From the NCBI RefSeq assembly GCF_029626155.1, contig NZ_JARUBL010000001.1:3886501-3950500 (forward strand): DNA of 64,000 bases, written 5' to 3'. The stretch is from Solwaraspora sp. WMMD1047. GTDB taxonomy: Bacteria > Actinomycetota > Actinomycetes > Mycobacteriales > Micromonosporaceae. A program made the position numbers and the translations under genes. The notes beneath the pieces are model-generated. The model had not been told where the DNA came from, made no database searches, and saw nothing but the letters and a program-made list of their open reading frames with translations. Shown here one piece after another: positions 1 through 64,000 of this stretch (position 1 is its first letter; each line of letters starts with the position of its first letter).

Positions 1-424
1 CCCGGCGCACCGGCTCGACCAGGAAGTCCTCGCTGAAGTTCTGCGCGAACCAGCTCGGCCGCACGATTGTCCATTCGGCGCCGCAGTCGCGTACCGCCTG
101 CTCGGCCGGGTCGTTCTCCGGCTCGCCCCGCCCGGAGAGCAGCACCAGCCGGCGCACCCCGGCGGCGACCGCCAACTCCGTGAACTCGCCGACGGCCTTG
201 GCCGCGCCAGGGAACGCCAGGTCGGGATAGTAGACGAGGTAGGCCGAACCGACCCCACGCAGCACGTCCGGCCAGCCCTCCGGCCGGGACCAGTCGAACG
301 GTGGCTCGGCGGCGCGGGAGCCGATCCGGACCGGCAGGCCGCGGGCGGTGAGCCGCTCGGCAACCCGGCGGCCGGTCTTGCCGGTGCCGGCGGTGACCAG
401 GATGGTGTCGTTGTCAGATGTCAT
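1..424 (-). CDS. NAD(P)-binding NmrA-like protein (C-terminus beyond window)
   Basis: Reading the minus strand from an ATG at 424 gives an open frame that runs off the left edge. The first residues form a Rossmann nucleotide-binding start, ILVTAGTGKTGRRVAERL, in place of the usual TGATG.xG. It continues with LVLLSGRGEPEND and the segment AEWTIVRPSWFAQNF, which is typical of NmrA/SDR-a5 quinone-reductase-like proteins that bind NAD(P)H. About 141 residues are visible and the rest is missing. The gene is divergent from the AraC regulator that starts 82 bases away, so that regulator probably controls it. The substrate cannot be told from the sequence. Confidence 0.8.
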   Translation of the reverse strand, partial: MTSDNDTILVTAGTGKTGRRVAERLTARGLPVRIGSRAAEPPFDWSRPEGWPDVLRGVGSAYLVYYPDLAFPGAAKAVGEFTELAVAAGVRRLVLLSGRGEPENDPAEQAVRDCGAEWTIVRPSWFAQNFSEDFLVEPVRR

Positions 425-492
425 GTGGACAGTCAACCGGGCGCCGATGAGACGGTCCATGGGCGAGAAGCTCCGATGCATGTTCCAGCGTC

Positions 493-498
493 TAGGAT
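493..498 (+). promoter_or_regulatory. Leaderless -10 element of the AraC gene
   Basis: The hexamer TAGGAT is followed by seven bases and then GTG at 506, the spacing expected when transcription starts at the start codon. No clear -35 is seen. Confidence 0.6.
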
Positions 499-505
499 GG
501 CTGGC

Positions 506-1456
506 GTGGATCCGCTCACCGGGTTGCTCGACGGGCCGCGTGCCCGGGGCGCCTTCCTGCTCCGCACGGTGCTCGACCCGCCCTGGTCGCTGCGGATCCG
601 GGACCGCGCGCCACTGTCGCTGATGACGATGATCCGGGGCACCGGTTGGTTGGTCCGCGACGGCGAACCACCGCTGCGGTTCGCCCCCGGCGACGTGGTG
701 ATCGCCCGGGGACCCGATCCGTACACGGTCGCCGACGAGCCGGGCACCGCACCGCAGGTGATCGTCGAGCCGGGGCAGCGCTGCACCGCGCCCGACGGCA
801 GCGAGCTGACGCTGCCGACCGTGCTGGGGGTGCGCACCTGGGGACACCGGACGGACGGTGAGACGGTGCTGCTCACCGGCACCTACCAGCTCGACGGCGA
901 GATCAGCGGCCGGCTGCTCGGCGCGCTGCCGGCCACCCTGCTGGTCCCGGACGGGCCGTGGAACGGCACCCTGGTTCCGCTGCTCAACGAGGAGATCGTG
1001 CGCGACACCCCCGGCCAGGAGGTGGTGCTGGACCGGCTGCTGGATCTGCTGCTGGTCGCGGCGCTGCGGGTCTGGTTCGCCGAGGCGGGCGCCGCGGCGC
1101 CGGGCTGGTACCGGGCGCTCGACGATCCGGTGGTGGGCCGGGCGCTGCGCGGCATGCAGAGCGACCCGGCCCACCCGTGGACGGTGGCCACGCTGGCCGC
1201 GCACGTCGGGGTCTCCCGGGCCGCGCTGGCCCGGCGCTTCACCGACCTGGTCGGGGAGCCGCCGATGGCGTTCCTGACCGGCTGGCGGCTCGACCTCGCC
1301 GCCGACCTGCTCACCGAGCCCGACGCGACGGTCGGGTCGGTGGCCCGCAAGGTCGGCTACGGCAGCGGGTTCGCCCTCAGCGCGGCCTTCAAGCGGGTCC
1401 GGGGCACCAGCCCGCAGCAGTACCGGGCCGCGCAGGTCCTGGCCGGGGCGGGGTGA
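506..1456 (+). CDS. AraC-family transcriptional regulator with cupin-type N-terminal domain
   Basis: This 316-residue protein has an N-terminal AraC-binding (cupin_6-like) domain, roughly residues 1-185, with IRGTGWLVRDG and FAPGDVVIARGP as beta-barrel strands. A C-terminal double helix-turn-helix follows at about residues 215-312. The first helix-turn-helix is LAAHVGVSRAALARRF and the second is SVARKVGYGSGFALSAAFKR, ending in the AraC signature GTSPQQYR. GTG 506 is chosen because TAGGAT stands seven bases upstream; in-frame starts at 425 and 497 exist but lie in or before the promoter. It probably controls the divergent NmrA-like oxidoreductase, as such pairs often do. The ligand is unknown. 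Confidence 0.9.
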   Translation: MDPLTGLLDGPRARGAFLLRTVLDPPWSLRIRDRAPLSLMTMIRGTGWLVRDGEPPLRFAPGDVVIARGPDPYTVADEPGTAPQVIVEPGQRCTAPDGSELTLPTVLGVRTWGHRTDGETVLLTGTYQLDGEISGRLLGALPATLLVPDGPWNGTLVPLLNEEIVRDTPGQEVVLDRLLDLLLVAALRVWFAEAGAAAPGWYRALDDPVVGRALRGMQSDPAHPWTVATLAAHVGVSRAALARRFTDLVGEPPMAFLTGWRLDLAADLLTEPDATVGSVARKVGYGSGFALSAAFKRVRGTSPQQYRAAQVLAGAG

Positions 1457-1482
1457 CGGTCCGGGCTGTCACAGCGGTGTGC

Positions 1483-1488
1483 CAGGGT
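1483..1488 (+). promoter_or_regulatory. Possible leaderless -10 element of the exonuclease gene
   Basis: CAGGGT, a weak variant of TANNNT, is followed by six bases and GTG 1495. No Shine-Dalgarno sequence is present for that GTG. Confidence 0.35.
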
Positions 1489-1494
1489 GATGGC

Positions 1495-2409
1495 GTGACG
1501 CAGAGCCGACCCCTGCTCCTGGTGGACGCACCCAGCCTCTACTTCCGCGCCTACTTCGGCATTCCGGAGTCGGCGGCGAGGGCGGCCGACGGCAGCCCGG
1601 TCAACGCGGTCCGGGGCTTCCTCGACATGATCTCGACGCTGATCCGCAACCGGCGGCCCGACCGGCTGGTCTGCGCGCTGGACTTCGACTGGCGGCCGGC
1701 GTGGCGGGTGGCGCTGCTGCCGTCGTACAAGTTGCACCGGGTGGCCCCCGAGGGCGGCGAGGTGGTGCCGGACACGCTCAGCCCCCAGGTGCCGCTGATC
1801 CTGGATCTACTCGCGGCGGTCGGCATCCCGGCCGTCGGGCACGACGGCTACGAGGCCGACGACGTGCTCGGCACGCTGGCCACCCGGGAGCCGGCGCCGG
1901 TGGAGGTGGTCTCCGGCGACCGGGACCTGTTCCAGCTCGTCGACGACGCGCGCGGGGTCCGGCTGCTCTACGTCGGGCGGGGGGTGGCGAAGCTGGAGGA
2001 CTGCGACGACGCCGCGGTGCGGGCCAGGTACGGCGTCCCGGCCGCCGGTTATGCCGACTTCGCCGCGCTGCGCGGCGACCCCAGCGACGGGCTGCCAGGG
2101 GTGGCCGGCGTCGGCGACAAGACCGCCGCCCGCCTGGTCGACCGGTACGGCAGCCTGGACGCGATCCTGGCCGCGCTCGACGATCCGGCCGCCGGCTTCG
2201 CGCCGGGCCTGCGCGGCAAGCTGGCCGCCGCCCGCGACTACCTCGCCGTCGCCCCGACCGTGGTACGCGTGGCGCGCGACGTGCCGCTGCCACCGCTGCG
2301 GACCGAGCTGCCGACCGCGCCGGTCGACCCGGACGGGCTGCTCGCCCTCGCCGAGAAGTGGAACCTGGCCGGCCCGTGCCGCCGCCTGGTGGACGCCCTG
2401 GCCGGCTGA
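1495..2409 (+). CDS. 5'-3' exonuclease (PIN/FEN-like, Pol I N-domain type)
   Basis: The 304-residue product matches a stand-alone 5'-3' exonuclease of the DNA polymerase I N-terminal class. It begins LLLVDAPSLYFRAYFG with a metal-binding Asp. It continues with LVCALDFDWRPAWR, then the acidic cluster GYEADDVLGTLA and VVSGDRDLFQLV, and the helix-hairpin-helix GVAGVGDKTAARLVDRYG near residue 200. It would remove RNA primers or flaps during DNA repair. No polymerase domain follows, so the protein acts as a separate nuclease. It starts about 40 bases after the AraC gene on the same strand but has its own promoter-like hexamer, so co-transcription is not certain. The MHYT gene lies convergent downstream. 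Confidence 0.9.
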   Translation: MTQSRPLLLVDAPSLYFRAYFGIPESAARAADGSPVNAVRGFLDMISTLIRNRRPDRLVCALDFDWRPAWRVALLPSYKLHRVAPEGGEVVPDTLSPQVPLILDLLAAVGIPAVGHDGYEADDVLGTLATREPAPVEVVSGDRDLFQLVDDARGVRLLYVGRGVAKLEDCDDAAVRARYGVPAAGYADFAALRGDPSDGLPGVAGVGDKTAARLVDRYGSLDAILAALDDPAAGFAPGLRGKLAAARDYLAVAPTVVRVARDVPLPPLRTELPTAPVDPDGLLALAEKWNLAGPCRRLVDALAG

Positions 2410-2495
2410 GACCGGCGCGGGACCGCCCTGTCCGGCCGGTCGGGCATGGTCGGGGCCACCCGAGCGTTCAGGTCCGGTCGGTTCGTCCGGGGCTG

Positions 2496-3272
2496 TCAGG
2501 ACCGCTCGGCCATCCGGGCGTTCAGGTAGGCGGCGGCGGCCCGGTCCTCGTCGGTGGGCGCGGCGAGCACCGCGTAGATCAGGCCGATCACCACGAAGAT
2601 GACGGTCAGCAGGATCGGCACCAGCAGGGTCGACTCGGTCGCGCCGGACACGGTGCCGGCCGTGCTGTGCAGATGCACCGACATCGCGGACATGCCGGTG
2701 TAGTGCATGCCGCTGACCGCCAGCCCCATCACCAGCGAGGCGCCGGCGATGGCCCAGCCGCCGCGGACGGTCATCGCCAGCCAGAGCGCGGCGGTGGCGG
2801 CGACCACCGCGATGCCGATCGAGAGCCCGACCGGCCCGGGGGCGTAGTCGATCCGGCCGTTGATCTGCATCGCGGCCATCCCGGTGTAGTGCATGGCCGC
2901 GACGCCGAGACCGGTGAAGATGCCGCCGATGATGATCCGCACGCTGGAGAACCCGCCGAGCCCGACGATGAACAGCCCGATGCCGACCGTGACGATCGCG
3001 ATGACCGCGCTCGCGGCCGTGATCGGCACGTCGTAGCGGATCTGGGTGCCGCTGACGCCGAAGCCGAGCATCGCCATGAAGTGCATGGTCCAGATAGCCG
3101 TGCCGCCGAGCGCCCACGCGGCGAGGCTCAACCACCAGGAGCGCTGGGCCGTCGAGGGCGCCTGCCGGGCCCGCACGGCGCAGAGCAGCCCGAGGAACGA
3201 GCCAAGCACCGACAGGGCGTAGCTGAGCCCGGGTGTGATCCACCCGTACTCGAAATGATTGATCTCTCCCAC
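2496..3272 (-). CDS. MHYT-domain integral membrane sensor protein
   Basis: This 258-residue protein has about seven membrane-spanning segments and three MHYT-type motifs: WTMHFMAM, AMHYTGMAAM and GMHYTGMSAM. The conserved Met and His of this domain have been proposed to bind copper and sense O2, CO or NO. It has no GGDEF, EAL or kinase output domain, only a short cytoplasmic tail of about 25 residues (DEDRAAAAYLNARMAERS), so its partner is unknown. The GTG start at 3272 follows a GGGGGA-type ribosome site. It is convergent with the exonuclease gene. Confidence 0.88.
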   Translation of the reverse strand: MGEINHFEYGWITPGLSYALSVLGSFLGLLCAVRARQAPSTAQRSWWLSLAAWALGGTAIWTMHFMAMLGFGVSGTQIRYDVPITAASAVIAIVTVGIGLFIVGLGGFSSVRIIIGGIFTGLGVAAMHYTGMAAMQINGRIDYAPGPVGLSIGIAVVAATAALWLAMTVRGGWAIAGASLVMGLAVSGMHYTGMSAMSVHLHSTAGTVSGATESTLLVPILLTVIFVVIGLIYAVLAAPTDEDRAAAAYLNARMAERS

Positions 3273-3418
3273 GACGTCCCCCAGCCCGCGCCACTACCGT
3301 CCGGCATACCGGCACCCAGCAGCGATGATTAGCGGTCGGCGACCGAATCGCAACCGGGGGTTCGGCTTAAATTCGGCTGGTGAAGGTGCCCTGACCAGGC
3401 GTAGTTGAAAGGTCAATG

Positions 3419-3441
3419 AAAATTATCGGAAAGTCGCTCCG
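3419..3441 (-). terminator. Possible weak terminator after helY
   Basis: On the minus strand, CGGA and TCCG arms with a 7-base loop lie just after the helY stop. They are followed by GATAATTTTCATT, one of the few T-rich stretches in the window. The stem is only four pairs, so the call is tentative. Confidence 0.3.
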
Positions 3442-3452
3442 AGTAGTTGGCC

Positions 3453-6233
3453 TTACGCGGTCGCGTGGTACGCCAGCACCCCACGGTTGATCGCGGCCAT
3501 CGCCTGCCGGGCGGTGGCCCGCAGTTCGGCCGACGCGCCGGAGGCGTCGGTGAGCTGGCCGAGCAGGTCGACCACCTGCCGGGCCCACCGGACGAAGTCA
3601 CCGGCCGGCATGTCGCCATCGAGGTTGTGGCCGCTGGCGAGCACCTTCGCCAACGCCTCCCCCCGCGCCCAGCGGTGGATCGGCCAGACGAAACCCAGGT
3701 CGGGCTCCCGGGTCGGCTCCAGACCCCGAGCCGCCTCGTCCGCCTCCAGCTCGGCCCAGAGGGCCAGGGTCGCGTCGACCGCCTCGGCCACCCCGCCCCG
3801 GGGCACCGACGCCCGCTCGTCACTGTCCCGGCGCGCCTCGTACACCAGCACCGAGACCGCCGCGGCCAACTCCGCCGGGGAGAGCCCGTCCCAGATCCGG
3901 CGCCGGACACACTCGGCGACCAGCAGGTCGGCCTCGGTCCAGATCCGGGCCAGCATCCGGCCGGCGTCGGTCACCGAACCGTCCTCGGTGAGGTAGTCCC
4001 GGGCGGTCAACATCCCGCAGACCCGGTCGAACGTCAGCGCCAACGAACCGGTCCGGCCCGCCACCCGCTGCCGCAACTCGTCGGTGTCGCGCTCCAGCCG
4101 CCGCCGCCGTTCCGCCCACCGGGCGTGCTCCTCGCGCTCGTCGCAGGCGTGGCAGGGATGCCGGCGCAGCTCGGCGCGGAGCTCGGTGAGCTGGTGGTCC
4201 TCGCCGCCGGTCCGGGACCGCCCGCCGCGCCGGCCGGGCCGGCGGTCCAGCCCGGTACCGCTGACCGCCGCCGCCAGGTCCCGGCGGGCGGCCGGCGACC
4301 GGTGGTTGAAGTGCTTCGGCACCCGGATCCGGGCCAGCACCTCCGCCGGGCTGGTGAAGTCACCCGGCGTGACCCGCCCGGCCCACCGGTCCTGGGTCAG
4401 CACCAGCGGCCGCGGCTCGCCGAACCCGGCGGCCCCCGGTTCGAGCACCACCGCCAGCCCGGCCCGCCGCCCGGACGGAACCCGGATCACGTCACCGACC
4501 CGCAGCCGCTCCAGCGACGTCAGCGCCGCCGCCCGGCGTTGGCTCTGCCCGTGTCGGGCCAGCGCCTGCTCCCGCTCCGCGATCGCCACCCGGATGGCGA
4601 AGTACTCGTCGAAGTCGCCGTGGTGGCAGTGCGCCTCGGTACCGTACGTCTCGATGGTCTCCACGTTGCGCTGCACCTGCCGGGCCAGCCCGACCACCGA
4701 CCGGTCCGCCTGGAACTGCGCGAACGAGGACTCCAGCAGCGCCCGCGCGGGCGCGGCGCCCACCGACCCGACCAGGTTCACCGCCATGTTGTACGACGGC
4801 CGGAAGCTCGACCGCAGCGGATAGGTCCGGGTGGACGCCAGCCCGGCCACGTGCCGGGGATCCACCTCCGGCGACCAGACCACCACCGCGTGCCCCTCGA
4901 CGTCGATGCCGCGCCGACCGGCCCGCCCGGTGAGCTGGGTGTACTCCCCCGGCGTCAGGTCGACGTGCGCCTCACCGTTGAACTTGACCAGCCGTTCCAG
5001 CACCACGCAGCGGGCCGGCATGTTGATCCCCAGCGCCAGCGTCTCGGTGGCGAAGACCGCCTTGACCAACCCGCGCAGGAACAGCTCCTCGACCACCTCC
5101 TTGAACGCCGGCAGCATCCCGGCGTGGTGGGCGGCAAGCCCGCGCTCCAGGCCGTCGAGCCACTCCCAGTAGCCGAGCACCGCCAGATCCTCGCCGGGGA
5201 TCGCCGTCACCCGGCTCTCCACCACCCGGCGGATCTCGGCCCGCTCCTCCGGCGTGGTAAGCCGCAGGCCACCGGCGAGGCACTGCTGCACGGCCGCGTC
5301 ACAGCCGGCCCGGCTGAAGATGAACAGGATCGCCGGCAGCAGGCCGGCCCGGTCCAGCCGGTCGACCACCTCGGCCCGCAGCGGCCCGCGCCAACGCGGC
5401 CCCCGTCCGCCCGAACGGCCCCACCCGGACCCGTGGGTCCGGCCGTCGCCCAGCTCCAGCCGACGCAGCTGCTCCCTGGTGTAGCGCAGCAGCTCCGGGT
5501 GCACGTCGTGCTTGCGGGCCGCGTCGGCGTCGTGGAACAGGTCGAACATCCGCCGGCCGACAAGCATGTGCTGCCACAGCGGCACCGGCCGGTGCTCGCT
5601 GACCACCACCTCGGTCTCGCCCCGCACGGTGACCAGCCAGTCGGCGAACTCCTCCGCGTTGGAGACGGTCGCCGACAGCGACACCAGCCGCACCGACTCC
5701 GGCAGGTGAATGATCACCTCTTCCCAGACCCCGCCCCGGAACCGGTCGGCCAGGTAGTGCACCTCGTCCATCACCACGTAGGCCAGCCCGTGCAGGGTCG
5801 GCGAGCCCGCGTAGAGCATGTTGCGCAGCACCTCGGTGGTCATCACCACCACCGGGGCGTCGCCGTTTATCGCGTTGTCGCCGGTCAACAGGCCGACCCG
5901 CTCGACGCCGTAGCGGTCCACCAGGTCGTGGTACTTCTGGTTGGAGAGCGCCTTGATCGGGGTGGTGTAGAAGCACTTGCGCACCGGGCTGCCCGCCTCG
6001 CCGGTCGGGCGCAGCGCCAGGTGCACGGCGAACTCGCCGACCACCGTCTTGCCGGCACCGGTCGGGGCGCAGACCAGCACGCCGCTGCCCCGCTCCAGGG
6101 CCTGGCAGGCCTCCCGCTGGAAGTCGTCCAGGTCGAAGCCGAGCTCGACCGCGAACTCGTTGAGGGCGGGGAAGGAACTGGCGTGCACGGCCCGGCGGCG
6201 CGCCGCGGCGTACCGCTCGGCGGGGCTCGACAT
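3453..6233 (-). CDS. helY: DEVH-box Ski2/Mtr4-like superfamily 2 helicase HelY
   Basis: This 926-residue ATP-dependent helicase has Walker A CAPTGAGKT at residues 55-63 and motif II DEVH at 156-159. Motif III SLSAT lies near 185, and TGRAGRRGID marks motif VI. A Ski2-like C-terminal region follows with DSHC-like helices (VFVWPIHRWARG). Such proteins unwind RNA or structured nucleic acid; the mycobacterial homologue is HelY. Length fits the family. The gene lies at the end of the pafBC-tat locus, its usual place in actinobacteria. ATG 6233 is preceded by TAATCT with a 7-base gap, implying leaderless transcription. It is divergent from a HAD hydrolase. A long open frame on the opposite strand is an artefact of codon bias. 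Confidence 0.95.
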   Translation of the reverse strand: MSSPAERYAAARRRAVHASSFPALNEFAVELGFDLDDFQREACQALERGSGVLVCAPTGAGKTVVGEFAVHLALRPTGEAGSPVRKCFYTTPIKALSNQKYHDLVDRYGVERVGLLTGDNAINGDAPVVVMTTEVLRNMLYAGSPTLHGLAYVVMDEVHYLADRFRGGVWEEVIIHLPESVRLVSLSATVSNAEEFADWLVTVRGETEVVVSEHRPVPLWQHMLVGRRMFDLFHDADAARKHDVHPELLRYTREQLRRLELGDGRTHGSGWGRSGGRGPRWRGPLRAEVVDRLDRAGLLPAILFIFSRAGCDAAVQQCLAGGLRLTTPEERAEIRRVVESRVTAIPGEDLAVLGYWEWLDGLERGLAAHHAGMLPAFKEVVEELFLRGLVKAVFATETLALGINMPARCVVLERLVKFNGEAHVDLTPGEYTQLTGRAGRRGIDVEGHAVVVWSPEVDPRHVAGLASTRTYPLRSSFRPSYNMAVNLVGSVGAAPARALLESSFAQFQADRSVVGLARQVQRNVETIETYGTEAHCHHGDFDEYFAIRVAIAEREQALARHGQSQRRAAALTSLERLRVGDVIRVPSGRRAGLAVVLEPGAAGFGEPRPLVLTQDRWAGRVTPGDFTSPAEVLARIRVPKHFNHRSPAARRDLAAAVSGTGLDRRPGRRGGRSRTGGEDHQLTELRAELRRHPCHACDEREEHARWAERRRRLERDTDELRQRVAGRTGSLALTFDRVCGMLTARDYLTEDGSVTDAGRMLARIWTEADLLVAECVRRRIWDGLSPAELAAAVSVLVYEARRDSDERASVPRGGVAEAVDATLALWAELEADEAARGLEPTREPDLGFVWPIHRWARGEALAKVLASGHNLDGDMPAGDFVRWARQVVDLLGQLTDASGASAELRATARQAMAAINRGVLAYHATA

Positions 6234-6240
6234 ACGGTCA

Positions 6241-6246
6241 AGATTA
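6241..6246 (-). promoter_or_regulatory. Leaderless -10 element of helY
   Basis: TAATCT on the minus strand, seven bases before ATG 6233. Part of an 85-bp divergent promoter region. Confidence 0.65.
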
Positions 6247-6305
6247 ATGCGTGCGGCGCGGTTCCCGTCGGGAGGCCGTCCACCGGTCCCCGCCGAGCCG
6301 GTCGG

Positions 6306-6311
6306 TAGGGT
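6306..6311 (+). promoter_or_regulatory. Leaderless -10 element of the HAD hydrolase gene
   Basis: TAGGGT on the plus strand, seven bases before GTG 6319. Confidence 0.6.
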
Positions 6312-6318
6312 GCACGGC

Positions 6319-7083
6319 GTGCCGGATCATCCCGAACCGCCCCTGCCGCGTAGCTCCAGCGAGTCCGGCGGAACACCGCAACGCCGGCCCGTCCGCGGGG
6401 TGCTCCTGGACTTCCACGGCACCCTGGCGCAGGTCGAGGACCCGGTGGCCTGGGTGTCGGCCGGGGCGGCCGAGTGCGGGGTGACGCTGGAGCGGCCCCG
6501 GGCCACTGTGCTGGCCGACCGGCTGGTCACCGCCGGGCGGGCCGGCGGGCCGGTGCCGCACCGGGTGCCCCCGCACCTGGCCGAGGTCTGGGCCGAACGG
6601 GACCTCTACCCGCACGCTCACCGGGCCGCCTACACCGGTCTGGCGGCGACCGTGCAGACCGGCGTCGACGGGCTCCCCGACGCCCTCTACGAGCGGTGCC
6701 TGACCCCGGACGGCTGGCTGCCGTACGCCGACGCGGCAGCCGTGCTGCGCGAGCTGAGGGCGGCGTCGGTGCCGGTCGCGGTGGTCAGCAACATCGGCTT
6801 CGACATCCGGCCCTTCTTCGCCGCGTGGGGGCTGGCCGACCTGGTGGACGCGTTCGTGCTCTCCTACGAGGTGGGGCGCTGCAAGCCGGACCCGGGCATC
6901 TTCCTGCGGGCCTGCGGCGCGCTCGGCGTCGACCCGGAGCTGACCCTGATGGTCGGCGACACCCCGGCCGACGCGGGAGCTGTGCGGGCCGGCTGCGCGG
7001 CGCTGGTGCTGCCCGCCGCGGACGCCGGCCGCTCGAACGGGCTGGCCGCGGTGCTCGACCTGGCCACCGCCGGCCCGGCCTGA
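6319..7083 (+). CDS. HAD-superfamily hydrolase
   Basis: The 254-residue protein has HAD motif I GVLLDFHGTL near residue 32, where the second catalytic Asp of DxD is replaced by His (DFHGT). Motif II is VAVVSNIG, motif III is the Lys in VGRCKPDPGIF, and motif IV is MVGDTPADAGAV. The helical cap is placed as in the HAD-IA (haloacid dehalogenase-like) group. The His at the acid/base position means phosphatase activity should not be assumed. GTG 6319 is chosen because TAGGGT stands seven bases upstream; GTG 6310 is an alternative three codons earlier. The gene is divergent from helY and convergent with the next gene, with only nine bases between stops. Confidence 0.85.
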   Translation: MPDHPEPPLPRSSSESGGTPQRRPVRGVLLDFHGTLAQVEDPVAWVSAGAAECGVTLERPRATVLADRLVTAGRAGGPVPHRVPPHLAEVWAERDLYPHAHRAAYTGLAATVQTGVDGLPDALYERCLTPDGWLPYADAAAVLRELRAASVPVAVVSNIGFDIRPFFAAWGLADLVDAFVLSYEVGRCKPDPGIFLRACGALGVDPELTLMVGDTPADAGAVRAGCAALVLPAADAGRSNGLAAVLDLATAGPA

Positions 7084-7092
7084 GCCGGTCCG

Positions 7093-8016
7093 TCAGCGCA
7101 GCAGCCGCACTGCGGCCGGCACGGCGGTGATGGTCAGCGGCAGCGGGCCGACCCGTTCGCCGTCGGCGTACCCGATGATGCCGTCGGCCGACAACTCGAC
7201 GGTGCGGGCCCGGTAGCTGCGGACCAGCGGGTCGGTGACGTGGCTGCCCTGGTAGACCCGGGGTTTGATCCGCATCAGGTGCCGGCGGGTCATCGGGCCG
7301 CCGACCACCACGTCGAGCAGGCCGTCGGTCGGGTCGGCGGCCGGGCAGATCCGCATGCCGCCGCCGTAGCTGGCGCAGTTGCCGACCGCCACCAGCACCG
7401 CCGCCAGGTCGTGGCGTATCCCGTCCAGGGTCAACGTGTAGTGGCGCGGGCGCAGCCGGGCCAGCTCGACCAGGATCGCCAGGTCGTAGCGGCGCGGGCC
7501 GCGCGGCCAGCGCAGCCGGTTGGCCCGCTCGTTGACGATCGCGTCGAAACCGGCGGCCAGCACCGCGCCGTACCACCGGGTGGCCCCGGCGGCGTCGGTG
7601 ATTCGGGCCAGGTCCACCGGGGTGCTCCGGCCGGCCCGCAGCGCCCCGGCGATCACGTCGACCGCGGCCAGCGGGTCGGCCGGGAAGCCGGTCCGCTCGG
7701 CGAAGTCGTTGCCGGTGCCCGCCGGTACCGGCCCGAACCCGACCGGCGTGCCGGCCACCGCCTGCAGCGCCAGGTGCACGGTCCCGTCGCCGCCGACGGT
7801 GAGCAGCGCCCCGGCGCCGTCGGCCACCGCCTGGTGGCAGGCCGCGAGGGCCGCCGCCGCAGTGTGCGCGGTCAGCAGCCGGACCGGGCGGCCGGCCGCG
7901 CCGAGCCGGTCGAGCACGGCCGGCAGCAGCGCGCGGTGCCGGCCCCGGGCGGCGGTGGGGTTGGCCAGCACCGCCACCGGACCGGATTCACCCCCGGCCG
8001 CCAGCTCCGCGGTCAC
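7093..8016 (-). CDS. Diacylglycerol/lipid kinase family protein (DAGK catalytic domain)
   Basis: This 307-residue protein has the DAGK_cat fold. It begins VAVLANPTAARGRHR, then carries the glycine-rich ATP-binding motif TVGGDGTVHLAL, the GPVPAGTGNDFAER motif and, later, CASYGGGMRICPAADPTDG, a conserved structural stretch. Members phosphorylate diacylglycerol, sphingoid bases or related lipids. The start codon GTG at 8016 overlaps the tatC stop as GTGA, so the two are translationally coupled. This gene is a frequent neighbour of tatAC and helY in actinobacteria. The true lipid substrate cannot be read from the sequence. Confidence 0.9.
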   Translation of the reverse strand: MTAELAAGGESGPVAVLANPTAARGRHRALLPAVLDRLGAAGRPVRLLTAHTAAAALAACHQAVADGAGALLTVGGDGTVHLALQAVAGTPVGFGPVPAGTGNDFAERTGFPADPLAAVDVIAGALRAGRSTPVDLARITDAAGATRWYGAVLAAGFDAIVNERANRLRWPRGPRRYDLAILVELARLRPRHYTLTLDGIRHDLAAVLVAVGNCASYGGGMRICPAADPTDGLLDVVVGGPMTRRHLMRIKPRVYQGSHVTDPLVRSYRARTVELSADGIIGYADGERVGPLPLTITAVPAAVRLLR

Positions 8017-8972
8017 GTGGTGTCGTCGTAGCGGCTCTCGATCGGCCTGGGCGCGGCGACCGGCTCCGGCGCCTCGATCGGCGCGACGGTCTCCACCCGG
8101 TCACCGGCCAGCACCGGCTCCCGATCGTCGGTCAGCGGGGAAACCTCGTCGTCGGCCAGGCCGGCGTAGACCTCCTTGCCCCGACCCTTGCGCTTGTCGT
8201 TGAGGAAGGCGACCCCGCAGGCGATGAAGTACAGCAGCGACAGGGTCAGCGCCAGCAGCGTCATGCCGAACGGACCGGGGTCCGGGGTGGCGACCGCGGC
8301 GAACGCGAAGCAGATGAAGACCACCGTCCGCCACCAGCTCAGCAGCCGGCGGGCGGTGACCACCCCGGCGAAGTTGAGCATCAGCAGCAGCAGCGGGAAC
8401 TCGAAGCCGACCCCGAACAGCAGGATCATCGTGGTGACGAAGGAGATGTAGCGGGTCACCTCGAGCTGGGAGTCGAGGCCGGCGACACCCGCGTCGAGCA
8501 GGAAGGCCAGGCCCTTGTCCACCACCACGTAGGCCAGCGCGGCGCCGGCGGCGAACAGCGGCGCGGCCAGCGACACGAAGGTGTAGGCCCACCGACGCTC
8601 GTGCCGGTGCAGGCCGGGGGCGATGAACGCCCAGAGCTGGTAGAGCCAGACCGGCGCGCCGACGATCAGGCCGATCCAGAGAGCGAGCTTCAGCTTCAGG
8701 ATGAAGCTGTCGGCCGGGGCGAGCAGGATGAACGCGGCGCACTTGTTGGTCTCCGGGTCGATCTTGCCCGGGAGGTTGCAGTACGGCTGCCGGAGCAGCT
8801 CGTAGACCGGCTCGGCGAGGATGAAGCCGACGATCAGCCCCGCGAGGAGACCGAGCGACGCCATGAACAACCGGCTACGCAGGTCACGCAGGTGCTCGAT
8901 GAGCGTCATCGAGCCGTCGGCGGCCCGTTCGAACTTGCTGGGGCCGCGCCGGCGGCGGAGTGCGAAGCCCAC
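8013..8972 (-). CDS. tatC: Sec-independent protein translocase subunit TatC
   Basis: TatC is the multispanning core of the twin-arginine translocase that exports folded proteins. The 319-residue protein has the cytoplasmic N-terminal signature MTLIEHLRDLRSRLF, six membrane helices and the conserved loop FILAEPVYELLRQP. The family Glu lies in FGVGFEFPLLLL. A C-terminal acidic/proline-rich extension of about 70 residues (from LNDKRKGRGKEVYAGL) is common in actinobacteria. It follows tatA by 18 bases on the same strand, and the DAGK gene overlaps its stop. The GTG start at 8972 has no strong ribosome site, which suggests coupling to tatA. Confidence 0.96.
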   Translation of the reverse strand: MGFALRRRRGPSKFERAADGSMTLIEHLRDLRSRLFMASLGLLAGLIVGFILAEPVYELLRQPYCNLPGKIDPETNKCAAFILLAPADSFILKLKLALWIGLIVGAPVWLYQLWAFIAPGLHRHERRWAYTFVSLAAPLFAAGAALAYVVVDKGLAFLLDAGVAGLDSQLEVTRYISFVTTMILLFGVGFEFPLLLLMLNFAGVVTARRLLSWWRTVVFICFAFAAVATPDPGPFGMTLLALTLSLLYFIACGVAFLNDKRKGRGKEVYAGLADDEVSPLTDDREPVLAGDRVETVAPIEAPEPVAAPRPIESRYDDTT

Positions 8973-8990
8973 GGTGTCCCGGGCCCGGGG

Positions 8991-9290
8991 TCAGTTGTCG
9001 CGGCCGCGCTGCACCGGGTCGTTGACCGGCTGCGCGGGCGGCTGGTACCCCTGCGGGTGCACGCTGGTCGGCTGGATCGCCGGGTCCGGCTGCAGCGGCT
9101 GGCGGCCGTGCTGGGCGTCGGCCTTCTCGGCCAGGTCCTTGTCGTCGTCGGCCAGGCTCTTCGTCTCGGCCTTGATGATCCGCAGCGATCGGCCGAGCGA
9201 GCGGGCGGCGTCCGGCAGCCGCTTCGCGCCGAACAGGAGGATCAGCACGACCACGAGGACGGCGATGTGCCACGGCTTGAGGGCACCCAT
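8991..9290 (-). CDS. tatA: Sec-independent protein translocase subunit TatA
   Basis: This 99-residue TatA/E protein has one N-terminal membrane helix (about residues 7-20, WHIAVLVVVLILLFGA). The FG hinge is followed by the amphipathic helix KRLPDAARSLGRSLRIIK and a charged, proline-rich tail. TatA forms the pore-like assembly recruited by TatC. The ATG start follows a GGAG ribosome site. No tatB-like gene is next to it, as usual in actinobacterial tatAC operons. Confidence 0.96.
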   Translation of the reverse strand: MGALKPWHIAVLVVVLILLFGAKRLPDAARSLGRSLRIIKAETKSLADDDKDLAEKADAQHGRQPLQPDPAIQPTSVHPQGYQPPAQPVNDPVQRGRDN

Positions 9291-9335
9291 GGGAACTCCA
9301 GTCGGTCTTCTTGGCGGTGAGAGGTGTTGCAGGCC

Positions 9336-9341
9336 ATCGTA
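9336..9341 (-). promoter_or_regulatory. Candidate tatA -10 element
   Basis: TACGAT on the minus strand, which would give a leader of about 35-40 bases before ATG 9290. It is inferred from the hexamer only. Confidence 0.35.
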
Positions 9342-9402
9342 CGTCCGTCGCGGGCCCGTGCCACCTGCCGGGCGGCTGGCAGTTCGCCCCGGTCGGTGAA
9401 GT

Positions 9403-9430
9403 GTTGACCAACGGCGCGTTTCCCGTCAAC
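9403..9430. promoter_or_regulatory. Inverted repeat GTTGAC-N16-GTCAAC upstream of tatA
   Basis: Two perfect 6-base arms separated by 16 bases lie in the 212-bp gap between the coiled-coil gene and tatA. On the minus strand each could resemble a TTGAC-type -35. Its function is unknown. Confidence 0.3.
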
Positions 9431-9502
9431 CCACCTCCGGCGCACTCTTGCACGCTGAAGATGCCTTCCGGACAGGAACGCGCACGGTCGGCGCGGGCGG
9501 GG

Positions 9503-9766
9503 TCACTCCGCGCGTTCGGCCTCGCCCTTCTTGGCGCGGATCAGCTCCAGTCGCCGCGCGGCGGTCTCGGCGGACTCCCGCAGCGCGGCCAGCCGCTCCT
9601 CCAGACCGGCCGCGGCGGCCTGGAGCGACTCCGCCTCGGCCTGCCGGCCCTGCAGCCGCCGGGCGGCCCGGTCCAGCGCGGGCAGCCGGGTCAGCACCGG
9701 GCGGACCGCCAGGGCCAGCACCAGCAGGGCGACGACAAGCACCGCGACCACGATCCACTTCACCAC
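9503..9766 (-). CDS. Small single-pass membrane protein with coiled coil
   Basis: This 87-residue protein has one N-terminal hydrophobic helix (VKWIVVAVLVVALLVLALAV). A predicted coiled coil follows from about residue 30 to 80, rich in Ala, Leu, Glu and Arg (LQAAAAGLEERLAALRESAE). It is not assigned to a named family here. It lies between pafC and tatA on the same strand, where many actinobacteria have a similar short membrane gene. The GTG at 9766 is seven bases after TAGGCT, so it is probably a leaderless transcript independent of pafBC. It could be a scaffold or a small membrane adaptor. Confidence 0.75.
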   Translation of the reverse strand: MVKWIVVAVLVVALLVLALAVRPVLTRLPALDRAARRLQGRQAEAESLQAAAAGLEERLAALRESAETAARRLELIRAKKGEAERAE

Positions 9767-9773
9767 GCCGGAC

Positions 9774-9779
9774 AGCCTA
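9774..9779 (-). promoter_or_regulatory. Leaderless -10 element of the coiled-coil gene
   Basis: TAGGCT on the minus strand, seven bases before GTG 9766. It starts immediately after the pafC stop codon. Confidence 0.6.
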
Positions 9780-9780
9780 G

Positions 9781-10854
9781 TCAGTGGGCGACCGCGGCGC
9801 CCGTCCGGTCAGCGGACGCGGGCGTGCCGTAGGCGTCGAGCGCCGCCGCCGCCTCCGCCCGGACCCGCTCGACCAGCTCCGGCGGGGAGACGACCGTCAC
9901 GTCCGGACCCAACCCCAGCACGAACCGGCGGGCCCAGCCCAGGTCGCTGACCCGCAACGACACCAGCCAGTCACCCGAGGGGTTGGCGCCGGCCCCGTCG
10001 GCGGGGTCAGGCTCGACCCGCTCGCACGGGTAGTACTCGGTGATCCACCGGCCGGACCGGCCGACCCGCAGCGTCACCAGCGGCAACTCGCCGGACGGCT
10101 GGAACACTCCGGCGCTGATGTCGTGCAGCCGCGCCTCCGGCGGGGCGGCGGCCGGCTCGTCCAACTCGGCCAGCGCGTCGATCCGGTCGGCCCGGAACAT
10201 CCGGACCGCCTCGGCCCGGCGGCACCACGCCTCCAGGTAGGCCCGGCCGCCGACCATCAGCACCCGGATCGGGTCGATGGTGCGTTCGGTGGTCTCGTCC
10301 CGGGTCGCCGTGTAGTAGGTGATCCGCAGCGCCCGGCGGCGCTGCACCGCGCCACGGAGCTGATCGACCCGGTCGCCGTCGCCGGGCATCCGCACCTCGA
10401 CCGGAGCGCCGGCCAGGTCCCCGGCGGCGTTCTCGATCTTGGCGAGGGCCCGCTCGATGGCGTCCCGGTTCGGCATCCCCGGGGTCTCCGCGAGCATCCG
10501 CAGCGCGACCACCAGGGCCAGCGCCTCGTCCGGGGTGAGCCGCAGCGGCCGGTCGATGCCCGCGTCGTAGGTGATGGTGACCCGGTCGCCGTCGAAGGCC
10601 ATGTCGATCAGGTCACCCGGACCGTACCCGGGCAGCCCGCAGACCCAGAGCAGCTCCAGGTCCTCGCGCAGCTGCCGCTCGCTGACGCCGAGGTCGGCGG
10701 CGGCCTCGGCCACCTCGATGCCCGGCCGGGCCAGCAGGTACGGCACCAGGTTGAGCAGCCGGGCCAGCCGGTCGGCCGACGCCTTGGTCCCGGCCGACGC
10801 CCGGTTGCCGGCCGGTCGGCCGGCGGTGCCGCGCGGGGTCGGTGCCGAGGTCAC
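9781..10854 (-). CDS. pafC: WYL-domain transcriptional regulator PafC
   Basis: This 357-residue protein has a DeoR-type winged helix-turn-helix near residues 28-75 (EVAEAAADLGVSERQLREDLELLW). A WYL domain follows (RRRALRITYYTATRDETTERTIDP, then YLEAWCRRAEAVRMFRADRI), with a WCX-like C-terminal region. PafC forms a heterodimer with PafB. In mycobacteria PafBC activates a RecA-independent DNA-damage response and probably senses single-stranded DNA. The GTG start at 10854 overlaps the pafB stop (GTGA), so the partners are translated together. Despite its name it is not a proteasome subunit. Confidence 0.93.
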   Translation of the reverse strand: MTSAPTPRGTAGRPAGNRASAGTKASADRLARLLNLVPYLLARPGIEVAEAAADLGVSERQLREDLELLWVCGLPGYGPGDLIDMAFDGDRVTITYDAGIDRPLRLTPDEALALVVALRMLAETPGMPNRDAIERALAKIENAAGDLAGAPVEVRMPGDGDRVDQLRGAVQRRRALRITYYTATRDETTERTIDPIRVLMVGGRAYLEAWCRRAEAVRMFRADRIDALAELDEPAAAPPEARLHDISAGVFQPSGELPLVTLRVGRSGRWITEYYPCERVEPDPADGAGANPSGDWLVSLRVSDLGWARRFVLGLGPDVTVVSPPELVERVRAEAAAALDAYGTPASADRTGAAVAH

Positions 10855-11852
10855 CTCGGCACCCCGGCGGAGGGGACCGGCTCGTCGTGCCGGGCGGCGA
10901 TCTCCTTCAGCCGCTGGATGACCGCCTCCCGCACCTCCGGCGGGTCGAGCACCCGCACGTCGGAGCCGTAGCCGACCAGGGTCGCCGCCAGCGAGTCCGG
11001 GCAGGCGTACGGCAGCACCAGCCGGTCGCCGTCGGGAGCGCTGGTGCTATCCCCGGCCCACCGGCGCAGCCCGGCCGCCCGGCCGGGCCGGACCAGCACG
11101 GTGGCCCGGCCGGTCCGCTCGACCGGCCCGGACCAGCGGGCCACATGGCTGATCAGATCCACGCCGGCCGGCGGCTGGAACGAGCCCGGCGCACCGCTGA
11201 CCTTCACCGCGCCGACGATCCGGGACAGTCGGAAGCAGCGGGTCGCCTCCCGGTCGAGATCGTGACCGACCACGTACCACCGGCCGCGCCAGCAGACCAC
11301 CCCCCACGGCTGCAGCCGCCGCTGGGTGGGGGCGTCGCCCGAGGGCACCCGGTAGGTGAAGCCGGCGGTCCGCCGGTCCCGGGCGGCGGCGGTCAGCGGC
11401 TCGAACGCGGGGTCGACGGTGACCACCGGCTCCATGCCGAGCGTCGCCTGCGGGTCGACGTCGATGCCGGCGGCCCGCAGCTTGGCCAGGCCGGAGGAGG
11501 CGGCGGCGGCCAGCCCGGCGTGCTGCCAGAGCCGGGCGGCGATGCCCACGGCGGCCGCCTCGTCGGGCTCCAGCGGGATGTCCGGCAGCGCGTATTCGCG
11601 GTGCGCGATGCGGTAGCCCGGCTCGCTGTCGAAGACGCTCGCCGTGCCGGTCTCCAGCGGAACGCCGAGTTCACGCAGCTCAGCCTTGTCCCGCTCGAAC
11701 TTGCGCTGGAACGCCTCGTGGTCGCGCGGGTCGTCCGGATCGTGCCCGTAGCCGGGCACGGTCGCGGCGATCTGCGCGGCGGTCAGGTACCGCCGCGTGG
11801 AGAGCAGGCAGATCACCAGGTTGACCAGGCGTTCCGTGCGGGTCCGCGACAC
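10851..11852 (-). CDS. pafB: WYL-domain transcriptional regulator PafB
   Basis: This 333-residue partner of PafC begins VSRTRTERLVNLVICLLSTRRYLTA with a winged helix, where LTAAQIAATVPGY is the recognition region. A WYL domain follows (RRTAGFTYRVPSG, then WGVVCWRGRWYVVGHDLDR) and a C-terminal WCX-like domain. GTG 11852 is chosen rather than the upstream ATG 11891 because TAGCGT lies exactly seven bases before it and the protein then starts at the conserved SRTRTERL. It lies head-to-head with the DUF3866 gene, and the two -10 elements are about 145 bases apart. Confidence 0.92.
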   Translation of the reverse strand: MSRTRTERLVNLVICLLSTRRYLTAAQIAATVPGYGHDPDDPRDHEAFQRKFERDKAELRELGVPLETGTASVFDSEPGYRIAHREYALPDIPLEPDEAAAVGIAARLWQHAGLAAAASSGLAKLRAAGIDVDPQATLGMEPVVTVDPAFEPLTAAARDRRTAGFTYRVPSGDAPTQRRLQPWGVVCWRGRWYVVGHDLDREATRCFRLSRIVGAVKVSGAPGSFQPPAGVDLISHVARWSGPVERTGRATVLVRPGRAAGLRRWAGDSTSAPDGDRLVLPYACPDSLAATLVGYGSDVRVLDPPEVREAVIQRLKEIAARHDEPVPSAGVPR

Positions 11853-11859
11853 GTACCAG

Positions 11860-11865
11860 ACGCTA
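11860..11865 (-). promoter_or_regulatory. Leaderless -10 element of pafB
   Basis: TAGCGT on the minus strand, seven bases before GTG 11852. Confidence 0.65.
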
Positions 11866-12009
11866 GCAGTGTTGTCCGGTATTTCGCGCACCCGAGCGCG
11901 CCGTGCCGTGATCGCGTTCGCGAGCCGGCGCCGGAGCGGTATCCGGGCGGTGGCGGCGGGTGACGGTCACCGTGCCGCCCCCGCGTCGGGCGGCCGGGAC
12001 CGGTCCGGC

Positions 12010-12015
12010 TAGCGT
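12010..12015 (+). promoter_or_regulatory. Leaderless -10 element of the DUF3866 gene
   Basis: TAGCGT on the plus strand, seven bases before ATG 12023. Confidence 0.65.
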
Positions 12016-12022
12016 GCCGGCC

Positions 12023-13108
12023 ATGGTTCGATGGCGGTCCGGCACGGTGGCGGTGCTGCGGCGGAGCTGGCACGGGGCGGTCGAGTTGGACGTCACGCTG
12101 CCCGACGGGAGCACCCTGCGGGCCCTGGCGTACCCGGCCCTGGTCGGCGACCCGCAGCCCGGCGACCGGGTGCTGCTCAACGTCGGCGCCCTGCTGATGG
12201 GGCTGGGCACCGGCGGGTACGCCCTGGTGGTGGCGCTGCCCGACCGGCTGCCCCCGGATCCGGTCGAGCCGGGTTCGACCCGCGACGCCGGGCACCTGGT
12301 GAAGGCCCGCTACACCCCGCTACAGCCGATCCTGCTCGGCGCCGACGAGGACGCCTCCCCGCACCGGGCCGTGCTGGCCGACGCCGACGACCTGGCCGGT
12401 CTGCCGGTGGTCACGGCCGACCTGCACTCGGCCCTGCCGGCGATCATCGCCGGCATCCGGGCGGACGCGCCAGGGCTGCGGATCGGCTACCTGATGACCG
12501 ACGGTGGAGCGCTGCCGGCCTGGTTCTCCCGCACCCTGTCCGGGCTGCGCGGCGAACTGGTCGGCACGGTCACCGTTGGTCAGGCGTTCGGCGGCGACCT
12601 GGAGGCGACGAACGTGCACAGCGGGCTGCTCGCGGCCCGGCACGCGCTCGGCGCGGAGATCGTGATCGTCACCCAGGGGCCGGGCAATCTCGGCACCGGC
12701 ACCCGGTGGGGGTTCTCCGGGGTGGGCGTCGGTGAGGCGGTGAACGCGGTGGCCGCGCTGGGCGGGCGGCCGGTCGGCTCGCTGCGGATCTCGGCGGCCG
12801 ACCCCCGGCCCCGGCACCGGGGCGTGTCCCACCACAGCCTCACCGCGTACGGGCGGGTCGCCCTGGCCGCCGCGGACCTGGTGGTGCCGGCGGAGCTGGC
12901 GCCGGAGCTGGCCGGGCCGGTCGAGGCGGCGCTCGCCCCGCTGGCCGGGCGGCACCGGATCGTCCGGGTCGACGTCACCGGGCTCGACCAGGCGCTGCGG
13001 GCCACCCAGGTGAGTTTGTCCACAATGGGCAGAGGGCTCGACGCCGACCACGCCTACTTCCTGGCCGCCGCCGCGGCCGGCCGGCACGCCGCCAGCCTGC
13101 TGACCTGA
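12023..13108 (+). CDS. DUF3866 family protein
   Basis: This 361-residue protein matches the actinobacterial DUF3866 family, whose function is unknown. Visible features are an N-terminal beta-rich region (SGTVAVLRRSWHGAVELDV), GHLVKARYTPLQ, LHSALPAIIAG, and a glycine-rich centre TQGPGNLGTGTRWGFSGVG that looks like a nucleotide- or phosphate-binding loop. RHRGVSHHSLTAYG contains paired His that could bind a metal. There are no membrane segments. ATG 12023 is supported by TAGCGT seven bases upstream. The gene is encoded opposite to pafB and pafA inside the Pup-locus arm, a common position for this family. No biochemical role should be assumed. Confidence 0.85.
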   Translation: MVRWRSGTVAVLRRSWHGAVELDVTLPDGSTLRALAYPALVGDPQPGDRVLLNVGALLMGLGTGGYALVVALPDRLPPDPVEPGSTRDAGHLVKARYTPLQPILLGADEDASPHRAVLADADDLAGLPVVTADLHSALPAIIAGIRADAPGLRIGYLMTDGGALPAWFSRTLSGLRGELVGTVTVGQAFGGDLEATNVHSGLLAARHALGAEIVIVTQGPGNLGTGTRWGFSGVGVGEAVNAVAALGGRPVGSLRISAADPRPRHRGVSHHSLTAYGRVALAAADLVVPAELAPELAGPVEAALAPLAGRHRIVRVDVTGLDQALRATQVSLSTMGRGLDADHAYFLAAAAAGRHAASLLT

Positions 13109-13138
13109 GCCGCCGGGACTGTCCATCCGGCGGCAGGC

Positions 13139-13212
13139 GGCCAGGTGGATCGGGCGAGCAGGCCGCCAGGTGGATCAGGCCGGCAGGCCCCCGGTCGGAT
13201 CAGGCGAGCAGG
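13139..13212. repeat. Degenerate tandem repeat between DUF3866 and the small membrane gene
   Basis: Three imperfect copies of a unit of about 25-28 bases, built around AGGTGGATC and GAGCAGG, fill the gap and run into the 3' end of the small membrane gene. Divergence between copies argues for slippage rather than a functional array. Confidence 0.5.
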
Positions 13213-13547
13213 ACCAGGGTGGCCCAGGCGCCGACGATCAGCAGCAGCACCGCCGCGAGCACCCAGGTCGGCACCTTGTGCCCGCCCTGCCGGTTGCGGG
13301 CCACCTCGGCGGCGATCTTGTCCCGGCGCCGTTCCAGCCAGCCCGGCCGGGGCCGGACCGGTTCAGCCGTGCCGGTGCGGGCCGGATCGGCGCCGCCGGC
13401 AGCCGGATCGGCGTCATGGGCAGCCGGATCGGCGTCATGGGCAGCCGGATCGGCGCCGTGAGCGGCGTCGGCCGCCCGGTGGTCCGGGTCGGCGGCCCGG
13501 GGACCGGGGTGGTCGCGGTCGTCGGGGGTCGGCATCGGGGCAGTCAT
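13200..13547 (-). CDS. Small C-terminally anchored membrane protein with DPAAHDA repeats
   Basis: This 115-residue protein has a polar, Asp/Ala/His-rich N-terminal half containing the heptad DPAAHDA repeated about three times. A basic segment follows (RPGWLERRRDKIAAEVARNRQGGHK), then one C-terminal membrane helix (VPTWVLAAVLLLIVGAWATLVLLA). It has no recognised domain. The conserved part appears to be the basic stretch and the helix, with the repeat region free to vary in length. It lies immediately downstream of pafA on the same strand. A TAGGCT hexamer nine bases before the ATG suggests its own promoter. Confidence 0.7.
   Translation of the reverse strand: MTAPMPTPDDRDHPGPRAADPDHRAADAAHGADPAAHDADPAAHDADPAAGGADPARTGTAEPVRPRPGWLERRRDKIAAEVARNRQGGHKVPTWVLAAVLLLIVGAWATLVLLA
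13399..13461. repeat. 21-bp tandem repeat, three copies, inside the small membrane gene
   Basis: Units at 13399-13419, 13420-13440 and 13441-13461; the first two are identical and the third is diverged at its end. The 21-base length keeps the reading frame and encodes the DPAAHDA heptads. Confidence 0.85.
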
Positions 13548-13556
13548 AGCGGGCCG

Positions 13557-13562
13557 AGCCTA
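13557..13562 (-). promoter_or_regulatory. Candidate -10 element of the small membrane gene
   Basis: TAGGCT on the minus strand, nine bases before ATG 13547. Confidence 0.45.
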
Positions 13563-13578
13563 CCGCCCGGCACGCCGG

Positions 13579-14937
13579 TCACATGCTGGCGATCAGCCGT
13601 TCCACCCGCTCGTCGTAGGCCCGGAACGGGTCCTTGCACAGGACGGTGCGCTGCGCCTGGTCGTTGAGCTTGAGGTGCACCCAGTCGACGGTGAAGTCGC
13701 GACGCTTCTCCTGGGCCTGCCGGATGAACTCGCCGCGCAACCGGGCCCGGGTGGTCTGCGGCGGGGTCTCCTTCGCCTCGAAGATCTCCAGGTCGGTGGC
13801 GATCCGGTCCACCTGCTTACGGCGCTCCAGCAGGCCGTACAGGCCCCGGCCGCGACGCAGGTCGTGGTAGGCCAGATCCATCTGGGCGATCCTCGGGTGC
13901 GACAGCGGCAGGTCGTGCTTGCGCTGGTACCGCTCGATCAGCTTCAGCTTGGTGACCCAGTCGATCTCCCGCGCCACCGGGTCGAGGTCGCCGGTCTCGA
14001 CCGCCCGCAACACCCGGCCCCAGAGCTCGACGACCCGCTTCGCGGTCTGGTCACCGCCGCGCCGCTCGACGAACTCGGTGGCCTTGGCGAGGTACTCCTG
14101 CTGGATTTCCAGGGCGCTGACCTCCTTGTTGGAGGTGAGCCGGACCTTGCGGCGGCCGGTGATGTCGTGGGACACCTCGCGGATCGCCCGGATCGGGTTC
14201 TCCAGCGACAGGTCGCGCATCACCACCCCGGCCTCGATCATCCGCAGCACGATGTCGGCCGTGCCCACCTTGAGCAGGGTGGTGACCTCGTTCATGTTCG
14301 AGTCGCCGACGATGACGTGCAGCCGGCGGTAGCGCTCGGCGTCGGCGTGCGGCTCGTCGCGGGTGTTGATGATCGGCCGGCTCCGGGTGGTCGCGGACGA
14401 GACGCCCTCCCAGATGTGCTCGGCCCGCTGGGACAGGCAGTAGACCGCCCCGCGCGGGGTCTGCAGCACCTTGCCGGCCCCGCAGATCAGCTGCCGGGTC
14501 ACCAGGAACGGGATCAGCACGTCGGCCAGCCGGCCGAACTCGCCGTGCCGGGAGACCAGGTAGTTCTCGTGGCAGCCGTACGAGTTGCCGGCCGAGTCGG
14601 TGTTGTTCTTGAACAGGTAGATCTCACCCGCGATGCCCTCGTCGTGCAGCCGCTTCTCCGCGTCGACGAGCAACCCCTCCAGGATCCGCTCGCCGGCCCG
14701 GTCGTGGGCGACCAGGTCGGCCACCGAGTCGCACTCCGGGGTGGCGTACTCGGGGTGTGACCCGACGTCCAGGTACAGCCGGGCACCGTTGCGCAGGAAC
14801 ACGTTGCTGGACCGGCCCCAGGAGACCACCCGGCGGAAGAGGTAACGCGCGACCTCGTCCGGGGACAGCCGACGCTGGCCACGGTAGGTACACGTGACGC
14901 CGTACTCGGTCTCAAGGCCGAAGATTCGCCGCTCCAT
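13579..14937 (-). CDS. pafA: Pup--protein ligase PafA
   Basis: PafA joins the C-terminal Glu of Pup to lysines of target proteins, marking them for the proteasome. The 452-residue protein has the glutamine-synthetase-like N-terminus [10 protein letters not shown], with metal-binding Glu9. [15 protein letters not shown] contains the catalytic Asp57. The ATP-site motifs [19 protein letters not shown] and [20 protein letters not shown] follow. The C-terminal domain includes [18 protein letters not shown]. Full length for the family. ATG 14937 lies six bases after TAATGT. In this genome pafA is separated from prcA by the rml cassette, whereas the usual actinobacterial order is prcB-prcA-pafA. Confidence 0.97.
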
Positions 14938-14943
14938 GCACAG

Positions 14944-14949
14944 ACATTA
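14944..14949 (-). promoter_or_regulatory. Leaderless -10 element of pafA
   Basis: TAATGT on the minus strand, six bases before ATG 14937. It gives pafA its own promoter, consistent with its separation from prcBA. Confidence 0.65.
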
Positions 14950-15043
14950 ACCGCCCGGAGCCCGGGTTGGTCAGCGTCGGCTCGCCGCAATGCGCGACGG
15001 GGCAAACTCGGCCCGTCGCGGGCCGCCCGTCCGGGCGTCCGGA

Positions 15044-15904
15044 TCAGCGGAGCAGGTCCAGCAGGTACTGGCCGTACCCGCTCTTGGTCAGCGGGGCGGC
15101 GAGGGCGCGGAGCTGGTCGTCGTCGATCAGACCGGCCCGCCACACCTCCTCCTCGATACAGCCGATCTTCATCCCCTGCCGCTCCTCGATCACCCGGACG
15201 AACTCGGCGGCCTGCATCATCGAGGCGAAGGTTCCGGTGTCCAGCCAGGCGGTCCCCCGGTCGAGCACGGTGACGGTCAGCTCGCCGGCCTCCCGGTACG
15301 CCTCGTTCACGGCGGTGATCTCCAACTCACCCCGGTCGCTGGGGGTGAGCTTGCGGGCGATCTCGACCACCCGGTTGTCGTAGAAGTACAGGCCCGGCAC
15401 CGCGTACCGGGATTTCGGGGTGGCCGGCTTCTCCTCGATCGACAGCACCCGGCCGGCGGAGTCGAAGTCGACCACGCCGTACGCCTCCGGGTTGGCCACC
15501 GGGTACGCGAAGACCCGGCCGCCGACCAGCCCGCCGTGGTCGCCGAGCTGCCGGCCGAGGCCGACGCCGTGGAAAATGTTGTCGCCGAGGATCAGCGCGA
15601 CCGAGTCGTCACCGATGAAGTCGGCCCCCAGCAGGAACGCCTGGGCGATTCCCTCCGGGCGTGGCTGGGCGACGTACTCCAGCCGCAGGCCGAACTGGGC
15701 GCCGTCGCCGAGCAGCCGCTGGAACTGCGGCTGGTCGTCCGGGGTGGTGATCACCAGGATCTCCCGCACCCCGGACATCACCAGGGTGGAGAGCGGGTAG
15801 TAGATCATGGGCTTGTCGAAGACCGGCATCAGTTGCTTCGACACCGCGCGGGTGATCGGCCAGAGCCGCGACCCGGTGCCACCGGCGAGCAGGATTCCAC
15901 GCAC
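15044..15904 (-). CDS. rmlA: Glucose-1-phosphate thymidylyltransferase RmlA
   Basis: RmlA makes dTDP-glucose from glucose-1-phosphate and dTTP, the first step to dTDP-L-rhamnose. The 286-residue protein has the signature GGTGSRLWP at residues 8-16, the Lys in [11 protein letters not shown], the metal Asp in [10 protein letters not shown], and GLYFYDN and WLDTGTF of the sugar site. GTG 15904 is fixed by TAGGCT seven bases upstream and gives the normal family length of about 290. It is divergent from rmlB over a 138-bp region. Confidence 0.96.
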
Positions 15905-15911
15905 CCGCCGG

Positions 15912-15917
15912 AGCCTA
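15912..15917 (-). promoter_or_regulatory. Leaderless -10 element of rmlA
   Basis: TAGGCT on the minus strand, seven bases before GTG 15904. Confidence 0.65.
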
Positions 15918-16027
15918 CCCACGCTGCCGCGCCCACGGCGCGTCGGCCTCCGGACAGCCGGACCCGCAGCCCGGCGCCGTCGGCTCCCGGACACCACGTG
16001 AATGGGGGTCCGCGCGAACCTTTCGCG

Positions 16028-16033
16028 TAGACT
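16028..16033 (+). promoter_or_regulatory. -10 element of the rmlBD operon
   Basis: TAGACT on the plus strand, nine bases before GTG 16043. Transcription would start within one to three bases of the start codon. Confidence 0.5.
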
Positions 16034-16042
16034 CCCGGACCC

Positions 16043-17053
16043 GTGAGGATTCTCATCACCGGCGGCGCCGGGTTCATCGGTTCTGAGTACGTCCGGATGC
16101 TGTTGACCGGTTCCGGTCCCCAGCTCGCGCCCAGCGCGGTGACCGTGCTGGACGCGCTCACCTACTCCGGTAACCCGGCGAACCTCGACCCGGTGCGGGC
16201 GGATCCGCGGTTCAGCTTCGTGCACGGCGACATCTGCGACCCGGCCGTGGTCGACGAGGTGGTCGCCGGCCAGGACGTGATCGTGCACTTCGCGGCCGAG
16301 TCGCACGTCGACCGGTCCATCGACGGCGCAGCGCCGTTCGTGACCACGAACGTGCTCGGCACCCAGACCCTGCTCGACGCCGCCCGTCGGCACGGCACCG
16401 GCCGGTTCGTGCACGTCTCCACCGACGAGGTGTACGGCTCGATCGACGAGGGCTCGTGGACCGAGACCTGGCCGCTGGCGCCGAACTCGCCGTACTCGGC
16501 CGCCAAGGCCGGCTCCGACCTGCTGGCGCTGGCGTACCACCGCACCCACGGCCTCGACGTGGTGATCACCCGCTGCTCCAACAACTACGGGCCGTACCAG
16601 TACCCGGAGAAGGTCATCCCGCTGTTCGTGACAAACCTGCTGGACGGCGGGACGGTGCCGCTCTACGGCGACGGCGGCAACGTGCGGGACTGGCTGCACG
16701 TCTACGACCACTGCGTCGGCATCGCGCTGGTCCAGGAGAAGGGCCGGCCCGGCGAGGTCTACCACATCGGCGGTGGCACCGAGCTCACCAACCGCGAGCT
16801 GACCGAGCGGCTGCTGGCCGCCTGCGGCGCCGGCTGGGACCGGGTCGTTCCGGTCGCCGACCGCAAGGGCCACGACCGCCGCTATTCGCTGGACATCACC
16901 AAGATCTCCGAAGAGCTGGGGTACGCCCCCAGCATCGACCTGGAGCGCGGGCTCGCCGAGACGGTCGCCTGGTACCGGGAGAACCGGGCCTGGTGGGAGC
17001 CGCTGCGGTCGGCCTCCCGCCCGGGCGCGCAGGCCGGCGGGACGGCCGGATGA
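16043..17053 (+). CDS. rmlB: dTDP-glucose 4,6-dehydratase RmlB
   Basis: RmlB converts dTDP-glucose to dTDP-4-keto-6-deoxyglucose using tightly bound NAD. The 336-residue extended-SDR protein has the Rossmann motif [12 protein letters not shown] near residue 4 and the STDEVYG motif with catalytic Asp-Glu. YSAAKAGSD carries the Tyr-Lys pair, and [17 protein letters not shown] is the classical substrate loop. It starts the plus-strand polysaccharide operon and its stop overlaps the rmlD ATG. Confidence 0.97.
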
Positions 17054-17973
17054 CCGGCGGTCGCTGGCTGGTCACCGGCGCTGGCGGCATGCTCGGCCGC
17101 GATCTGGTGGCCGCGCTGGACGCCGACCCGGACCGTCGGGTCACCGCCGCCACCCGGGCCGAGCTGGACCTGACCGACCCGGCGGCGCTGCGCTCCGCCG
17201 TCGACGGGCACGACGTGGTGGTCAACGCGGCGGCCTGGACCGACGTCGACGGCGCCGAGACGCAGGAGGCGGCGGCCACCGCGGTCAATGGCACCGGGGT
17301 GGAGAACCTGGCCCGGGCCTGCGCCGAGTCCGGCGCCCGGCTGCTGCACGTCTCCACCGACTACGTCTTCCCCGGCGACGCCGACCGGCCCTACCCGGAG
17401 GACGCGCCGACCGACCCGATGAACGCGTACGGGCGGGGGAAGCTGGTCGGCGAGCTGGCCGTGGCCCGGCTGCTGCCGCAGACCGGTTATGTGGTCCGCA
17501 CCGCCTGGCTGTACGGCGCGCACGGCGGCAACTTCGTCGCCACCATGCTGCGGCTGGCCGGCGAGCGGGAACACCTCGACGTGGTCGACGACCAGCACGG
17601 CCAGCCCACCTGGTCGTACGCGCTGGCGCAGCGGCTGATCGAGCTCGGCGAGGCGGCGCTGGCCGGGCGGGCACCGGCTGGGGCCTACCACGGCACCGCC
17701 ACCGGGCAGACCACCTGGTTCGGTCTGGCCCGGGAGGTGTTCCGGCGCGCCGGGCTCGACCCGGAGCGGGTCCGCCCGACCAGCAGCGACCGGTACGTAC
17801 GACCGGCCCGGCGGCCTGCCTACAGCGTGCTGGGCCATGACCGCTGGAGCGCCGCCGGGCTGGCGCCGATGGCGCACTGGCGGGACATGCTCGCCGCGGC
17901 GCTCTGTCCCGCCGGCCAACAACCCGCCGGGCACCAGCTCACCGTCGGCGACCGGACCACCGTCTCCGGCTGA
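17050..17973 (+). CDS. rmlD: dTDP-4-dehydrorhamnose reductase RmlD
   Basis: RmlD performs the last step of dTDP-L-rhamnose synthesis, NAD(P)H-dependent reduction of the 4-keto group. The 307-residue protein has the nucleotide loop [12 protein letters not shown], the segment [21 protein letters not shown], and YGRGK with catalytic Tyr and Lys. The ATGA overlap with rmlB shows tight coupling. RmlC, the 3,5-epimerase needed between RmlB and RmlD, is not in this cassette and must be encoded elsewhere if rhamnose is the product. Confidence 0.94.
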
Positions 17974-18102
17974 CGCGCCGCCGGGCCGGGGGCGCCCAGT
18001 CACCGGTCGCGACCGGGATCGTTGACCGGTTGTGCCGCTCTCCGCCCCCACCCGCACGACCCCGTCCCGCCCCCGCGCCCGGCTCGCGCCGGACGGCCCG
18101 CG

Positions 18103-18486
18103 GTGAGCCGGCTGACCCTGGTCACCGCGGTGACCGGTCTGCTCCTGCTCGCGGCGATCCTGGAACTGTTACGGCGCCGGCAGCTGCGGGAGAAGTACGC
18201 GCTGCTCTGGCTGGCCGTCGGGTTGGTCATCGTGCCGCTCGCGCTGTTCCCCCGGCTGCTCGACGGCGTGGCCGAGGCGGCCGGGGTGGTCTCCGGGGTG
18301 AGCCTCGTGCTCTTCCTCGGCCTCGTCTTCCTGCTCGTCGTCACCGCACACCTCAGCTGGGAGGTCAGCCGGCTGGAGGAGGAGACCCGGACGCTGGCCG
18401 AGGAGCTGGCCCTGCTCCGGCTGACCCCGCCCGAACCCCGCCCGGACCATCGCAGCGGCACCGAGGTGGTCAGCGGTGACCAGTAG
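18103..18486 (+). CDS. DUF2304 small membrane protein
   Basis: This 127-residue protein has two to three membrane helices (TLVTAVTGLLLLAAILELL, ALLWLAVGLVIVPLALF, VSLVLFLGLVFLLVVTAHL). A cytoplasmic coiled-coil tail follows (VSRLEEETRTLAEELALL). DUF2304 proteins regularly sit next to DPM1-like GT2 glycosyltransferases, and this one overlaps such a gene by 11 bases. It is probably an accessory or anchoring subunit of that polyprenyl-phosphate glycosyltransferase. GTG 18103 is taken as the start because upstream residues are low-complexity Pro/Arg sequence; an upstream in-frame start at 18022 exists. Confidence 0.8.
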   Translation: MSRLTLVTAVTGLLLLAAILELLRRRQLREKYALLWLAVGLVIVPLALFPRLLDGVAEAAGVVSGVSLVLFLGLVFLLVVTAHLSWEVSRLEEETRTLAEELALLRLTPPEPRPDHRSGTEVVSGDQ

Positions 18487-19180
18487 CGCCCGCCGCGTCC
18501 TGGTCGTCATCCCGGCGCTCAACGAGTCGGCCGCCGTCGGCCAGGTGATCCACGACGTCCGCCGGGAACTGCCGGCCGCGGACATCCTGGTGGTGGACGA
18601 CGGATCGACCGACCGGACCGCCGCGGTGGCGGCGGCGGCCGGTGCGGTGGTCGCCCGGCTGCCGATCCACCTCGGCGTGGGTGGGGCGATGCGGCTCGGC
18701 TACCGGTACGCCCGCGACGGTGACTACGACGCGGTCATCCAGGTCGACGCCGACGGCCAGCACGACCCGCGCTACGCGCTCCGGCTGCTCGCCGCGCTCG
18801 ACGGCGCCGACCTGGTGATCGGCGCCCGGTTCGCCGGCGAGGGCGAATACCGGGTGGGGGGACCCCGCCGGTGGGCGATGCTGCTGCTGGCCGCCGTGCT
18901 GTCCCGGGTCGCCGGCACCCCGCTGTCGGACAGCACCTCCGGATTCCGGGCGGCCAACCGGGCGGTGATCGACATGTTCGCCGGCTGGTACCCGGTGGAG
19001 TACCTGGGCGACACCGTCGAGACCCTGGTACACGCCGCGCGGCGCGGCTACCGCATTCGGCAGGTGCCGGTCGCCATGCGACCGCGGGTGGCCGGGACGC
19101 CCCGGGTCTCGCCGGTCCGGGCCATGCTCTACCTCGGCCGCACCTTCACCGTCCTGACCCTCGCCCTGATCCGCCGATGA
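18476..19180 (+). CDS. GT2 glycosyltransferase, dolichyl-phosphate-mannose-synthase-like
   Basis: This 234-residue GT-A fold protein has VLVVIPALNESAAVGQVI at the N-terminus, then VDDGSTDRT and the DxD motif VDADGQHDP that binds the metal and sugar nucleotide. GPRRWAMLLLAAV and STSGFRAANR follow. The arrangement is that of polyprenyl-phosphate mannosyl/glucosyl transferases, but it lacks their C-terminal membrane helices, which the neighbouring DUF2304 protein may replace. It overlaps the upstream gene by 11 bases and the downstream flippase gene by 4 bases, so the operon is compact. Confidence 0.88.
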   Translation: MTSSARRVLVVIPALNESAAVGQVIHDVRRELPAADILVVDDGSTDRTAAVAAAAGAVVARLPIHLGVGGAMRLGYRYARDGDYDAVIQVDADGQHDPRYALRLLAALDGADLVIGARFAGEGEYRVGGPRRWAMLLLAAVLSRVAGTPLSDSTSGFRAANRAVIDMFAGWYPVEYLGDTVETLVHAARRGYRIRQVPVAMRPRVAGTPRVSPVRAMLYLGRTFTVLTLALIRR

Positions 19181-20499
19181 CCCGCCGGCTGCTGCCGGAC
19201 GGCACCCTGCCGGTCGGCGCCGGGCTGGCGGTGCTCGGCCTGGCCGCGTACGTGCATCTCGCGGTTGCCGGGCACCGGCTCGATCCGGCCGGCTATTCCT
19301 CCCTGTCGGTGTGCTGGGCCATCGTCTTCACCGCCGGCCTGGGGCTCTTCATGCCGATCGAGCAGGAAATATCCTGTCATGTCGCGACGCGGCGCCGGCT
19401 CGGGCATCCGACCCGGCCGACCCTGCTGCGGGTGGGCGTCCTCGCCGCCCTGGCCGCCGGGCTGCTCGCCGGGCTGGTGCTGGCCGCCGCCGGCCCGCTC
19501 ACCGACCGGCTCTTCGGCGGCGCGACCGCGCTGCCCTGGGCGACCGCGGCCGCCCTGGTGGGCCTGGCCGGCGCCCACACCAGCCGTGGCCTGCTCGCCG
19601 GCCTCGGCCGATTCCACCGCTACGGCGTGCAGCTCGGCCTGGACGGCGCGCTGCGGATCGGCCTGGTCGGCCTGGTCGCGCTGGCCGGCGCCGACTCCCC
19701 CGGCTGGTACGCCGCCGTGCTGGCCCTCGCCCCACCGGCCGCCGCCCTGCTGACCACCCCGCTGCGGACCCGCCCGCCGCTGACCCGCCAGCCGCTGACC
19801 CGCCAGCCCGGCCCGGTCGCCTGGTCGACGCTGCTGCCAGCGCTCGGTCTGCTCGTCGTGGCCAGCCTGCTCGCCCAACTGGTGGCAAACCTGGGGGTGA
19901 TCACCGCGCGGCTGCTCGCCCCGGCGCAGGCCGCGGTGGCCGGCGCGGTACTCAGCGCGCTCGTGCTGGTCCGGATCCCGCTCTTCGTCTTCGCCGCCCT
20001 GCAGGCACCGCTGCTGCCGGGCCTCAGCGCCACGCTGGCCACCGGGGACCACCCGGCCTACCGCCGGTTGCTGGGCCGGGGCCTGGCCGCGGTCACCCTG
20101 CTCGGTGCCGCCGGTGGGCTGCTCACGGTCGGGTTCGGCCCCTGGCTGGTGCGGTACCTGTTCGACGCGCCCGCCGTCCTGGGCCGGGCCGACTTCGGCT
20201 GGCTGGCCGCCGGCACCCTGGCGTACCTGTGGGCCCTGGTGCTGGGGCAGGCGCTGCTGGCCGCCGGCCGGCACCGCGGCCAGGCCGTCGGGTGGACGGC
20301 CGGCACCGCCGCACTGGCGGCCGTGACGCTGCTGCCGGCCGAACTCGCGGTGCCGACCCGGGTCGGGGCAGGTTACACGGCCGGCGCTCTGGTGGCGGCA
20401 ACTGCAATGGCCCTGCTGCTGCGCCACGTCGGGCCGGCGGCCGGCCAGCCCGTCGCGCCCGGACCCACCCCGGCGACCGCCGGCAACCGACGACCGTGA
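19177..20499 (+). CDS. Polysaccharide-export (MOP/MATE-like) flippase family membrane protein
   Basis: This 440-residue protein has about 12 membrane helices, in the style of Wzx/MviN-like flippases that move lipid-linked sugars across the membrane. It starts with a short cytoplasmic segment and the helix VGAGLAVLGLAAYVHLAVAG. An internal repeat LTRQPLTRQP lies in the central loop. Similarity is by topology and context rather than a single signature, so the subfamily is not certain. It overlaps the preceding GT2 gene (ATGA) and the following GT2 gene (GTGA). Confidence 0.75.
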   Translation: MTRRLLPDGTLPVGAGLAVLGLAAYVHLAVAGHRLDPAGYSSLSVCWAIVFTAGLGLFMPIEQEISCHVATRRRLGHPTRPTLLRVGVLAALAAGLLAGLVLAAAGPLTDRLFGGATALPWATAAALVGLAGAHTSRGLLAGLGRFHRYGVQLGLDGALRIGLVGLVALAGADSPGWYAAVLALAPPAAALLTTPLRTRPPLTRQPLTRQPGPVAWSTLLPALGLLVVASLLAQLVANLGVITARLLAPAQAAVAGAVLSALVLVRIPLFVFAALQAPLLPGLSATLATGDHPAYRRLLGRGLAAVTLLGAAGGLLTVGFGPWLVRYLFDAPAVLGRADFGWLAAGTLAYLWALVLGQALLAAGRHRGQAVGWTAGTAALAAVTLLPAELAVPTRVGAGYTAGALVAATAMALLLRHVGPAAGQPVAPGPTPATAGNRRP

Positions 20500-21686
20500 C
20501 CACCTCACCGGCCAACGCCACCCACCAGGCTGACCCAGACGGCCCACAGGCCAACGCCAGCCCGCAGGTAGGCGGCGGGCCGCAGGCAGGCACCAGGTCG
20601 CGGGCAGACGCCGAACCGCAGGCAGCTACGGCCGAACCGAAGGGACCCGGCGATCTGCCGCTCGCCCCACGGGTGACCGCAGTCCTGCTCGCGTACGGGC
20701 CGGAGCCGTGGCTGGCCGACGCGGTCCGGGCGGTGTCGGCCAGCGCCGGGCTCGACCTGGAGGTGATCGTCGTCGACAACGGCTGTACCGGGGACGGCGT
20801 GCAGGTGATCGCCGGCTGGCCCGGGGTCCGGGTGCTGCGGCCGGCGATGAACACCGGTTACGCGGGCGGCTGCCGGCTCGGCGCAGCGGAGGCGACCGGC
20901 GATCACCTGGTCTTCGTCAACTCCGATGCGATCGTCGAGCCGGACGCGCTGGCCCGGCTGGTCGCGGTGGCGGGCGAGAACGGCGTGGGGGCCGCCACCG
21001 CCTCGATCCGACTGGCCGACCGCCCTGACCTGATCAACTCGGCCGGCAACCCGGTGCACTTCACCGGTCTGTCCTGGGCCGGCGGGCACGGGCAACCGGC
21101 CAGCCGGTACCCGGACCGGCGGGCCACGGCGGCGCTCAGCGGCTGCTGCTTCGCCATCCGGCGGGAGCTGTGGCGTCGGCTGGACGGCTTCGCCGTGGAG
21201 TACTTCGCCTACCACGAGGACACCGAGTTGAGCCTGCGGCTGTGGCAGGCGGGCCTGCGGGTGGAGTACGTGCCGGACGCCGTCGTGCGGCACCGCTACG
21301 AGTTCTCCCGCAACGACCTGAAGACCTACCTGCTGGAGCGGAACCGCCTGATCACGCTGCTCACCGCGTACGAGTCGCGGACGCTTGTGGTTCTCGGGCC
21401 GGCGCTGCTGGCCACCGAGGCGGCCATCCTGGCCGGTGCGGTGGCCGGCGGGTGGGCCGGGCCGAAACTGCGCGGCTGGCGCTGGCTGTGGCGGCACCGC
21501 GGCTGGCTGCTGGCCCGGCGACGCCGGCTGCAGGCGGAGCGCCGGGTGCCCGACGGGGTGGTCGCCCGGATGATGACCGCCCGGATCGACCCGGGAAACG
21601 TCGCCGCCCCAGCCGGCGTCGGGCTGTTCAACGCCGCCGCGCAAACCTACTGGCGGCTGGCCCGCCGGCTGCTCCGCACCGAGTGA
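20496..21686 (+). CDS. GT2 glycosyltransferase, rhamnosyltransferase-like (WbbL type)
   Basis: This 396-residue protein has a low-complexity N-terminus of about 55 residues rich in Ala, Gln and Pro. A GT2 domain follows: VTAVLLAYGPEPWLADAV, VIVVDNGCTGDG, NTGYAGGCRLG, FVNSDAIVEP as the DxD-like site, CCFAIRRELWRRLDGF and YHEDTELSLRLWQAG. The C-terminal part has a hydrophobic segment (LVVLGPALLATEAAILAGAVAGG). The pattern fits rhamnosyl- or galactofuranosyl-transferases that build cell-wall linker glycans, which agrees with the rml genes. It ends the operon, convergent with prcA 96 bases away. Confidence 0.85.
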   Translation: MTTSPANATHQADPDGPQANASPQVGGGPQAGTRSRADAEPQAATAEPKGPGDLPLAPRVTAVLLAYGPEPWLADAVRAVSASAGLDLEVIVVDNGCTGDGVQVIAGWPGVRVLRPAMNTGYAGGCRLGAAEATGDHLVFVNSDAIVEPDALARLVAVAGENGVGAATASIRLADRPDLINSAGNPVHFTGLSWAGGHGQPASRYPDRRATAALSGCCFAIRRELWRRLDGFAVEYFAYHEDTELSLRLWQAGLRVEYVPDAVVRHRYEFSRNDLKTYLLERNRLITLLTAYESRTLVVLGPALLATEAAILAGAVAGGWAGPKLRGWRWLWRHRGWLLARRRRLQAERRVPDGVVARMMTARIDPGNVAAPAGVGLFNAAAQTYWRLARRLLRTE

Positions 21687-21782
21687 GCCCGCTGACTGAG
21701 CCCGCCGGCTCCGCGGCGCCGGCCGGATGGCTCGCCGACCGGTCGGTGCCGGCCGAGCCCGCACCGACGGGACCGACCGGGG

Positions 21783-22727
21783 TCACCCGGCCGGTCGATC
21801 CCCGTCCCCGGGCTTGGCACCCGGCGCCGGCTTGGTCGGCTTGCTCTCCTCGGCGGGCTTGGCGTCCTCGGCCTGGGCGGGCTTGTCCTCCAGGTCGGCC
21901 GAACCGGCCGAGCTGGTCGGCTTCTTCGCCGTACCGGTGGGTGGTTTGGCCCCGCTCGGAGCCGGCGCCGGCTTGCCCGCCACCGCGTCGTCGGCCGGCG
22001 CGGCGTCGGTGTCGTCGGCCGGGACGGGGCTGTCCTCCAGCAACGCGGCAAGTGCCGGGCCGATGATCCGGCGGAACGTGCGGCCCACCCGGCGGCGGTC
22101 CAGGATCGCCACCTCCAGCTGGTTGGCGGCGATCGTGCGGTCGGCGCCACCCTCGCCACCGACGCTGCCGAGCGACTTCACGGCCAGCTTGACCGCGTCG
22201 GCGAGCGGCATGTCCCCGCGGTGGCCGTCGCGCAGTTTGCCGGCGATCGCGTCGGCCTGGCCGCCCATCGCCATGCAGCCCGGCTCCGCGTTCACCGAAC
22301 CGTCATAGGTGAGCCGGTAGATCTCGTCGTCGTCGGGCGTCGCGCCCACCTCGGCCACGCAGATCTCGACCTCGAACGGCTTGGACTGCTCGGTGAAGAT
22401 CGCGCCGAGCGTCTGCGCGTATCCGTTGGCCAGCGCCAGGCTGGTCACGTCGCGACGGTCGAAGCTCAGGCCGTTGAGGTCGGCCATTCGCACGCCGGCC
22501 CGGCGCAGGTTCTCGTACTCGTTGTAGCGGCCGACCGCGGCGAAGCCGATCCGGTCGTAGATCTCGCTGACCTTGTGCAGCGCGCTGGACAGATTCTCCG
22601 CCACGAAGAGCACCCCGCCCTCGTAGCTGAGCACCACGGCGCTGCGGCCCCGGGCGATGCCCTTGCGGGCGAGCTCGGAGCGATCGCGCATGATCTGCTC
22701 GGGCGAGGCGTAGAACTGCATGGCCAC
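21783..22727 (-). CDS. prcA: 20S proteasome subunit alpha PrcA
   Basis: PrcA forms the outer, gate-bearing rings of the actinobacterial 20S proteasome. The 314-residue protein begins [23 protein letters not shown], the family alpha N-terminus with the H0 helix that docks the ATPase. The Ntn-fold core runs to about residue 235. A further tail of about 80 residues is rich in Ala, Pro, Lys and Asp and probably disordered. The GTG start at 22727 follows AAGGAG with a 10-base gap. It is the last gene of dop-pup-prcB-prcA. Confidence 0.96.
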
Positions 22728-22785
22728 GGCGGCGGTTCTCCTTCTGGCGGTGCGGGCAGCGGACTGGTCGGGTTGCGGGCGGGGG

Positions 22786-23625
22786 TCAGCCGCCCGGGTT
22801 CTCCATCCGGGCGGCGACCACGGCCTCGGACACCGCCGCCGCCTCGGCGTCGGTCAGCCGGTGGGTGCCCTCGGCGGTGGCGGTCATCACCACCGGGAAG
22901 ATCCGCCGGCTCAGGTCGGGTCCGCCGGTGGCGGTGTCGTCGTCGGCGGCGTCGTAGAGCGCCTCCACCGCCAGCCGGACCGCCTCGTCGACGGCGAGCC
23001 CGGCGCGGAACCGCTTCTTCAGCGCGGACTTGGCGAACAGCGAACCGGACCCGATCGCGTCGTAGCCGGTCTCCTCGTACGGGCCGCCGGTGACGTCGAA
23101 GCTGAAGATCCGGCCCTGCCGGACCGGGTCGGGCTCGGCCAGATCGAAGCCGGCGAAGAGCGGGATGACGGCCAGCCCCTGCATGGCGGCGCCGAGGTTG
23201 CCGCGCACCATCGCGGCGAGCCGGTTGGCCTTGCCGTCGAGGGAGAGCATGGTGCCCTCCATCTTCTCGTAGTGCTCAAGCTCGACCTGGAACAGACGGA
23301 TCAGCTCGATGCCCAGGCCCGCCGTGCCGGCCATCCCGACCAGCGAGTGGGCGTCGGCCGGGTGCACCTTCTCGATGTCCCGGCTGGCGATCATGTTGCC
23401 CATGGTGGCCCGCCGGTCGCCGGCCATCACCACCCCGCCGAGGGTGGCGATGGCGACGATGGTGGTGGCGTGCGGGGCCAGGTTGCCGGCCAGGCCCGGC
23501 GGCAGCGGGCGGCGGCCGGGCAGCAGGTCCGGCGCCGCCATCGTCAGGAACTGGGTGAAGGACGATGTGCCCGCGTTGGTGAACACATCGGGTAGACGGC
23601 CGGATGGATCGAAGCCCGCTGCCAC
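22786..23625 (-). CDS. prcB: 20S proteasome subunit beta PrcB
   Basis: PrcB is the catalytic subunit, made with a propeptide removed on assembly. In the 279-residue protein the propeptide is residues 1-53 and processing before Thr54 (HA|TTIVAI) exposes the nucleophile Thr1. Mature Asp17 (AGDRRAT) and Lys33 (SRDIEKV) are present, and [13 protein letters not shown] and [11 protein letters not shown] match the family. The GTG start follows GAGAGGA. It lies 58 bases before prcA and 169 bases after pup. Confidence 0.97.
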
Positions 23626-23794
23626 ATCGTTCCTCTCAGGTACAGGGTGTCCCGGTCAAGCGTCCGGATTGCCCGGACGAGCCGTCGCACCGGCGTTCGG
23701 TGCCGCCACCGGTGCGGTTGAAGCAGAGTATCCCTCGCGCCGGACGGCGGCGATCATCATCGGCGACGTGTCGGCGACGGCCCGCTGCCGCGGG

Positions 23795-24010
23795 TCACTC
23801 GCCGCCCTTCTGGACGTAGCCGCGGACGAACTCCTCGGCGTTCTCCTCCAGCACCGAGTCGATCTCGTCCAGCAGGTCGTCGACGTCCTCGGTGATCTCC
23901 GCGTGCCGCTCGGCTACCTCGGGGTTGGCCTCGGTCGTGACGTCCTCGACCTCCTCGTCCCGCCGGGCCTTGCCGGACTGGGACTGACCGCCACTGTCAC
24001 GGGTAGTCAT
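23795..24010 (-). CDS. pup: Prokaryotic ubiquitin-like protein Pup
   Basis: Pup is the disordered tag that PafA attaches to substrates. The 71-residue protein has the charged N-terminal half and the ARC-binding coiled region ([32 protein letters not shown]). It ends in Gly-Gly-Glu, so the mature C-terminal glutamate is encoded directly and deamidation by Dop is not needed for conjugation. A strong GGAGGAGG ribosome site precedes the ATG. It sits between dop and prcB, its usual place. Confidence 0.97.
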
Positions 24011-24068
24011 CTGGTGCCTCCTCCACGATCGCCTGGGTGAAACTTACCTCGCCGGCGCCCCGCCGCGG

Positions 24069-25586
24069 TCACCCGTTGGTGATCGTCTCCAGCAGGTCCT
24101 TGGCGCTGGCGCAGCGGTCGAAGAGCGCACCGACGTGCTTGCGGGTGCCCCGTTCCGGCTCCATCATCGGAACCCGCACCAACGACTCCCGGCCGACGTC
24201 GAAGATCACCGAATCCCAGCTCGCCGCCACCACCTCGGAGGCGTACTGGGCCAGGCAGCGGCCGCGGAAGTACGCCCGGGTGTCCTCGGGCGGCTCGACC
24301 ATCGCCGAGCGGGTCGCCTCGTCGGGCAGCAGCGTCGCCATCGCGCCCCGACTGACCAGCCGGTGGTAGAGGCCCTTCTCCGGCCGGACGTCGGAGTACT
24401 GCAGGTCGACCAGTTGCAGCTTGTGCGAGGCCCAGCCCAGCTTCTCCCGCTCCCGGTAGCCCTCCAGCAACCGCAGCTTGGCCACCCAGTCCAACTCGCC
24501 GGCGCAGAGCATCGGGTCCCGGCCGAGCCGGTCCAGTACCCCCTCCCAGCGGCGTAGCACGTCGGCGGTGGCGTCGTCGACGTCCGCGCCGTACCGGTCC
24601 TCCACAAAGGAGTGCGCGCGTTCGTAGTAGGCCCATTGCAGGTCCAACGCGGTGAGCCGCCGGCCGTCACGCAACCGCAGCAGGTGTTTCAGGGCGGGGT
24701 CGTGGCTGACCGCGCGCAGCTCCGAGACCGGGTCGGCGATGCCGAGGTCTCCGGTGAGCGCCTTCTCCTCGATCATCGTGAGGATCAGGGCGGTGGTACC
24801 GACCTTCAGGTACGTCGACAGTTCGGAGAGATTGGCGTCACCGATGATCACGTGCAGCCGGCGGTACTTGTCGGCGTCGGCGTGCGGCTCGTCGCGGGTG
24901 TTGATGATCGGCCGCTTGAGCGTCGTCTCCAGCCCGACCTCGACCTCGAAGAAGTCGGCCCGCTGGGAGATCTGGAAGCCCGGCTGGGAGCCGTCCTGAC
25001 CGATGCCGACCCGGCCGGCCCCGCAGACGACCTGCCGGGTCACGAAGAACGGCGTCAGGTACGCCACGATGTCGGCGAACGGCGTCTGCCGGCGCATCAG
25101 GTAGTTCTCGTGGGCGCCGTAGCTGGCGCCCTTGTTGTCGGTGTTGTTCTTGTAGAGGTGGATCGGGTGGGTGCCCGGGATGGTCGCCGCCCGCCGGGCG
25201 GCCTCGGCCATCACCCGCTCACCGGCCTTGTCCCAGCGGACCACGTCGAGCGGGTTGGTGACCTCGGGGGTGGAGTACTCGGGGTGGGCGTGGTCGACGT
25301 AGAGCCGCGCGCCGTTGGTGAGGATCACGTTGGCCAGGCCCAGGTCCTCGTCCGCGAGGGCCTCGGCCGGGTCGTAGGCCGCCCCGGAGTAGGTGAATCC
25401 CCGGGCGTCCCGCAGCGGCGACTCCTCCTCGTAGTCCCACCGGGCCCGGCCGCCCCGGGTCAGTTCCGGGCGGGCGCCGTAGGCGTTCACCACCTGGGAC
25501 GAGGTGACCATCGGGTTGGCTCCGGCCTGGCCGGGCACGGAGATTCCGTACTCCACCTCGGTGCCCATGATCCGCCGTACGCTCAT
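24069..25586 (-). CDS. dop: Depupylase/deamidase Dop
   Basis: Dop removes Pup from tagged proteins and, in species whose Pup ends in Gln, deamidates it. The 505-residue PafA paralogue begins [13 protein letters not shown] with metal-binding Glu10. The Dop-loop region follows (about residues 40-80), then [14 protein letters not shown] with catalytic Asp98, and [20 protein letters not shown]. Since Pup here ends in Glu, the main task should be depupylation. Its ATG overlaps the stop of a 9-codon frame that starts next to a -10 hexamer (25583-25612). Confidence 0.96.
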
Positions 25587-25612
25587 GCCGCTGCCCCGCT
25601 CTCGTCACCCAT
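25583..25612 (-). CDS. Candidate 9-residue leaderless upstream ORF coupled to dop
   Basis: The frame from ATG 25612 encodes MGDESGAAA and its TGA overlaps the dop ATG as ATGA. TACGCT lies seven bases before this ATG, the same spacing as at other leaderless genes in the window, whereas dop itself has only weak ribosome-site potential. Ribosomes loading on the leaderless end could therefore reinitiate on dop. The peptide is too short to judge by sequence, so this is an inference from the promoter layout. Confidence 0.5.
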
Positions 25613-25619
25613 ATCGTCG

Positions 25620-25625
25620 AGCGTA
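25620..25625 (-). promoter_or_regulatory. -10 element of the dop-pup-prcBA operon
   Basis: TACGCT on the minus strand, seven bases before ATG 25612. Confidence 0.55.
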
Positions 25626-25718
25626 GTCGGCCGCGTCCGCTGAGCGCCCGTCAGGCGTGCCGACACGGCCACGATGCGCGGTCATCGAACATTGCGACGC
25701 TCCGGCGGGCGGAGACGG

Positions 25719-25753
25719 CGACGGAGGCACCGCCGAACGCGGTGCCTCCGTCG
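25719..25753 (-). terminator. Strong hairpin terminator after arc
   Basis: A perfect 15-base-pair inverted repeat (25719-25733 and 25739-25753) with a 5-base loop lies nine bases past the arc stop codon. There is no T-run, as is common for high-GC actinobacterial terminators. It separates arc from the dop promoter. Confidence 0.8.
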
Positions 25754-25761
25754 GCCGTCGG

Positions 25762-27540
25762 TCAGAGGTACTGACCGGTGTTGCTCGCCGTCTCGATCGA
25801 CCGGCCCGCCTCGGTGCCCTTGCCCCCGGAGACGAGGGTGCGGATGTAGACGATCCGCTCCCCCTTCTTGCCGGAGATGCGCGCCCAGTCGTCCGGGTTC
25901 GTGGTGTTGGGCAGGTCCTCGTTCTCCCGGAACTCGTCGACGCAGGCGTCGAGGAGGTGCTGCAACCGCAGCCCCTTGCGTCCCGAGGAGAGGAACTCCT
26001 TGATCGCCATCTTCTTGCCGCGGTCGACGATGTTCTGGATCATGGCGCCGGAGTTGAAGTCCTTGAAGTAGAGGACCTCCTTGTCACCGTTGGCGTAGGT
26101 GACCTCCAGGAACCGGTTCTCCTCGGTCTCCGAGTACATCCGCAGCACGACGGCCTCGATCATCGCGCTGACCGTGGCGGCCGCGTCGCCGCCGTGCTCG
26201 GCCAGGTCGTCCGGGTGCAGCGGCAGCCCGGTGAGGATGTACTTGGAAAAGATGTCCTTGGCGGCTTCGGCGTCCGGCCGCTCGATCTTGATCTTGACGT
26301 CCAGTCGGCCGGGCCGCAGGATCGCCGGGTCGATCATGTCCTCCCGGTTGGAGGCACCGATCACGATGACGTTCTCCAGGCCCTCGACCCCGTCGATCTC
26401 GCTGAGCAGCTGGGGAACGATGGTGTTCTCCACGTCCGAGGAGACGCCGGAGCCACGGGTCCGGAAGACCGAGTCCATCTCGTCGAAGAACACGATCACC
26501 GGGGTGCCCTCGCCGGCCTTCTCCCGGGCCCGCTGGAAGATCAACCGGATGTGCCGCTCGGTCTCGCCGACGTACTTGTTGAGCAGCTCCGGACCCTTGA
26601 TGTTGAGGAAGAAGCTGGTGTGCTTCTCCTCACCCCGGCGCTCGGCGATCTTCTTGGCCAGCGAGTTGGCGACCGCCTTGGCGATCAGGGTCTTGCCACA
26701 GCCGGGCGGCCCGTAGAGCAGGATGCCCTTCGGCGGCCGGAGCTGGTGCTCGCGGAACAGCTCCGCGTGCAGGAACGGCAGCTCCACGGCATCCCGGATC
26801 TGCTCGATCTGGGACTGCAGGCCACCGATGTCGGTGTAGTCGACGTCGGGGACCTCCTCCAGGACGAGCTCCTCGACCTCGCTCTTCGGGATCCGCTCGT
26901 ACGCGTACGCCGACCGCGGCTCGATCATGAGCGAGTCGCCGGCCCGCAACGCCGAACCGATGAGCGTCTCGGCGAGGTGCACGATCCGTTCCTCGTCGGC
27001 GTGTGAGATCACCAACGCCCGGTCACCCGGGCCGCCGGTGGGGTGCTCCAGGATCTCCTTGAGCATCACCACCTCGCCGACCCGCTCGTACCCGAACGCG
27101 TCGACGATGTTGAGCGCGTCGTTGAGCAGGACCTCCTGACCGCGACGCAGCTCCTCGACCTCGATCGAGGGGGATACCGCCACCCGCAGCTTCCGGCCGC
27201 CGGTGAAGACATCCACCGTGCCGTCCTCGTGCCGGGCCAGGAAGACGCCGTACCCGCTCGGCGGTTGGGCCAGCCGGTCGATCTCCTCCTTGAGGGTGAC
27301 GATCTGGGCCCGCGCCTCCTTGAGGGTGCTCACGAGCCGTTCGTTGTTCTCGGTCAGTCGGGCCAGCTGCGCCTGGGTGGCTGCCAACCGCTCCTCGAGC
27401 TGCCGGACGTGTCGGGGGCTCTCGGTCAACTTGCGCCGCACCAGAGCGAGTTCCTCCTGAAGGAACGCGACCTGGGTGGAGAGATCGTGGGCCTCCTTCT
27501 CCCACCGTGCGGCGCGCGAGTCCGCGTCGTCACTACGTGC
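25762..27540 (-). CDS. arc: Proteasome-associated AAA+ ATPase ARC/Mpa
   Basis: ARC (Mpa in mycobacteria) unfolds pupylated proteins and feeds them to the 20S core. The 592-residue protein has an N-terminal coiled coil (about residues 10-90) that binds Pup. OB domains follow, then the AAA+ module with Walker A GPPGCGKT, Walker [10 protein letters not shown] and the arginine-finger region RPGRLDVKI. It ends in GQYL, the C-terminal docking motif for the alpha ring. GTG 27540 is chosen because GGGGAGG stands six bases upstream; ATG 27579 is an alternative, but a TAGTGT hexamer touches it and more likely drives the gene. Confidence 0.95.
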
Positions 27541-27723
27541 CACGTCCCACCTCCCCGGGGGGCTTGAACGTTCTGCCATAACACTAACCGGTGTGACGCC
27601 AATTCGGTCCCACGCAACACCCTCGTCACTGAACCTTGATCGTCAGGGGTACCTCCGACCGGCCCGCCAGCCGCTGGTCGGGTACCGTCGACCACGGCCG
27701 GCCGAGAGTATGGGGAGGGCGCC

Positions 27724-28023
27724 GTGACGACGCAGACCGACACCGACGAGCTGCGGGTCTGGGTGGACCAGGACCTCTGTACCGGCGACGGCCTCTGCGT
27801 GCAGTACGCCCCCGAGGTCTTCGAATTCGACGTCGACGGCCTGGCGTACGTCAAGGACGGCAGCGGCGAACTGCTCCTCGCGCCCGGCAGCCGGGTCGAG
27901 GTCCCCACCCGGCTGCGGCTGGAAGTGATCGACGCCGCCCGGGAGTGCCCCGGCGAGTGCATCCACGTGGAGCGGCAACGGGACGGGGCACCGGTCGCCG
28001 GCCCGGACGCGGACCAGGACTGA
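27724..28023 (+). CDS. Short ferredoxin (3Fe-4S type, with an extra Cys)
   Basis: This 99-residue protein has the arrangement of single-cluster bacterial ferredoxins: VDQDLCTGDGLCVQYAPEVF (Cys19 and Cys25) and a C-terminal AARECPGECIHVE (Cys75 and Cys79). Cys75 followed by Pro is the usual last ligand; Cys79 sits where most homologues have Ala or Ile. It would carry electrons to a cytochrome P450 or similar oxygenase, but none is in the window. The GTG start follows GGGAGG by seven bases. It is divergent from arc. Confidence 0.88.
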   Translation: MTTQTDTDELRVWVDQDLCTGDGLCVQYAPEVFEFDVDGLAYVKDGSGELLLAPGSRVEVPTRLRLEVIDAARECPGECIHVERQRDGAPVAGPDADQD

Positions 28024-28070
28024 CCGCGGGGGCGAACAAGTCCGATAGCCGACAACGGCCCACGAACCGC

Positions 28071-28649
28071 TCAGAGGGTCGGTCGGCCCACCAACGAGGA
28101 GACCAACCGGGCGAACTCCTCCAGCCGGGCGATCTGGCCGGCGCTGCCGTCGTCGAGGGTCTTGCTGAACCGCAACGCGTCATGCCGGGGCAGGGCCGGC
28201 GACTCGTCGCCGATAACCGTCTCGTCCAGCGAGGTCAGCAGCAGATAGACGTCGATGCTGTCGACCCGTACCTGGCCGTTGGGGGTGCGGGTCAACCGGC
28301 GCCGGCAGCCGACCTCGGTGACCGTGGAGATCGGCACCACCCGCAGCGACGAGGTCATCGAGCCGGCCGGACCGTCGTCCGGCGGCACGTCCTCGCCGTG
28401 CCAGAGGACCAGCCGGCTGCCGTCGCAGACGGCGACCTCCTGCCACACCCCGTTCACCTCGTTGACGAACCGCTCCAGGGTGAAGCCGAGCACCGCGGCG
28501 CCGCCCAGCGCCCCACCGAGGGCGTCGAGTGCCACATCCGGGTCGCGCAGGTAGGCACGCGCGGCGGATTCCAGATCCCGGTACGGCGACCAGTCCGGGA
28601 AGACCGCGGGCAGGTCGCCACCGCCGAATGCCGGCCGACTCATCGGCAC
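28071..28649 (-). CDS. Unrecognised conserved-type soluble protein
   Basis: I do not recognise a named family in this 192-residue protein. It is soluble and acidic, with a helical N-terminal part (DLESAARAYLRDPDVALDAL) and a beta-rich centre (EVAVCDGSRLVLWHGEDVP, SLRVVPISTVTEVGCRRRL). A C-terminal helix follows (IARLEEFARLVSSLVGR). It begins 20 bases after the trmI stop on the same strand and is probably co-transcribed. The start may be GTG 28649 or ATG 28643. It ends convergent with the ferredoxin gene. Confidence 0.7.
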   Translation of the reverse strand: MPMSRPAFGGGDLPAVFPDWSPYRDLESAARAYLRDPDVALDALGGALGGAAVLGFTLERFVNEVNGVWQEVAVCDGSRLVLWHGEDVPPDDGPAGSMTSSLRVVPISTVTEVGCRRRLTRTPNGQVRVDSIDVYLLLTSLDETVIGDESPALPRHDALRFSKTLDDGSAGQIARLEEFARLVSSLVGRPTL

Positions 28650-28668
28650 CGCCCGACGCTGACGGTCA

Positions 28669-30776
<2,108 letters not shown>

Positions 30777-30783
30777 CGGGTAG

Positions 30784-30789
30784 ATGCTA
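30784..30789 (-). promoter_or_regulatory. Leaderless -10 element of the site-2 protease-trmI operon
   Basis: TAGCAT on the minus strand, seven bases before ATG 30776. Confidence 0.65.
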
Positions 30790-30848
30790 CGTAACGGCAG
30801 GAGCGGACCTGGCCCGGCGCCCACGGCCGTTCTGTCACACCGGTGGCC

Positions 30849-30854
30849 TAGCCT
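30849..30854 (+). promoter_or_regulatory. Leaderless -10 element of the RecB-like nuclease gene
   Basis: TAGCCT on the plus strand, seven bases before ATG 30862; it shares an 85-bp divergent region with the site-2 protease promoter. Confidence 0.65.
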
Positions 30855-30861
30855 TTCGGTC

Positions 30862-31797
30862 ATGGTGGCGGAGACGGTGACGAAAGAGTCGGCAGTGCCG
30901 ACGGAGCCGACCGGGCCGGCGGGGCCGCCGGAGCAGGCCGAGTCGGCGCAGGTGACCGCGTCGCTGTCGCCGTCGCGGGCGGCCGATTTCAAGACCTGCC
31001 CGCTGCTGTTCCGGTTCCGCACCATCGACCGGCTGCCCGAACGTCCCAGCGCCGACCAGGCCCGGGGCACGCTCGTGCACGCCGTGCTGGAGGCGCTGTT
31101 CGATCTGCCGGCCGAGCGGCGGACCGTGGCCGAGGCGGCCGAGCTGGTGGCCCCGCAGTGGGACCGGCTGGTCGAGGCCCAGCCGGAGCTGGCCGGGGTC
31201 TTCGACGCCGCGGACCTGACCGGCCCGGCCGAGTTCCTGCGCTCGGCGCGCGACCTGCTCGACGGCTACTTCGCGGTGGAGGATCCGCGCCGGTTGGAGC
31301 CCGCCGAGCGGGAGAGTCTGGTCTCCGCGGTGGTCGACGGGCAGCTGCTGATCCGGGGCTACCTGGACCGGCTCGACATCTCCCCGGCCGGGGAGCTGCG
31401 GGTGGTCGACTACAAGACCGGTGGGGCGCCCCGGGAGGCGTTCGAGGCGCGGGCGCTGTTCCAGCTCAAGTTCTACGCGCTGGTGCTGTGGCGCACCCGG
31501 GGGGTCGTCCCCCGGGTACTGCGCCTGCTCTACCTGCGGGACGCGGAGATCCTGGACTACACGCCCGACGCCGACGAGCTGCTCCGCTTCGAGCGTACGG
31601 TGGTGGCGCTGTGGCGGGCCATCGAACAGGCGACGCTGGCCCGTGACTTCCGCCCCCGGCCCAGCAAGCTCTGCGGGTGGTGCAGCCACCAGGCGTTCTG
31701 CCCGGAGTTCGGCGGCACCCCGCCGCCGTTCCCGGAGCCGGTGGTCCGACCGACCGCCGACGCCGAGGCGCCGCCCGCCGCCACCGGGCCGGAGTAA
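30862..31797 (+). CDS. RecB-family PD-(D/E)XK exonuclease with Fe-S cysteines
   Basis: This 311-residue nuclease begins LSPSRAADFKTCPLLFRFR, with the first Cys of an iron-sulfur staple. It continues with GTLVHAVLEALF and the catalytic core GYLDRLDISPAGELRVVDYKTG (Asp and Lys of PD-(D/E)XK), then QLKFYALVLW. The C-terminal cysteines are in KLCGWCSHQAFCPEF. The layout resembles the AddB/Cas4-like RecB nucleases. A partner helicase is not in the window. ATG 30862 is fixed by TAGCCT seven bases upstream. The Ala/Pro-rich tail appears unstructured. Confidence 0.92.
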   Translation: MVAETVTKESAVPTEPTGPAGPPEQAESAQVTASLSPSRAADFKTCPLLFRFRTIDRLPERPSADQARGTLVHAVLEALFDLPAERRTVAEAAELVAPQWDRLVEAQPELAGVFDAADLTGPAEFLRSARDLLDGYFAVEDPRRLEPAERESLVSAVVDGQLLIRGYLDRLDISPAGELRVVDYKTGGAPREAFEARALFQLKFYALVLWRTRGVVPRVLRLLYLRDAEILDYTPDADELLRFERTVVALWRAIEQATLARDFRPRPSKLCGWCSHQAFCPEFGGTPPPFPEPVVRPTADAEAPPAATGPE

Positions 31798-31926
31798 CCC
31801 GCGCGACCGGGCCGGAGCTACCCACGGGCGACATGGGGAGGACCGGCCTCGGGAGGAGCAGCCTCATCCTCGGGGATGAGGGCGAGTTCAGCGCTCATGA
31901 CGACCGACGGGACCCGCTGCGCCGGA

Positions 31927-31932
31927 TACCGT
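31927..31932 (+). promoter_or_regulatory. Leaderless -10 element of the sensor kinase gene
   Basis: TACCGT on the plus strand, seven bases before ATG 31940. Confidence 0.55.
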
Positions 31933-31939
31933 CGCCACC

Positions 31940-33430
31940 ATGGCCCGAGCAGACGCCGCGACCGCCCCACCTGGTGAGCCGCGCCCGCGCGCGTTGCCGC
32001 TGGCACCGGTCGGGGCTACCGACGCGGAGGCCGGGTCAGCACCGGTGCCCGCCCACCCGGCTGCCCCACCCTGGTGGCATATCCGCTGGTGGCGAGCCCC
32101 GTGGGGACCGGAGCCGGCCCGACCCGGCGCGACCCGGCCGGGCCCGGGGCGACCGGTCCAGGAGCAGCCCGGCCTGGGGCGGCCCAGCCCTGAGCGGTCG
32201 GGCCGGCGGGAGCCGGACCGGGGGCCGTTGGACCGGTGGCGGGGGCTGCGGCTGGACGCGCTGCTCGCGGTGGCCGCCGTCCTGGTCGACGTGCTGTTCT
32301 ACGCCACCACCCCCGACGAGCTGGTACCGGTCGACATGGTCCGGCTGCCCTGGCCGGCGGCGATCGGCCTGAGCCTGCTGGCCGCCACGCCGATCGCGCT
32401 GCGGCGGGTCGCGCCCCGGGCCGCGGTGGTCGCGGTGCTCGTCGCCTTCCTCGCCACCGTGCTCGCCACGTACCAACCGAGCACCCTGGTCGTCGCCTAC
32501 ATCGCGATCACCTACACCGCCGCGGCGCACCTACCGCTGCGGCCCGCGATCGGCACCGCCGCGCTGCTCTGGTCGCCCACCGCGATCGCTGTGCTGGCCG
32601 TGCCGTGGCTGCGCGACGGGGGCATCTCACCGGCGTACTCGATCTTCACCAATTCCCTGCTCGCGCTGGTCTGCTTCTTCGTCGGACGGACCGTGCACGC
32701 CCGGCGGGCCTCGATGCACGCGTTGGAGGAGCGCGCCCGGGTGGCCGAGGAGAACCAGCGGGCCCTGGCCGACCAGGCGGTCACCGACGAGCGGCGCCGC
32801 ATCGCCCGTGAGCTGCACGACGTGGTGGCCCACCACGTCAGCGTGATGGGAGTGCTGGCCACCGGGGCGCGCCGGGTGCTGCCCCGGGACCCGGCCGCGG
32901 TCGACGAGGTGCTCGGCACCATCGAGCAGACCAGCCGCACCACCCTGCGCGAGATGCGCCGGCTGCTCGACGTGCTGCGCACCGACGCCGAGCCGACCGC
33001 CGCCGACCTCGCCCCGCAGCCGGGCCTGTCCGGCATCGAGACCCTGGTCGAGCAGGTCCGCGAGGCCGGCCTGCCGGTCACCCTGCGGGTCGACGGCGCC
33101 CCCGGGCCGCTGGACCCGGGCGTCGCGCTGACCATCTTCCGAATCGTGCAGGAGGCGCTGACCAACGCGCTCAAGCACGCCGGGACGGCCACCGCCGAGG
33201 TACGGCTGAGCTTCGGCGTCTACTGGCTCGTCGTCGAGGTCTCCGACACCGGTCGCGGGCCGCTGCCGGACGCCAACCGGCTCGGACACGGCCTGGTCGG
33301 GATGCGCGAACGGGTCGCCCTCTACGGCGGCACCCTGCGCACCGGCCCCCGCCCCGGCGGCGGCTACCGGGTGTACGCGAAGATGCCGATGGAACTTCTG
33401 GGCGCACCGAACGGCGAGGGAGCGGCATGA
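31940..33430 (+). CDS. NarL-type sensor histidine kinase
   Basis: This 496-residue kinase starts with a Pro/Arg-rich cytoplasmic stretch of about 100 residues. Some four to six membrane helices follow (about residues 108-255). The HisKA_3 dimerisation domain has RRRIARELHDVVAHHVSVM, with phosphorylatable His293. The HATPase_c domain carries IVQEALTNALKHA (N box), VSDTGRGPLP (G1) and GLVGMRERVALYGGTL (G2). Its stop overlaps the response regulator ATG (ATGA). The signal is not evident; many such kinases act with the ABC transporter next door, and two transporter modules follow here. Confidence 0.94.
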   Translation: MARADAATAPPGEPRPRALPLAPVGATDAEAGSAPVPAHPAAPPWWHIRWWRAPWGPEPARPGATRPGPGRPVQEQPGLGRPSPERSGRREPDRGPLDRWRGLRLDALLAVAAVLVDVLFYATTPDELVPVDMVRLPWPAAIGLSLLAATPIALRRVAPRAAVVAVLVAFLATVLATYQPSTLVVAYIAITYTAAAHLPLRPAIGTAALLWSPTAIAVLAVPWLRDGGISPAYSIFTNSLLALVCFFVGRTVHARRASMHALEERARVAEENQRALADQAVTDERRRIARELHDVVAHHVSVMGVLATGARRVLPRDPAAVDEVLGTIEQTSRTTLREMRRLLDVLRTDAEPTAADLAPQPGLSGIETLVEQVREAGLPVTLRVDGAPGPLDPGVALTIFRIVQEALTNALKHAGTATAEVRLSFGVYWLVVEVSDTGRGPLPDANRLGHGLVGMRERVALYGGTLRTGPRPGGGYRVYAKMPMELLGAPNGEGAA

Positions 33431-34131
33431 CCGACGAGCGGGCCATGCCCGACCAGCGGGCCACCGCCCGACCGGTGCGCGTCCTGCTCGCGGACGACCA
33501 GCCGCTGCTGCGTACCGGATTCCGGATGGTGCTCGGCGCGGAGGACGACCTGGACATCGTCGGCGAGGCCGGCGACGGCGCCGAGGCGGTCGACCTGGCC
33601 CGGCGGCTGCTGCCGGACGTGGTACTGATGGACATCCGGATGCCGCGGATGGACGGCGTCGCGGCGACCCGCGCCATCGTCGCCGCCCGGTTGCCGGTCC
33701 GGGTGCTGATCCTGACCACCTTCGACCTGGACGAGTACGTCGTCGGCGCGCTGCGCGCCGGCGCCAGCGGGTTCCTCGCCAAGGACGTGCCGGCCGAGGA
33801 CCTGGTGACCGCGATCCGCACGGTGGCGGTCGGCGAGGCGGTGGTCGCGCCCCGGATCCTCAAGCGCCTGCTGGACCGCTTCGCCGACTCGTTGCCGGAC
33901 CCCTCGTCCACCCCGCCGAAGACGCTGGACGTGCTCACCGACCGGGAACGGGAGGTGCTGATGCAGGTGGCCCGGGGGTTGTCCAACGCCGAGATCGCCC
34001 GGGCGCTCTCGGTCAGCGAGACCACCATCAAGACCCACGTCGGGCACCTGCTGACCAAGCTGGGGCTGCGCGACCGGGTGCAGGCGGTGGTGCTGGCCTA
34101 CGAGTCCGGCATCGTCCGGCCGCGTAGCTGA
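33427..34131 (+). CDS. NarL/LuxR-type response regulator
   Basis: This 234-residue regulator has a receiver domain with the acidic pair Asp23-Asp24, phospho-acceptor Asp69 (VVLMDIRMP), Thr in LILTTFD and Lys in FLAKD. The LuxR helix-turn-helix lies near residues 165-225 (LTDREREVLMQVARGLSNAEIARALSVSETTIKTHV). It is coupled to the kinase by an ATGA overlap. A 173-bp gap with a promoter-like hexamer separates it from the first ABC module, the likely target. Confidence 0.95.
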   Translation: MTDERAMPDQRATARPVRVLLADDQPLLRTGFRMVLGAEDDLDIVGEAGDGAEAVDLARRLLPDVVLMDIRMPRMDGVAATRAIVAARLPVRVLILTTFDLDEYVVGALRAGASGFLAKDVPAEDLVTAIRTVAVGEAVVAPRILKRLLDRFADSLPDPSSTPPKTLDVLTDREREVLMQVARGLSNAEIARALSVSETTIKTHVGHLLTKLGLRDRVQAVVLAYESGIVRPRS

Positions 34132-34233
34132 ACCTCCGACGGACCCGTCTCCTTCCCCGGGTGGAGACCGCCGGCCCGGCGGTCGGACCCATGAACCGTT
34201 CCCAGGTACGACGGCCCGGGTGCCCGGCGCACC

Positions 34234-34239
34234 TAGCGT
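34234..34239 (+). promoter_or_regulatory. Candidate -10 element of the first ABC module
   Basis: TAGCGT about 66 bases before GTG 34305, which itself has an AAGGGAG ribosome site. This would give a conventional leader. Confidence 0.45.
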
Positions 34240-34304
34240 GGACGGTGACGGCACCAGCCGTCCCGGCCGAACCGCCGGGGTTCACCTGATCAAGGGAGAC
34301 GAGC

Positions 34305-35078
34305 GTGACCGGGACAGACACGGGGGCGGGCGGTGCGGCCGCGCGGGCCCAGGACGTGTGGAAGGTGTACGGCAGCGGCGAGGCCGAGGTGATCGCCCTG
34401 CGCGGCGTCAGCGCCGAGTTCGAGCGGGCCCGGTTCACCGCGATCATGGGGCCGTCGGGCTCCGGCAAGTCCACCCTGATGCACTGCCTGGCCGGGCTGG
34501 ACTCGACCACCCGCGGTGACGTGTGGATCGGCGACACCAAGGTGACCGGGCTGGGGGACGCCGGGCTGACGAAGCTGCGCCGCGACAAGGTCGGCTTCAT
34601 CTTCCAACAGTTCAACCTGCTACCCACCCTCACCGCCGCCGAGAACATCCTCCTCCCCCTCAACATCGCCGGCCGCAAACCAGACCCCACCTGGTACGAC
34701 ACCGTCATCGACACCGTCGGACTCCGCGACCGCCTCGACCACCGACCCGCCCAACTCTCCGGCGGCCAACAACAACGCGTCGCCTGCGCCCGCGCCCTCG
34801 TCGCCCGACCCCAGGTCATCTTCGCCGACGAACCCACCGGCAACCTCGACTCCCGCAGCGGCGCCGAAGTCCTCGGCTTCCTCCGCAACTCCGTCCGCGA
34901 ACACCACCAGACCATCGTCATGGTCACCCACGACCCCGTCGCCGCCGCCTACGCCGACCGCGTCATCTTCCTCGCCGACGGCCAGATCGTCTCCGAGCTG
35001 GTCGAGCCGACCGCGGAGACGGTGCTGGACACCCTGAAGAACCTGGACGTGCTCACCGACGTTCCCGGAGCCGTGTGA
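34305..35078 (+). CDS. ABC transporter ATP-binding protein (MacB/LolD type), copy 1
   Basis: This 257-residue ATPase has Walker A GPSGSGKST near residue 47, Q-loop FIFQQFNLLPTLTA, signature LSGGQQQRVACARAL, Walker B VIFADEPTGNLD and H-loop MVTHD. It energises the MacB/FtsX-like permease whose gene starts within its stop codon (TGATG). Codons from about 34606 to 34995 are almost all CTC for Leu, GTC for Val, CCC for Pro and GAA/CAA. Codons on either side are CTG, GTG, CCG and GAG/CAG. The stretch 34557-35032 is identical to the second ATPase gene. Confidence 0.95.
   Translation: MTGTDTGAGGAAARAQDVWKVYGSGEAEVIALRGVSAEFERARFTAIMGPSGSGKSTLMHCLAGLDSTTRGDVWIGDTKVTGLGDAGLTKLRRDKVGFIFQQFNLLPTLTAAENILLPLNIAGRKPDPTWYDTVIDTVGLRDRLDHRPAQLSGGQQQRVACARALVARPQVIFADEPTGNLDSRSGAEVLGFLRNSVREHHQTIVMVTHDPVAAAYADRVIFLADGQIVSELVEPTAETVLDTLKNLDVLTDVPGAV
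34557..35032 (+). repeat. 476-bp identical tract, copy 1
   Basis: Base-for-base identical, as far as can be read, to 38069-38544 with an offset of 3512. Both lie at the same place inside paralogous ATPase genes. Flanks differ immediately on both sides, and upstream similarity is high but interrupted. Confidence 0.9.
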
Positions 35079-37645
35079 TGCTGCGCGCGACCCTCAAGAG
35101 CCTGCTCTCCCGCAAGCTGCGGCTGGTGCTCTCCGGCTTCGCGATCATCCTCGGGGTGATGTTCGTGGCCAGCGCCTTCGTGCTCACCGACAGCCTCGGC
35201 GGCCGGTTCGAGCGGCTGTTCCAGACCGTCAACGAGAACGTCGCGGTCCAGGTGCAGGCCACCGACGCGGCCGAGGAGGCTGCGGCCGAGGGCGAACAGC
35301 CGCTGTTGACCGAGGCCGACCTGCAGGCGCTGCGTCAGGTCGACGGCGTGAACGCGGTGGTCGGCGACGCCAGCGCCGAGGGCGTCACCCCGTTCCGGGC
35401 CCGCGACGGCAAGGCGCTGCCGGGCACCGGCGTGCCCCGGCTCGGCATCGGGCTGGGCGAGGACGACTTCGTCGCCGACGGCCTGCTGCAGGTGGCGGAG
35501 GGCCGCGCCCCCACCTCCGACAACGAGGTGGCGCTCACCCGGTTCACCGCCGAGCAGAGCGGACACGCCATCGGCGACCGGATCAAGGTGTACGTCCAGT
35601 CCCGGTACGCGGCGTCGGAGTACACCGTCACCGGCATCCTGGAGTACGCCGGCGGCCGGCCCTCGCTGGCCGGGGAGACCATGGTGGCGTTCACCGTGCC
35701 GGAGGCGCAGCGGCTCTTCTACGACCGCACCGGGGCGTTCGGCGCCGCCCAGTTGGAGGCCGCGCCCGGCGTCTCGGAGGAGACCCTCAAGGAGCGGGTC
35801 GCCCAGGTGGTGCCGGCCGGCTTCGAGGCGAAGACCGGCACCGAGATCGCCGAGGAGCAGGCCTCGGAGTTCAAGCAGTTGTTGACGTTCGTCAACTGGT
35901 TCTTCCTCGGCTTCGCCCTGATCGCCCTGCTGGTCGGGATGTTCCTGATCTTCAACACCTTCAACATCCTGATCGCCCAGCGGTCCCGGGAGCTGGCGCT
36001 GCTGCGCGCGTTGGGGGCGAGCTGGCGCCAGGTCACCGGAAACGTGTTGATCGAGGCGCTGGTGGTCGGCGTCCTCGCCTCCACCCTGGGGCTGCTGGCC
36101 GGCATCGGGGTGGCCGCCGGGTTGCAGTCGCTGGCCGGCACCGTCGGCATCTCGCTGCCGGCGGGCGGGCTCACCGTCAGCGTCACCGCGGTGGTGGCGT
36201 CCTACCTGGTCGGTGTGCTGATGACGGTGGTCGCGGCGCTGATCCCGGCGATCCGGGCCTCCGGCGTACCGCCGATCGCAGCCATGCGCGACGTGGTCCG
36301 TCCGGACAAGTCGATGCGCGGGCTGACGATCACCGGGGCGGTGGTCACCGGGCTCGGGGTGGCGCTGCTGGTGGTCGGGCTGCTCGGCGTCGACGGCCTG
36401 ACCGCGGTCGCGCTCGGCGGCGGCGTGCTGCTGGCCATCGTCGGGGTGGCGCTGCTCTCCCCGGCGTTGACCGCGCCGATCGCCGGCACGGTCGGCCGGC
36501 TGGTCAGCTGGGGCACGGCCAGCGGCCTGGGGCGGCGCAACGCGCTGCGCAACCCGCGCCGCACCGCGGTCACCGCGGCCGCCCTGATGATCGGGGTGAC
36601 GCTGGTCAGCACCGTGAGCGTGATCGGCGCCTCGCTGCGGGCCACGGTGGACGACCTGGTGGAGAACCAGCTCGGCGCCGAGGTGCTGGTGGTGACCAAC
36701 ACGACGTCGCTGCCGACCGGCCGGGACGGCTTCGACCCGGCCCGGCTGGCCGAGATCGAACAGTTCCCGGGGGTGACCGACGCGGTCGCGTACCACTTCG
36801 TGGTGCTCACCGTCGACGGCAAGGCCAACCAGCTGGTCTCCGCGACCGACCTGTCGGTGGCGCCGGCGATGTTCGCGCTGGACCGCAAGGCCGGCGATCT
36901 CAGCCCCGGCGGCGCCGACGAGGCGATCGTCGACGAGAACACCGCCGAGGCCAACGGCTGGCAGGTCGGCAGCACCGTACGGGTGGCGATGGCCAAGGGC
37001 GGTGACCGGTCGTACCGGATCGCCGGGATCTACGAGAGCCGGTTGACCGTCGGTCTGATCCTGGCCGAGTCGCAGGTCGCGTACTTCGCCGGGCCGCTGG
37101 CCGCGCAGGGGTTCATCAGCGTCTCCGAGTCGGCCGACGTGCCGGCCATCGTGCAGCGGACGGAGCAGTTGATGGCCGACTATCCGTTGGTCACCGTCGG
37201 CGACCGGTCCACCTACGCCGACCAGCAGAACGCACTCGTCAACCAGTTGCTGGCGATCTTCTACGTGCTGCTGGCGCTGGCCGTGGTGGTGGCGTTCCTG
37301 GGCATCGTCAACACCCTGGTGCTGAGCACCTTCGAGCGGACCAGGGAGCTGGGACTGCTGCGCGCGGTCGGGATGAACCGGCGTCAGATCCGCCGGATGG
37401 TGCGGGTCGAGTCGCTGCTGATCGCGGTCTTCGGCTGCCTGCTGGGCATCGCGCTGGGGGTCGCGCTGGGTCTCACCGCGTCGGCCGCGCTGCGGGACCA
37501 GGACGTCCTCAGTGTGGTGACGCTGCCCTACGCGCAGCTCGTCGGGTTCGTGGTCGCCGCCGCGCTGGCCGGGATCGCCGCCGCCTGGTGGCCGTCGTGG
37601 CGGGCGTCGCGGCTCAACGTGCTCGACGCCATCGCGTACGAGTAG
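35078..37645 (+). CDS. FtsX/MacB-like ABC permease, copy 1
   Basis: This 855-residue permease starts with one N-terminal membrane helix (LRLVLSGFAIILGVMFVASAFVLTD), followed by a large extracellular domain (about residues 45-275). A three-helix FtsX domain comes next (FFLGFALIALLVGMFLIFNTFNIL), then a middle pair of helices. A second extracellular domain and a second FtsX domain follow (LAVVVAFLGIVNTLVLSTFERTRELGLLRAVG). This is the DUF214-type layout of lipid, peptide or antibiotic extrusion systems. It is coupled to its ATPase through TGATG. The substrate is unknown. Confidence 0.93.
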   Translation: MLRATLKSLLSRKLRLVLSGFAIILGVMFVASAFVLTDSLGGRFERLFQTVNENVAVQVQATDAAEEAAAEGEQPLLTEADLQALRQVDGVNAVVGDASAEGVTPFRARDGKALPGTGVPRLGIGLGEDDFVADGLLQVAEGRAPTSDNEVALTRFTAEQSGHAIGDRIKVYVQSRYAASEYTVTGILEYAGGRPSLAGETMVAFTVPEAQRLFYDRTGAFGAAQLEAAPGVSEETLKERVAQVVPAGFEAKTGTEIAEEQASEFKQLLTFVNWFFLGFALIALLVGMFLIFNTFNILIAQRSRELALLRALGASWRQVTGNVLIEALVVGVLASTLGLLAGIGVAAGLQSLAGTVGISLPAGGLTVSVTAVVASYLVGVLMTVVAALIPAIRASGVPPIAAMRDVVRPDKSMRGLTITGAVVTGLGVALLVVGLLGVDGLTAVALGGGVLLAIVGVALLSPALTAPIAGTVGRLVSWGTASGLGRRNALRNPRRTAVTAAALMIGVTLVSTVSVIGASLRATVDDLVENQLGAEVLVVTNTTSLPTGRDGFDPARLAEIEQFPGVTDAVAYHFVVLTVDGKANQLVSATDLSVAPAMFALDRKAGDLSPGGADEAIVDENTAEANGWQVGSTVRVAMAKGGDRSYRIAGIYESRLTVGLILAESQVAYFAGPLAAQGFISVSESADVPAIVQRTEQLMADYPLVTVGDRSTYADQQNALVNQLLAIFYVLLALAVVVAFLGIVNTLVLSTFERTRELGLLRAVGMNRRQIRRMVRVESLLIAVFGCLLGIALGVALGLTASAALRDQDVLSVVTLPYAQLVGFVVAAALAGIAAAWWPSWRASRLNVLDAIAYE

Positions 37646-37710
37646 CCGGTCAGGGACAACCCTGAGCCGTCATCGGGGCCGACCCGCAGCGGGAAATCCG
37701 CGTTCGGCTC

Positions 37711-37747
37711 CGCCCCCGGGCGGATGATCCGCCGCCGCCCGGGGGCG
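37711..37747 (+). terminator. Perfect 13-bp inverted repeat after permease 1
   Basis: Arms 37711-37723 and 37735-37747 are exact complements with an 11-base loop, 66 bases after the permease stop. It is likely a terminator or attenuator between the two ABC modules. Confidence 0.65.
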
Positions 37748-37760
37748 AGAATTCCTGGTG

Positions 37761-37800
37761 CCGGCCGGACCACCTGGTCCGGCCGGTCCATGGTTGGACC
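37761..37800. promoter_or_regulatory. Two overlapping inverted repeats upstream of ABC module 2
   Basis: A perfect 12-bp inverted repeat (37761-37772 and 37775-37786, 2-base centre) shares its last two bases with a 6-bp one (GGTCCA 37785-37790, TGGACC 37795-37800). Both end within 17 bases of GTG 37817. The half-sites GGACCA and TGGTCC recur, which suggests a repressor operator; an RNA structure is also possible. Confidence 0.5.
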
Positions 37801-37816
37801 AACGAGGGGGAATCCT

Positions 37817-38566
37817 GTGACGGGGACAGCAGTCCGCGCCGGCCAGACGGCGGCCCGCGCGACCGATGTGTGGAAGGTGTACGGCAGCGGCGAAGCCGAG
37901 GTGATCGCCCTGCGCGGTGTCACCACGGAACTCGAGGGCGGCCGATTCACGGCGATCATGGGGCCGTCGGGCTCCGGCAAGTCCACCCTGATGCACTGCC
38001 TGGCCGGGCTGGACTCGGTGACCAAGGGCCGGATCGAGATCGGTGAGACGACCGTGACCGGGCTGGGTGACGCCGGGCTGACGAAGCTGCGCCGCGACAA
38101 GGTCGGCTTCATCTTCCAACAGTTCAACCTGCTACCCACCCTCACCGCCGCCGAGAACATCCTCCTCCCCCTCAACATCGCCGGCCGCAAACCAGACCCC
38201 ACCTGGTACGACACCGTCATCGACACCGTCGGACTCCGCGACCGCCTCGACCACCGACCCGCCCAACTCTCCGGCGGCCAACAACAACGCGTCGCCTGCG
38301 CCCGCGCCCTCGTCGCCCGACCCCAGGTCATCTTCGCCGACGAACCCACCGGCAACCTCGACTCCCGCAGCGGCGCCGAAGTCCTCGGCTTCCTCCGCAA
38401 CTCCGTCCGCGAACACCACCAGACCATCGTCATGGTCACCCACGACCCCGTCGCCGCCGCCTACGCCGACCGCGTCATCTTCCTCGCCGACGGCCAGATC
38501 GTCTCCGAGCTGGTCGAGCCGACCGCGGAGACGGTGCTGGACACGATGAAGAAGCTGGACGCGTGA
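37817..38566 (+). CDS. ABC transporter ATP-binding protein (MacB/LolD type), copy 2
   Basis: This 249-residue paralogue of the copy 1 ATPase differs mainly in its first 85 codons and last seven. Walker A GPSGSGKST, signature LSGGQQQRVACARAL and Walker B VIFADEPTGNLD are intact. The GTG start follows GAGGGGG. From 38069 to 38544 its DNA is identical to the first gene and carries the same atypical codon choice, so recent gene conversion or a recent recombination seems likely. It overlaps the second permease start (TGATG). Confidence 0.95.
   Translation: MTGTAVRAGQTAARATDVWKVYGSGEAEVIALRGVTTELEGGRFTAIMGPSGSGKSTLMHCLAGLDSVTKGRIEIGETTVTGLGDAGLTKLRRDKVGFIFQQFNLLPTLTAAENILLPLNIAGRKPDPTWYDTVIDTVGLRDRLDHRPAQLSGGQQQRVACARALVARPQVIFADEPTGNLDSRSGAEVLGFLRNSVREHHQTIVMVTHDPVAAAYADRVIFLADGQIVSELVEPTAETVLDTMKKLDA
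38069..38544 (+). repeat. 476-bp identical tract, copy 2
   Basis: Partner of 34557-35032. The differences resume at the third base of a codon on the 3' side and one base before the tract on the 5' side. Confidence 0.9.
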
Positions 38567-41115
38567 TGCTGCGCGCGACCCTGAAGAGTCTGCTGGCCCG
38601 CAAGGTCCGGCTGGTGCTCTCCGGCCTGGCGGTGGTGCTGGGCGTGATGTTCGTGGCCGGGGCGTTCGTGCTCACCGACACCCTGGGCCGCTCCTTCGAC
38701 CGGATCTTCGCCGACGCGTACTCGGAGACCGATGTCGGCGTCACCGCGGCGCCGAAGGTGGCGCTCAGCGAGTTCGAGGGCGAGCAGGTGGCCGCCCCGT
38801 TCCCGGCGGAGACCCTGGACCGGATCCGGGCCGTGCCGGGCGTCGCCGACGTGACCGGCCAGGCCTGGGCCGACGGCGCCCGGGTGATCGGCAGCAACGG
38901 CAAGGTGCTCACCTCGTTCGGGCCGCCCCAGCTGGGCGGGAACTGGACCGGTGAGAACGGCCTGGTCCAGCTGCGGGAGGGCCGCGGCCCGACCGCCGAC
39001 GACGAGGTCGTGATCAACGGGGCGGTCGCCGATGCCGGCCGGCTCGCCGTCGGCGACCGGGTCGGGATCCTCACCCTGGAGCCGAAGCGCGAGTTCACGG
39101 TGGTCGGGATCTTCGGCTACAGCGGCGACCGGGACAGTCTCGGCGGCGTGCAGGAGGTGGCGTTCACCGAGCCGGTGGCGCAGCGGCTGATGCTCGGCGA
39201 GACCGGCGTCTACAACGACGCCACCGTGCGGGCGGCCGACGGGGTCTCCCCGGCGGAGCTGCGCGACGACATCTCCGCCGCCCTCGGTGCCGACTACGTG
39301 GTCAAGACCGGCGAGCAGCTCTCCGAGGAGGCGTCCGCCGGCCTCAAGGAGGGGCTGGCGTTCTTCAACAACATCCTGCTCGGGTTCGCCGGGGTGGCGC
39401 TCTTCGTCGGCATCTTCCTGATCCTCAACACCTTCTCGATCATCGTGGCGCAGCGGACCCGGGAGCTGGCCCTGATGCGGGCCGTCGGGGCGAGCCGGCG
39501 CCAGATGATCGGCGCGGTGCTGACCGAGGCGGTGGTGATCGGGCTGGTCGCCGCGGTGCTCGGGCTGGGCGCCGGGGTCGGCGTCGGCGCGCTGCTGGCG
39601 TACGCGTTCGGGCAGTTCGGCGGCGGTGTGGACCTGGCCCCGGTGGGGGTGCCGCCAGCGGCCGTGATCAGCGCGTTCGTGGTCGGCCTGCTGGTCACCG
39701 TGGTCGCCGCGGTGCTGCCGGCGATCCGCGCCTCGCGGATCCCGCCGGTCGCGGCGATGCAGGACGTCGCCACCCCGGACCGGCCGCTGACGAAGATCAC
39801 CGTGGCGGGAGCGGTGGTCACCGCCGTCGGCGCGACGCTGCTCACGCTGGGTCTGACCGGCAACGCCGGCGACGGCACCCTCTGGACGATCCTGGCCGGC
39901 GTGCTGATCTCCTTCATCGGGGTGGCGTTGCTGACCCCGCTGATCAGCCGGCCGGTGGTGTCGGTGCTCGGCCGGGTCTTCGCCTGGTCGGTGCCGGGTC
40001 GGCTGGGTCGGCTGAACTCGGGCCGCAACCCCCGCCGGACCGCCATCACGGCCGCCGCGTTGATGGTCGGCATCGCGCTGGTCACCGGAGTCACCGTGAT
40101 CCTGGACTCGGCCAAGAGCAGCCTGACCGCGCTGGCCGAGGAGACCATCGCGGCCGAGTTGGTGATCTCCGGCGTGCAGAGCGGTCCCCGACCGCCGAGC
40201 TTCGACCCGGCCGTGCTGGACCGAGCCGCCGAGCTGCCGGGGGTGCGGGCGGTCGCCGGGATCTACAGCGACGTGGCGATCGTCGGCGGCGAGCGGGAGT
40301 ACCTGACCGCCACCGGCGAGGTCTCCGCGCTGCGCGACATCTACCGGGCCACCCCGACGGCCGGCAGCATCGACACCCTCGGCCCCAACCAGCTCCTGGT
40401 GGACTCGGGTACCGCCGCCGAGCGGGGTCTGTCGGTCGGGGACACCCTGCCGGTGCAGCTCACCCGCGGCGAGGAGCAGACCTACACGGTCACCGGCATC
40501 TACGCCGAGTCGGACCTGTTCGGCGGGTTCCTGCTGCCGGTTGAGGCGACGGCCGACTTCGCCCTGCCGCAGCCGGTGCAGGCCTACCTGCAGCTCACCC
40601 CTGGCACCCCGGTGGACCAGGTGCTGCCGCAGGTGGAGGCGCTGCTGGCCGACAGCCCCGAGGTGTCGGTCGCCGACCGGGCGGCGTTCATCGAGCAGCA
40701 GACCGGCCAGTTCGACTCGCTGCTGACGATGATCCAGGTCCTGCTGGCGCTGGCGATCCTGATCGCGGTGCTGGGCATCATCAACACCCTGGCGCTGTCG
40801 GTCATGGAGCGGACCCGCGAGCTGGGCCTGCTGCGGGCGATCGGGCTGTCCCGGCTCAAGACGATGTGGCTGGTCACCGTGGAGGCCGTGGTGATCTCGG
40901 TGTTCGGCGCGCTGCTCGGGGTGGTGGTCGGCAGCGGGCTCGGCGCGGCGGTGGTGCAGGCGTTGAGCTCCGACGGCATCTCCGAGCTGGTGCTGCCGTG
41001 GTCGCAGATGGCGGTCTTCCTGGGCCTGGCCGCCCTGGTCGGCGTCGTCGCGGCGGTGCTGCCGGCGATCCGGGCCGCGCGGCTCAACGTGCTCGGCGCG
41101 ATCGCCCACGAGTAG
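38566..41115 (+). CDS. FtsX/MacB-like ABC permease, copy 2
   Basis: This 849-residue paralogue of permease 1 has the same order: N-terminal helix, extracellular domain, FtsX domain (LGFAGVALFVGIFLILNTFSIIVAQRTRELALMRAVGAS), middle helices, second extracellular domain and final FtsX domain (LLALAILIAVLGIINTLALSVMERTRELGLLRAIG). The permeases have diverged far more than the ATPases, so the two modules probably export different substrates with nearly the same motor. ATG 38566 is used to match the paralogue; GTG 38563 is one codon earlier. Confidence 0.93.
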   Translation: MLRATLKSLLARKVRLVLSGLAVVLGVMFVAGAFVLTDTLGRSFDRIFADAYSETDVGVTAAPKVALSEFEGEQVAAPFPAETLDRIRAVPGVADVTGQAWADGARVIGSNGKVLTSFGPPQLGGNWTGENGLVQLREGRGPTADDEVVINGAVADAGRLAVGDRVGILTLEPKREFTVVGIFGYSGDRDSLGGVQEVAFTEPVAQRLMLGETGVYNDATVRAADGVSPAELRDDISAALGADYVVKTGEQLSEEASAGLKEGLAFFNNILLGFAGVALFVGIFLILNTFSIIVAQRTRELALMRAVGASRRQMIGAVLTEAVVIGLVAAVLGLGAGVGVGALLAYAFGQFGGGVDLAPVGVPPAAVISAFVVGLLVTVVAAVLPAIRASRIPPVAAMQDVATPDRPLTKITVAGAVVTAVGATLLTLGLTGNAGDGTLWTILAGVLISFIGVALLTPLISRPVVSVLGRVFAWSVPGRLGRLNSGRNPRRTAITAAALMVGIALVTGVTVILDSAKSSLTALAEETIAAELVISGVQSGPRPPSFDPAVLDRAAELPGVRAVAGIYSDVAIVGGEREYLTATGEVSALRDIYRATPTAGSIDTLGPNQLLVDSGTAAERGLSVGDTLPVQLTRGEEQTYTVTGIYAESDLFGGFLLPVEATADFALPQPVQAYLQLTPGTPVDQVLPQVEALLADSPEVSVADRAAFIEQQTGQFDSLLTMIQVLLALAILIAVLGIINTLALSVMERTRELGLLRAIGLSRLKTMWLVTVEAVVISVFGALLGVVVGSGLGAAVVQALSSDGISELVLPWSQMAVFLGLAALVGVVAAVLPAIRAARLNVLGAIAHE

Positions 41116-41121
41116 TCGGCC

Positions 41122-41152
41122 GGCGGGTCGCTCCCTTCGGGGGCGGCCCGCC
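41122..41152. terminator. Bidirectional hairpin terminator between permease 2 and the HAD gene
   Basis: A 13-pair stem (including G-T wobbles) from 41122-41134 to 41140-41152 with a 5-base loop lies between two convergent genes, whose stop codons are 46 bases apart. Confidence 0.7.
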
Positions 41153-41161
41153 GAGCCGGGT

Positions 41162-41875
41162 TCAGCGGGGCAGGTCGACCGGCGCCAGCAGGGTCGCCAG
41201 CAGGGCCAGGTCCGCGCCGGTCAGGCTCTCCCGCACGTGTACGCCGCCGGCCGGGTCGAGCGCCACGTCCCCCGGTACGGCGAGCACCGCGGCCCCCGCG
41301 GCCAGCGCGCTGGCCACCCCGGCCGGCGAATCCTCGATCGCCACGCACCGGCCCACCGGCACGCCCAGCAGCCGGGCGGCGGTCAGGTACGGCTCCGGGT
41401 GCGGCTTGTTGGCCGTCACCTCGTCGCCGCAGACCACCACGTCGAAGTTCTCCCGGCCCAGGGTGAGCAGGGCCAGCTCCACCAGTTGCCGGGAGGTGGA
41501 GGTGACGAGCGCGGTCGGGATCCGGGCGGCCCGGACGGCGCGCAGCAGGGCGGAGGCCCCGGGCCGCCACGGCAGTTCCTCGACGAACAGCTCGGCGACC
41601 CGGCGCTCCAGCCAGGCCGCGCCGGCCGCGGCGTCCCGCCAGGGTTGGCCGAGGTCGGCGTGGAGGATCTCCATCGAGCCGGCCATGCTGGTGCCGACCA
41701 TCGCCAACCGGGCGGCCGGCGACACCGTGCCGCCGTACTCGGCGGCGAGTTCCGCGATGGCGATCCCCCACAGCTTCTCGCTGTCGACGAGGGTGCCGTC
41801 CATGTCGAAAAGAACGGCGGCGGGCTGGCGGCGGCTCAGCGGGTCCTCCCCGGGTCGGTGCGGGTCGGGTGCCAT
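41162..41875 (-). CDS. HAD-IA family phosphatase (beta-phosphoglucomutase-like)
   Basis: This 237-residue protein has the complete HAD motif I VLFDMDGTLVDSE with both catalytic Asp residues. A helical cap follows, then motif II LVTSTSRQLVE, motif III KPHPEPYLTAA and motif IV CVAIEDSPAGVASALAAG. The motifs match sugar-phosphate phosphatases or mutases of the GS1/PGMB group; the exact substrate is unknown. The start ATG 41875 is chosen over longer Arg-rich frames. It is convergent with permease 2 and downstream of the metallopeptidase gene. Confidence 0.9.
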   Translation of the reverse strand: MAPDPHRPGEDPLSRRQPAAVLFDMDGTLVDSEKLWGIAIAELAAEYGGTVSPAARLAMVGTSMAGSMEILHADLGQPWRDAAAGAAWLERRVAELFVEELPWRPGASALLRAVRAARIPTALVTSTSRQLVELALLTLGRENFDVVVCGDEVTANKPHPEPYLTAARLLGVPVGRCVAIEDSPAGVASALAAGAAVLAVPGDVALDPAGGVHVRESLTGADLALLATLLAPVDLPR

Positions 41876-41952
41876 GGTGCCAGGGTCGCCGCCGCACCGG
41901 CCGGTTCGCGGCCGCCGGTGTGTCCGACGCCTCAGACCGGCGGGCCGAGGCC

Positions 41953-42684
41953 TCACAGGTCGCAGGCGGCCAGGGAGCGCTCGTAGCCGTTGAAGAAGGC
42001 GTTGGTGCGTTGCTCGGCGGTGCCGTGCGCGCCCTCGGCGAACCAGGGCTGGCCGGGGTCGTCGGCCACCGCGAACAGCCCGTCGCGGAACTCGTCGAGG
42101 TCGCCGTCGGCGACGGTCAACGACCGGTCGCGCACCGAGTCGCCCAGGTAGGCGCCGGCCAGGCAGTCGGCCTGCAGTTCCTGCTGGATGGTGAAGTCGT
42201 ACCGGATGCCGAGGCGGACCTGGACGCCGTGGGCGTACTCGTGGCCGAGCAGGTAGAACACGAACGCGTCACCGATCTGCCGGAACGCGGCGAAGGCCCA
42301 GTTGAGGTCGTAGGCGATGAAGTCGCCGGCCGAACAGTAGACCGCGTTGTTGCGGGGCACCTCCAGACCAGCGCAGTCGATCTCGCCGTCGCGCTCGTAG
42401 GTGATCACTCGGCGGATCGGCTGGAACCGCTGCCCGGACGCCTCGAACGTCGCGGCCCAGTACCGTTCGGCGAGGGCGACGGCGTCACCGATGTCCGCCT
42501 CGAACTCCTCCGCGGTGTCGGTGCCGTCCACGTCGGTGCCGTCGGTGCCGCGGGCGGCGGGCGGATCGGCGCCCGGCTCCTCGCCGGCCGGGGCGAGACC
42601 GCAGGCCAGCGTCACGGCCACCGCGACGGCCAGGCCGAGCGCCACCGGCCGGTCAGCGGCCCGGCCGCTCCACCATCGCGCCAT
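41953..42684 (-). CDS. Neutral zinc metallopeptidase (YpfJ-like), exported
   Basis: This 243-residue protein has an N-terminal hydrophobic signal (VALGLAVAVAVTLACGLAP). A Cys at its end is not a textbook lipobox but may still be lipidated. The Zn_peptidase domain has NAVYCSAGDFIAYD, the zinc motif FYLLGHEYAHGVQVRLG and QQELQADCLAGAYLGD, with the third ligand Glu. The C-terminus HGTAEQRTNAFFNGYE is typical. ATG 42684 is preceded by GGGAGG six bases away. Role and substrate are unknown. Confidence 0.9.
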   Translation of the reverse strand: MARWWSGRAADRPVALGLAVAVAVTLACGLAPAGEEPGADPPAARGTDGTDVDGTDTAEEFEADIGDAVALAERYWAATFEASGQRFQPIRRVITYERDGEIDCAGLEVPRNNAVYCSAGDFIAYDLNWAFAAFRQIGDAFVFYLLGHEYAHGVQVRLGIRYDFTIQQELQADCLAGAYLGDSVRDRSLTVADGDLDEFRDGLFAVADDPGQPWFAEGAHGTAEQRTNAFFNGYERSLAACDL

Positions 42685-42748
42685 GAACGCCTCCCTCGGG
42701 CCGTACCGCTCCATCATCGCCCATCCGCCGACCCTCGGTCCGGGGCGG

Positions 42749-43027
42749 TCAGAGCTGGCCCGGTGGCCCGCCGGTCCGCCAGTACCAGCCGTCGCGGCGG
42801 GTCAGCAGCCCCTCGTCGATGAGGTAGCGGCGCAGCGACACCCAGTCGTAGGCGTAGAAGTCGCGCAACACCGCGTCCACCTCGGGTTCGCGCATCCGCA
42901 CCCCCGGCTCGAAGGCCGCCACCACATGGTCGAGCACCACCCGGCGCTTGCCGGCCCGGGCCGGCAGGGCCACCAGCCGGCCGTCGCGCAGGAACGCGCC
43001 GAGGACCTTCTCCCGATCAACCGCCAC
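42749..43027 (-). CDS. DUF2087 domain protein
   Basis: This 92-residue protein consists of one DUF2087 domain: VLGAFLRDGRLVALPARAGKRRVVLDHVVAAFEPG, then VDAVLRDFYAYDWVSLRRYLIDEGLLTRRDGWYWR. It has a winged-helix look and occurs alone or fused to ArsR-type regulators, so nucleic-acid binding is possible. GTG 43027 lies six bases after TAGCGT. It is divergent from the lanthipeptide operon over 204 bases and is a candidate regulator of it, which is speculation from position alone. Confidence 0.85.
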   Translation of the reverse strand: MAVDREKVLGAFLRDGRLVALPARAGKRRVVLDHVVAAFEPGVRMREPEVDAVLRDFYAYDWVSLRRYLIDEGLLTRRDGWYWRTGGPPGQL

Positions 43028-43033
43028 AGCGGC

Positions 43034-43039
43034 ACGCTA
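43034..43039 (-). promoter_or_regulatory. Leaderless -10 element of the DUF2087 gene
   Basis: TAGCGT on the minus strand, six bases before GTG 43027. Confidence 0.6.
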
Positions 43040-43099
43040 TCGGCCCGGGCAAGCCGGTTTCCGTCCCCCGCGGGCCGGTCCGCCAAACCTGACTTCTGT

Positions 43100-43113
43100 C
43101 ACGGATGTCCGTG
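43100..43113. promoter_or_regulatory. Inverted repeat CACGGA-TG-TCCGTG upstream of ramC
   Basis: Perfect 6-base arms with a 2-base centre lie 119 bases before the ramC start. It is followed by GTGC-N5-GCAC at 43111-43124. This is a candidate binding site for a RamR-type or other dimeric regulator. Confidence 0.45.
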
Positions 43114-43200
43114 CGGCCTGCACGCAGCGTCATGACTTTACGCACTAGCTGCGCCCCTGTCCCAGCCACGAGACTCGAACACGTCGATGAGTCAGGGCAT

Positions 43201-43210
43201 CCCCTAGGGG
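43201..43210. promoter_or_regulatory. Palindrome CCCCTAGGGG just upstream of the ramC ribosome site
   Basis: A perfect 10-base palindrome ends seven bases before the GGAGGAGG ribosome site of ramC. It could be an operator or a small 5' hairpin. Confidence 0.4.
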
Positions 43211-43231
43211 TCGATCCGGAGGAGGCGAGCG

Positions 43232-45991
43232 ATGGACGAGCGGTACGACACCTACTGCGCGGTGGACCCGCTGTTCTACGACTCCGTTGCCAGCGCCAGC
43301 ACCCGGACCACCGAGTTCAGCGCCGCCGACCGCCCGGTCCCGCCGGGTTGGCGGCGCGAGCCCAGCGACGACTGGTTCATCTACGGCCCCGAGGGCGGCG
43401 ACCTGCCGCAGCAGGGCTGGAAGGTGCACCTGTCGGCCTGCCTGGACAACGCCGACCGGATCCTCGACGCCGCCTGGGACTACTGCGTGCCGCGGGGGCT
43501 GCCGTTCAAGTTCCTCCGCGGGCCGCGGATGCTGCTGCTGCGCAACGCCAAGTACGCCCGGCGCGGCTCCAGCGGGAAGTTCGTCACCATCTACCCCCGT
43601 GACGAGGCGGAGCTGGAACTGGTCTGCAAGGAGCTCGACGAGCTGCTCGCCGGTGAGCCGGGACCCTACATCCTCAGCGACCTGCGTTACGGCTCCGGGC
43701 CGGTGTACCTGCGCTACGGCGGCTTCGCAGCCCGCTACTGCCTGTCACCGGAGGGCCAGGTCGTGCCGGCCATCGAGGACGGGTCCGGCACCCTGGTCCC
43801 GGACCGCCGGGACCCGGTCTTCCACCTGCCCGACTGGGTGCGGTTGCCGGACTTCCTCACCCCGCACCTGGCCGCCCGCAACGCCACCACCACCACCGGC
43901 CTGCCGTACCAGATCGAGCGGGTGATCCACTTCTCCAACGGCGGTGGGCTCTACGTCGGCCGCGACACCCGCACCGACGCCCGGGTCGTCCTCAAGGAGG
44001 CCCGCCCACACGCCGGCCTCGACGCCACCGGCACCGACGCCGTCACCCGGCTGGACCGCGAGGCCCGGATGCTGCGCCGGCTCGCCGGAGTGGCCCGGAT
44101 CCCCCGGGTGCACGACGAGTTCGGCCTGGCCGACCACCGCTTCCTGGCGCTGGAGTTCGTCGACGGCCGCCCGCTCAACAAACTGCTGGTCGAGCGCTAC
44201 CCGCTCACCGACGCCGACGCCACCCCGGCCGACTTCGCCGACTACACGGCCTGGGCGCTGCGGGTGCACGAGCAGGTCGAGCGGGCCATCGACGCGATCC
44301 ACGGGCGCGGCGTCGTCTACGGCGACCTGCACCTGTTCAACATCATGATCGGCCCCGACGACGAGGTCACCCTGGTCGACTTCGAGGTGGCCGCGCCGGT
44401 CGACGAACCGGGCCGCCCGGGCCTGCGCAACCAGGGCTTCGCGGCGCCCCGCGACCGGACCGGCTTCGCCGTCGACCGGTACGCCCTGGCCTGCCTGAAG
44501 CTGGCGCTGTTCCTGCCGCTGACCCCGCTGGTCCGGCTGGCCCCGGAGAAGGCCGCCCACCTGGCCGACGTGATCGCGAGCCACTTCCCGGTGCCGCGCT
44601 CGGCCTTCGACCAGGCGATCGCCGAGATCGTCGGCACCCCCGCCGAGGCCGCCGCGCCCGCCGGAGCGCCGGCCACGGTGCCCGCCCCCACCGGACGCAC
44701 CGCCGACATGACCGGTCCGCCGGCCGGCACGGCCCGCCCGGCCGGGCGGCTCGGCGCCGGGTTCCCCGCGCCGGACCTCGACGCCGACCCGGGCCGGTGG
44801 CCGGACCTGCGGGGCCGGCTGGCCGCGGCGATCCTCGCCAGCGCCACCCCGGACCGCGACGACCGGCTCTTCCCCGGCGACATCGACCAGTTCCGCACCG
44901 GCGGACTCAACCTCGCCTACGGCGCCGCCGGGGTGCTCGACACCCTCGCCGGCACCGGCGCCGGCCGGTTTCCCGAACACGAACAGTGGCTGGTCAAGCG
45001 GGCCCTGGACGCACCGTCGGGCAGCCGCTGCGGACTCTACGACGGTCTGCACGGAGTCGCGTACGCGCTGGAGCGGCTCGGCCGGCGGCAGGACGCCCTC
45101 GACGTCCTCGACGTCTGCCTGAACGAGCCGTGGGAGCAGCTCGGACCGGACCTCGCCAGCGGCCTGAGCGGAGTGGCGCTCAACCTGGCCGAGTTCGCCG
45201 CCCGTACCGGCGAGCCCGCCCTGCGGGACGCGGCGCAGCGCGCCGTCGAGCTGGTGACCGAGCGGCTCGCCGCCGATCCCGACACCGACGAGCCGGACAA
45301 CCCCGACGAGCCGGGCGGTACGCAGATCAGCGGCGGCCGCCACCCGTACGCCGGTCTGACCCGGGGCCGCACCGGCCCGGCGCTGATGTACCTGCGCTTC
45401 CACGAGGTCACCGGCGACCCGGCGCTGCTCGACCGGGCCGGCGCCGCGCTCCGGCACGACCTGCGCCGCTGCCTGCTGCGACCGGACGGCGCACTGGAGG
45501 TCAACGAGGGCTGGCGGAGCATGCCCTACCTGGCGCACGGCAGCGTCGGCATCGGCCTGGTGCTCGACCAGTACCTGCGACACCGCCCGGACGACGACCG
45601 GCTGGCGCGGGCCGCCGCCGCGATCCGCCGTGCCGCCCGGTCCCCGTTCTACGCGCAGTCCGGGCTCTTCGCCGGGCGGGCCGGCATCATCGCCTACCTG
45701 GCCGCCCGGGTCGCCGCCGAGGCCGGACCGGCGGGCAGTGGGCCGGACCGGACCGAGGACCGGATCGAGCTGGCCGCCCAGGTGCGGCGGCTGGGCTGGC
45801 ACGCCATGCCGTACCGCGGTTCCGTCGCCTTCCCCGGTGACCAGCTGCTGCGGCTGTCGATGGACCTGGCCACCGGCACCGCCGGGACCCTGCTCGCGCT
45901 CGGCACCGCGCTCTCCCCCGAGCCGGTGACCCTGCCCTTCCTGGCGCCGCTCACCGGCGCCACACAGCTCCCCTCGCGACCGCGAGGGTGA
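43232..45991 (+). CDS. ramC: Class III lanthipeptide synthetase RamC/AmfT (LanKC)
   Basis: RamC installs the lanthionine bridges of SapB-like peptides. The 919-residue protein has a lyase region at the N-terminus (about residues 1-220). A Ser/Thr-kinase-like domain follows (about 230-480) with VVLKEARPHAG for the ATP-site Lys, GRGVVYGDLHLFNIMI as catalytic loop and LVDFEVA as the metal site. A Pro/Ala linker leads to a LanC-like cyclase domain (about 530-910). The three zinc ligands of true LanC enzymes (Cys, Cys-His) are not seen, as is normal for class III. Length matches Streptomyces RamC, about 930. It has a strong GGAGGAGG ribosome site and heads the cluster. Confidence 0.95.
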   Translation: MDERYDTYCAVDPLFYDSVASASTRTTEFSAADRPVPPGWRREPSDDWFIYGPEGGDLPQQGWKVHLSACLDNADRILDAAWDYCVPRGLPFKFLRGPRMLLLRNAKYARRGSSGKFVTIYPRDEAELELVCKELDELLAGEPGPYILSDLRYGSGPVYLRYGGFAARYCLSPEGQVVPAIEDGSGTLVPDRRDPVFHLPDWVRLPDFLTPHLAARNATTTTGLPYQIERVIHFSNGGGLYVGRDTRTDARVVLKEARPHAGLDATGTDAVTRLDREARMLRRLAGVARIPRVHDEFGLADHRFLALEFVDGRPLNKLLVERYPLTDADATPADFADYTAWALRVHEQVERAIDAIHGRGVVYGDLHLFNIMIGPDDEVTLVDFEVAAPVDEPGRPGLRNQGFAAPRDRTGFAVDRYALACLKLALFLPLTPLVRLAPEKAAHLADVIASHFPVPRSAFDQAIAEIVGTPAEAAAPAGAPATVPAPTGRTADMTGPPAGTARPAGRLGAGFPAPDLDADPGRWPDLRGRLAAAILASATPDRDDRLFPGDIDQFRTGGLNLAYGAAGVLDTLAGTGAGRFPEHEQWLVKRALDAPSGSRCGLYDGLHGVAYALERLGRRQDALDVLDVCLNEPWEQLGPDLASGLSGVALNLAEFAARTGEPALRDAAQRAVELVTERLAADPDTDEPDNPDEPGGTQISGGRHPYAGLTRGRTGPALMYLRFHEVTGDPALLDRAGAALRHDLRRCLLRPDGALEVNEGWRSMPYLAHGSVGIGLVLDQYLRHRPDDDRLARAAAAIRRAARSPFYAQSGLFAGRAGIIAYLAARVAAEAGPAGSGPDRTEDRIELAAQVRRLGWHAMPYRGSVAFPGDQLLRLSMDLATGTAGTLLALGTALSPEPVTLPFLAPLTGATQLPSRPRG
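45971..45988 (+). other. Hairpin in the last codons of ramC
   Basis: CCCTCGC and GCGAGGG with loop GACC end one base before the ramC TGA. It lies upstream of ramS1 and could mark an mRNA processing or stabilisation point that raises ramS over ramC. Confidence 0.4.
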
Positions 45992-46160
45992 TCCGAACCG
46001 GACACTCGAAGGAGGTGTACGACATGACGCTTCTCGACCTTCAGGGGATGGAGCTGACCGACCGGACCGACGGCGGCGGCGGAAGCCGGGCGAGCCTGCT
46101 GCTCTGCGGCGACAGCTCGCTGTCCGTGACCACCTGCAACTGATCCCAGGCCACCAACGC
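45991..46160 (+). repeat. Tandem ramS duplication, unit 1
   Basis: The unit covers the leader ATCC...CCGGACACTCGAA, the ribosome site, ramS1 and about 17 bases after its stop. It is followed directly by unit 2 at 46162-46334. Coding parts differ at only two bases; flanks have drifted more. Confidence 0.85.
46024..46143 (+). CDS. ramS: SapB-like class III lanthipeptide precursor RamS, copy 1
   Basis: This 39-residue precursor has leader MTLLDLQGMELTDRTDGGG. Its LLDLQ is the LanKC recognition box of class III leaders. The core is SRASLLLCGDSSLSVTTCN. Two SxxSxxxC motifs, Ser21/Ser24/Cys28 and Ser31/Ser34/Cys38, supply the dehydrated serines and the cysteines for two lanthionine rings. From memory the Streptomyces SapB core differs only by Ile for Val at one site. 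SapB is a surfactant peptide that lets aerial hyphae leave the moist surface. A consensus ribosome site AAGGAGGTG lies eight bases before the ATG. Confidence 0.96.
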   Translation: MTLLDLQGMELTDRTDGGGGSRASLLLCGDSSLSVTTCN

Positions 46161-46161
46161 A

Positions 46162-46334
46162 ATCCAGACCGGACACTCGAAAGGAAGGTGTACGACATGA
46201 CGCTTCTCGACCTTCAGGGGATGGAGCTGACCGACCGGACCGACGGCGGCGGCGGAAGCCGGGCGAGCCTGCTGCTCTGCGGCGACAGCTCGCTGTCCGT
46301 GACGACCTGCGACTGATCTCAGGTCACCAGCGGG
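46162..46334 (+). repeat. Tandem ramS duplication, unit 2
   Basis: Second unit of the duplication described at 45991-46160, with a slightly altered ribosome site (AAAGGAAGGTG) and a diverged region after the stop. Confidence 0.85.
46197..46316 (+). CDS. ramS: SapB-like class III lanthipeptide precursor RamS, copy 2
   Basis: This precursor is identical to copy 1 except for the last residue, Asp39 in place of Asn39, and one silent change (ACC to ACG) in the preceding Thr codon. All ring-forming residues, Ser21/Ser24/Cys28 and Ser31/Ser34/Cys38, are kept. The two products would differ by one carboxylate at the C-terminus, next to the last ring. Its ribosome site AAAGGAAGG is weaker than that of copy 1, so it may be made in smaller amounts. 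Confidence 0.96.
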   Translation: MTLLDLQGMELTDRTDGGGGSRASLLLCGDSSLSVTTCD

Positions 46335-46366
46335 GTCCTGGGTGGGCATACGTGCCCGCCCAGGAC
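46335..46366 (+). terminator. Attenuator/terminator hairpin between ramS2 and the exporters
   Basis: A 14-pair stem (one G-T pair) at 46335-46348 and 46353-46366 with loop TACG starts 18 bases after the ramS2 stop. It would stop much of the transcription and protect the short ramS message while letting some read through into the exporter genes. Confidence 0.7.
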
Positions 46367-46433
46367 AAGCCGCTGTCCGGGCTCGGGTGCCGCGTGCCCG
46401 GGCGTACCGAACGAGAACACCTCGGGAGACGTA

Positions 46434-48317
46434 GTGGACCTGGCCGGGCCTGCCGATCTCCGGCTGCTGCGACAGGCGGTCCGGCACGGTGGCGGCTGGA
46501 CCGTCCTCCTGTTGGCCGTCGCACCGCTGGGTGCGGCGGCCGAACTGTGTCTGCCGGCCGTCCTCGGGCTGGCCGTGGACGCCGCCCTGGGCGCCGGCCA
46601 TTCCTGGTGGCCGGCGCTGGCCTGCGCCCTGGTCGCGGTGATCGTGGCCGGTGACGCCCTCGGCGACCTGGCCAGCGGTTCCGGCACCGCGCGGTCCACC
46701 GCCAGGATCCGTCAGCACCTGCTGCGGCACCTACTGGCCCTGGACCCGCGCACCGCCGGCCGGTACCCGGTCGGGGACCTGGTCGGCCGGCTGATCGGGC
46801 AGGCCGCCGACACCGGCCATGCCGGCGCCACCGTGATCCTCGGGCTCACCGCGCTGCTCCCGTCGGCCGGCAGCGTGGTCGCCCTGGCCCTGCTCGACCC
46901 GTGGCTCGCCGTCACCTTCGTCGCCGGTCTGCTGCTGCTCGCGGTCCTGCTGCGCGCCTTCGTCGCCGACTCCTCGACCGCCGCCCGCGGCTACCTGCGG
47001 GCCCAGGCCGGCATCGCCGGACGACTGCTGGAGGCGCTCGCCGGCGCCCGGACGATCGCCGCGGCCGGCACCCTGCCGGCCGAGATCGACCGGGTGCTGC
47101 AGCCGCTGCCGGAACTGCGCGCGCACGGCGAGCGGACCTGGCACGCGTTGGCCCGGGCCGCCGGCCGGACGGCGGCGGTGGCGCCGCTGCTGCAGCTCGC
47201 GATCATCGCGGTCGGCGGCTGGTCGGTGTCGGCCGGCCGGCTGTCCGCCGGCCAACTGGTGGCCGCCATCGGGTACGCCGCCCTCGGCGCCGGTCTCGGC
47301 ACGGTGGTCAACACGTTGAGCCGGCTGGTGCGTACCCGGGCCGGGGCGCACCGGGTCGCGATGATCCTGTCCGAGCCGGCCCGTGACCACGGCAGCCGGG
47401 CCCTGCCGCCGGGTGCCGGACGGCTGCGGCTGCGGGACGTGACCGTGTCCGCCGTCGACGGCCGACCGATTCTCGACCGGATCGACCTGGACCTGCCCGC
47501 GGGCGGAACGATCGCGGTGATCGGCCCCTCCGGCGCCGGCAAGTCGACCCTGGCCGAGGTCGCCGGTCGGCTGCGCGACCCGGACTCCGGCGACGTCCTG
47601 CTCGACGGCCTGCCGTTGCGCGAGCTGACCCCGGCGGCGCTGCGCCGGGCGGTGGGTTACGGTTTCGAGCGGCCGGTCCTGGTCGGCGAGACCGTCGCCG
47701 ACGTGATCGGCCTCGGCCTGGACAGCACCGGTGACTCCGCGCCGCCGGAGCGGGTCCGGCGGTCGGCCCGCACGGCCTCGATCGACGACTTCGTCGAGCG
47801 GCTGCCGGCCGGCTACCGCACCCCCCTGGCCGAGGTGCCGATGTCGGGCGGGGAGGCGCAGCGGCTGGGGCTGGCCCGGGCCCTGCACGGCGAACGGTTG
47901 CTCGTGCTCGACGACGCGACATCCAGTCTGGACACCGCGACCGAACACCGGATCGCCCGGGCGCTGGTCACCCACCTGCACGGCCGCACCCGGCTGATCG
48001 TCACCCACCGGACGGCCACCGCCGCCGCCGCGGACGTGGTGGCCTGGCTCGACGCGGGCCGGTTGCGCGCGGTGGGCCGGCACCGGGACCTGTGGGCGGA
48101 CCCGGCCTACCGGGCCGTGTTCCAACCGCCCGACCAGCCGGTCGGCGGTGCCGACCAGCAACCTGTCGGGGTGGACCAGAGCCCCGTCGGTGCCGACCAG
48201 CCGGCGGGCGGGCCGAACCAGCGGCCCGTCAGTGTGGACCACAGCTACGTCGGTGCGAACCAGCCGGCGGGCGGAGGCAAGCAGCCGCGGGGCGGAGCGA
48301 ACGGGAGTAGCCGATGA
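46434..48317 (+). CDS. ramA: Lanthipeptide ABC exporter, RamA-like (membrane and ATPase domains)
   Basis: This 627-residue half-transporter has about five to six membrane helices (residues 20-310). An ATPase domain follows: Walker A IGPSGAGKST near 364, signature MSGGEAQRLGLARAL and Walker B LLVLDDATSSLD. In Walker B the usual catalytic Glu is Asp, so this half may be the weaker ATPase. The last 65 residues are eight copies of a seven-residue repeat (consensus DQxxVGx) with no known role. With RamB it would form the heterodimer that exports the peptide. The GTG start follows GGGAG. Confidence 0.9.
   Translation: MDLAGPADLRLLRQAVRHGGGWTVLLLAVAPLGAAAELCLPAVLGLAVDAALGAGHSWWPALACALVAVIVAGDALGDLASGSGTARSTARIRQHLLRHLLALDPRTAGRYPVGDLVGRLIGQAADTGHAGATVILGLTALLPSAGSVVALALLDPWLAVTFVAGLLLLAVLLRAFVADSSTAARGYLRAQAGIAGRLLEALAGARTIAAAGTLPAEIDRVLQPLPELRAHGERTWHALARAAGRTAAVAPLLQLAIIAVGGWSVSAGRLSAGQLVAAIGYAALGAGLGTVVNTLSRLVRTRAGAHRVAMILSEPARDHGSRALPPGAGRLRLRDVTVSAVDGRPILDRIDLDLPAGGTIAVIGPSGAGKSTLAEVAGRLRDPDSGDVLLDGLPLRELTPAALRRAVGYGFERPVLVGETVADVIGLGLDSTGDSAPPERVRRSARTASIDDFVERLPAGYRTPLAEVPMSGGEAQRLGLARALHGERLLVLDDATSSLDTATEHRIARALVTHLHGRTRLIVTHRTATAAAADVVAWLDAGRLRAVGRHRDLWADPAYRAVFQPPDQPVGGADQQPVGVDQSPVGADQPAGGPNQRPVSVDHSYVGANQPAGGGKQPRGGANGSSR
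48132..48299 (+). repeat. 21-bp tandem repeats encoding the RamA tail
   Basis: Eight consecutive in-frame 21-base units of consensus (G/A)ACCAG-N12-GGN-like sequence. They encode heptapeptides beginning Asp-Gln or Asn-Gln. Confidence 0.85.
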
Positions 48318-50374
48318 CCTGGGGCGGGCCGGGTCCTGCGGCGACCGGGGACGGCGTCCGGGCGGTGAGCTGGTCGGCGCTGCGCGGACGGCCCGGCACG
48401 CTGGCCCGGTTGGGCGGCTGGTCGGTGGCCGAGGCGCTGCCCACCCTGCTGGCCGGCTACCTGACCGCGCGGGCGGTGGACGACGGATTCCTCGCCGGGC
48501 GGCTCGGCCCCGGCCTGGCCTGGCTCGGCGGGCTGGCGGCCGCGGTGCTCGTCGGCGCGGTCGGCACCACCCGGGCGTACGCCTGCCTGGGTGACCTGGT
48601 GGAACCGTTCCGCGACGACCTGGCCCGGCGGGTGGTCGGTGGCGCGCTCCACCACGCCACCAGCCCTGGCGGCCGGCCGCAGACCGCCGCGGTGGCCCGG
48701 CTCACCCATCAGGTGGAGATCGTCCGCGACACCTTCGCGGGGCTGGTGATGGTCGTCCGTGGCTTCGTCTTCACCGCCGGCGCCGCCCTGCTCGGCCTGC
48801 TCTCCCTCGCCCCGGTGCTGGCGGCGCTGGTCGCCGGTCCGCTGCTGGTCGGACTCGCGCTGTTCGCGGCGGCCCTGCCGGCGATGGCGGCGCGACAGCG
48901 GGACTACGTGCTGGCCGACGAGCGGCTCGGCGAGGCGGCGGGCGCGGCACTGGCCGGCCACCGCGACATCGTGGCCTGTGGCGGGCAGTCGCGGGTCGAG
49001 GCGACCGTCGGCGCCCGGATCGAGGCGCAGGCAACCGCCGAGCGGTCGCTGGCCCGGATGGCGGCGGTGCGCGGCCTGACCCTCGCCGTCGGCGGCTGGC
49101 TGCCCCTGGTCGTGCTGCTGCTGGCCGCGCCATGGCTGGTGCGGCGGGGCCTGACCGCCGGCGCCATCCTGGGCGCCCTGGTCTACCTGTCAACCGGGCT
49201 GCAGCCGGCCCTGCACGCCCTGGTCAAGGGCGTCGCGGTCGGCGGCCTGCGGTACGCCGTGACGCTGCGCCGGATCCTGCGGGCCACCGCCCACCCATCG
49301 ACCGACGCAAGCCCGCCGGTCATCACCGCACCACCGTCCATGACCGGACCGTCGTCCATGACCGGACCGTCGTCCATGACCGGACCGTCGTCCATGACCG
49401 GATCGGACCGAGCCGTGGCGGAGTCGGCTGGCGGTCGACCGTCCGCCGTTTCGTCGACTGCGACTTGGACGCCTGACAGGTCGGCTGCGACTTGGACGCC
49501 TGACAGGTCGGCGCCCGCCGACGGGGAGAACGGCGGACCTGCCGTCGCGGTGCGAGGCCTCACCTTCCGGTACGGATCGGCGGCCCGACCCGTACTCGAC
49601 GGGTTCGACCTCACCCTGCCCGCGGGCGACCACCTGGCCATCGTCGGGCCCAGCGGCGCCGGCAAGTCCACCCTGGCCGCGCTGATCGCCGGCCTGCTGA
49701 TCCCGGACGCCGGCTCGGTACGGTTGGCCGGACGCCCGGTGCCGGCCAGCGCCACCGGGCCGGACGCAGCAGGGCTGGCCAGCCGGACGGCGTTGGCCGG
49801 CCGGCGGGTCCTCATCCCGCAGCAGGCATACGTGTTCAGCGGGCGGCTGGCGGAGAACCTGCGCTACCTGAACCCGGCCGCGGGCGCGGCCGAACTCACC
49901 GCCGCCATCGACGCGCTCGGCATGACGGCGCTGGCCCGACGACTCGGCGGCCTCGACGCGTTGGTCGACCCGGCGGCGTTGTCGGCCGGCGAACGCCAGC
50001 TCATCTCGGCGGTCCGGGCGTACCTCTCGCCGGCGCCGCTGGTGATCCTGGACGAGGCGACCTGTCACCTGGACCCGGCCGCGGAGGCGCAGGTGGAGCG
50101 GGCCTTCGCCCGCCGGCCGGGCACCCTGATCGTGGTCGCACACCGGATCAGCTCCGCCCTGCGGGCCCGCCGGGTCCTCGTCATCGACGGCGGGACCCCG
50201 CTGTTCGGCCGGCACGAGGAGCTGCTGGGCCGGTCACCGACCTACCGCGATCTGGTCGGCCACTGGCAGGACGGACCCGGTGTCAGCGATCAGATCCAAC
50301 CCGCCTCGCGGGCGATCCGTACCGACTCGATCCGGGTCCGGGCGCCGCACTTGCCGGCGATCCGCGACAGGTGA
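48314..50374 (+). CDS. ramB: Lanthipeptide ABC exporter, RamB-like (membrane and ATPase domains)
   Basis: This 686-residue partner of RamA is coupled by an ATGA overlap. The membrane domain is residues 20-320. A low-complexity linker of about 75 residues follows with SSMTGP units and two copies of ATWTPDRSA. The ATPase has Walker A VGPSGAGKST near 446, signature LSAGERQLISAVRAY and Walker B LVILDEATCHLD, with the catalytic Glu present. The linker makes it longer than usual ABC half-transporters of about 600. Its last 85 bases overlap the 3' end of a response-regulator gene on the other strand. Confidence 0.9.
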   Translation: MTWGGPGPAATGDGVRAVSWSALRGRPGTLARLGGWSVAEALPTLLAGYLTARAVDDGFLAGRLGPGLAWLGGLAAAVLVGAVGTTRAYACLGDLVEPFRDDLARRVVGGALHHATSPGGRPQTAAVARLTHQVEIVRDTFAGLVMVVRGFVFTAGAALLGLLSLAPVLAALVAGPLLVGLALFAAALPAMAARQRDYVLADERLGEAAGAALAGHRDIVACGGQSRVEATVGARIEAQATAERSLARMAAVRGLTLAVGGWLPLVVLLLAAPWLVRRGLTAGAILGALVYLSTGLQPALHALVKGVAVGGLRYAVTLRRILRATAHPSTDASPPVITAPPSMTGPSSMTGPSSMTGPSSMTGSDRAVAESAGGRPSAVSSTATWTPDRSAATWTPDRSAPADGENGGPAVAVRGLTFRYGSAARPVLDGFDLTLPAGDHLAIVGPSGAGKSTLAALIAGLLIPDAGSVRLAGRPVPASATGPDAAGLASRTALAGRRVLIPQQAYVFSGRLAENLRYLNPAAGAAELTAAIDALGMTALARRLGGLDALVDPAALSAGERQLISAVRAYLSPAPLVILDEATCHLDPAAEAQVERAFARRPGTLIVVAHRISSALRARRVLVIDGGTPLFGRHEELLGRSPTYRDLVGHWQDGPGVSDQIQPASRAIRTDSIRVRAPHLPAIRDR
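49336..49403 (+). repeat. 18-bp tandem repeats in the ramB linker
   Basis: Three full units (49336, 49354, 49372) and one partial (49390) of GTCCATGACCGGACCGTC encode SMTGPS. The array is in frame. Confidence 0.9.
49459..49512 (+). repeat. 27-bp exact tandem duplication in the ramB linker
   Basis: Units 49459-49485 and 49486-49512 are identical and encode the nonapeptide ATWTPDRSA twice. Confidence 0.9.
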
Positions 50375-50907
50375 TTACGCACCGTACCCGGAGACAGTGA
50401 CAGCTTCGCGGCGATCTCCTTGATCGGCCAACCGGTTGCCGCGATGCTCAGGATCTCCGCCTCGCGGCTGGTCAGCGGGCTGGCCGTGGCCAGCGCGGCG
50501 GCGACCAGTCCCCCATCGAGCACCGGCTCACCGCGGAACAGCCGGCGGATGCCCTCCACCACCCGCTCCGGGGCCACGTCGTTGCCGAGGAACCCGACGT
50601 TGCGCATCGCTTCGCCACCGCCGCGCAGCGCCGCGGCGACCGCACCCGCCCGACGCGGCTCGACCAGCAGCAGGATGGGGCAGGGCAGGTCCACTCCGGA
50701 ATTCTGGTCACAGCCGGGCGGCCCGTCCGGGCCGAACAGGTTCAGGTCGATCACCAGGACCTGTGGACAGTGCGCCCGTAGCGCCGGCTCGATCTCGCCG
50801 GCCCGGTCGACCTCCGCCACCACCTCGATGTCGGGTTGCATGCTCAGAACGAATGCCAACGCCCCACGGATGAGGGCTCCATCGAGTGCGAGCAGCGTGC
50901 GGATCAC
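50290..50907 (-). CDS. RamR/AmfR-type LuxR-family response regulator, copy 1
   Basis: This 205-residue regulator has a receiver-like domain (IRTLLALDGALIRGALAFVLSMQPDIEVVAEV). Only one Asp of the usual acidic pair remains, at position 8; the phospho-acceptor position is VLVIDLNLFG. The LuxR helix-turn-helix is LTSREAEILSIAATGWPIKEIAAKLSLSPGTVRNHLSRI, ending EAGWI. RamR in Streptomyces is an orphan regulator that activates ram genes. GTG 50907 has GGAGG five to six bases upstream. It is convergent with ramB and its 3' end lies within ramB. Confidence 0.85.
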   Translation of the reverse strand: MIRTLLALDGALIRGALAFVLSMQPDIEVVAEVDRAGEIEPALRAHCPQVLVIDLNLFGPDGPPGCDQNSGVDLPCPILLLVEPRRAGAVAAALRGGGEAMRNVGFLGNDVAPERVVEGIRRLFRGEPVLDGGLVAAALATASPLTSREAEILSIAATGWPIKEIAAKLSLSPGTVRNHLSRIAGKCGARTRIESVRIAREAGWI

Positions 50908-51094
50908 ATCCACCCTCCGGTTCGCAGCCACGAGATCACTAGCTGTAAACATTGAAACATGGCGCCCCTCCCGCCGCCCGACGAGAAATGCGGTCCCGGC
51001 ACGGTGGATCGCAGCGCCGCCCGGACGGCTGTCGGGCACCCCGGCCGGGCGGGCCGAACGCGCACCCACCCCGCCGGTGAATCGGACCGGACAG

Positions 51095-51700
51095 TCAGAT
51101 CCAGCCGTCCTGGCGGGCCTGCCGGATCGCCTCCATCCGGTTGCGGGTTCCGGTCTTCCGCATGATCGACGACAGGTGATTGCGGACGGTTCCATGGGCC
51201 AGGAACAGCCGGCTGGCGATCTCCTTCAGCGGCAGACCTTCCGCGGCGACCCGGAGCACCTCCCGTTCCCGCTCGGTGAGCGGCATCGGCGGTGGGTTCA
51301 GGGCGGCCATGGCGGCGCCCGGATCCACCACCAACTCCCCCTTCAGCACGGCACGGATCTGGTCGACCAGGTCGGCCGGCGGGAGGTCCTTGCCGACGAA
51401 GCCGCGTACGCCGGCACGCAGCGCCGCCTGCAGCGTGTCCGGGCCGGGCACCGCGCTCAACACCAGCACGGCGCACTCCGGGACCTCCCGGGTGAGCCGG
51501 TCGACCAGCGCCCACGCGGCCGGTCCACCGGCCCCGATGTCCATGACGAGTACGTCGGGCCGTACCGCCCGGGCGAGGCCGAGGGCGTCCTGGACGCGGG
51601 CGAGGTCGGCAATGACCTCCAGATCGTCCTCATTCGACAACACGGTGCGCAGTGCGCGCCGCAACAATCCCACCTCTTCGACGATGAGAATTCGGGCCAC
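51095..51700 (-). CDS. RamR/AmfR-type LuxR-family response regulator, copy 2
   Basis: This 201-residue paralogue of the neighbouring regulator has receiver VARILIVEEVGLLRRALRTVL, where the acidic pair is Glu-Glu. The phospho-acceptor is in VLVMDIGAGG and Lys in FVGKD. The helix-turn-helix is LTEREREVLRVAAEGLPLKEIASRLFLAHGTVRNHLSSIM, also ending GWI. The same C-terminal pattern in both suggests related DNA sites. No kinase gene is linked, so control may not use phosphorylation. It starts at GTG 51700 and lies 187 bases upstream of copy 1 on the same strand. Confidence 0.85.
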   Translation of the reverse strand: MARILIVEEVGLLRRALRTVLSNEDDLEVIADLARVQDALGLARAVRPDVLVMDIGAGGPAAWALVDRLTREVPECAVLVLSAVPGPDTLQAALRAGVRGFVGKDLPPADLVDQIRAVLKGELVVDPGAAMAALNPPPMPLTEREREVLRVAAEGLPLKEIASRLFLAHGTVRNHLSSIMRKTGTRNRMEAIRQARQDGWI

Positions 51701-51928
51701 GAGGCCTTCTCCGTTCTTGCAATGCGCAGACTCAGGCGACGTCGGGCCGACGTGTCGTTACCACGGGTCCCGACGGATTAGGACGAGGTATGTGGTGCCG
51801 CCTACCGACCGGCGCGTCGAGGCGCACGGCGTCCCACCGGGGCAGCGGACTGCCGGCCGGCCCGGCCAGCGGAACGGGGCGGGACGACCGGGTACGGCGC
51901 GGCCGGAACGGTGGCCACGCCGGGAAGG

Positions 51929-53383
51929 TCAGCCAGGCGAGGTAGGTACGCCGGGCAACCGGCCGACGAGAACGCGGCCGGCTGTCGGGGCCACCGGCGG
52001 TACGCCGGGCGTGGCGGCGGACGAGTGTTCGGCGCCCAGCGCGGGCGTCCGCTCCCCGCCGGGCGGTCCTGCGCCGGCCTGCTGGCCCCCGGAGCCGGGC
52101 CTGGTGTCGCCCGGTCGCTCGGTGGGGCCGGATGCCGCCGGCCGGGACGCCGGCCGCAGCCCGGCCGACTGGCCGGACCGGTGGATGCCGGTGGTCTGGA
52201 AGGCGAGGGTCGGTGCGAGCGGGGCGCCGGCGTCCGCCGGGACGGTCGGCCCGGGGCCGTCAGGGAGCGCCGCGGGTGGGTGGTCCGCGACGGGACCGAA
52301 CTCCGGCGGGGCGCCGCCGCCGGAGTACCTCGCCGGTGACACCGACGAGTCAGGCGGCAGCCCGGTGACCCCTCGGAGCGCCACGGGTGCGACCGGCAGC
52401 AGCTCAACCGCCGGTGGCCGCAGCACCGCCACCACCGGCTCCGCGGCCGCCACCACCGGCTCCACGACCGCCGCCACCGCCACGACCGGGCCGACGACCG
52501 CCGCCACCACCGGCTCCGCGGCTGCGAGTACCGGTGCCACGGCGGTCACCACCTGCGGTACAACCCCCACCACCGGGTCCGCCACCGCGAGCACCGGGTC
52601 CAGCACGGCCACCGCGGCGGGCACCGGGTCCGAGGTCAGCCGCGTCGGCACCGGAAGTCCGGTGATCGCCGGAGGGACGGTCGCGGCTCGGGTGTCCGTC
52701 GTCGCCAGGGGAGCCGCCAGGGAATCGGCGCTGGCTGGGGAAGCGGTCGTGGCTGGAGCGCCGAGGAGCACCGGTAGCGGGTTCTTCGGAGCGGTCAGCG
52801 GCTCGGGCCGCACCGTCGACACCTCGTCGGCGGCGGGCTCCCGACCCGCGACCGTCGGCACCGTCCGGTCCGGACGTTCCACGCCGGCATGCGTCAGCGC
52901 CGGACTGGGCAGCTCCGGACGGAGCAACTCCGGGCGGGGCGGCGCGGGGCGGGGCGGCGCAGGGCGGGGCGGGGCGGGGCGTACCCGTTGAGGGTTGGCG
53001 GGATCGGAGCCGGCGGTGCCACGCGGCGACCGGTCGGGCGCGGAGCGCGCCACCCGGTCGTCCACCGCCGCGGGCGTCTCCTCCCGGTCCCTGACGGCCG
53101 CGGGTGTCTCCGCACGGTCGCCGGTGCCGGTGGGCGGCGTGGTCAGCGCATCGCCGACGGCGTCCACGGTCTGGTCCACGGCGCCGAGAAGGGACGGCCC
53201 GCCGCCGGGAGGGGCGGCGTCGGCCCGCGCGGGGTCGTCCAGCAGGGCGAGGAGCAGGTACGCCAGGACGGCCGCCGCGCCGATCAACGCGGCCCGCGCC
53301 GCCGTCCACACCGCCGGTGCGCCGCCAGCCGCCGGACCGGTGCGGCCCAACGGTCCGGTGGCGGCTCTCAGCCCGGCTGCCAT
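51929..53383 (-). CDS. Pro/Ala/Val-rich single-pass membrane protein, family unknown
   Basis: I do not recognise a family in this 484-residue protein. One membrane helix lies near residues 28-47 (RAALIGAAAVLAYLLLALL). A long low-complexity exterior follows: Pro/Arg-rich units (PAPPRPAPPRP, about 135-165), then a hydrophobic stretch (about 260-340) built of repeated VDPV, AEPVV and PVVAV units. The last 130 residues are Gly/Pro/Ala-rich. The repeats and single anchor suggest a surface or cell-wall-spanning structural protein. ATG 53383 follows GGAGGG by about 12 bases. A Ser/Thr-rich frame on the opposite strand is less likely to be coding. It lies next to the lanthipeptide regulators on the same strand. 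Confidence 0.6.
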   Translation of the reverse strand: MAAGLRAATGPLGRTGPAAGGAPAVWTAARAALIGAAAVLAYLLLALLDDPARADAAPPGGGPSLLGAVDQTVDAVGDALTTPPTGTGDRAETPAAVRDREETPAAVDDRVARSAPDRSPRGTAGSDPANPQRVRPAPPRPAPPRPAPPRPELLRPELPSPALTHAGVERPDRTVPTVAGREPAADEVSTVRPEPLTAPKNPLPVLLGAPATTASPASADSLAAPLATTDTRAATVPPAITGLPVPTRLTSDPVPAAVAVLDPVLAVADPVVGVVPQVVTAVAPVLAAAEPVVAAVVGPVVAVAAVVEPVVAAAEPVVAVLRPPAVELLPVAPVALRGVTGLPPDSSVSPARYSGGGAPPEFGPVADHPPAALPDGPGPTVPADAGAPLAPTLAFQTTGIHRSGQSAGLRPASRPAASGPTERPGDTRPGSGGQQAGAGPPGGERTPALGAEHSSAATPGVPPVAPTAGRVLVGRLPGVPTSPG

Positions 53384-53607
53384 GCGTCTTGGTCACCCTC
53401 CGAATTGGTCGGTCGGCCGAATCGTAACGCCGGGTGGCCGCAGCCGCATCCGACCGGACCACCACTGACCGGTTTCCGACCCGGACCGGGACCGCCCGGC
53501 CGGCATCCGGCCGGTCGCTGGTGGACCGACGCCCTCGTCGCGCGCCCGGCGCCAGTCAACGTGGCCGACCCGGACCCGGCTGACGGGCTGCCGCCGCGCT
53601 CAGCCGG

Positions 53608-55188
53608 TCAGCGGGCGGCCAGTTCCTCGGTGTAGGTGGCCACCGGCGTACCGGCCGCGTCGTACGCGACCAGCCGACCGTGGGACAGGTTCGCCGACCG
53701 GAACGAGAACGCCCGCTGCCCGGGGTACACCGGCAGCAGCGGGATCACCCGGGCGGCACCGCCCGGCGCCGACTGGTACTCCAGCCGGGCGATCGTCGCG
53801 TCGACCACACCGTTGACCCGCACCTTGGTCCGCTCCGCCGCGGTACCGATCCTGATCGGCGCCCCGGCGGCGAACGCGGCGCAGTCCGCCCGCGTTCGGC
53901 AGACGAAGAAGTAGCGCGGATTGTCGACGTCGGACATCGCGTACGCCTTGAAGGTCGGATCGGCGCCGGCCGGCAACGGCTGCACGGCGAAGAACGCCAG
54001 CGTCACCGCGGCCACGGCCGCCACCCGCAGGCCGCCGCGGCGGGCCGGAGCCCGCCGGCCGGCGGTGACCGCCACCGCGCCGAAGCCGGCCAGACAGATC
54101 GCGATGGCGGCCAGCGCCCGGGCGTTCTCGAAGAGGAACTGCAGGCCGGTGGTCCGGGACACCTGGCTGAGCAGGGCACCGAGGGACAGCACCAGAACGG
54201 TCAGCAGGGCGAAACCGGCCGCCCGGCGGGCCACCCCCCGGGTGCCGATCAGCAGCATCGCCGCCAGCACCGGCCAGACCTGGTGGTGCGTCCAGGAGAC
54301 CGGCGACGCCGCGACCGTCGCGCAGCCCACCAGCACCGCCGCGTACGCCGGCTGTCCGGCCGACTCCAGCGCCCGGGCCCGCAGCAGCGCCACCCCGCAC
54401 ACCACGACGACCAGCGCGGCCCAGAGCACCGGCAGGGTGTTCCCGTCCACGCCGACCCGCAGCAGCATCCCGTGCAGCGACTGGTTGCCCAGCGATGCCA
54501 GGTTGCCGATCCGAGACGTGTTGACGATGGTGCCGGACCAGAAGGTCAGGCTGTCGCCGGGCAGGACCGCCGCGCCGACCACCGCACAGCCGACGAACGC
54601 GGCGCCGGCCCGGGCCGCGTCGCGGTACCGGCGGGCGAGCAGGAAGTAGCCGACGAAGAGCAGCGGGGTCAGCTTGATGGCGGCCGCCATCCCGACCAGC
54701 AGCCCCCGGTACCGGGCCGGCGTCAGTCCCATCCCGTCGACCAGGGCCAGCAGCACGATGAAGATGCTGACCTGCCCGAACCGCAGGTTGCTCTGCACCG
54801 GGGCGGAAACCAGCAGGGCGCAGGCGACCGCCGCGATCACCAGCTGCCGCCGCGGGCCGGCAACCGCGAGTACGCCGCCGAGCGCCACCGCGATGGCCAC
54901 CACCGCCGCGCAGGTGGCCGCCAGCCAGCCCGCCTGCACCACCGGCTCCGGGAGCGCGCCGATCGGCCAGAGGATCACCGCGGCGAACGGCGGGTAGGTG
55001 AACGGACCGCCGTTGTCGGCCACGTAGGAGTACAGCGGAGAGCCGGACCGCAGGTGTCGCACCGCGCCGTGGTAGATGTGCAGGTCGGAGAGGCGGTCCC
55101 AGCTCGGCCGTCGCAGCACCAGCGCCACGGAGACGGCCGCGGTGATTCCGTACAGAAGCCAGATCAGCCCCGCCCTGCGCCCCGCCAT
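53608..55188 (-). CDS. GT87 family mannosyltransferase-like membrane protein (DUF2029)
   Basis: This 526-residue protein has about 10-11 membrane helices, the GT-C layout of polyprenyl-phosphate-mannose-dependent alpha-1,2-mannosyltransferases. A catalytic acidic pair lies in the first loop (DRLSDLHIYHGAV), followed by FTYPPFAAVILWP, typical of GT87. The last 130 residues form an extracytoplasmic beta-rich domain after a final helix (AVTLAFFAVQPLPAGADPTFKAYAMSD), which is unusual in length. ATG 55188 lies eight bases after TAGACT. It probably adds sugars to a cell-envelope glycolipid. Confidence 0.85.
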   Translation of the reverse strand: MAGRRAGLIWLLYGITAAVSVALVLRRPSWDRLSDLHIYHGAVRHLRSGSPLYSYVADNGGPFTYPPFAAVILWPIGALPEPVVQAGWLAATCAAVVAIAVALGGVLAVAGPRRQLVIAAVACALLVSAPVQSNLRFGQVSIFIVLLALVDGMGLTPARYRGLLVGMAAAIKLTPLLFVGYFLLARRYRDAARAGAAFVGCAVVGAAVLPGDSLTFWSGTIVNTSRIGNLASLGNQSLHGMLLRVGVDGNTLPVLWAALVVVVCGVALLRARALESAGQPAYAAVLVGCATVAASPVSWTHHQVWPVLAAMLLIGTRGVARRAAGFALLTVLVLSLGALLSQVSRTTGLQFLFENARALAAIAICLAGFGAVAVTAGRRAPARRGGLRVAAVAAVTLAFFAVQPLPAGADPTFKAYAMSDVDNPRYFFVCRTRADCAAFAAGAPIRIGTAAERTKVRVNGVVDATIARLEYQSAPGGAARVIPLLPVYPGQRAFSFRSANLSHGRLVAYDAAGTPVATYTEELAAR

Positions 55189-55196
55189 GGTCGCGG

Positions 55197-55202
55197 AGTC
55201 TA
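55197..55202 (-). promoter_or_regulatory. Leaderless -10 element of the GT87 gene
   Basis: TAGACT on the minus strand, eight bases before ATG 55188. Confidence 0.55.
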
Positions 55203-55305
55203 GAGACGACACTGCCCGCACGGTGCCGTCGTGGCGGACCCGCGACCCGCTCGTGACACCGCCGTCACCGCCGACTCCACCGATCGGCGCGGCCCACCGG
55301 CTCGG

Positions 55306-56544
55306 TCAGCCGGTCGCGGGCAGGGTGTTCTGGATCTCGCGGACCTCGCGGCTGAGCAGGATGCCGAGCAGGGCGAGCGCGCACAGCACGGCGGCCCCGA
55401 CCAGGGTGGCGCGGGCGCCGTACGCGTCGGCCAGCGGTCCGGCCGCGAGCTGGCCGATCGGCACCGCCACCAGCGACCCGAGCATGTCGTAGGAGTAGAC
55501 CCGTGCCAGCTTCTCGGGCGGGACGTGCTCCTGGATGGTGGTCTCCCACGCCACCCCCAGCTGCTCGAACGCCACCCCGGCCACGAACGCGCAGAGCAGC
55601 AGCACCCCCAGCCGGGGAGTCAGCCCGAGCGCGCCGAGCAGCAGCACGTCACCGAGGCTGCAGATCACCCCGAACCGCAGGAACCGGCGGATCCGCAACC
55701 GCAGGGCGATGATGCCGCCGATCACCATGCCGGCCGTCTCGGTCGCGAGCACCAGCCCCCAACCCAACCGGCCGATCGTCTCGTCGGCGACCACCGGGCC
55801 GAGCACGTGCAGGCCACCGGCGAGGGCGGCGTTGACGACCGCGGCGCCCGCCACCACCACCCACAACCAGGTACGGGAGGAAACCTCCGCCCAACCCTCG
55901 CGCAGCTCCGCGATGACGCGGGCCGGGCCGCCACCGACGCCGTCGACCGGGTCAGCGGCGGCGCTGGGGACCCGCAGTCGGGAGAAGACGATCGCGGCCA
56001 GCGCGAAGGCGGCCGCGTCGACGGCCAGACCCCAGCCGGGGCCGACCGCGGCGACCAGGACACCGCCGATCGAGGCGCCCAGGATCATCGCGCCGTTGAA
56101 GCCGAGCCGGTTTATCGCGTTGGCCTGCTGCCGGACCTCGGCGGGCACGGTCTGGGGCAGCAGCGCCGAGGCCGCCGGCAGGGCGATCGCGCCGGCGATC
56201 CCGTTGACGGCGGAAAGCCCGATCAGCAGCGGGATGGTCGCGGTCCCGGTCAGGACGCTGGCGGCGACCGCGAGTTGGGTGCCGGCGGCGAACGCGCTCG
56301 CCCCGACCAGCACCAGACCACGCGGCAGTCGGTCGGCGAGCACCCCGCCGAAGAGCACGAAGACGACGTTCGTCACCGACCGCGCGCCGACCACCAGGCC
56401 GAGGTCGCGGGCCGACCCGGTCAGGTCCAGGACGGCGAACCCGAGCGCGATCGGCGCCACGGAGTTGCCGAGCATCGTGACGGTGCGGCCGACGACAAGC
56501 AACCGGAACGTCAGGTACCGCAGGGGTTCCAGGGTCGCCGTCAT
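55306..56544 (-). CDS. MFS transporter (Bcr/CflA or tetracycline-efflux type)
   Basis: This 412-residue protein has 12 membrane helices in two halves. The MFS signature between helices 2 and 3 is GGVLADRLPRGLVLVGA. Similar proteins export drugs or small metabolites in actinobacteria (MFS_3 / EntS-like). Its ATG overlaps the stop of the ArsR gene (ATGA), so the regulator and transporter form one operon and the ArsR protein probably controls this efflux pump. The substrate is not predicted. Confidence 0.92.
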   Translation of the reverse strand: MTATLEPLRYLTFRLLVVGRTVTMLGNSVAPIALGFAVLDLTGSARDLGLVVGARSVTNVVFVLFGGVLADRLPRGLVLVGASAFAAGTQLAVAASVLTGTATIPLLIGLSAVNGIAGAIALPAASALLPQTVPAEVRQQANAINRLGFNGAMILGASIGGVLVAAVGPGWGLAVDAAAFALAAIVFSRLRVPSAAADPVDGVGGGPARVIAELREGWAEVSSRTWLWVVVAGAAVVNAALAGGLHVLGPVVADETIGRLGWGLVLATETAGMVIGGIIALRLRIRRFLRFGVICSLGDVLLLGALGLTPRLGVLLLCAFVAGVAFEQLGVAWETTIQEHVPPEKLARVYSYDMLGSLVAVPIGQLAAGPLADAYGARATLVGAAVLCALALLGILLSREVREIQNTLPATG

Positions 56545-57101
56545 CGGGGCTGCTCCGCCATCCTGAACAGTGCGACGGTGGCGCTGATCTTCACCGTCCC
56601 GGCGCTGCGCGGCGGGCGGGCGGCCCGGTGCAGGTCGTCGCTGGCCTCGGCGATCCGATCCCGGATCTCGGACCAGGCATCGGGGTCGAGCCACAGCTCC
56701 GCGTCGGCCAGGTAGTTGCGCTGGGAACGGCGCATGGCCGCCGACCGGCGGCGCAGTTCGGCCGCGAGGGCGGCGTAGACCAGCCGTTGCTGCGGGTCCG
56801 GCGGCGCGCCCTCGGGCACCGGACGGTCCGGACGGTCCAGGTCGCCCGTCACGTCGTACCGGTAGCGCTTGGCCACCCCGCCGCGGATCCGCTCCTCGCC
56901 GGCCACCTCGATCAGGCCGCTGGCCAGCAGGTGTCGCAGGTGGTAGCTGGCGTTGGCGTGGGTCAGGTCGAGCTCGCGGGCGATCTCGGCGGCGGTCAGG
57001 TCCGCGCCGGTCAGCAGCGACAGGATCCGCAGCCGGACCGGGTGGGCGAGCGCGCGCAGCTCGACGGTCTGGTCGCGGTCGGCGTCATCTCCCCAAGACA
57101 T
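56541..57101 (-). CDS. ArsR-type (HTH_20) transcriptional regulator
   Basis: This 186-residue regulator has a winged helix-turn-helix in the first 80 residues: LRALAHPVRLRILSLLTGADLTAAEIARELDLTHANASYHLRHL. The wing follows, then a C-terminal helical part (LVYAALAAELRRRSAAMRRSQRNYLADAELWLDPDAW) that probably forms the dimer or ligand pocket. It lacks metal-binding cysteines in the recognition helix, so it is not a classical arsenic sensor. ATG 57101 lies seven bases after GATACT and within an inverted repeat, consistent with autoregulation. Confidence 0.92.
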   Translation of the reverse strand: MSWGDDADRDQTVELRALAHPVRLRILSLLTGADLTAAEIARELDLTHANASYHLRHLLASGLIEVAGEERIRGGVAKRYRYDVTGDLDRPDRPVPEGAPPDPQQRLVYAALAAELRRRSAAMRRSQRNYLADAELWLDPDAWSEIRDRIAEASDDLHRAARPPRSAGTVKISATVALFRMAEQPR

Positions 57102-57107
57102 GTTGGG
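57092..57107. promoter_or_regulatory. Inverted repeat over the ArsR start codon (likely operator)
   Basis: CCCAA-N6-TTGGG spans the start codon and the presumed transcription start. A bound repressor here would block initiation directly. Confidence 0.55.
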
Positions 57108-57108
57108 C

Positions 57109-57114
57109 AGTATC
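57109..57114 (-). promoter_or_regulatory. Leaderless -10 element of the ArsR-MFS operon
   Basis: GATACT on the minus strand, seven bases before ATG 57101. Confidence 0.6.
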
Positions 57115-57337
57115 ACACCCGACCTCCGCACTGTCCAATATCCGTTTGGGGGTCGGTCCTCGGCCCGAGGGTTGCCGGTGCCGGCGGAGGCTCGGATGAT
57201 GTCGGGATGATCGGGCCGGTTGGAGCAGACCTCGGCGGCGTCGCCGGACGGACCGGCTGTGACGCGCGTCGCGTCGGGCGGCTCCGCCCGTCGAGGTGGG
57301 CCGGCGCGGCCGGCGGGCCGCATTCCGATCAGCCACG

Positions 57338-57343
57338 TAGGCT
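57338..57343 (+). promoter_or_regulatory. Leaderless -10 element of the PAC2 upstream ORF
   Basis: TAGGCT on the plus strand, seven bases before GTG 57351. Confidence 0.6.
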
Positions 57344-57350
57344 GGCGAAC

Positions 57351-57449
57351 GTGAGGGACAACAGGGACCAAGCGACCGGGCATGGCGACGTGAACCAGGA
57401 GCGGCCGCCGGCGCGGTTCCGGGACGGACGCGACGGAGTGCCGGCGTGA
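57351..57449 (+). CDS. Candidate 32-residue leaderless ORF coupled to the PAC2 gene
   Basis: The frame from GTG 57351 encodes a very polar 32-residue peptide (VRDNRDQATGHGDVNQERPP, then FRDGRDGVPA), and its TGA overlaps the PAC2 GTG as GTGA. TAGGCT stands seven bases before GTG 57351, whereas PAC2 itself has no clear ribosome site or -10 hexamer. Translation of the small frame would thus deliver ribosomes to PAC2. The peptide has no hydrophobic or cysteine-rich feature and may act only as a coupling leader. Confidence 0.55.
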   Translation: MRDNRDQATGHGDVNQERPPARFRDGRDGVPA

Positions 57450-58315
57450 CCGAGTTCGACGGCCTACCCGTCCTGCGCTCCCCCGTGGCCATCGCCGCCT
57501 TCGAGGGGTGGAACGACGCCGCCGACGCGTCCACCGCCGCCGTCGAACACCTGGAACAGGTCTGGCAGGCCCGGCAGGTGGCCGAGCTGGACCCGGAGGA
57601 CTTCTACGACTTCCAGGTGAGCCGCCCGACGGTCACCATGGCCGGCGGCGAGACGCGCCGGGTCGAGTGGCCGACCACCCGGTTCATGGTCGCCAGCCCG
57701 GAGGGCACCGACCGGGACGTGGTGCTGATCCGGGGCATCGAGCCGAGCATGCGCTGGCGGACCTTCTGCGAACAGGTGCTGGAGCTCTGCCACAGCCTGG
57801 AGGTCAACCGGGTCGTCCTGCTCGGCGCCTTGCTGGCGGACGTGCCGTACACCCGGCCACTGCCGATCACCGGCAGCGCGTCGGACCCCGACGCAGCCCA
57901 GCGCTACCAACTCACCCCGACCCGCTACGACGGCCCGACCGGCATCGTCGGCGTACTGCACGACGCCACCACCCGGGCCGAGGTGGACGCGGTCTCGTTC
58001 TGGGTGCACGTGCCGCACTACGCGAACAACCCGCCCTGTCCGAAAGCCACCCTGGCGCTGCTGCACCGGGTCGAGGACGTGCTGGACCTGCCGGTACCGA
58101 TGGCCGACCTGGCCGAGGAGGCGGCGGAGTGGGAGCAGCGGGTCCGCACCGCCGCCGAGCAGGACGCGGAGCTCGGCGAATACGTCCGGGAGCTGGAGGA
58201 ACGGGTCGGCGACGCCGGCATCCAGCCGCTCACCGGCGACGAGATCGCCCAGGAGTTCGAGAAGTACCTGCGGCGCCGGGGCGGCTCGGCCGGCCCCACC
58301 GCCGGCTCCTGGTGA
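57446..58315 (+). CDS. PAC2 family protein (proteasome assembly chaperone-like)
   Basis: This 289-residue protein has PAC2 motifs: FEGWNDAADASTAAVEHLEQVW at the start, FYDFQVSRPTV, VLIRGIEPSMRWRTFCEQVL, VVLLGALLADVPYTRPLPITG and VSFWVHVPHYANNPPCPKATLALL. The C-terminal third is a charged helix (LAEEAAEWEQRVRTAAEQDAELGEYVRELEERV). The fold is shared with eukaryotic proteasome assembly chaperone 2, but the actinobacterial role is not established. The gene is far from prcBA here. It overlaps an upstream small frame. Confidence 0.92.
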   Translation: MTEFDGLPVLRSPVAIAAFEGWNDAADASTAAVEHLEQVWQARQVAELDPEDFYDFQVSRPTVTMAGGETRRVEWPTTRFMVASPEGTDRDVVLIRGIEPSMRWRTFCEQVLELCHSLEVNRVVLLGALLADVPYTRPLPITGSASDPDAAQRYQLTPTRYDGPTGIVGVLHDATTRAEVDAVSFWVHVPHYANNPPCPKATLALLHRVEDVLDLPVPMADLAEEAAEWEQRVRTAAEQDAELGEYVRELEERVGDAGIQPLTGDEIAQEFEKYLRRRGGSAGPTAGSW

Positions 58316-58327
58316 CCACCTGACCCG

Positions 58328-58343
58328 CCGTACGCCGGTACGG
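58328..58343 (+). terminator. Possible terminator after PAC2
   Basis: CCGTAC-GCCG-GTACGG forms a 6-pair stem and is followed by GGCTTTCC. It is short, so the call is tentative. Confidence 0.35.
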
Positions 58344-58432
58344 GCTTTCCCACCGGACTGACTCCCCTCGTTCCTCGGTTGGCCCCGCTGTCGGCGGGTC
58401 GTCGGCCGGCGTGTCACACTCCGTACGGCATC

Positions 58433-58444
58433 CTAGGAACCTAG
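58433..58444. promoter_or_regulatory. Inverted repeat CTAGG-AA-CCTAG upstream of the GntR gene
   Basis: Perfect 5-base arms, 33 bases before GTG 58477 and overlapping the likely promoter (TAGTGT at 58442). This is a plausible autoregulatory operator. Confidence 0.5.
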
Positions 58445-58476
58445 TGTTATGGTCCCAGACAGCTTCGGAGGTGACC

Positions 58477-59268
58477 GTGCAGATCAACCCGGGCGCGGCG
58501 GAGTTCCCCCACCGGCAGATCGCCGCGCAACTGCGGGCCCGGATCCGCAACGGGGACTGGGCGGCCGGCGACCGGTTGCCGTCCATCCCGGCGATCGCCG
58601 AGCTGTTCGGCGTCGCCAAACAGACCGTGCAGCGGGCCATCGACCAGCTCCGGGTCGAGGGCGTCCTGATCACCAAGCCCGGCTCCGGGACGTACGTGCG
58701 CGGCACCCGGCGCCGGCTCAACCGGCTCTCCCGGGGCCGCTACGGCGGACATCGCGGCTACCACGCCGACCTGGCCGCCCGGTACCGCCAGCAGCTCATC
58801 CAGGTCGGCCGGGCACCCGCCCCGCCGGAGGTCGCCGACGCCTTCGGGGTCAGCGACGGCACCGAACTGCTCGTCCGCCGGCACCTGGTACGCACCGAGG
58901 ACGTCCCGGTCGAGGTCGGCGCCTCCTGGTTCCGGCTCACCGACGCCGCCGGCACCTCGCTGGAACGGATGGAGGCGTACGGCCGCCCGCTCTACCAGGA
59001 GGCCGAGGAGGCCATCGGCCGGCGCTACGCCTCGGCCACCGACCAGATCAGCGCCCGCCAGCCGACCCGCGAGGAGGCCGAGATCCTGCAGGTCCGGCCG
59101 GACACGCCGGTGCTGCACCTGCTGCACGTCGCCTTCGACGCCGACCACCGGCCGATCGAGGTGGCCCAGGCGACCTGGCCCGGGCCGATGACCACGCTCA
59201 CCGAGCAGTACCGGATTCCCGGACCCAGCCCGGACCCGGACCCCGACCCGGGACTCGTCCTGGGCTGA
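58477..59268 (+). CDS. GntR/HutC-family transcriptional regulator
   Basis: This 263-residue regulator has an N-terminal winged helix-turn-helix: IAAQLRARIRNGDWAAGDRLPSIPAIAELFGVAKQTVQRAIDQL, then GSGTYVRG. A UTRA ligand-binding domain follows (about residues 95-250) with GTELLVRRHLVRTEDVPVEVGASWF and YASATDQISARQPTREEAEIL. The tail is Pro/Asp-rich. GTG 58477 is five bases after GGAGG. HutC-type proteins respond to small metabolites; none can be named here. Confidence 0.92.
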   Translation: MQINPGAAEFPHRQIAAQLRARIRNGDWAAGDRLPSIPAIAELFGVAKQTVQRAIDQLRVEGVLITKPGSGTYVRGTRRRLNRLSRGRYGGHRGYHADLAARYRQQLIQVGRAPAPPEVADAFGVSDGTELLVRRHLVRTEDVPVEVGASWFRLTDAAGTSLERMEAYGRPLYQEAEEAIGRRYASATDQISARQPTREEAEILQVRPDTPVLHLLHVAFDADHRPIEVAQATWPGPMTTLTEQYRIPGPSPDPDPDPGLVLG

Positions 59269-59324
59269 TCCCGCCGACTCCTGGGCTGATCCCCCCGCCT
59301 CCGGGGCTGATCCCGCCGACCGCC
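59262..59324. repeat. 21-bp tandem repeat over the 3' end of the GntR gene
   Basis: Three units (59262, 59283, 59304) beginning GGGCTGATCCC. The stop codon of the GntR gene lies in the first and is copied in the others. They are probably products of slippage. Confidence 0.75.
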
Positions 59325-59419
59325 CGGCATCGGACGCCTCGGGCGGCCCGGCGGGTCGGCCGGGCCGCCGTCAGCCATGGCGGCCCGGACGGAACCGAGG
59401 TCAGCCGTCGGCGGTGCGG

Positions 59420-60658
59420 CTACAGCCGGACGCCCAGCAGCGCGTCGACCGTCTCGGCGACCAACGCCGGAGCCCCCCGGTCGGCGCCGTCGCCGGCCAG
59501 CGCGGCGTCGGCCCACCGGTCGACAAGCGCCAACACACCCGGGGTGTCCAGGTCGTCGGCGAGGCGGCCGCGTACCCCGGCGAGCAGCTCCGTCCCGGCC
59601 GGACCCGCGGCGGCCCGGACCGCCTCCCGCCACCGGCCCAACCGCTGTACGCCGTCCTTGAGCAACTCGTCGGTCCACTGCCGGTCGGCCCGGTAGTGGC
59701 CGGCGAGCAGGGCCAGCCGAAGCGCCATCGGATCCACCCGGTCGGCCCGCAGCCGGGAGACGAAGACCAGGTTGCCCCGGGACTTCGACATCTTCTCGCC
59801 AGCCAGCCCGATCATGCCCGCGTGCACGTAGTGCCGGGCGAACGGCGCGATACCGGTCAGCCGCTCGGCGTGCGCGGCGGAACACTCGTGGTGCGGGAAG
59901 ATCAGGTCGTTGCCGCCGCCCTGCACGTCGATGCTGTCGCCCAGCAGGTCCAGCGCGATCACCGCGCACTCGATGTGCCAGCCGGGGCGGCCCGGCCCGA
60001 GCGGCCCGCCGTCCCAGGCCGGCTCGCCGTCCCGGGCGCCGCGCCAGAGCAGCGGATCGAGCGGGTCGCGCTTGCCAGGCCGCTGCGGGTCGCCGCCGCG
60101 CTCGGCCGACAGGAGCAGCATCTGCTCCCGGGGCAGGTTCGACTCGTAGCCGAACCGGGGCGCCGCGGCGAGGTCGAAGTAGACGTCGCCGGAGCCGTCG
60201 TCGAGCCGGTAGCCGGCGCCGTCGTCGAGCAGCCGGCGGACCCGGTCGGCGATCGCCGGGATCGACTCGACCGCCCCGACGTAGTGCGTCGGCGGGATGA
60301 TCCGCAGCGCCTCCATGTCCTCCCGGAACAGCGCGGTCTCCCGCATCGCCAGGACCACCCAGTCCTCACCGTCGCGCTCCGCCCGCTCCAGCAGCGGGTC
60401 GTCGATGTCGGTGACGTTCTGCACGTAGGTCACCGGATGCCCGGCGTCCCGCCACATCCGCTGCACCAGGTCGAAGGTCATCATGGTCGCGGCGTGGCCG
60501 AGGTGGGTCGCGTCGTACGGGGTGATGCCGCAGACGTACATGGTGGCCGGGCCGGCGGGGCGGGTCGGGTGCGGCCCGCCCCGGGCCGAGTCGAACAGGG
60601 TCAACGGCTCACCCGTGCCCGGCAGCCGCGGAATCTCGTGCCCCACCCAGGAGTCCAT
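59420..60658 (-). CDS. mshC: L-cysteine:1D-myo-inositol 2-amino-2-deoxy-alpha-D-glucopyranoside ligase MshC
   Basis: MshC joins cysteine to GlcN-inositol in mycothiol synthesis, using ATP. The 412-residue protein is related to cysteinyl-tRNA synthetase. It has zinc Cys in [20 protein letters not shown] with the HIGH-like [18 protein letters not shown], the cysteine-site segment [15 protein letters not shown] and [12 protein letters not shown]. The KMSKS loop is EKMSKSRGN. It lacks the tRNA-binding C-terminal domain of CysS. ATG 60658 is fixed by TAGGCT seven bases upstream and gives the usual family length. Confidence 0.95.
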
Positions 60659-60665
60659 GACCATC

Positions 60666-60671
60666 AGCCTA
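60666..60671 (-). promoter_or_regulatory. Leaderless -10 element of mshC
   Basis: TAGGCT on the minus strand, seven bases before ATG 60658. Confidence 0.65.
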
Positions 60672-60745
60672 GCCAGGCCCACGGACGGTCCGGACCGACC
60701 CGGACGGCGGACGTGACCGGTCCGACAGTCACCGCGGCCGGCGGG

Positions 60746-61564
60746 TCAGATGGGCGGCCAGGGCATCGCCGGCCAGTCCTGCGGCGGGAGCGGGAACCGG
60801 CCCTGCTCCACCAACCGGTCCACCCGGCCGGCCAGCTCGGCGATCTCCGCCGTCGTCAGATGCTCGGCGAGCTCGGCGCCGAGCGGGCCGGCCACCGCGC
60901 CGGCCAGCCGGCGCAGCACCTCGACCGCCTCCGCCGGCAACGGCCGGCCGGCCCAGCCCCAGAGCACCGTACGCAGCTTCTCCTCCACGTGGAAGCTGAC
61001 GCCGTGATCCACCCCGTAGACCCGGTCGTCCGGGCCGCGGAGCACGTGGCCGCCCTTGCGGTCGGCGTTGTTGATCACCGCGTCCAGGACCGCCAACGCC
61101 GCCAGCCGGGGGTCGTCGGCATGCGCCAGCGCGTACGCGGTGCCGTCTTCGTCGCGGGCGCCCGCCACCGGGAACCACCGCGGCGGCAGCTGGTCGGACG
61201 GCACGAAGCCGACCAGCGCCTCGGCGTCGTCGGGCTCGTCGATCCAGAGCTGGCAGGCGCCCGGCCCGAGCGGGCCGTCGCGCAGCACGGTGGGGGGCAC
61301 CAGTCCCCATCCGGTGGCCTGGGAGACCAGGTAGGCGCTGACCTCCCGCCCCGCCAGGGTGCCGTCCGGAAAGTCCCAGAGCGGCCGCTCGCCGCGGACC
61401 GGCTTGTAGACGCAGCGGGCGGTCACCCCGTCCAGGGTCAGCCGGGCGCGCAGGGTGGTGTTGGAGGCGTCGACCAGCCGCCCCTCCAGCTGGAACTGAC
61501 CGCCGCGCAGCAGCCGCAGGGCGTCGCTCTCGTCGAGCGTCGCGCACAGGTCGGAGGAGGTCAT
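60746..61564 (-). CDS. SCO1664-family protein (PI3/4-kinase-like fold)
   Basis: This 272-residue protein belongs to the family typified by Streptomyces SCO1664, always near mshC. It has the ATP-site Lys-like CVYKPVRGERPLWDFPDGTLAGREVSAY. Kinase-like catalytic and metal motifs follow: LAVLDAVINNADRKGGHVL (N-D-R) and VYGVDHGVSFH (D-H-G). This resembles phosphatidylinositol 3/4-kinase-type folds. Substrate unknown. ATG 61564 is preceded by GGAGG. It lies between mshC and the DUF3090 gene on the same strand, with 31 bases to the latter. Confidence 0.88.
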   Translation of the reverse strand: MTSSDLCATLDESDALRLLRGGQFQLEGRLVDASNTTLRARLTLDGVTARCVYKPVRGERPLWDFPDGTLAGREVSAYLVSQATGWGLVPPTVLRDGPLGPGACQLWIDEPDDAEALVGFVPSDQLPPRWFPVAGARDEDGTAYALAHADDPRLAALAVLDAVINNADRKGGHVLRGPDDRVYGVDHGVSFHVEEKLRTVLWGWAGRPLPAEAVEVLRRLAGAVAGPLGAELAEHLTTAEIAELAGRVDRLVEQGRFPLPPQDWPAMPWPPI

Positions 61565-61595
61565 CGCGGCCGGGGCGGTCGGTTGGCCGGTCCGG

Positions 61596-62201
61596 TCACC
61601 GGTGGTAGCCGTTGTTCCGCGGGCAGAGGTGCCCGGCGGGATCCAGTGGCTGCCCACACAGCGGGCACGGCGGTCGGCCGGCGGCTACCACCCGGCGGGC
61701 CCGGTCGATGAACTCGCGGGCCGCCTGCGGAGTCAGCCGGACCCGCAGCCGGTCGAGGTCGTCGTCCGGCTCCTCCTCGTCGTCGTCCAGGTCGTCGGGA
61801 TCGGGATCGGCGGTCGGATCGCCGTCGGGGTCGCCGAGCTCGACCTCGGCCTCGCCCTCCCCCGCCGCGATCGCTTCGATGACCACCGTGGCGGTGTCGA
61901 CGTCGAAGGCCAGGCCGAGCGTACCGACCCGGAACTCCTCGTCGACCGGCGTCTCCAACGGCTCGTTGTCGGAGGCCGCGGGCGGCGGATCCGGCAGCTC
62001 GATGCCGAACCGGCGGTGCGCCTCGGTCAGCAGCTCCTCCAGCTTCTCGGCCAGCAGTGACACCTGAACCTTCTCCAGCGCCACGCTGACCAGCCGGCCA
62101 CCGCCCCGCGCCTGCAGAAAGAACGTCCGCTCCCCGGGCGCCCCCACGGTTCCGGCGACGAACCGCTCGGGCGGCTCGAATGCGTGCACCTGGTGGGTCA
62201 T
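61596..62201 (-). CDS. DUF3090 family protein with C-terminal zinc-ribbon-like motif
   Basis: This 201-residue protein is a DUF3090 member of unknown function. It begins MTHQVHAFEPPERFVAGTVGAPGERTFFLQ, has a beta-rich core (LGLAFDVDTATVVIEAIAAGE) and a strongly acidic loop (DPDGDPTADPDPDDLDDDEEE). The C-terminus CPLCGQPLDPAGHLCPRNNGYH looks like a small zinc-binding knuckle. ATG 62201 is seven bases after TAGGGT. The conserved trio with the SCO1664-like protein and the histidine phosphatase suggests a shared pathway. Confidence 0.88.
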   Translation of the reverse strand: MTHQVHAFEPPERFVAGTVGAPGERTFFLQARGGGRLVSVALEKVQVSLLAEKLEELLTEAHRRFGIELPDPPPAASDNEPLETPVDEEFRVGTLGLAFDVDTATVVIEAIAAGEGEAEVELGDPDGDPTADPDPDDLDDDEEEPDDDLDRLRVRLTPQAAREFIDRARRVVAAGRPPCPLCGQPLDPAGHLCPRNNGYHR

Positions 62202-62208
62202 ACCCTCG

Positions 62209-62214
62209 ACCCTA
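62209..62214 (-). promoter_or_regulatory. Leaderless -10 element of the DUF3090 gene
   Basis: TAGGGT on the minus strand, seven bases before ATG 62201. Confidence 0.65.
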
Positions 62215-62345
62215 TCCGGCCGGTCACCACCCCGCGCAGCCCACCGACCCGAATCGCCGCCCGGCCCGGCCGCGGCCGGTCAGCACCCTCGCACGGCGGC
62301 CCTGGGTGGGCCAACGCGGTGCTGGTCGCGGCCCTGGCGGCCGGG

Positions 62346-63062
62346 TCAGCCGGCCGGCTCGACGGAGCCGGCGCCCGCGCCGCCGCCGACCGCGGCGTCG
62401 GACTCGGCCGCCGCCGACCGGCGCCGCCGGCGCCGCTTCGGCAGCACCAGGTCGGTGAGGTCGCCGCCGGAGTCGTTGAGCCGGACCACGAAGGGGCGTA
62501 CCGGCGTGTAGCGGATCGCGGTCACCGAGGCCGGGTCGGCCACGATCCGCTGAAAAAGGTCAAGGTGTACGCCGAGCGCGTCCGCGACGATCGCCTTGAT
62601 CACGTCGCCGTGGCTGCAGGCCACCCAGAGCGCCTCCGGGCCGTGCTCGGCCGTGATCCGGGCGTCCCAGGCACGGACCGCCGCGACCGCCCGACCGGCC
62701 ATCGCCGCCATCGCCTCGCCGCCGGGGAAGACCACGGCGCTGGGGTGCTGCTGGACCACCGGCCACAGGGGATCCTTGGCGAGCTTCTTCAGCGGCTGGC
62801 CCTCCCAGGCGCCGTAGTCGCACTCGACGAGTCCCTCCTCCACCACCGGTGCCACGCCGGGCAGTGCCAGGTCGAGCGTCTGCCGGCACCGGATCAGCGG
62901 GCTGGTCACCACCGCGGCCAACGGGACCGCGCGCAGCCGGGCGCCCACCGCGGCCGCCTGGGCCCGGCCCGTCTCGTCGAGCTCGACCGGGCGTCGGCCG
63001 GCCAGGCCACCGTCCGCGTTCGCGGTGGTCCGGCCGTGTCGCAGGAGCAGGAGGGTCGCCAC
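62346..63062 (-). CDS. Histidine phosphatase family protein (MSMEG_4193 type)
   Basis: This 238-residue protein has the histidine-phosphatase RHG motif LLLRHGRTTAN at residues 5-15 with the phospho-accepting His. SPLIRCRQT is next, and the second catalytic His is in VACSHGDVIKAIVAD. The subfamily includes the M. smegmatis protein MSMEG_4193 and is conserved with mshC. The C-terminus is a basic patch (KRRRRRRS) followed by a Gly/Ala tail. GTG 63062 is fixed by TAGGCT seven bases upstream. Substrate unknown. Confidence 0.9.
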   Translation of the reverse strand: MATLLLLRHGRTTANADGGLAGRRPVELDETGRAQAAAVGARLRAVPLAAVVTSPLIRCRQTLDLALPGVAPVVEEGLVECDYGAWEGQPLKKLAKDPLWPVVQQHPSAVVFPGGEAMAAMAGRAVAAVRAWDARITAEHGPEALWVACSHGDVIKAIVADALGVHLDLFQRIVADPASVTAIRYTPVRPFVVRLNDSGGDLTDLVLPKRRRRRRSAAAESDAAVGGGAGAGSVEPAG

Positions 63063-63069
63063 GGTGATC

Positions 63070-63075
63070 AGCCTA
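63070..63075 (-). promoter_or_regulatory. Leaderless -10 element of the histidine phosphatase gene
   Basis: TAGGCT on the minus strand, seven bases before GTG 63062. Confidence 0.65.
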
Positions 63076-63107
63076 CGGCCGGCCCGCACGCCACGCGGTG
63101 AGCCGGC

Positions 63108-63941
63108 TCAGGTCGCCGAGATGGTGCCGGTCATCAGCAGGCCGAGCACCAGGGTGCCCAGCGCCACCCGGTACAGGACGAAGACGTACAGGGTGTGGTG
63201 CGCGACATAGCGCAGCAGCCAGGCGATCGCCGCGTAGCCGACCGCGAACGCGATCGCGGTGGCGACCACCATCTGGGCCACCGTCGGGATCGAACCCGTG
63301 CCGCTGGTGTCGAAGACGTCCGGAACGCTGAACACCCCGGACATCACCACCGCCGGGATGGCCAGCAGGAAGGAGTACCGGGCCGCCGCCTCCCGGGTGA
63401 GGCTGAGGAACAGGCCGGCGGTCAACGTGGCCCCGGACCGGGAGACCCCCGGGACCAGCGCCATCGCCTGGGCGAAGCCCATGATGATGCCGTCGCGGAG
63501 GGTGAGGTTCTCCACCCGGCGGGTCTGGCGACCCCAGTACTCGGCGAAGGCCAGCACGAAGGCGAAGACGATGAGCACCGTCGCGACCAGCCAGAGGTTC
63601 CGGGCGGTGGCCCGGATCTGGTCCTTGAACAGGAAGCCCAGCACCCCGATCGGAATCGAGCCGACGATGACGTACCAGCCCATCCGGTAGTCCAGGCTGG
63701 TCCGCACCGAGCGGTCCCAGAGGCCGACCACCCAGGTCCGGCCGATCCGCCAGATGTCCTTGGCGAAGTAGAGCAGCACGGCCGCCTCGGTGCCGAGCTG
63801 GGTGACCGCGGTGAAGGAGGCCCCGGCGTCCTGCTCGAAGAAGATCGCCGAGGTGATCCGCAGGTGGGCGGAGGAGCTGACCGGCAGGAACTCGGTCAGA
63901 CCCTGAACGATGCCGAGGACGATCGCCTCGATCCAGCTCAT
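63108..63941 (-). CDS. uppP: Undecaprenyl-diphosphatase UppP (BacA)
   Basis: UppP removes a phosphate from undecaprenyl diphosphate to recycle the lipid carrier for peptidoglycan and polysaccharide synthesis; it also gives bacitracin tolerance. The 277-residue protein has about eight membrane helices. Both conserved motifs are present: [18 protein letters not shown] near residue 13, with the catalytic Glu17 and Ser cluster, and [17 protein letters not shown] near 160. Full family length. A GGGAGCG ribosome site precedes the ATG. The remaining 59 bases of the window hold no recognisable gene. Confidence 0.96.
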
Positions 63942-64000
63942 CGCGCCCGCTCCCCGACCCGACCGGCACCGCCGCGGCGTCCGACCGGCGGCCTCACTCG

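Follow-up and report, generated by a model that had tools for sequence, protein, structure and literature searches.

SapB is known from textbooks as the peptide of aerial growth in Streptomyces. As described in the available part of PMC4255298, the S. coelicolor ramCSAB-ramR cluster for SapB has the same gene content and order as the locus studied here, and its precursor and synthetase belong to the same families. The S. griseus amf cluster (AmfS) shows a comparable five-gene organisation, as outlined in the available text of PMC13380574. In addition, sapB clusters of Micromonospora, of the same family and cluster type, are already in print (PMC5765111 and PMC9011353), and the available parts of these two papers mention neither paired regulators nor tandem precursors. 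The present locus lies in a window of 64,000 nucleotides from Solwaraspora sp. WMMD1047 and differs from the S. coelicolor type by its two ramS genes and its two regulators of separate lineages. It comprises the following features, in window coordinates.

43097-43146, + strand: candidate control block 5' of ramC (TGTCA, 31 nt, TGAC, CACT), from pattern conservation
43232-45991, + strand: ramC, class III lanthionine synthetase (LanKC), from NF038151 and Pfam models
46013-46159, + strand: direct repeat copy 1, 147 nt; contains ramS1
46024-46143, + strand: ramS1, precursor ending in N (PF19402 RamS, 1.1e-16; NF033212 SapB/AmfS, 3.7e-18)
46186-46332, + strand: direct repeat copy 2, 147 nt, 97% identical to copy 1; contains ramS2
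46197-46316, + strand: ramS2, precursor ending in D (PF19402 RamS, 1.7e-16; NF033212 SapB/AmfS, 1e-17)
46335-46366, + strand: 14-bp hairpin between ramS2 and ramA, from folding of the spacer
46434-48317, + strand: ramA, ABC half-transporter, GTG start (Pfam)
48314-50374, + strand: ramB, ABC half-transporter (Pfam); 3' end overlaps R1 by 85 nt
50290-50907, - strand: R1, NarL-type regulator with a degenerate receiver (GerE match; start re-set from the sequence)
51095-51700, - strand: R2, NarL-type regulator that retains the receiver residues (GerE and PF00072)

Family models bore out the sequence-only reading of the window as one ramC, two ramS genes, two ABC half-transporter genes and two RamR-like regulators, and, together with the placement in the Micromonosporaceae, its view that an actinomycete other than Streptomyces carries a SapB-type lanthipeptide cluster, here of class III. 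The ramC product scored 1108.9 bits against the NCBIfam class III LanKC model NF038151 (cut-off 575) and 389.2 bits against the class IV model, below that model's cut-off of 650. It contained the Pfam domains RamC_N, Pkinase and LANC_like, with PF25816 among the Pfam matches, and had its closest named relatives in Micromonospora (67-68%). Counterparts of the lyase residues listed for ThurKC in the available part of PMC10604976 were K64, H66, K93, K107, K116, D150, R161 and R192/193, matched by motif order and near-equal numbering rather than by aligning ThurKC itself. Neither Cys nor Cys-His was present at the zinc site. Two half-transporter genes adjoin ramS, as in SapB/AmfS clusters, and the ramB product matched the Pfam ATPase model only, with no ABC_membrane match. 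No Rfam family reached the gathering score within the window, and neither a sigma-70-type promoter consensus nor an intrinsic terminator consensus was found in 42950-51850.

The two precursors, each of 39 amino acids, are the only RamS-model matches in the whole source genome, and their genes lie in direct repeats with a period of 173 nt from start to start. We take their core to be close to that of S. coelicolor SapB; the AmfS core presumably differs. Both window precursors carry the SapB-type end. The 17-residue end of presumed streptomycete precursors (L184, L191) was the same as in the window, with I for V. Both window precursors have an LLDLQ leader and two Sx2Sx3C motifs, in agreement with the RamS-type motif rules in the available parts of PMC13380574 and PMC7268733.

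Of 354 Micromonosporaceae species, 151 had RamS in a profile search, and 47 of the 151 gave two or three matches. The C-S-A-B gene order with convergent regulators recurs across this family, designated f1 in our survey and recognised as Micromonosporaceae because one f1 row is identical to that of a named Actinoplanes locus and because Micromonospora supplies the nearest named relatives of the window RamC. Among 75 Micromonosporaceae loci, one or two RamR-like regulators occupied the same place in 74, both regulators were present in 63, two or three precursors in 32, and both regulators together with two or three precursors in 27; these counts and those for named loci are not independent, since the two sets overlap (e.g., the L116 and L015 rows are identical). 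As 74 of these loci were hand-picked from the 151 positives among the better-scoring rows listed, with multi-copy loci favoured, 32/75 is inflated and 47/151 is the fairer multi-precursor rate. Regulators outside the fetched stretch escape the count (L105 has none), and one regulator tally lost R1 of L011 because of a long open frame. The two-precursor, two-regulator layout is ordinary in Micromonosporaceae. The sequence-only reading had named its presence in many genomes as what would count against it, and the 27 loci show this as a matter of genomic fact; no paper describing the layout was found in the literature searched.

Outside the family, 40 of the 46 RamS genomes were read, including 22 of the 25 in family f21 (at one locus of this set, L187, one precursor was counted twice), and none of the 40 loci had two regulators. 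The contrast with Streptomyces drawn earlier thus stood for the number of regulators and fell for their strand. The regulator was convergent in 22/22 presumed streptomycete loci and in all six named Streptomyces/Kitasatospora loci whose contig continues past ramB (two more end early), which rules out an inversion relative to Streptomyces.

R1 and R2 are both convergent with ramB and NarL-type, as expected of RamR orthologues. The receiver model PF00072 matched R2 (2.4e-13) and not R1, in which the receiver fold was nevertheless retained in fold analysis. At the phosphorylation site of R1, Lys and Thr/Ser were missing in 67/67 rows and Asp was kept in 63/67. R1 is a pseudo-receiver response regulator, with the fold kept and the phosphorylation residues lost, and, judged by this receiver, would act independently of phosphorylation. 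All four receiver features of R2 were found in 8/69 rows, the window R2 among them. In the tree, R1 and R2 fell into separate family-wide lineages, which rules out a recent local duplication and does not agree with the "duplicated regulator" of the sequence-only reading; the sequences indicate that they are distinct, old lineages. The f21 regulators formed their own clade (100/100), joining neither R1 nor R2 with support, and R1 grouped with three f22 regulators (96/92). We also considered whether the DNA-binding parts of R1 and R2 are matched within genomes, and rejected this in a permutation test (465/500 at or above the observed value).

The ramS2-ramA spacer (117 nt) had a folding z-score of -4.26, and a stem of at least 10 bp lay 3' of the last ramS in 56/75 loci, compared with 24/750 mononucleotide shuffles; the window showed none between its two ramS genes. 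Upstream of ramC, a two-part pattern occurred in 63/75 Micromonosporaceae regions and in 0/1500 mononucleotide shuffles, although it was derived from the same, related sequences in which it was counted. Among named loci, the block was present in 9/11 from Micromonosporaceae and in 0/29 others, eight of them streptomycete, a further difference from the S. coelicolor type. A tighter form of the pattern matched once in the genome, as did a backwards control pattern, so a single match is attainable by chance and the location is the telling part. As sequence features, the upstream block and the post-ramS hairpin would fit a two-regulator, high-precursor operon.

A surface peptide resembling SapB is very probably the product of this cluster. 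We favour, at a probability of roughly 70%, a functional class III lanthipeptide operon of the SapB/AmfS family in its Micromonosporaceae form, with duplication for dosage, control by R1 and R2, and a product that coats the surface. That the second precursor provides variety, with N and D ends giving two peptides that differ in charge and in how they behave at surfaces, seems unlikely to us. The sole amino-acid difference is indeed N39D, and the last 17 residues differed in 14 of 30 multi-copy loci, in eight of these 14 at the final residue only (read off the list by eye), which leaves some room for variety across the family. However, they were identical in the other 16 (the leader pattern required here was strict and overlooked copies, covering 74 loci with 30 multi-copy; the recount by open frames gave 75 and 32), and the repeat is 97% identical, as after recent copying. 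Furthermore, TTCD is the end of five precursors in the sample, some with single differences at other positions, so the D is not special to the source genome. The variety suggested earlier is a weak reading, since one C-terminal residue differs. It is far less probable still that the cluster is decaying, with the duplicate and the degenerate receiver reflecting relaxed selection. Matches to ramA/ramB are absent at the locus in some relatives (L122, L123, L011) and fragmentary in others (L149, L141), but every frame of the window cluster is open with the expected synthetase motifs, the core is conserved (ASLLLCGDSSLSVTTCN being the commonest end in the Micromonosporaceae sample, with 67 copies), and the R1 losses are family-wide rather than private to the window.

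R1 could also be a damper: bound either to R2 or to the same DNA, it would hold back the operon for as long as it is present. The residues lost from its receiver and the recognition-helix stretch GTVRNH, common to R1 and R2, are compatible with such a role. In Kribbella loci, however, the one regulator scores best to R1, with no second, which suggests that a protein of the R1 type can work by itself. The R1/R2 labels mark whichever window protein gives the higher score and mean little for single-regulator loci. RamR itself is an atypical activator (available parts of PMC12632262 and PMC12548384). We regard the damper as improbable.

In the favoured reading of a working operon, RamC would dehydrate Ser of both precursors and close two rings at the two Sx2Sx3C motifs, a protease encoded outside the cluster would remove the leader, and RamA/RamB would export the product. 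Since both ramS copies sit before the conserved hairpin, the duplication would mainly serve dosage, raising precursor output above exporter output. R1 and R2 may act on the conserved block 5' of ramC, either each by itself or joined in a heterodimer, and the product may coat the spore or hyphal surface. RamR is reported to dimerise without phosphorylation (available part of PMC12632262).

BldM and WhiI of Streptomyces, which we take to be NarL-type, are encoded at separate loci and have many targets. Like R1 and R2, which look like orphans, they are a pair of atypical orphan response regulators found in a developmental context, and they form a heterodimer (available part of PMC4125116), whereas R1/R2 share one locus and are a candidate heterodimer only. 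By analogy, R1 and R2 might pair obligately in a heterodimer that detects coincidence, a switch of the BldM-WhiI kind within the ram locus that fires the SapB operon via 43097-43146, with SapB serving a non-aerial task in genomes that lack chaplin matches; we offer this tentatively and consider it doubtful. No chaplin match was found in the source genome with all candidates scored, by a profile that gives only weak matches in Micromonosporaceae, so the product's role probably does not fully match the raising of aerial hyphae in Streptomyces. With the same profile and some first-look candidates scored per genome, chaplin matches were absent in 103 of the 151 RamS-bearing Micromonosporaceae genomes. 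Micromonospora strains of one survey reportedly formed no aerial hyphae (available part of PMC5765111).

No description of an R1/R2-type regulator pair was found in the literature searched; of all the features, only this conserved combination of two unlike regulators may be new. If the heterodimer switch holds, SapB in genomes without chaplin matches could coat spores or substrate hyphae. The conserved regulator pair, pseudo-receiver included, offers a compact system for the role of SapB in Micromonosporaceae, and the R1/R2 locus lets one ask how a single promoter is served by two atypical regulators.

All of the genes named in the sequence-only reading, which had described a SapB-type (ram/amf) lanthipeptide cluster with duplicated precursor and regulator, are present in the window where that reading placed them.

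Features of the cluster and its surroundings in the window
41953-42717 (-), putative neutral zinc metallopeptidase, before ramC
42749-43027 (-), DUF2087 protein, before ramC
43232-45991 (+), ramC, lanthipeptide synthetase
46024-46143, ramS1, precursor
46197-46316, ramS2, precursor
46335-46366, hairpin after ramS2, 14-bp stem, spacer z-score -4.26
48130-48255, in-frame 21-nt repeats at the end of ramA
49331-49405, in-frame 18-nt repeats in ramB, ahead of the ATPase part
50290-50907 (-), R1, NarL-type regulator
51095-51700 (-), R2, NarL-type regulator

The ramC product (919 aa) belongs to the class III LanKC synthetases, scoring 1108.9 bits with NF038151 (cut-off of 575 bits) and containing RamC_N, kinase and LANC_like domains in Pfam; with the class IV model, its score was under that model's own cut-off. 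Counterparts of the conserved lyase residues of ThurKC, listed in the available part of PMC10604976, were located in RamC at K64, H66, K93, K107, K116, D150, R161 and R192/193 from motif order and near-equal numbering, the alignments being with other LanKC chains and one kinase domain rather than ThurKC itself. The Cys and Cys-His residues are absent from RamC at the positions aligned with the cyclase metal site, which read PYLAHGS and GLFAGR.

Gene layouts were compared using one locus from each of 74 Micromonosporaceae genomes together with the window (75 loci). R1 and R2 were both present, convergent and located after the operon in 63 of the 75, and the remaining 12 had one R2-like regulator (7), one R1-like regulator (4) or none in the stretch (1). 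Both regulators occur in 8/11 named Micromonosporaceae loci; L017 and L018 have one each, and L014 ends early. A class-wide sample of 394 genomes contained RamS in 48, of which 46 lay outside Micromonosporaceae, and none of the 40 out-of-family loci read had two regulators. A single convergent regulator was found in all 22 loci read from family f21 (presumed streptomycete by their cores), and the other 18 had one regulator (13) or none detected (5). All six named Streptomyces/Kitasatospora loci counted (L019, L023, L026, L027, L029 and L040) likewise showed one convergent regulator, with L024 and L025, which end early, left out. The sequence-only reading had set the cluster apart from that of Streptomyces by both the strand and the number of its regulators; the strand difference falls away with these convergent genes, whereas the difference in number stands. 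Among the variants, L122 and L123 (genomes G311 and G312) keep ramS but lack ramA/ramB matches in the interval from the synthetase to the paired regulators, and L011 (Micromonospora sp. ATCC 39149) has neither those matches there nor any ramS match. In L149 and L141 (G216 and G267), the ramA/ramB matches are split over a number of short open frames, which look like broken or misread genes.

The careful tree, built from 58 regulators, placed R1 in one clade (100/98) and R2 in a second (97/93), and R1 grouped with three single regulators of another family, f22 (96/92), rather than with R2. The pair is thus not the result of local copying, and may stem either from an ancient duplication or from two lineages that came together. 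A quick tree of 82 rows, named loci included, again showed the principal R1 group (28 rows, 97) and the R2 group (29 rows, 95) and left several single regulators unplaced. The Pfam receiver model was matched by none of 14 R1 members, and the R1 profile matched full-length DesR at 1e-40. The predicted structure of R1 (mean pLDDT 86.5, with residues 64-72 below 50) resembles full-length response regulators, and the R2 model has a pLDDT of 92.2. Across 67 R1 rows, the pocket Asp was kept in 63, and the Lys, the Thr/Ser and both acidic residues in none. The 69 R2 rows kept the Asp in 57, the Thr/Ser in 50, the Lys in 49 and both acidic residues in 26; all of these features occurred together in just 8, the window's R2 included, so the majority of R2 rows are themselves non-canonical. 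H-D-D-A-K was the commonest pocket of the f21 regulators (11/22). PMC12632262, a secondary source, reports that S. coelicolor RamR dimerizes without phosphorylation, with the Asp used in dimer formation. Identity between the DNA-binding regions of the two regulators was 0.563 within genomes and 0.567 between genomes, and co-evolution of these regions was unsupported, the observed value being reached in 465 of 500 permutations.

The two precursors have 39 aa each, of which 38 are the same in both and N39D is the single difference. They lie inside 147-nt repeats of 97% identity, and each is recognized by the RamS model and by the SapB/AmfS model. The RamS model had no other match anywhere in the genome; a protein search of the genome with E up to 10 gave two further matches (E of 1.08 and 3.04). 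RamS was found in 151/354 Micromonosporaceae species, 47 of them with two or three matches, and two or three precursors were present in 32 of the 75 loci, a hand-picked set tilted to multi-copy genomes; at least two precursors and both regulators occurred together in 27. By the stricter count, the last 17 residues were identical in 16 of 30 multi-copy loci and different in 14, of which 8, by our own reading of the list, differ solely at the final residue. Outside both Micromonosporaceae and f21, 8/18 loci had two or three copies 3' of ramC, and in a ninth (L208) the second RamS match is located before ramC. In PMC7268733, 57% of the precursors of class III have no second precursor in their cluster, so several per cluster are ordinary.

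A stem of at least 10 bp followed the last ramS in 56/75 loci versus 24/750 shuffles, with sequences differing among loci. In the window, the gap separating ramS1 from ramS2 holds no stem longer than 3 bp, and no T run after the 14-bp hairpin was accepted by the terminator scan. Both precursor genes lie 5' of the hairpin, which suits a dosage role, and the hairpin may influence stoichiometry. A two-part pattern, TGTCA ... TGAC ... CACT, was present 5' of ramC in 63/75 loci and 0/1500 shuffles, a frequency that is a description and not a test, the pattern being drawn from the same related sequences. Its gap was 31-33 nt in 57 of the 63, and it occurred in 9/11 named Micromonosporaceae loci and 0/29 other named loci. 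A tighter form was found once in the genome, upstream of ramC; its backwards control likewise gave one match.

No chaplin match was found in this genome by a search that was positive in six of seven control genomes, the seventh being a Kribbella. Chaplin matches, weaker than in the controls, were found in 140 of 354 Micromonosporaceae genomes: 48 had RamS and chaplin, 103 RamS only, 92 chaplin only and 111 neither. In index block G144-G300, where the RamS genomes listed all bear the label g24, chaplin matches were found in 0/157 and RamS in 83/157. The sources, as far as available, disagree on aerial hyphae in Micromonospora: PMC5765111 describes sapB in almost half of the genomes yet aerial hyphae in none of its strains, whereas PMC9011353 lists the genus among those forming them. 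On the second contig of the genome (L177, 16,572 bases), positions 2246-3479 are cas1e/cas2e-like, with 72-75% identity to Streptomyces/Kitasatospora plasmid genes.

SapB clusters in Micromonosporaceae are already known from the available parts of PMC5765111 and PMC9011353. The open-licence literature searched, outside which most subscription journals lie, gave no description of the regulator pair, and the paired regulators therefore seem to be undescribed so far. The window is a typical member of a Micromonosporaceae-wide variant of the ram/amf cluster.
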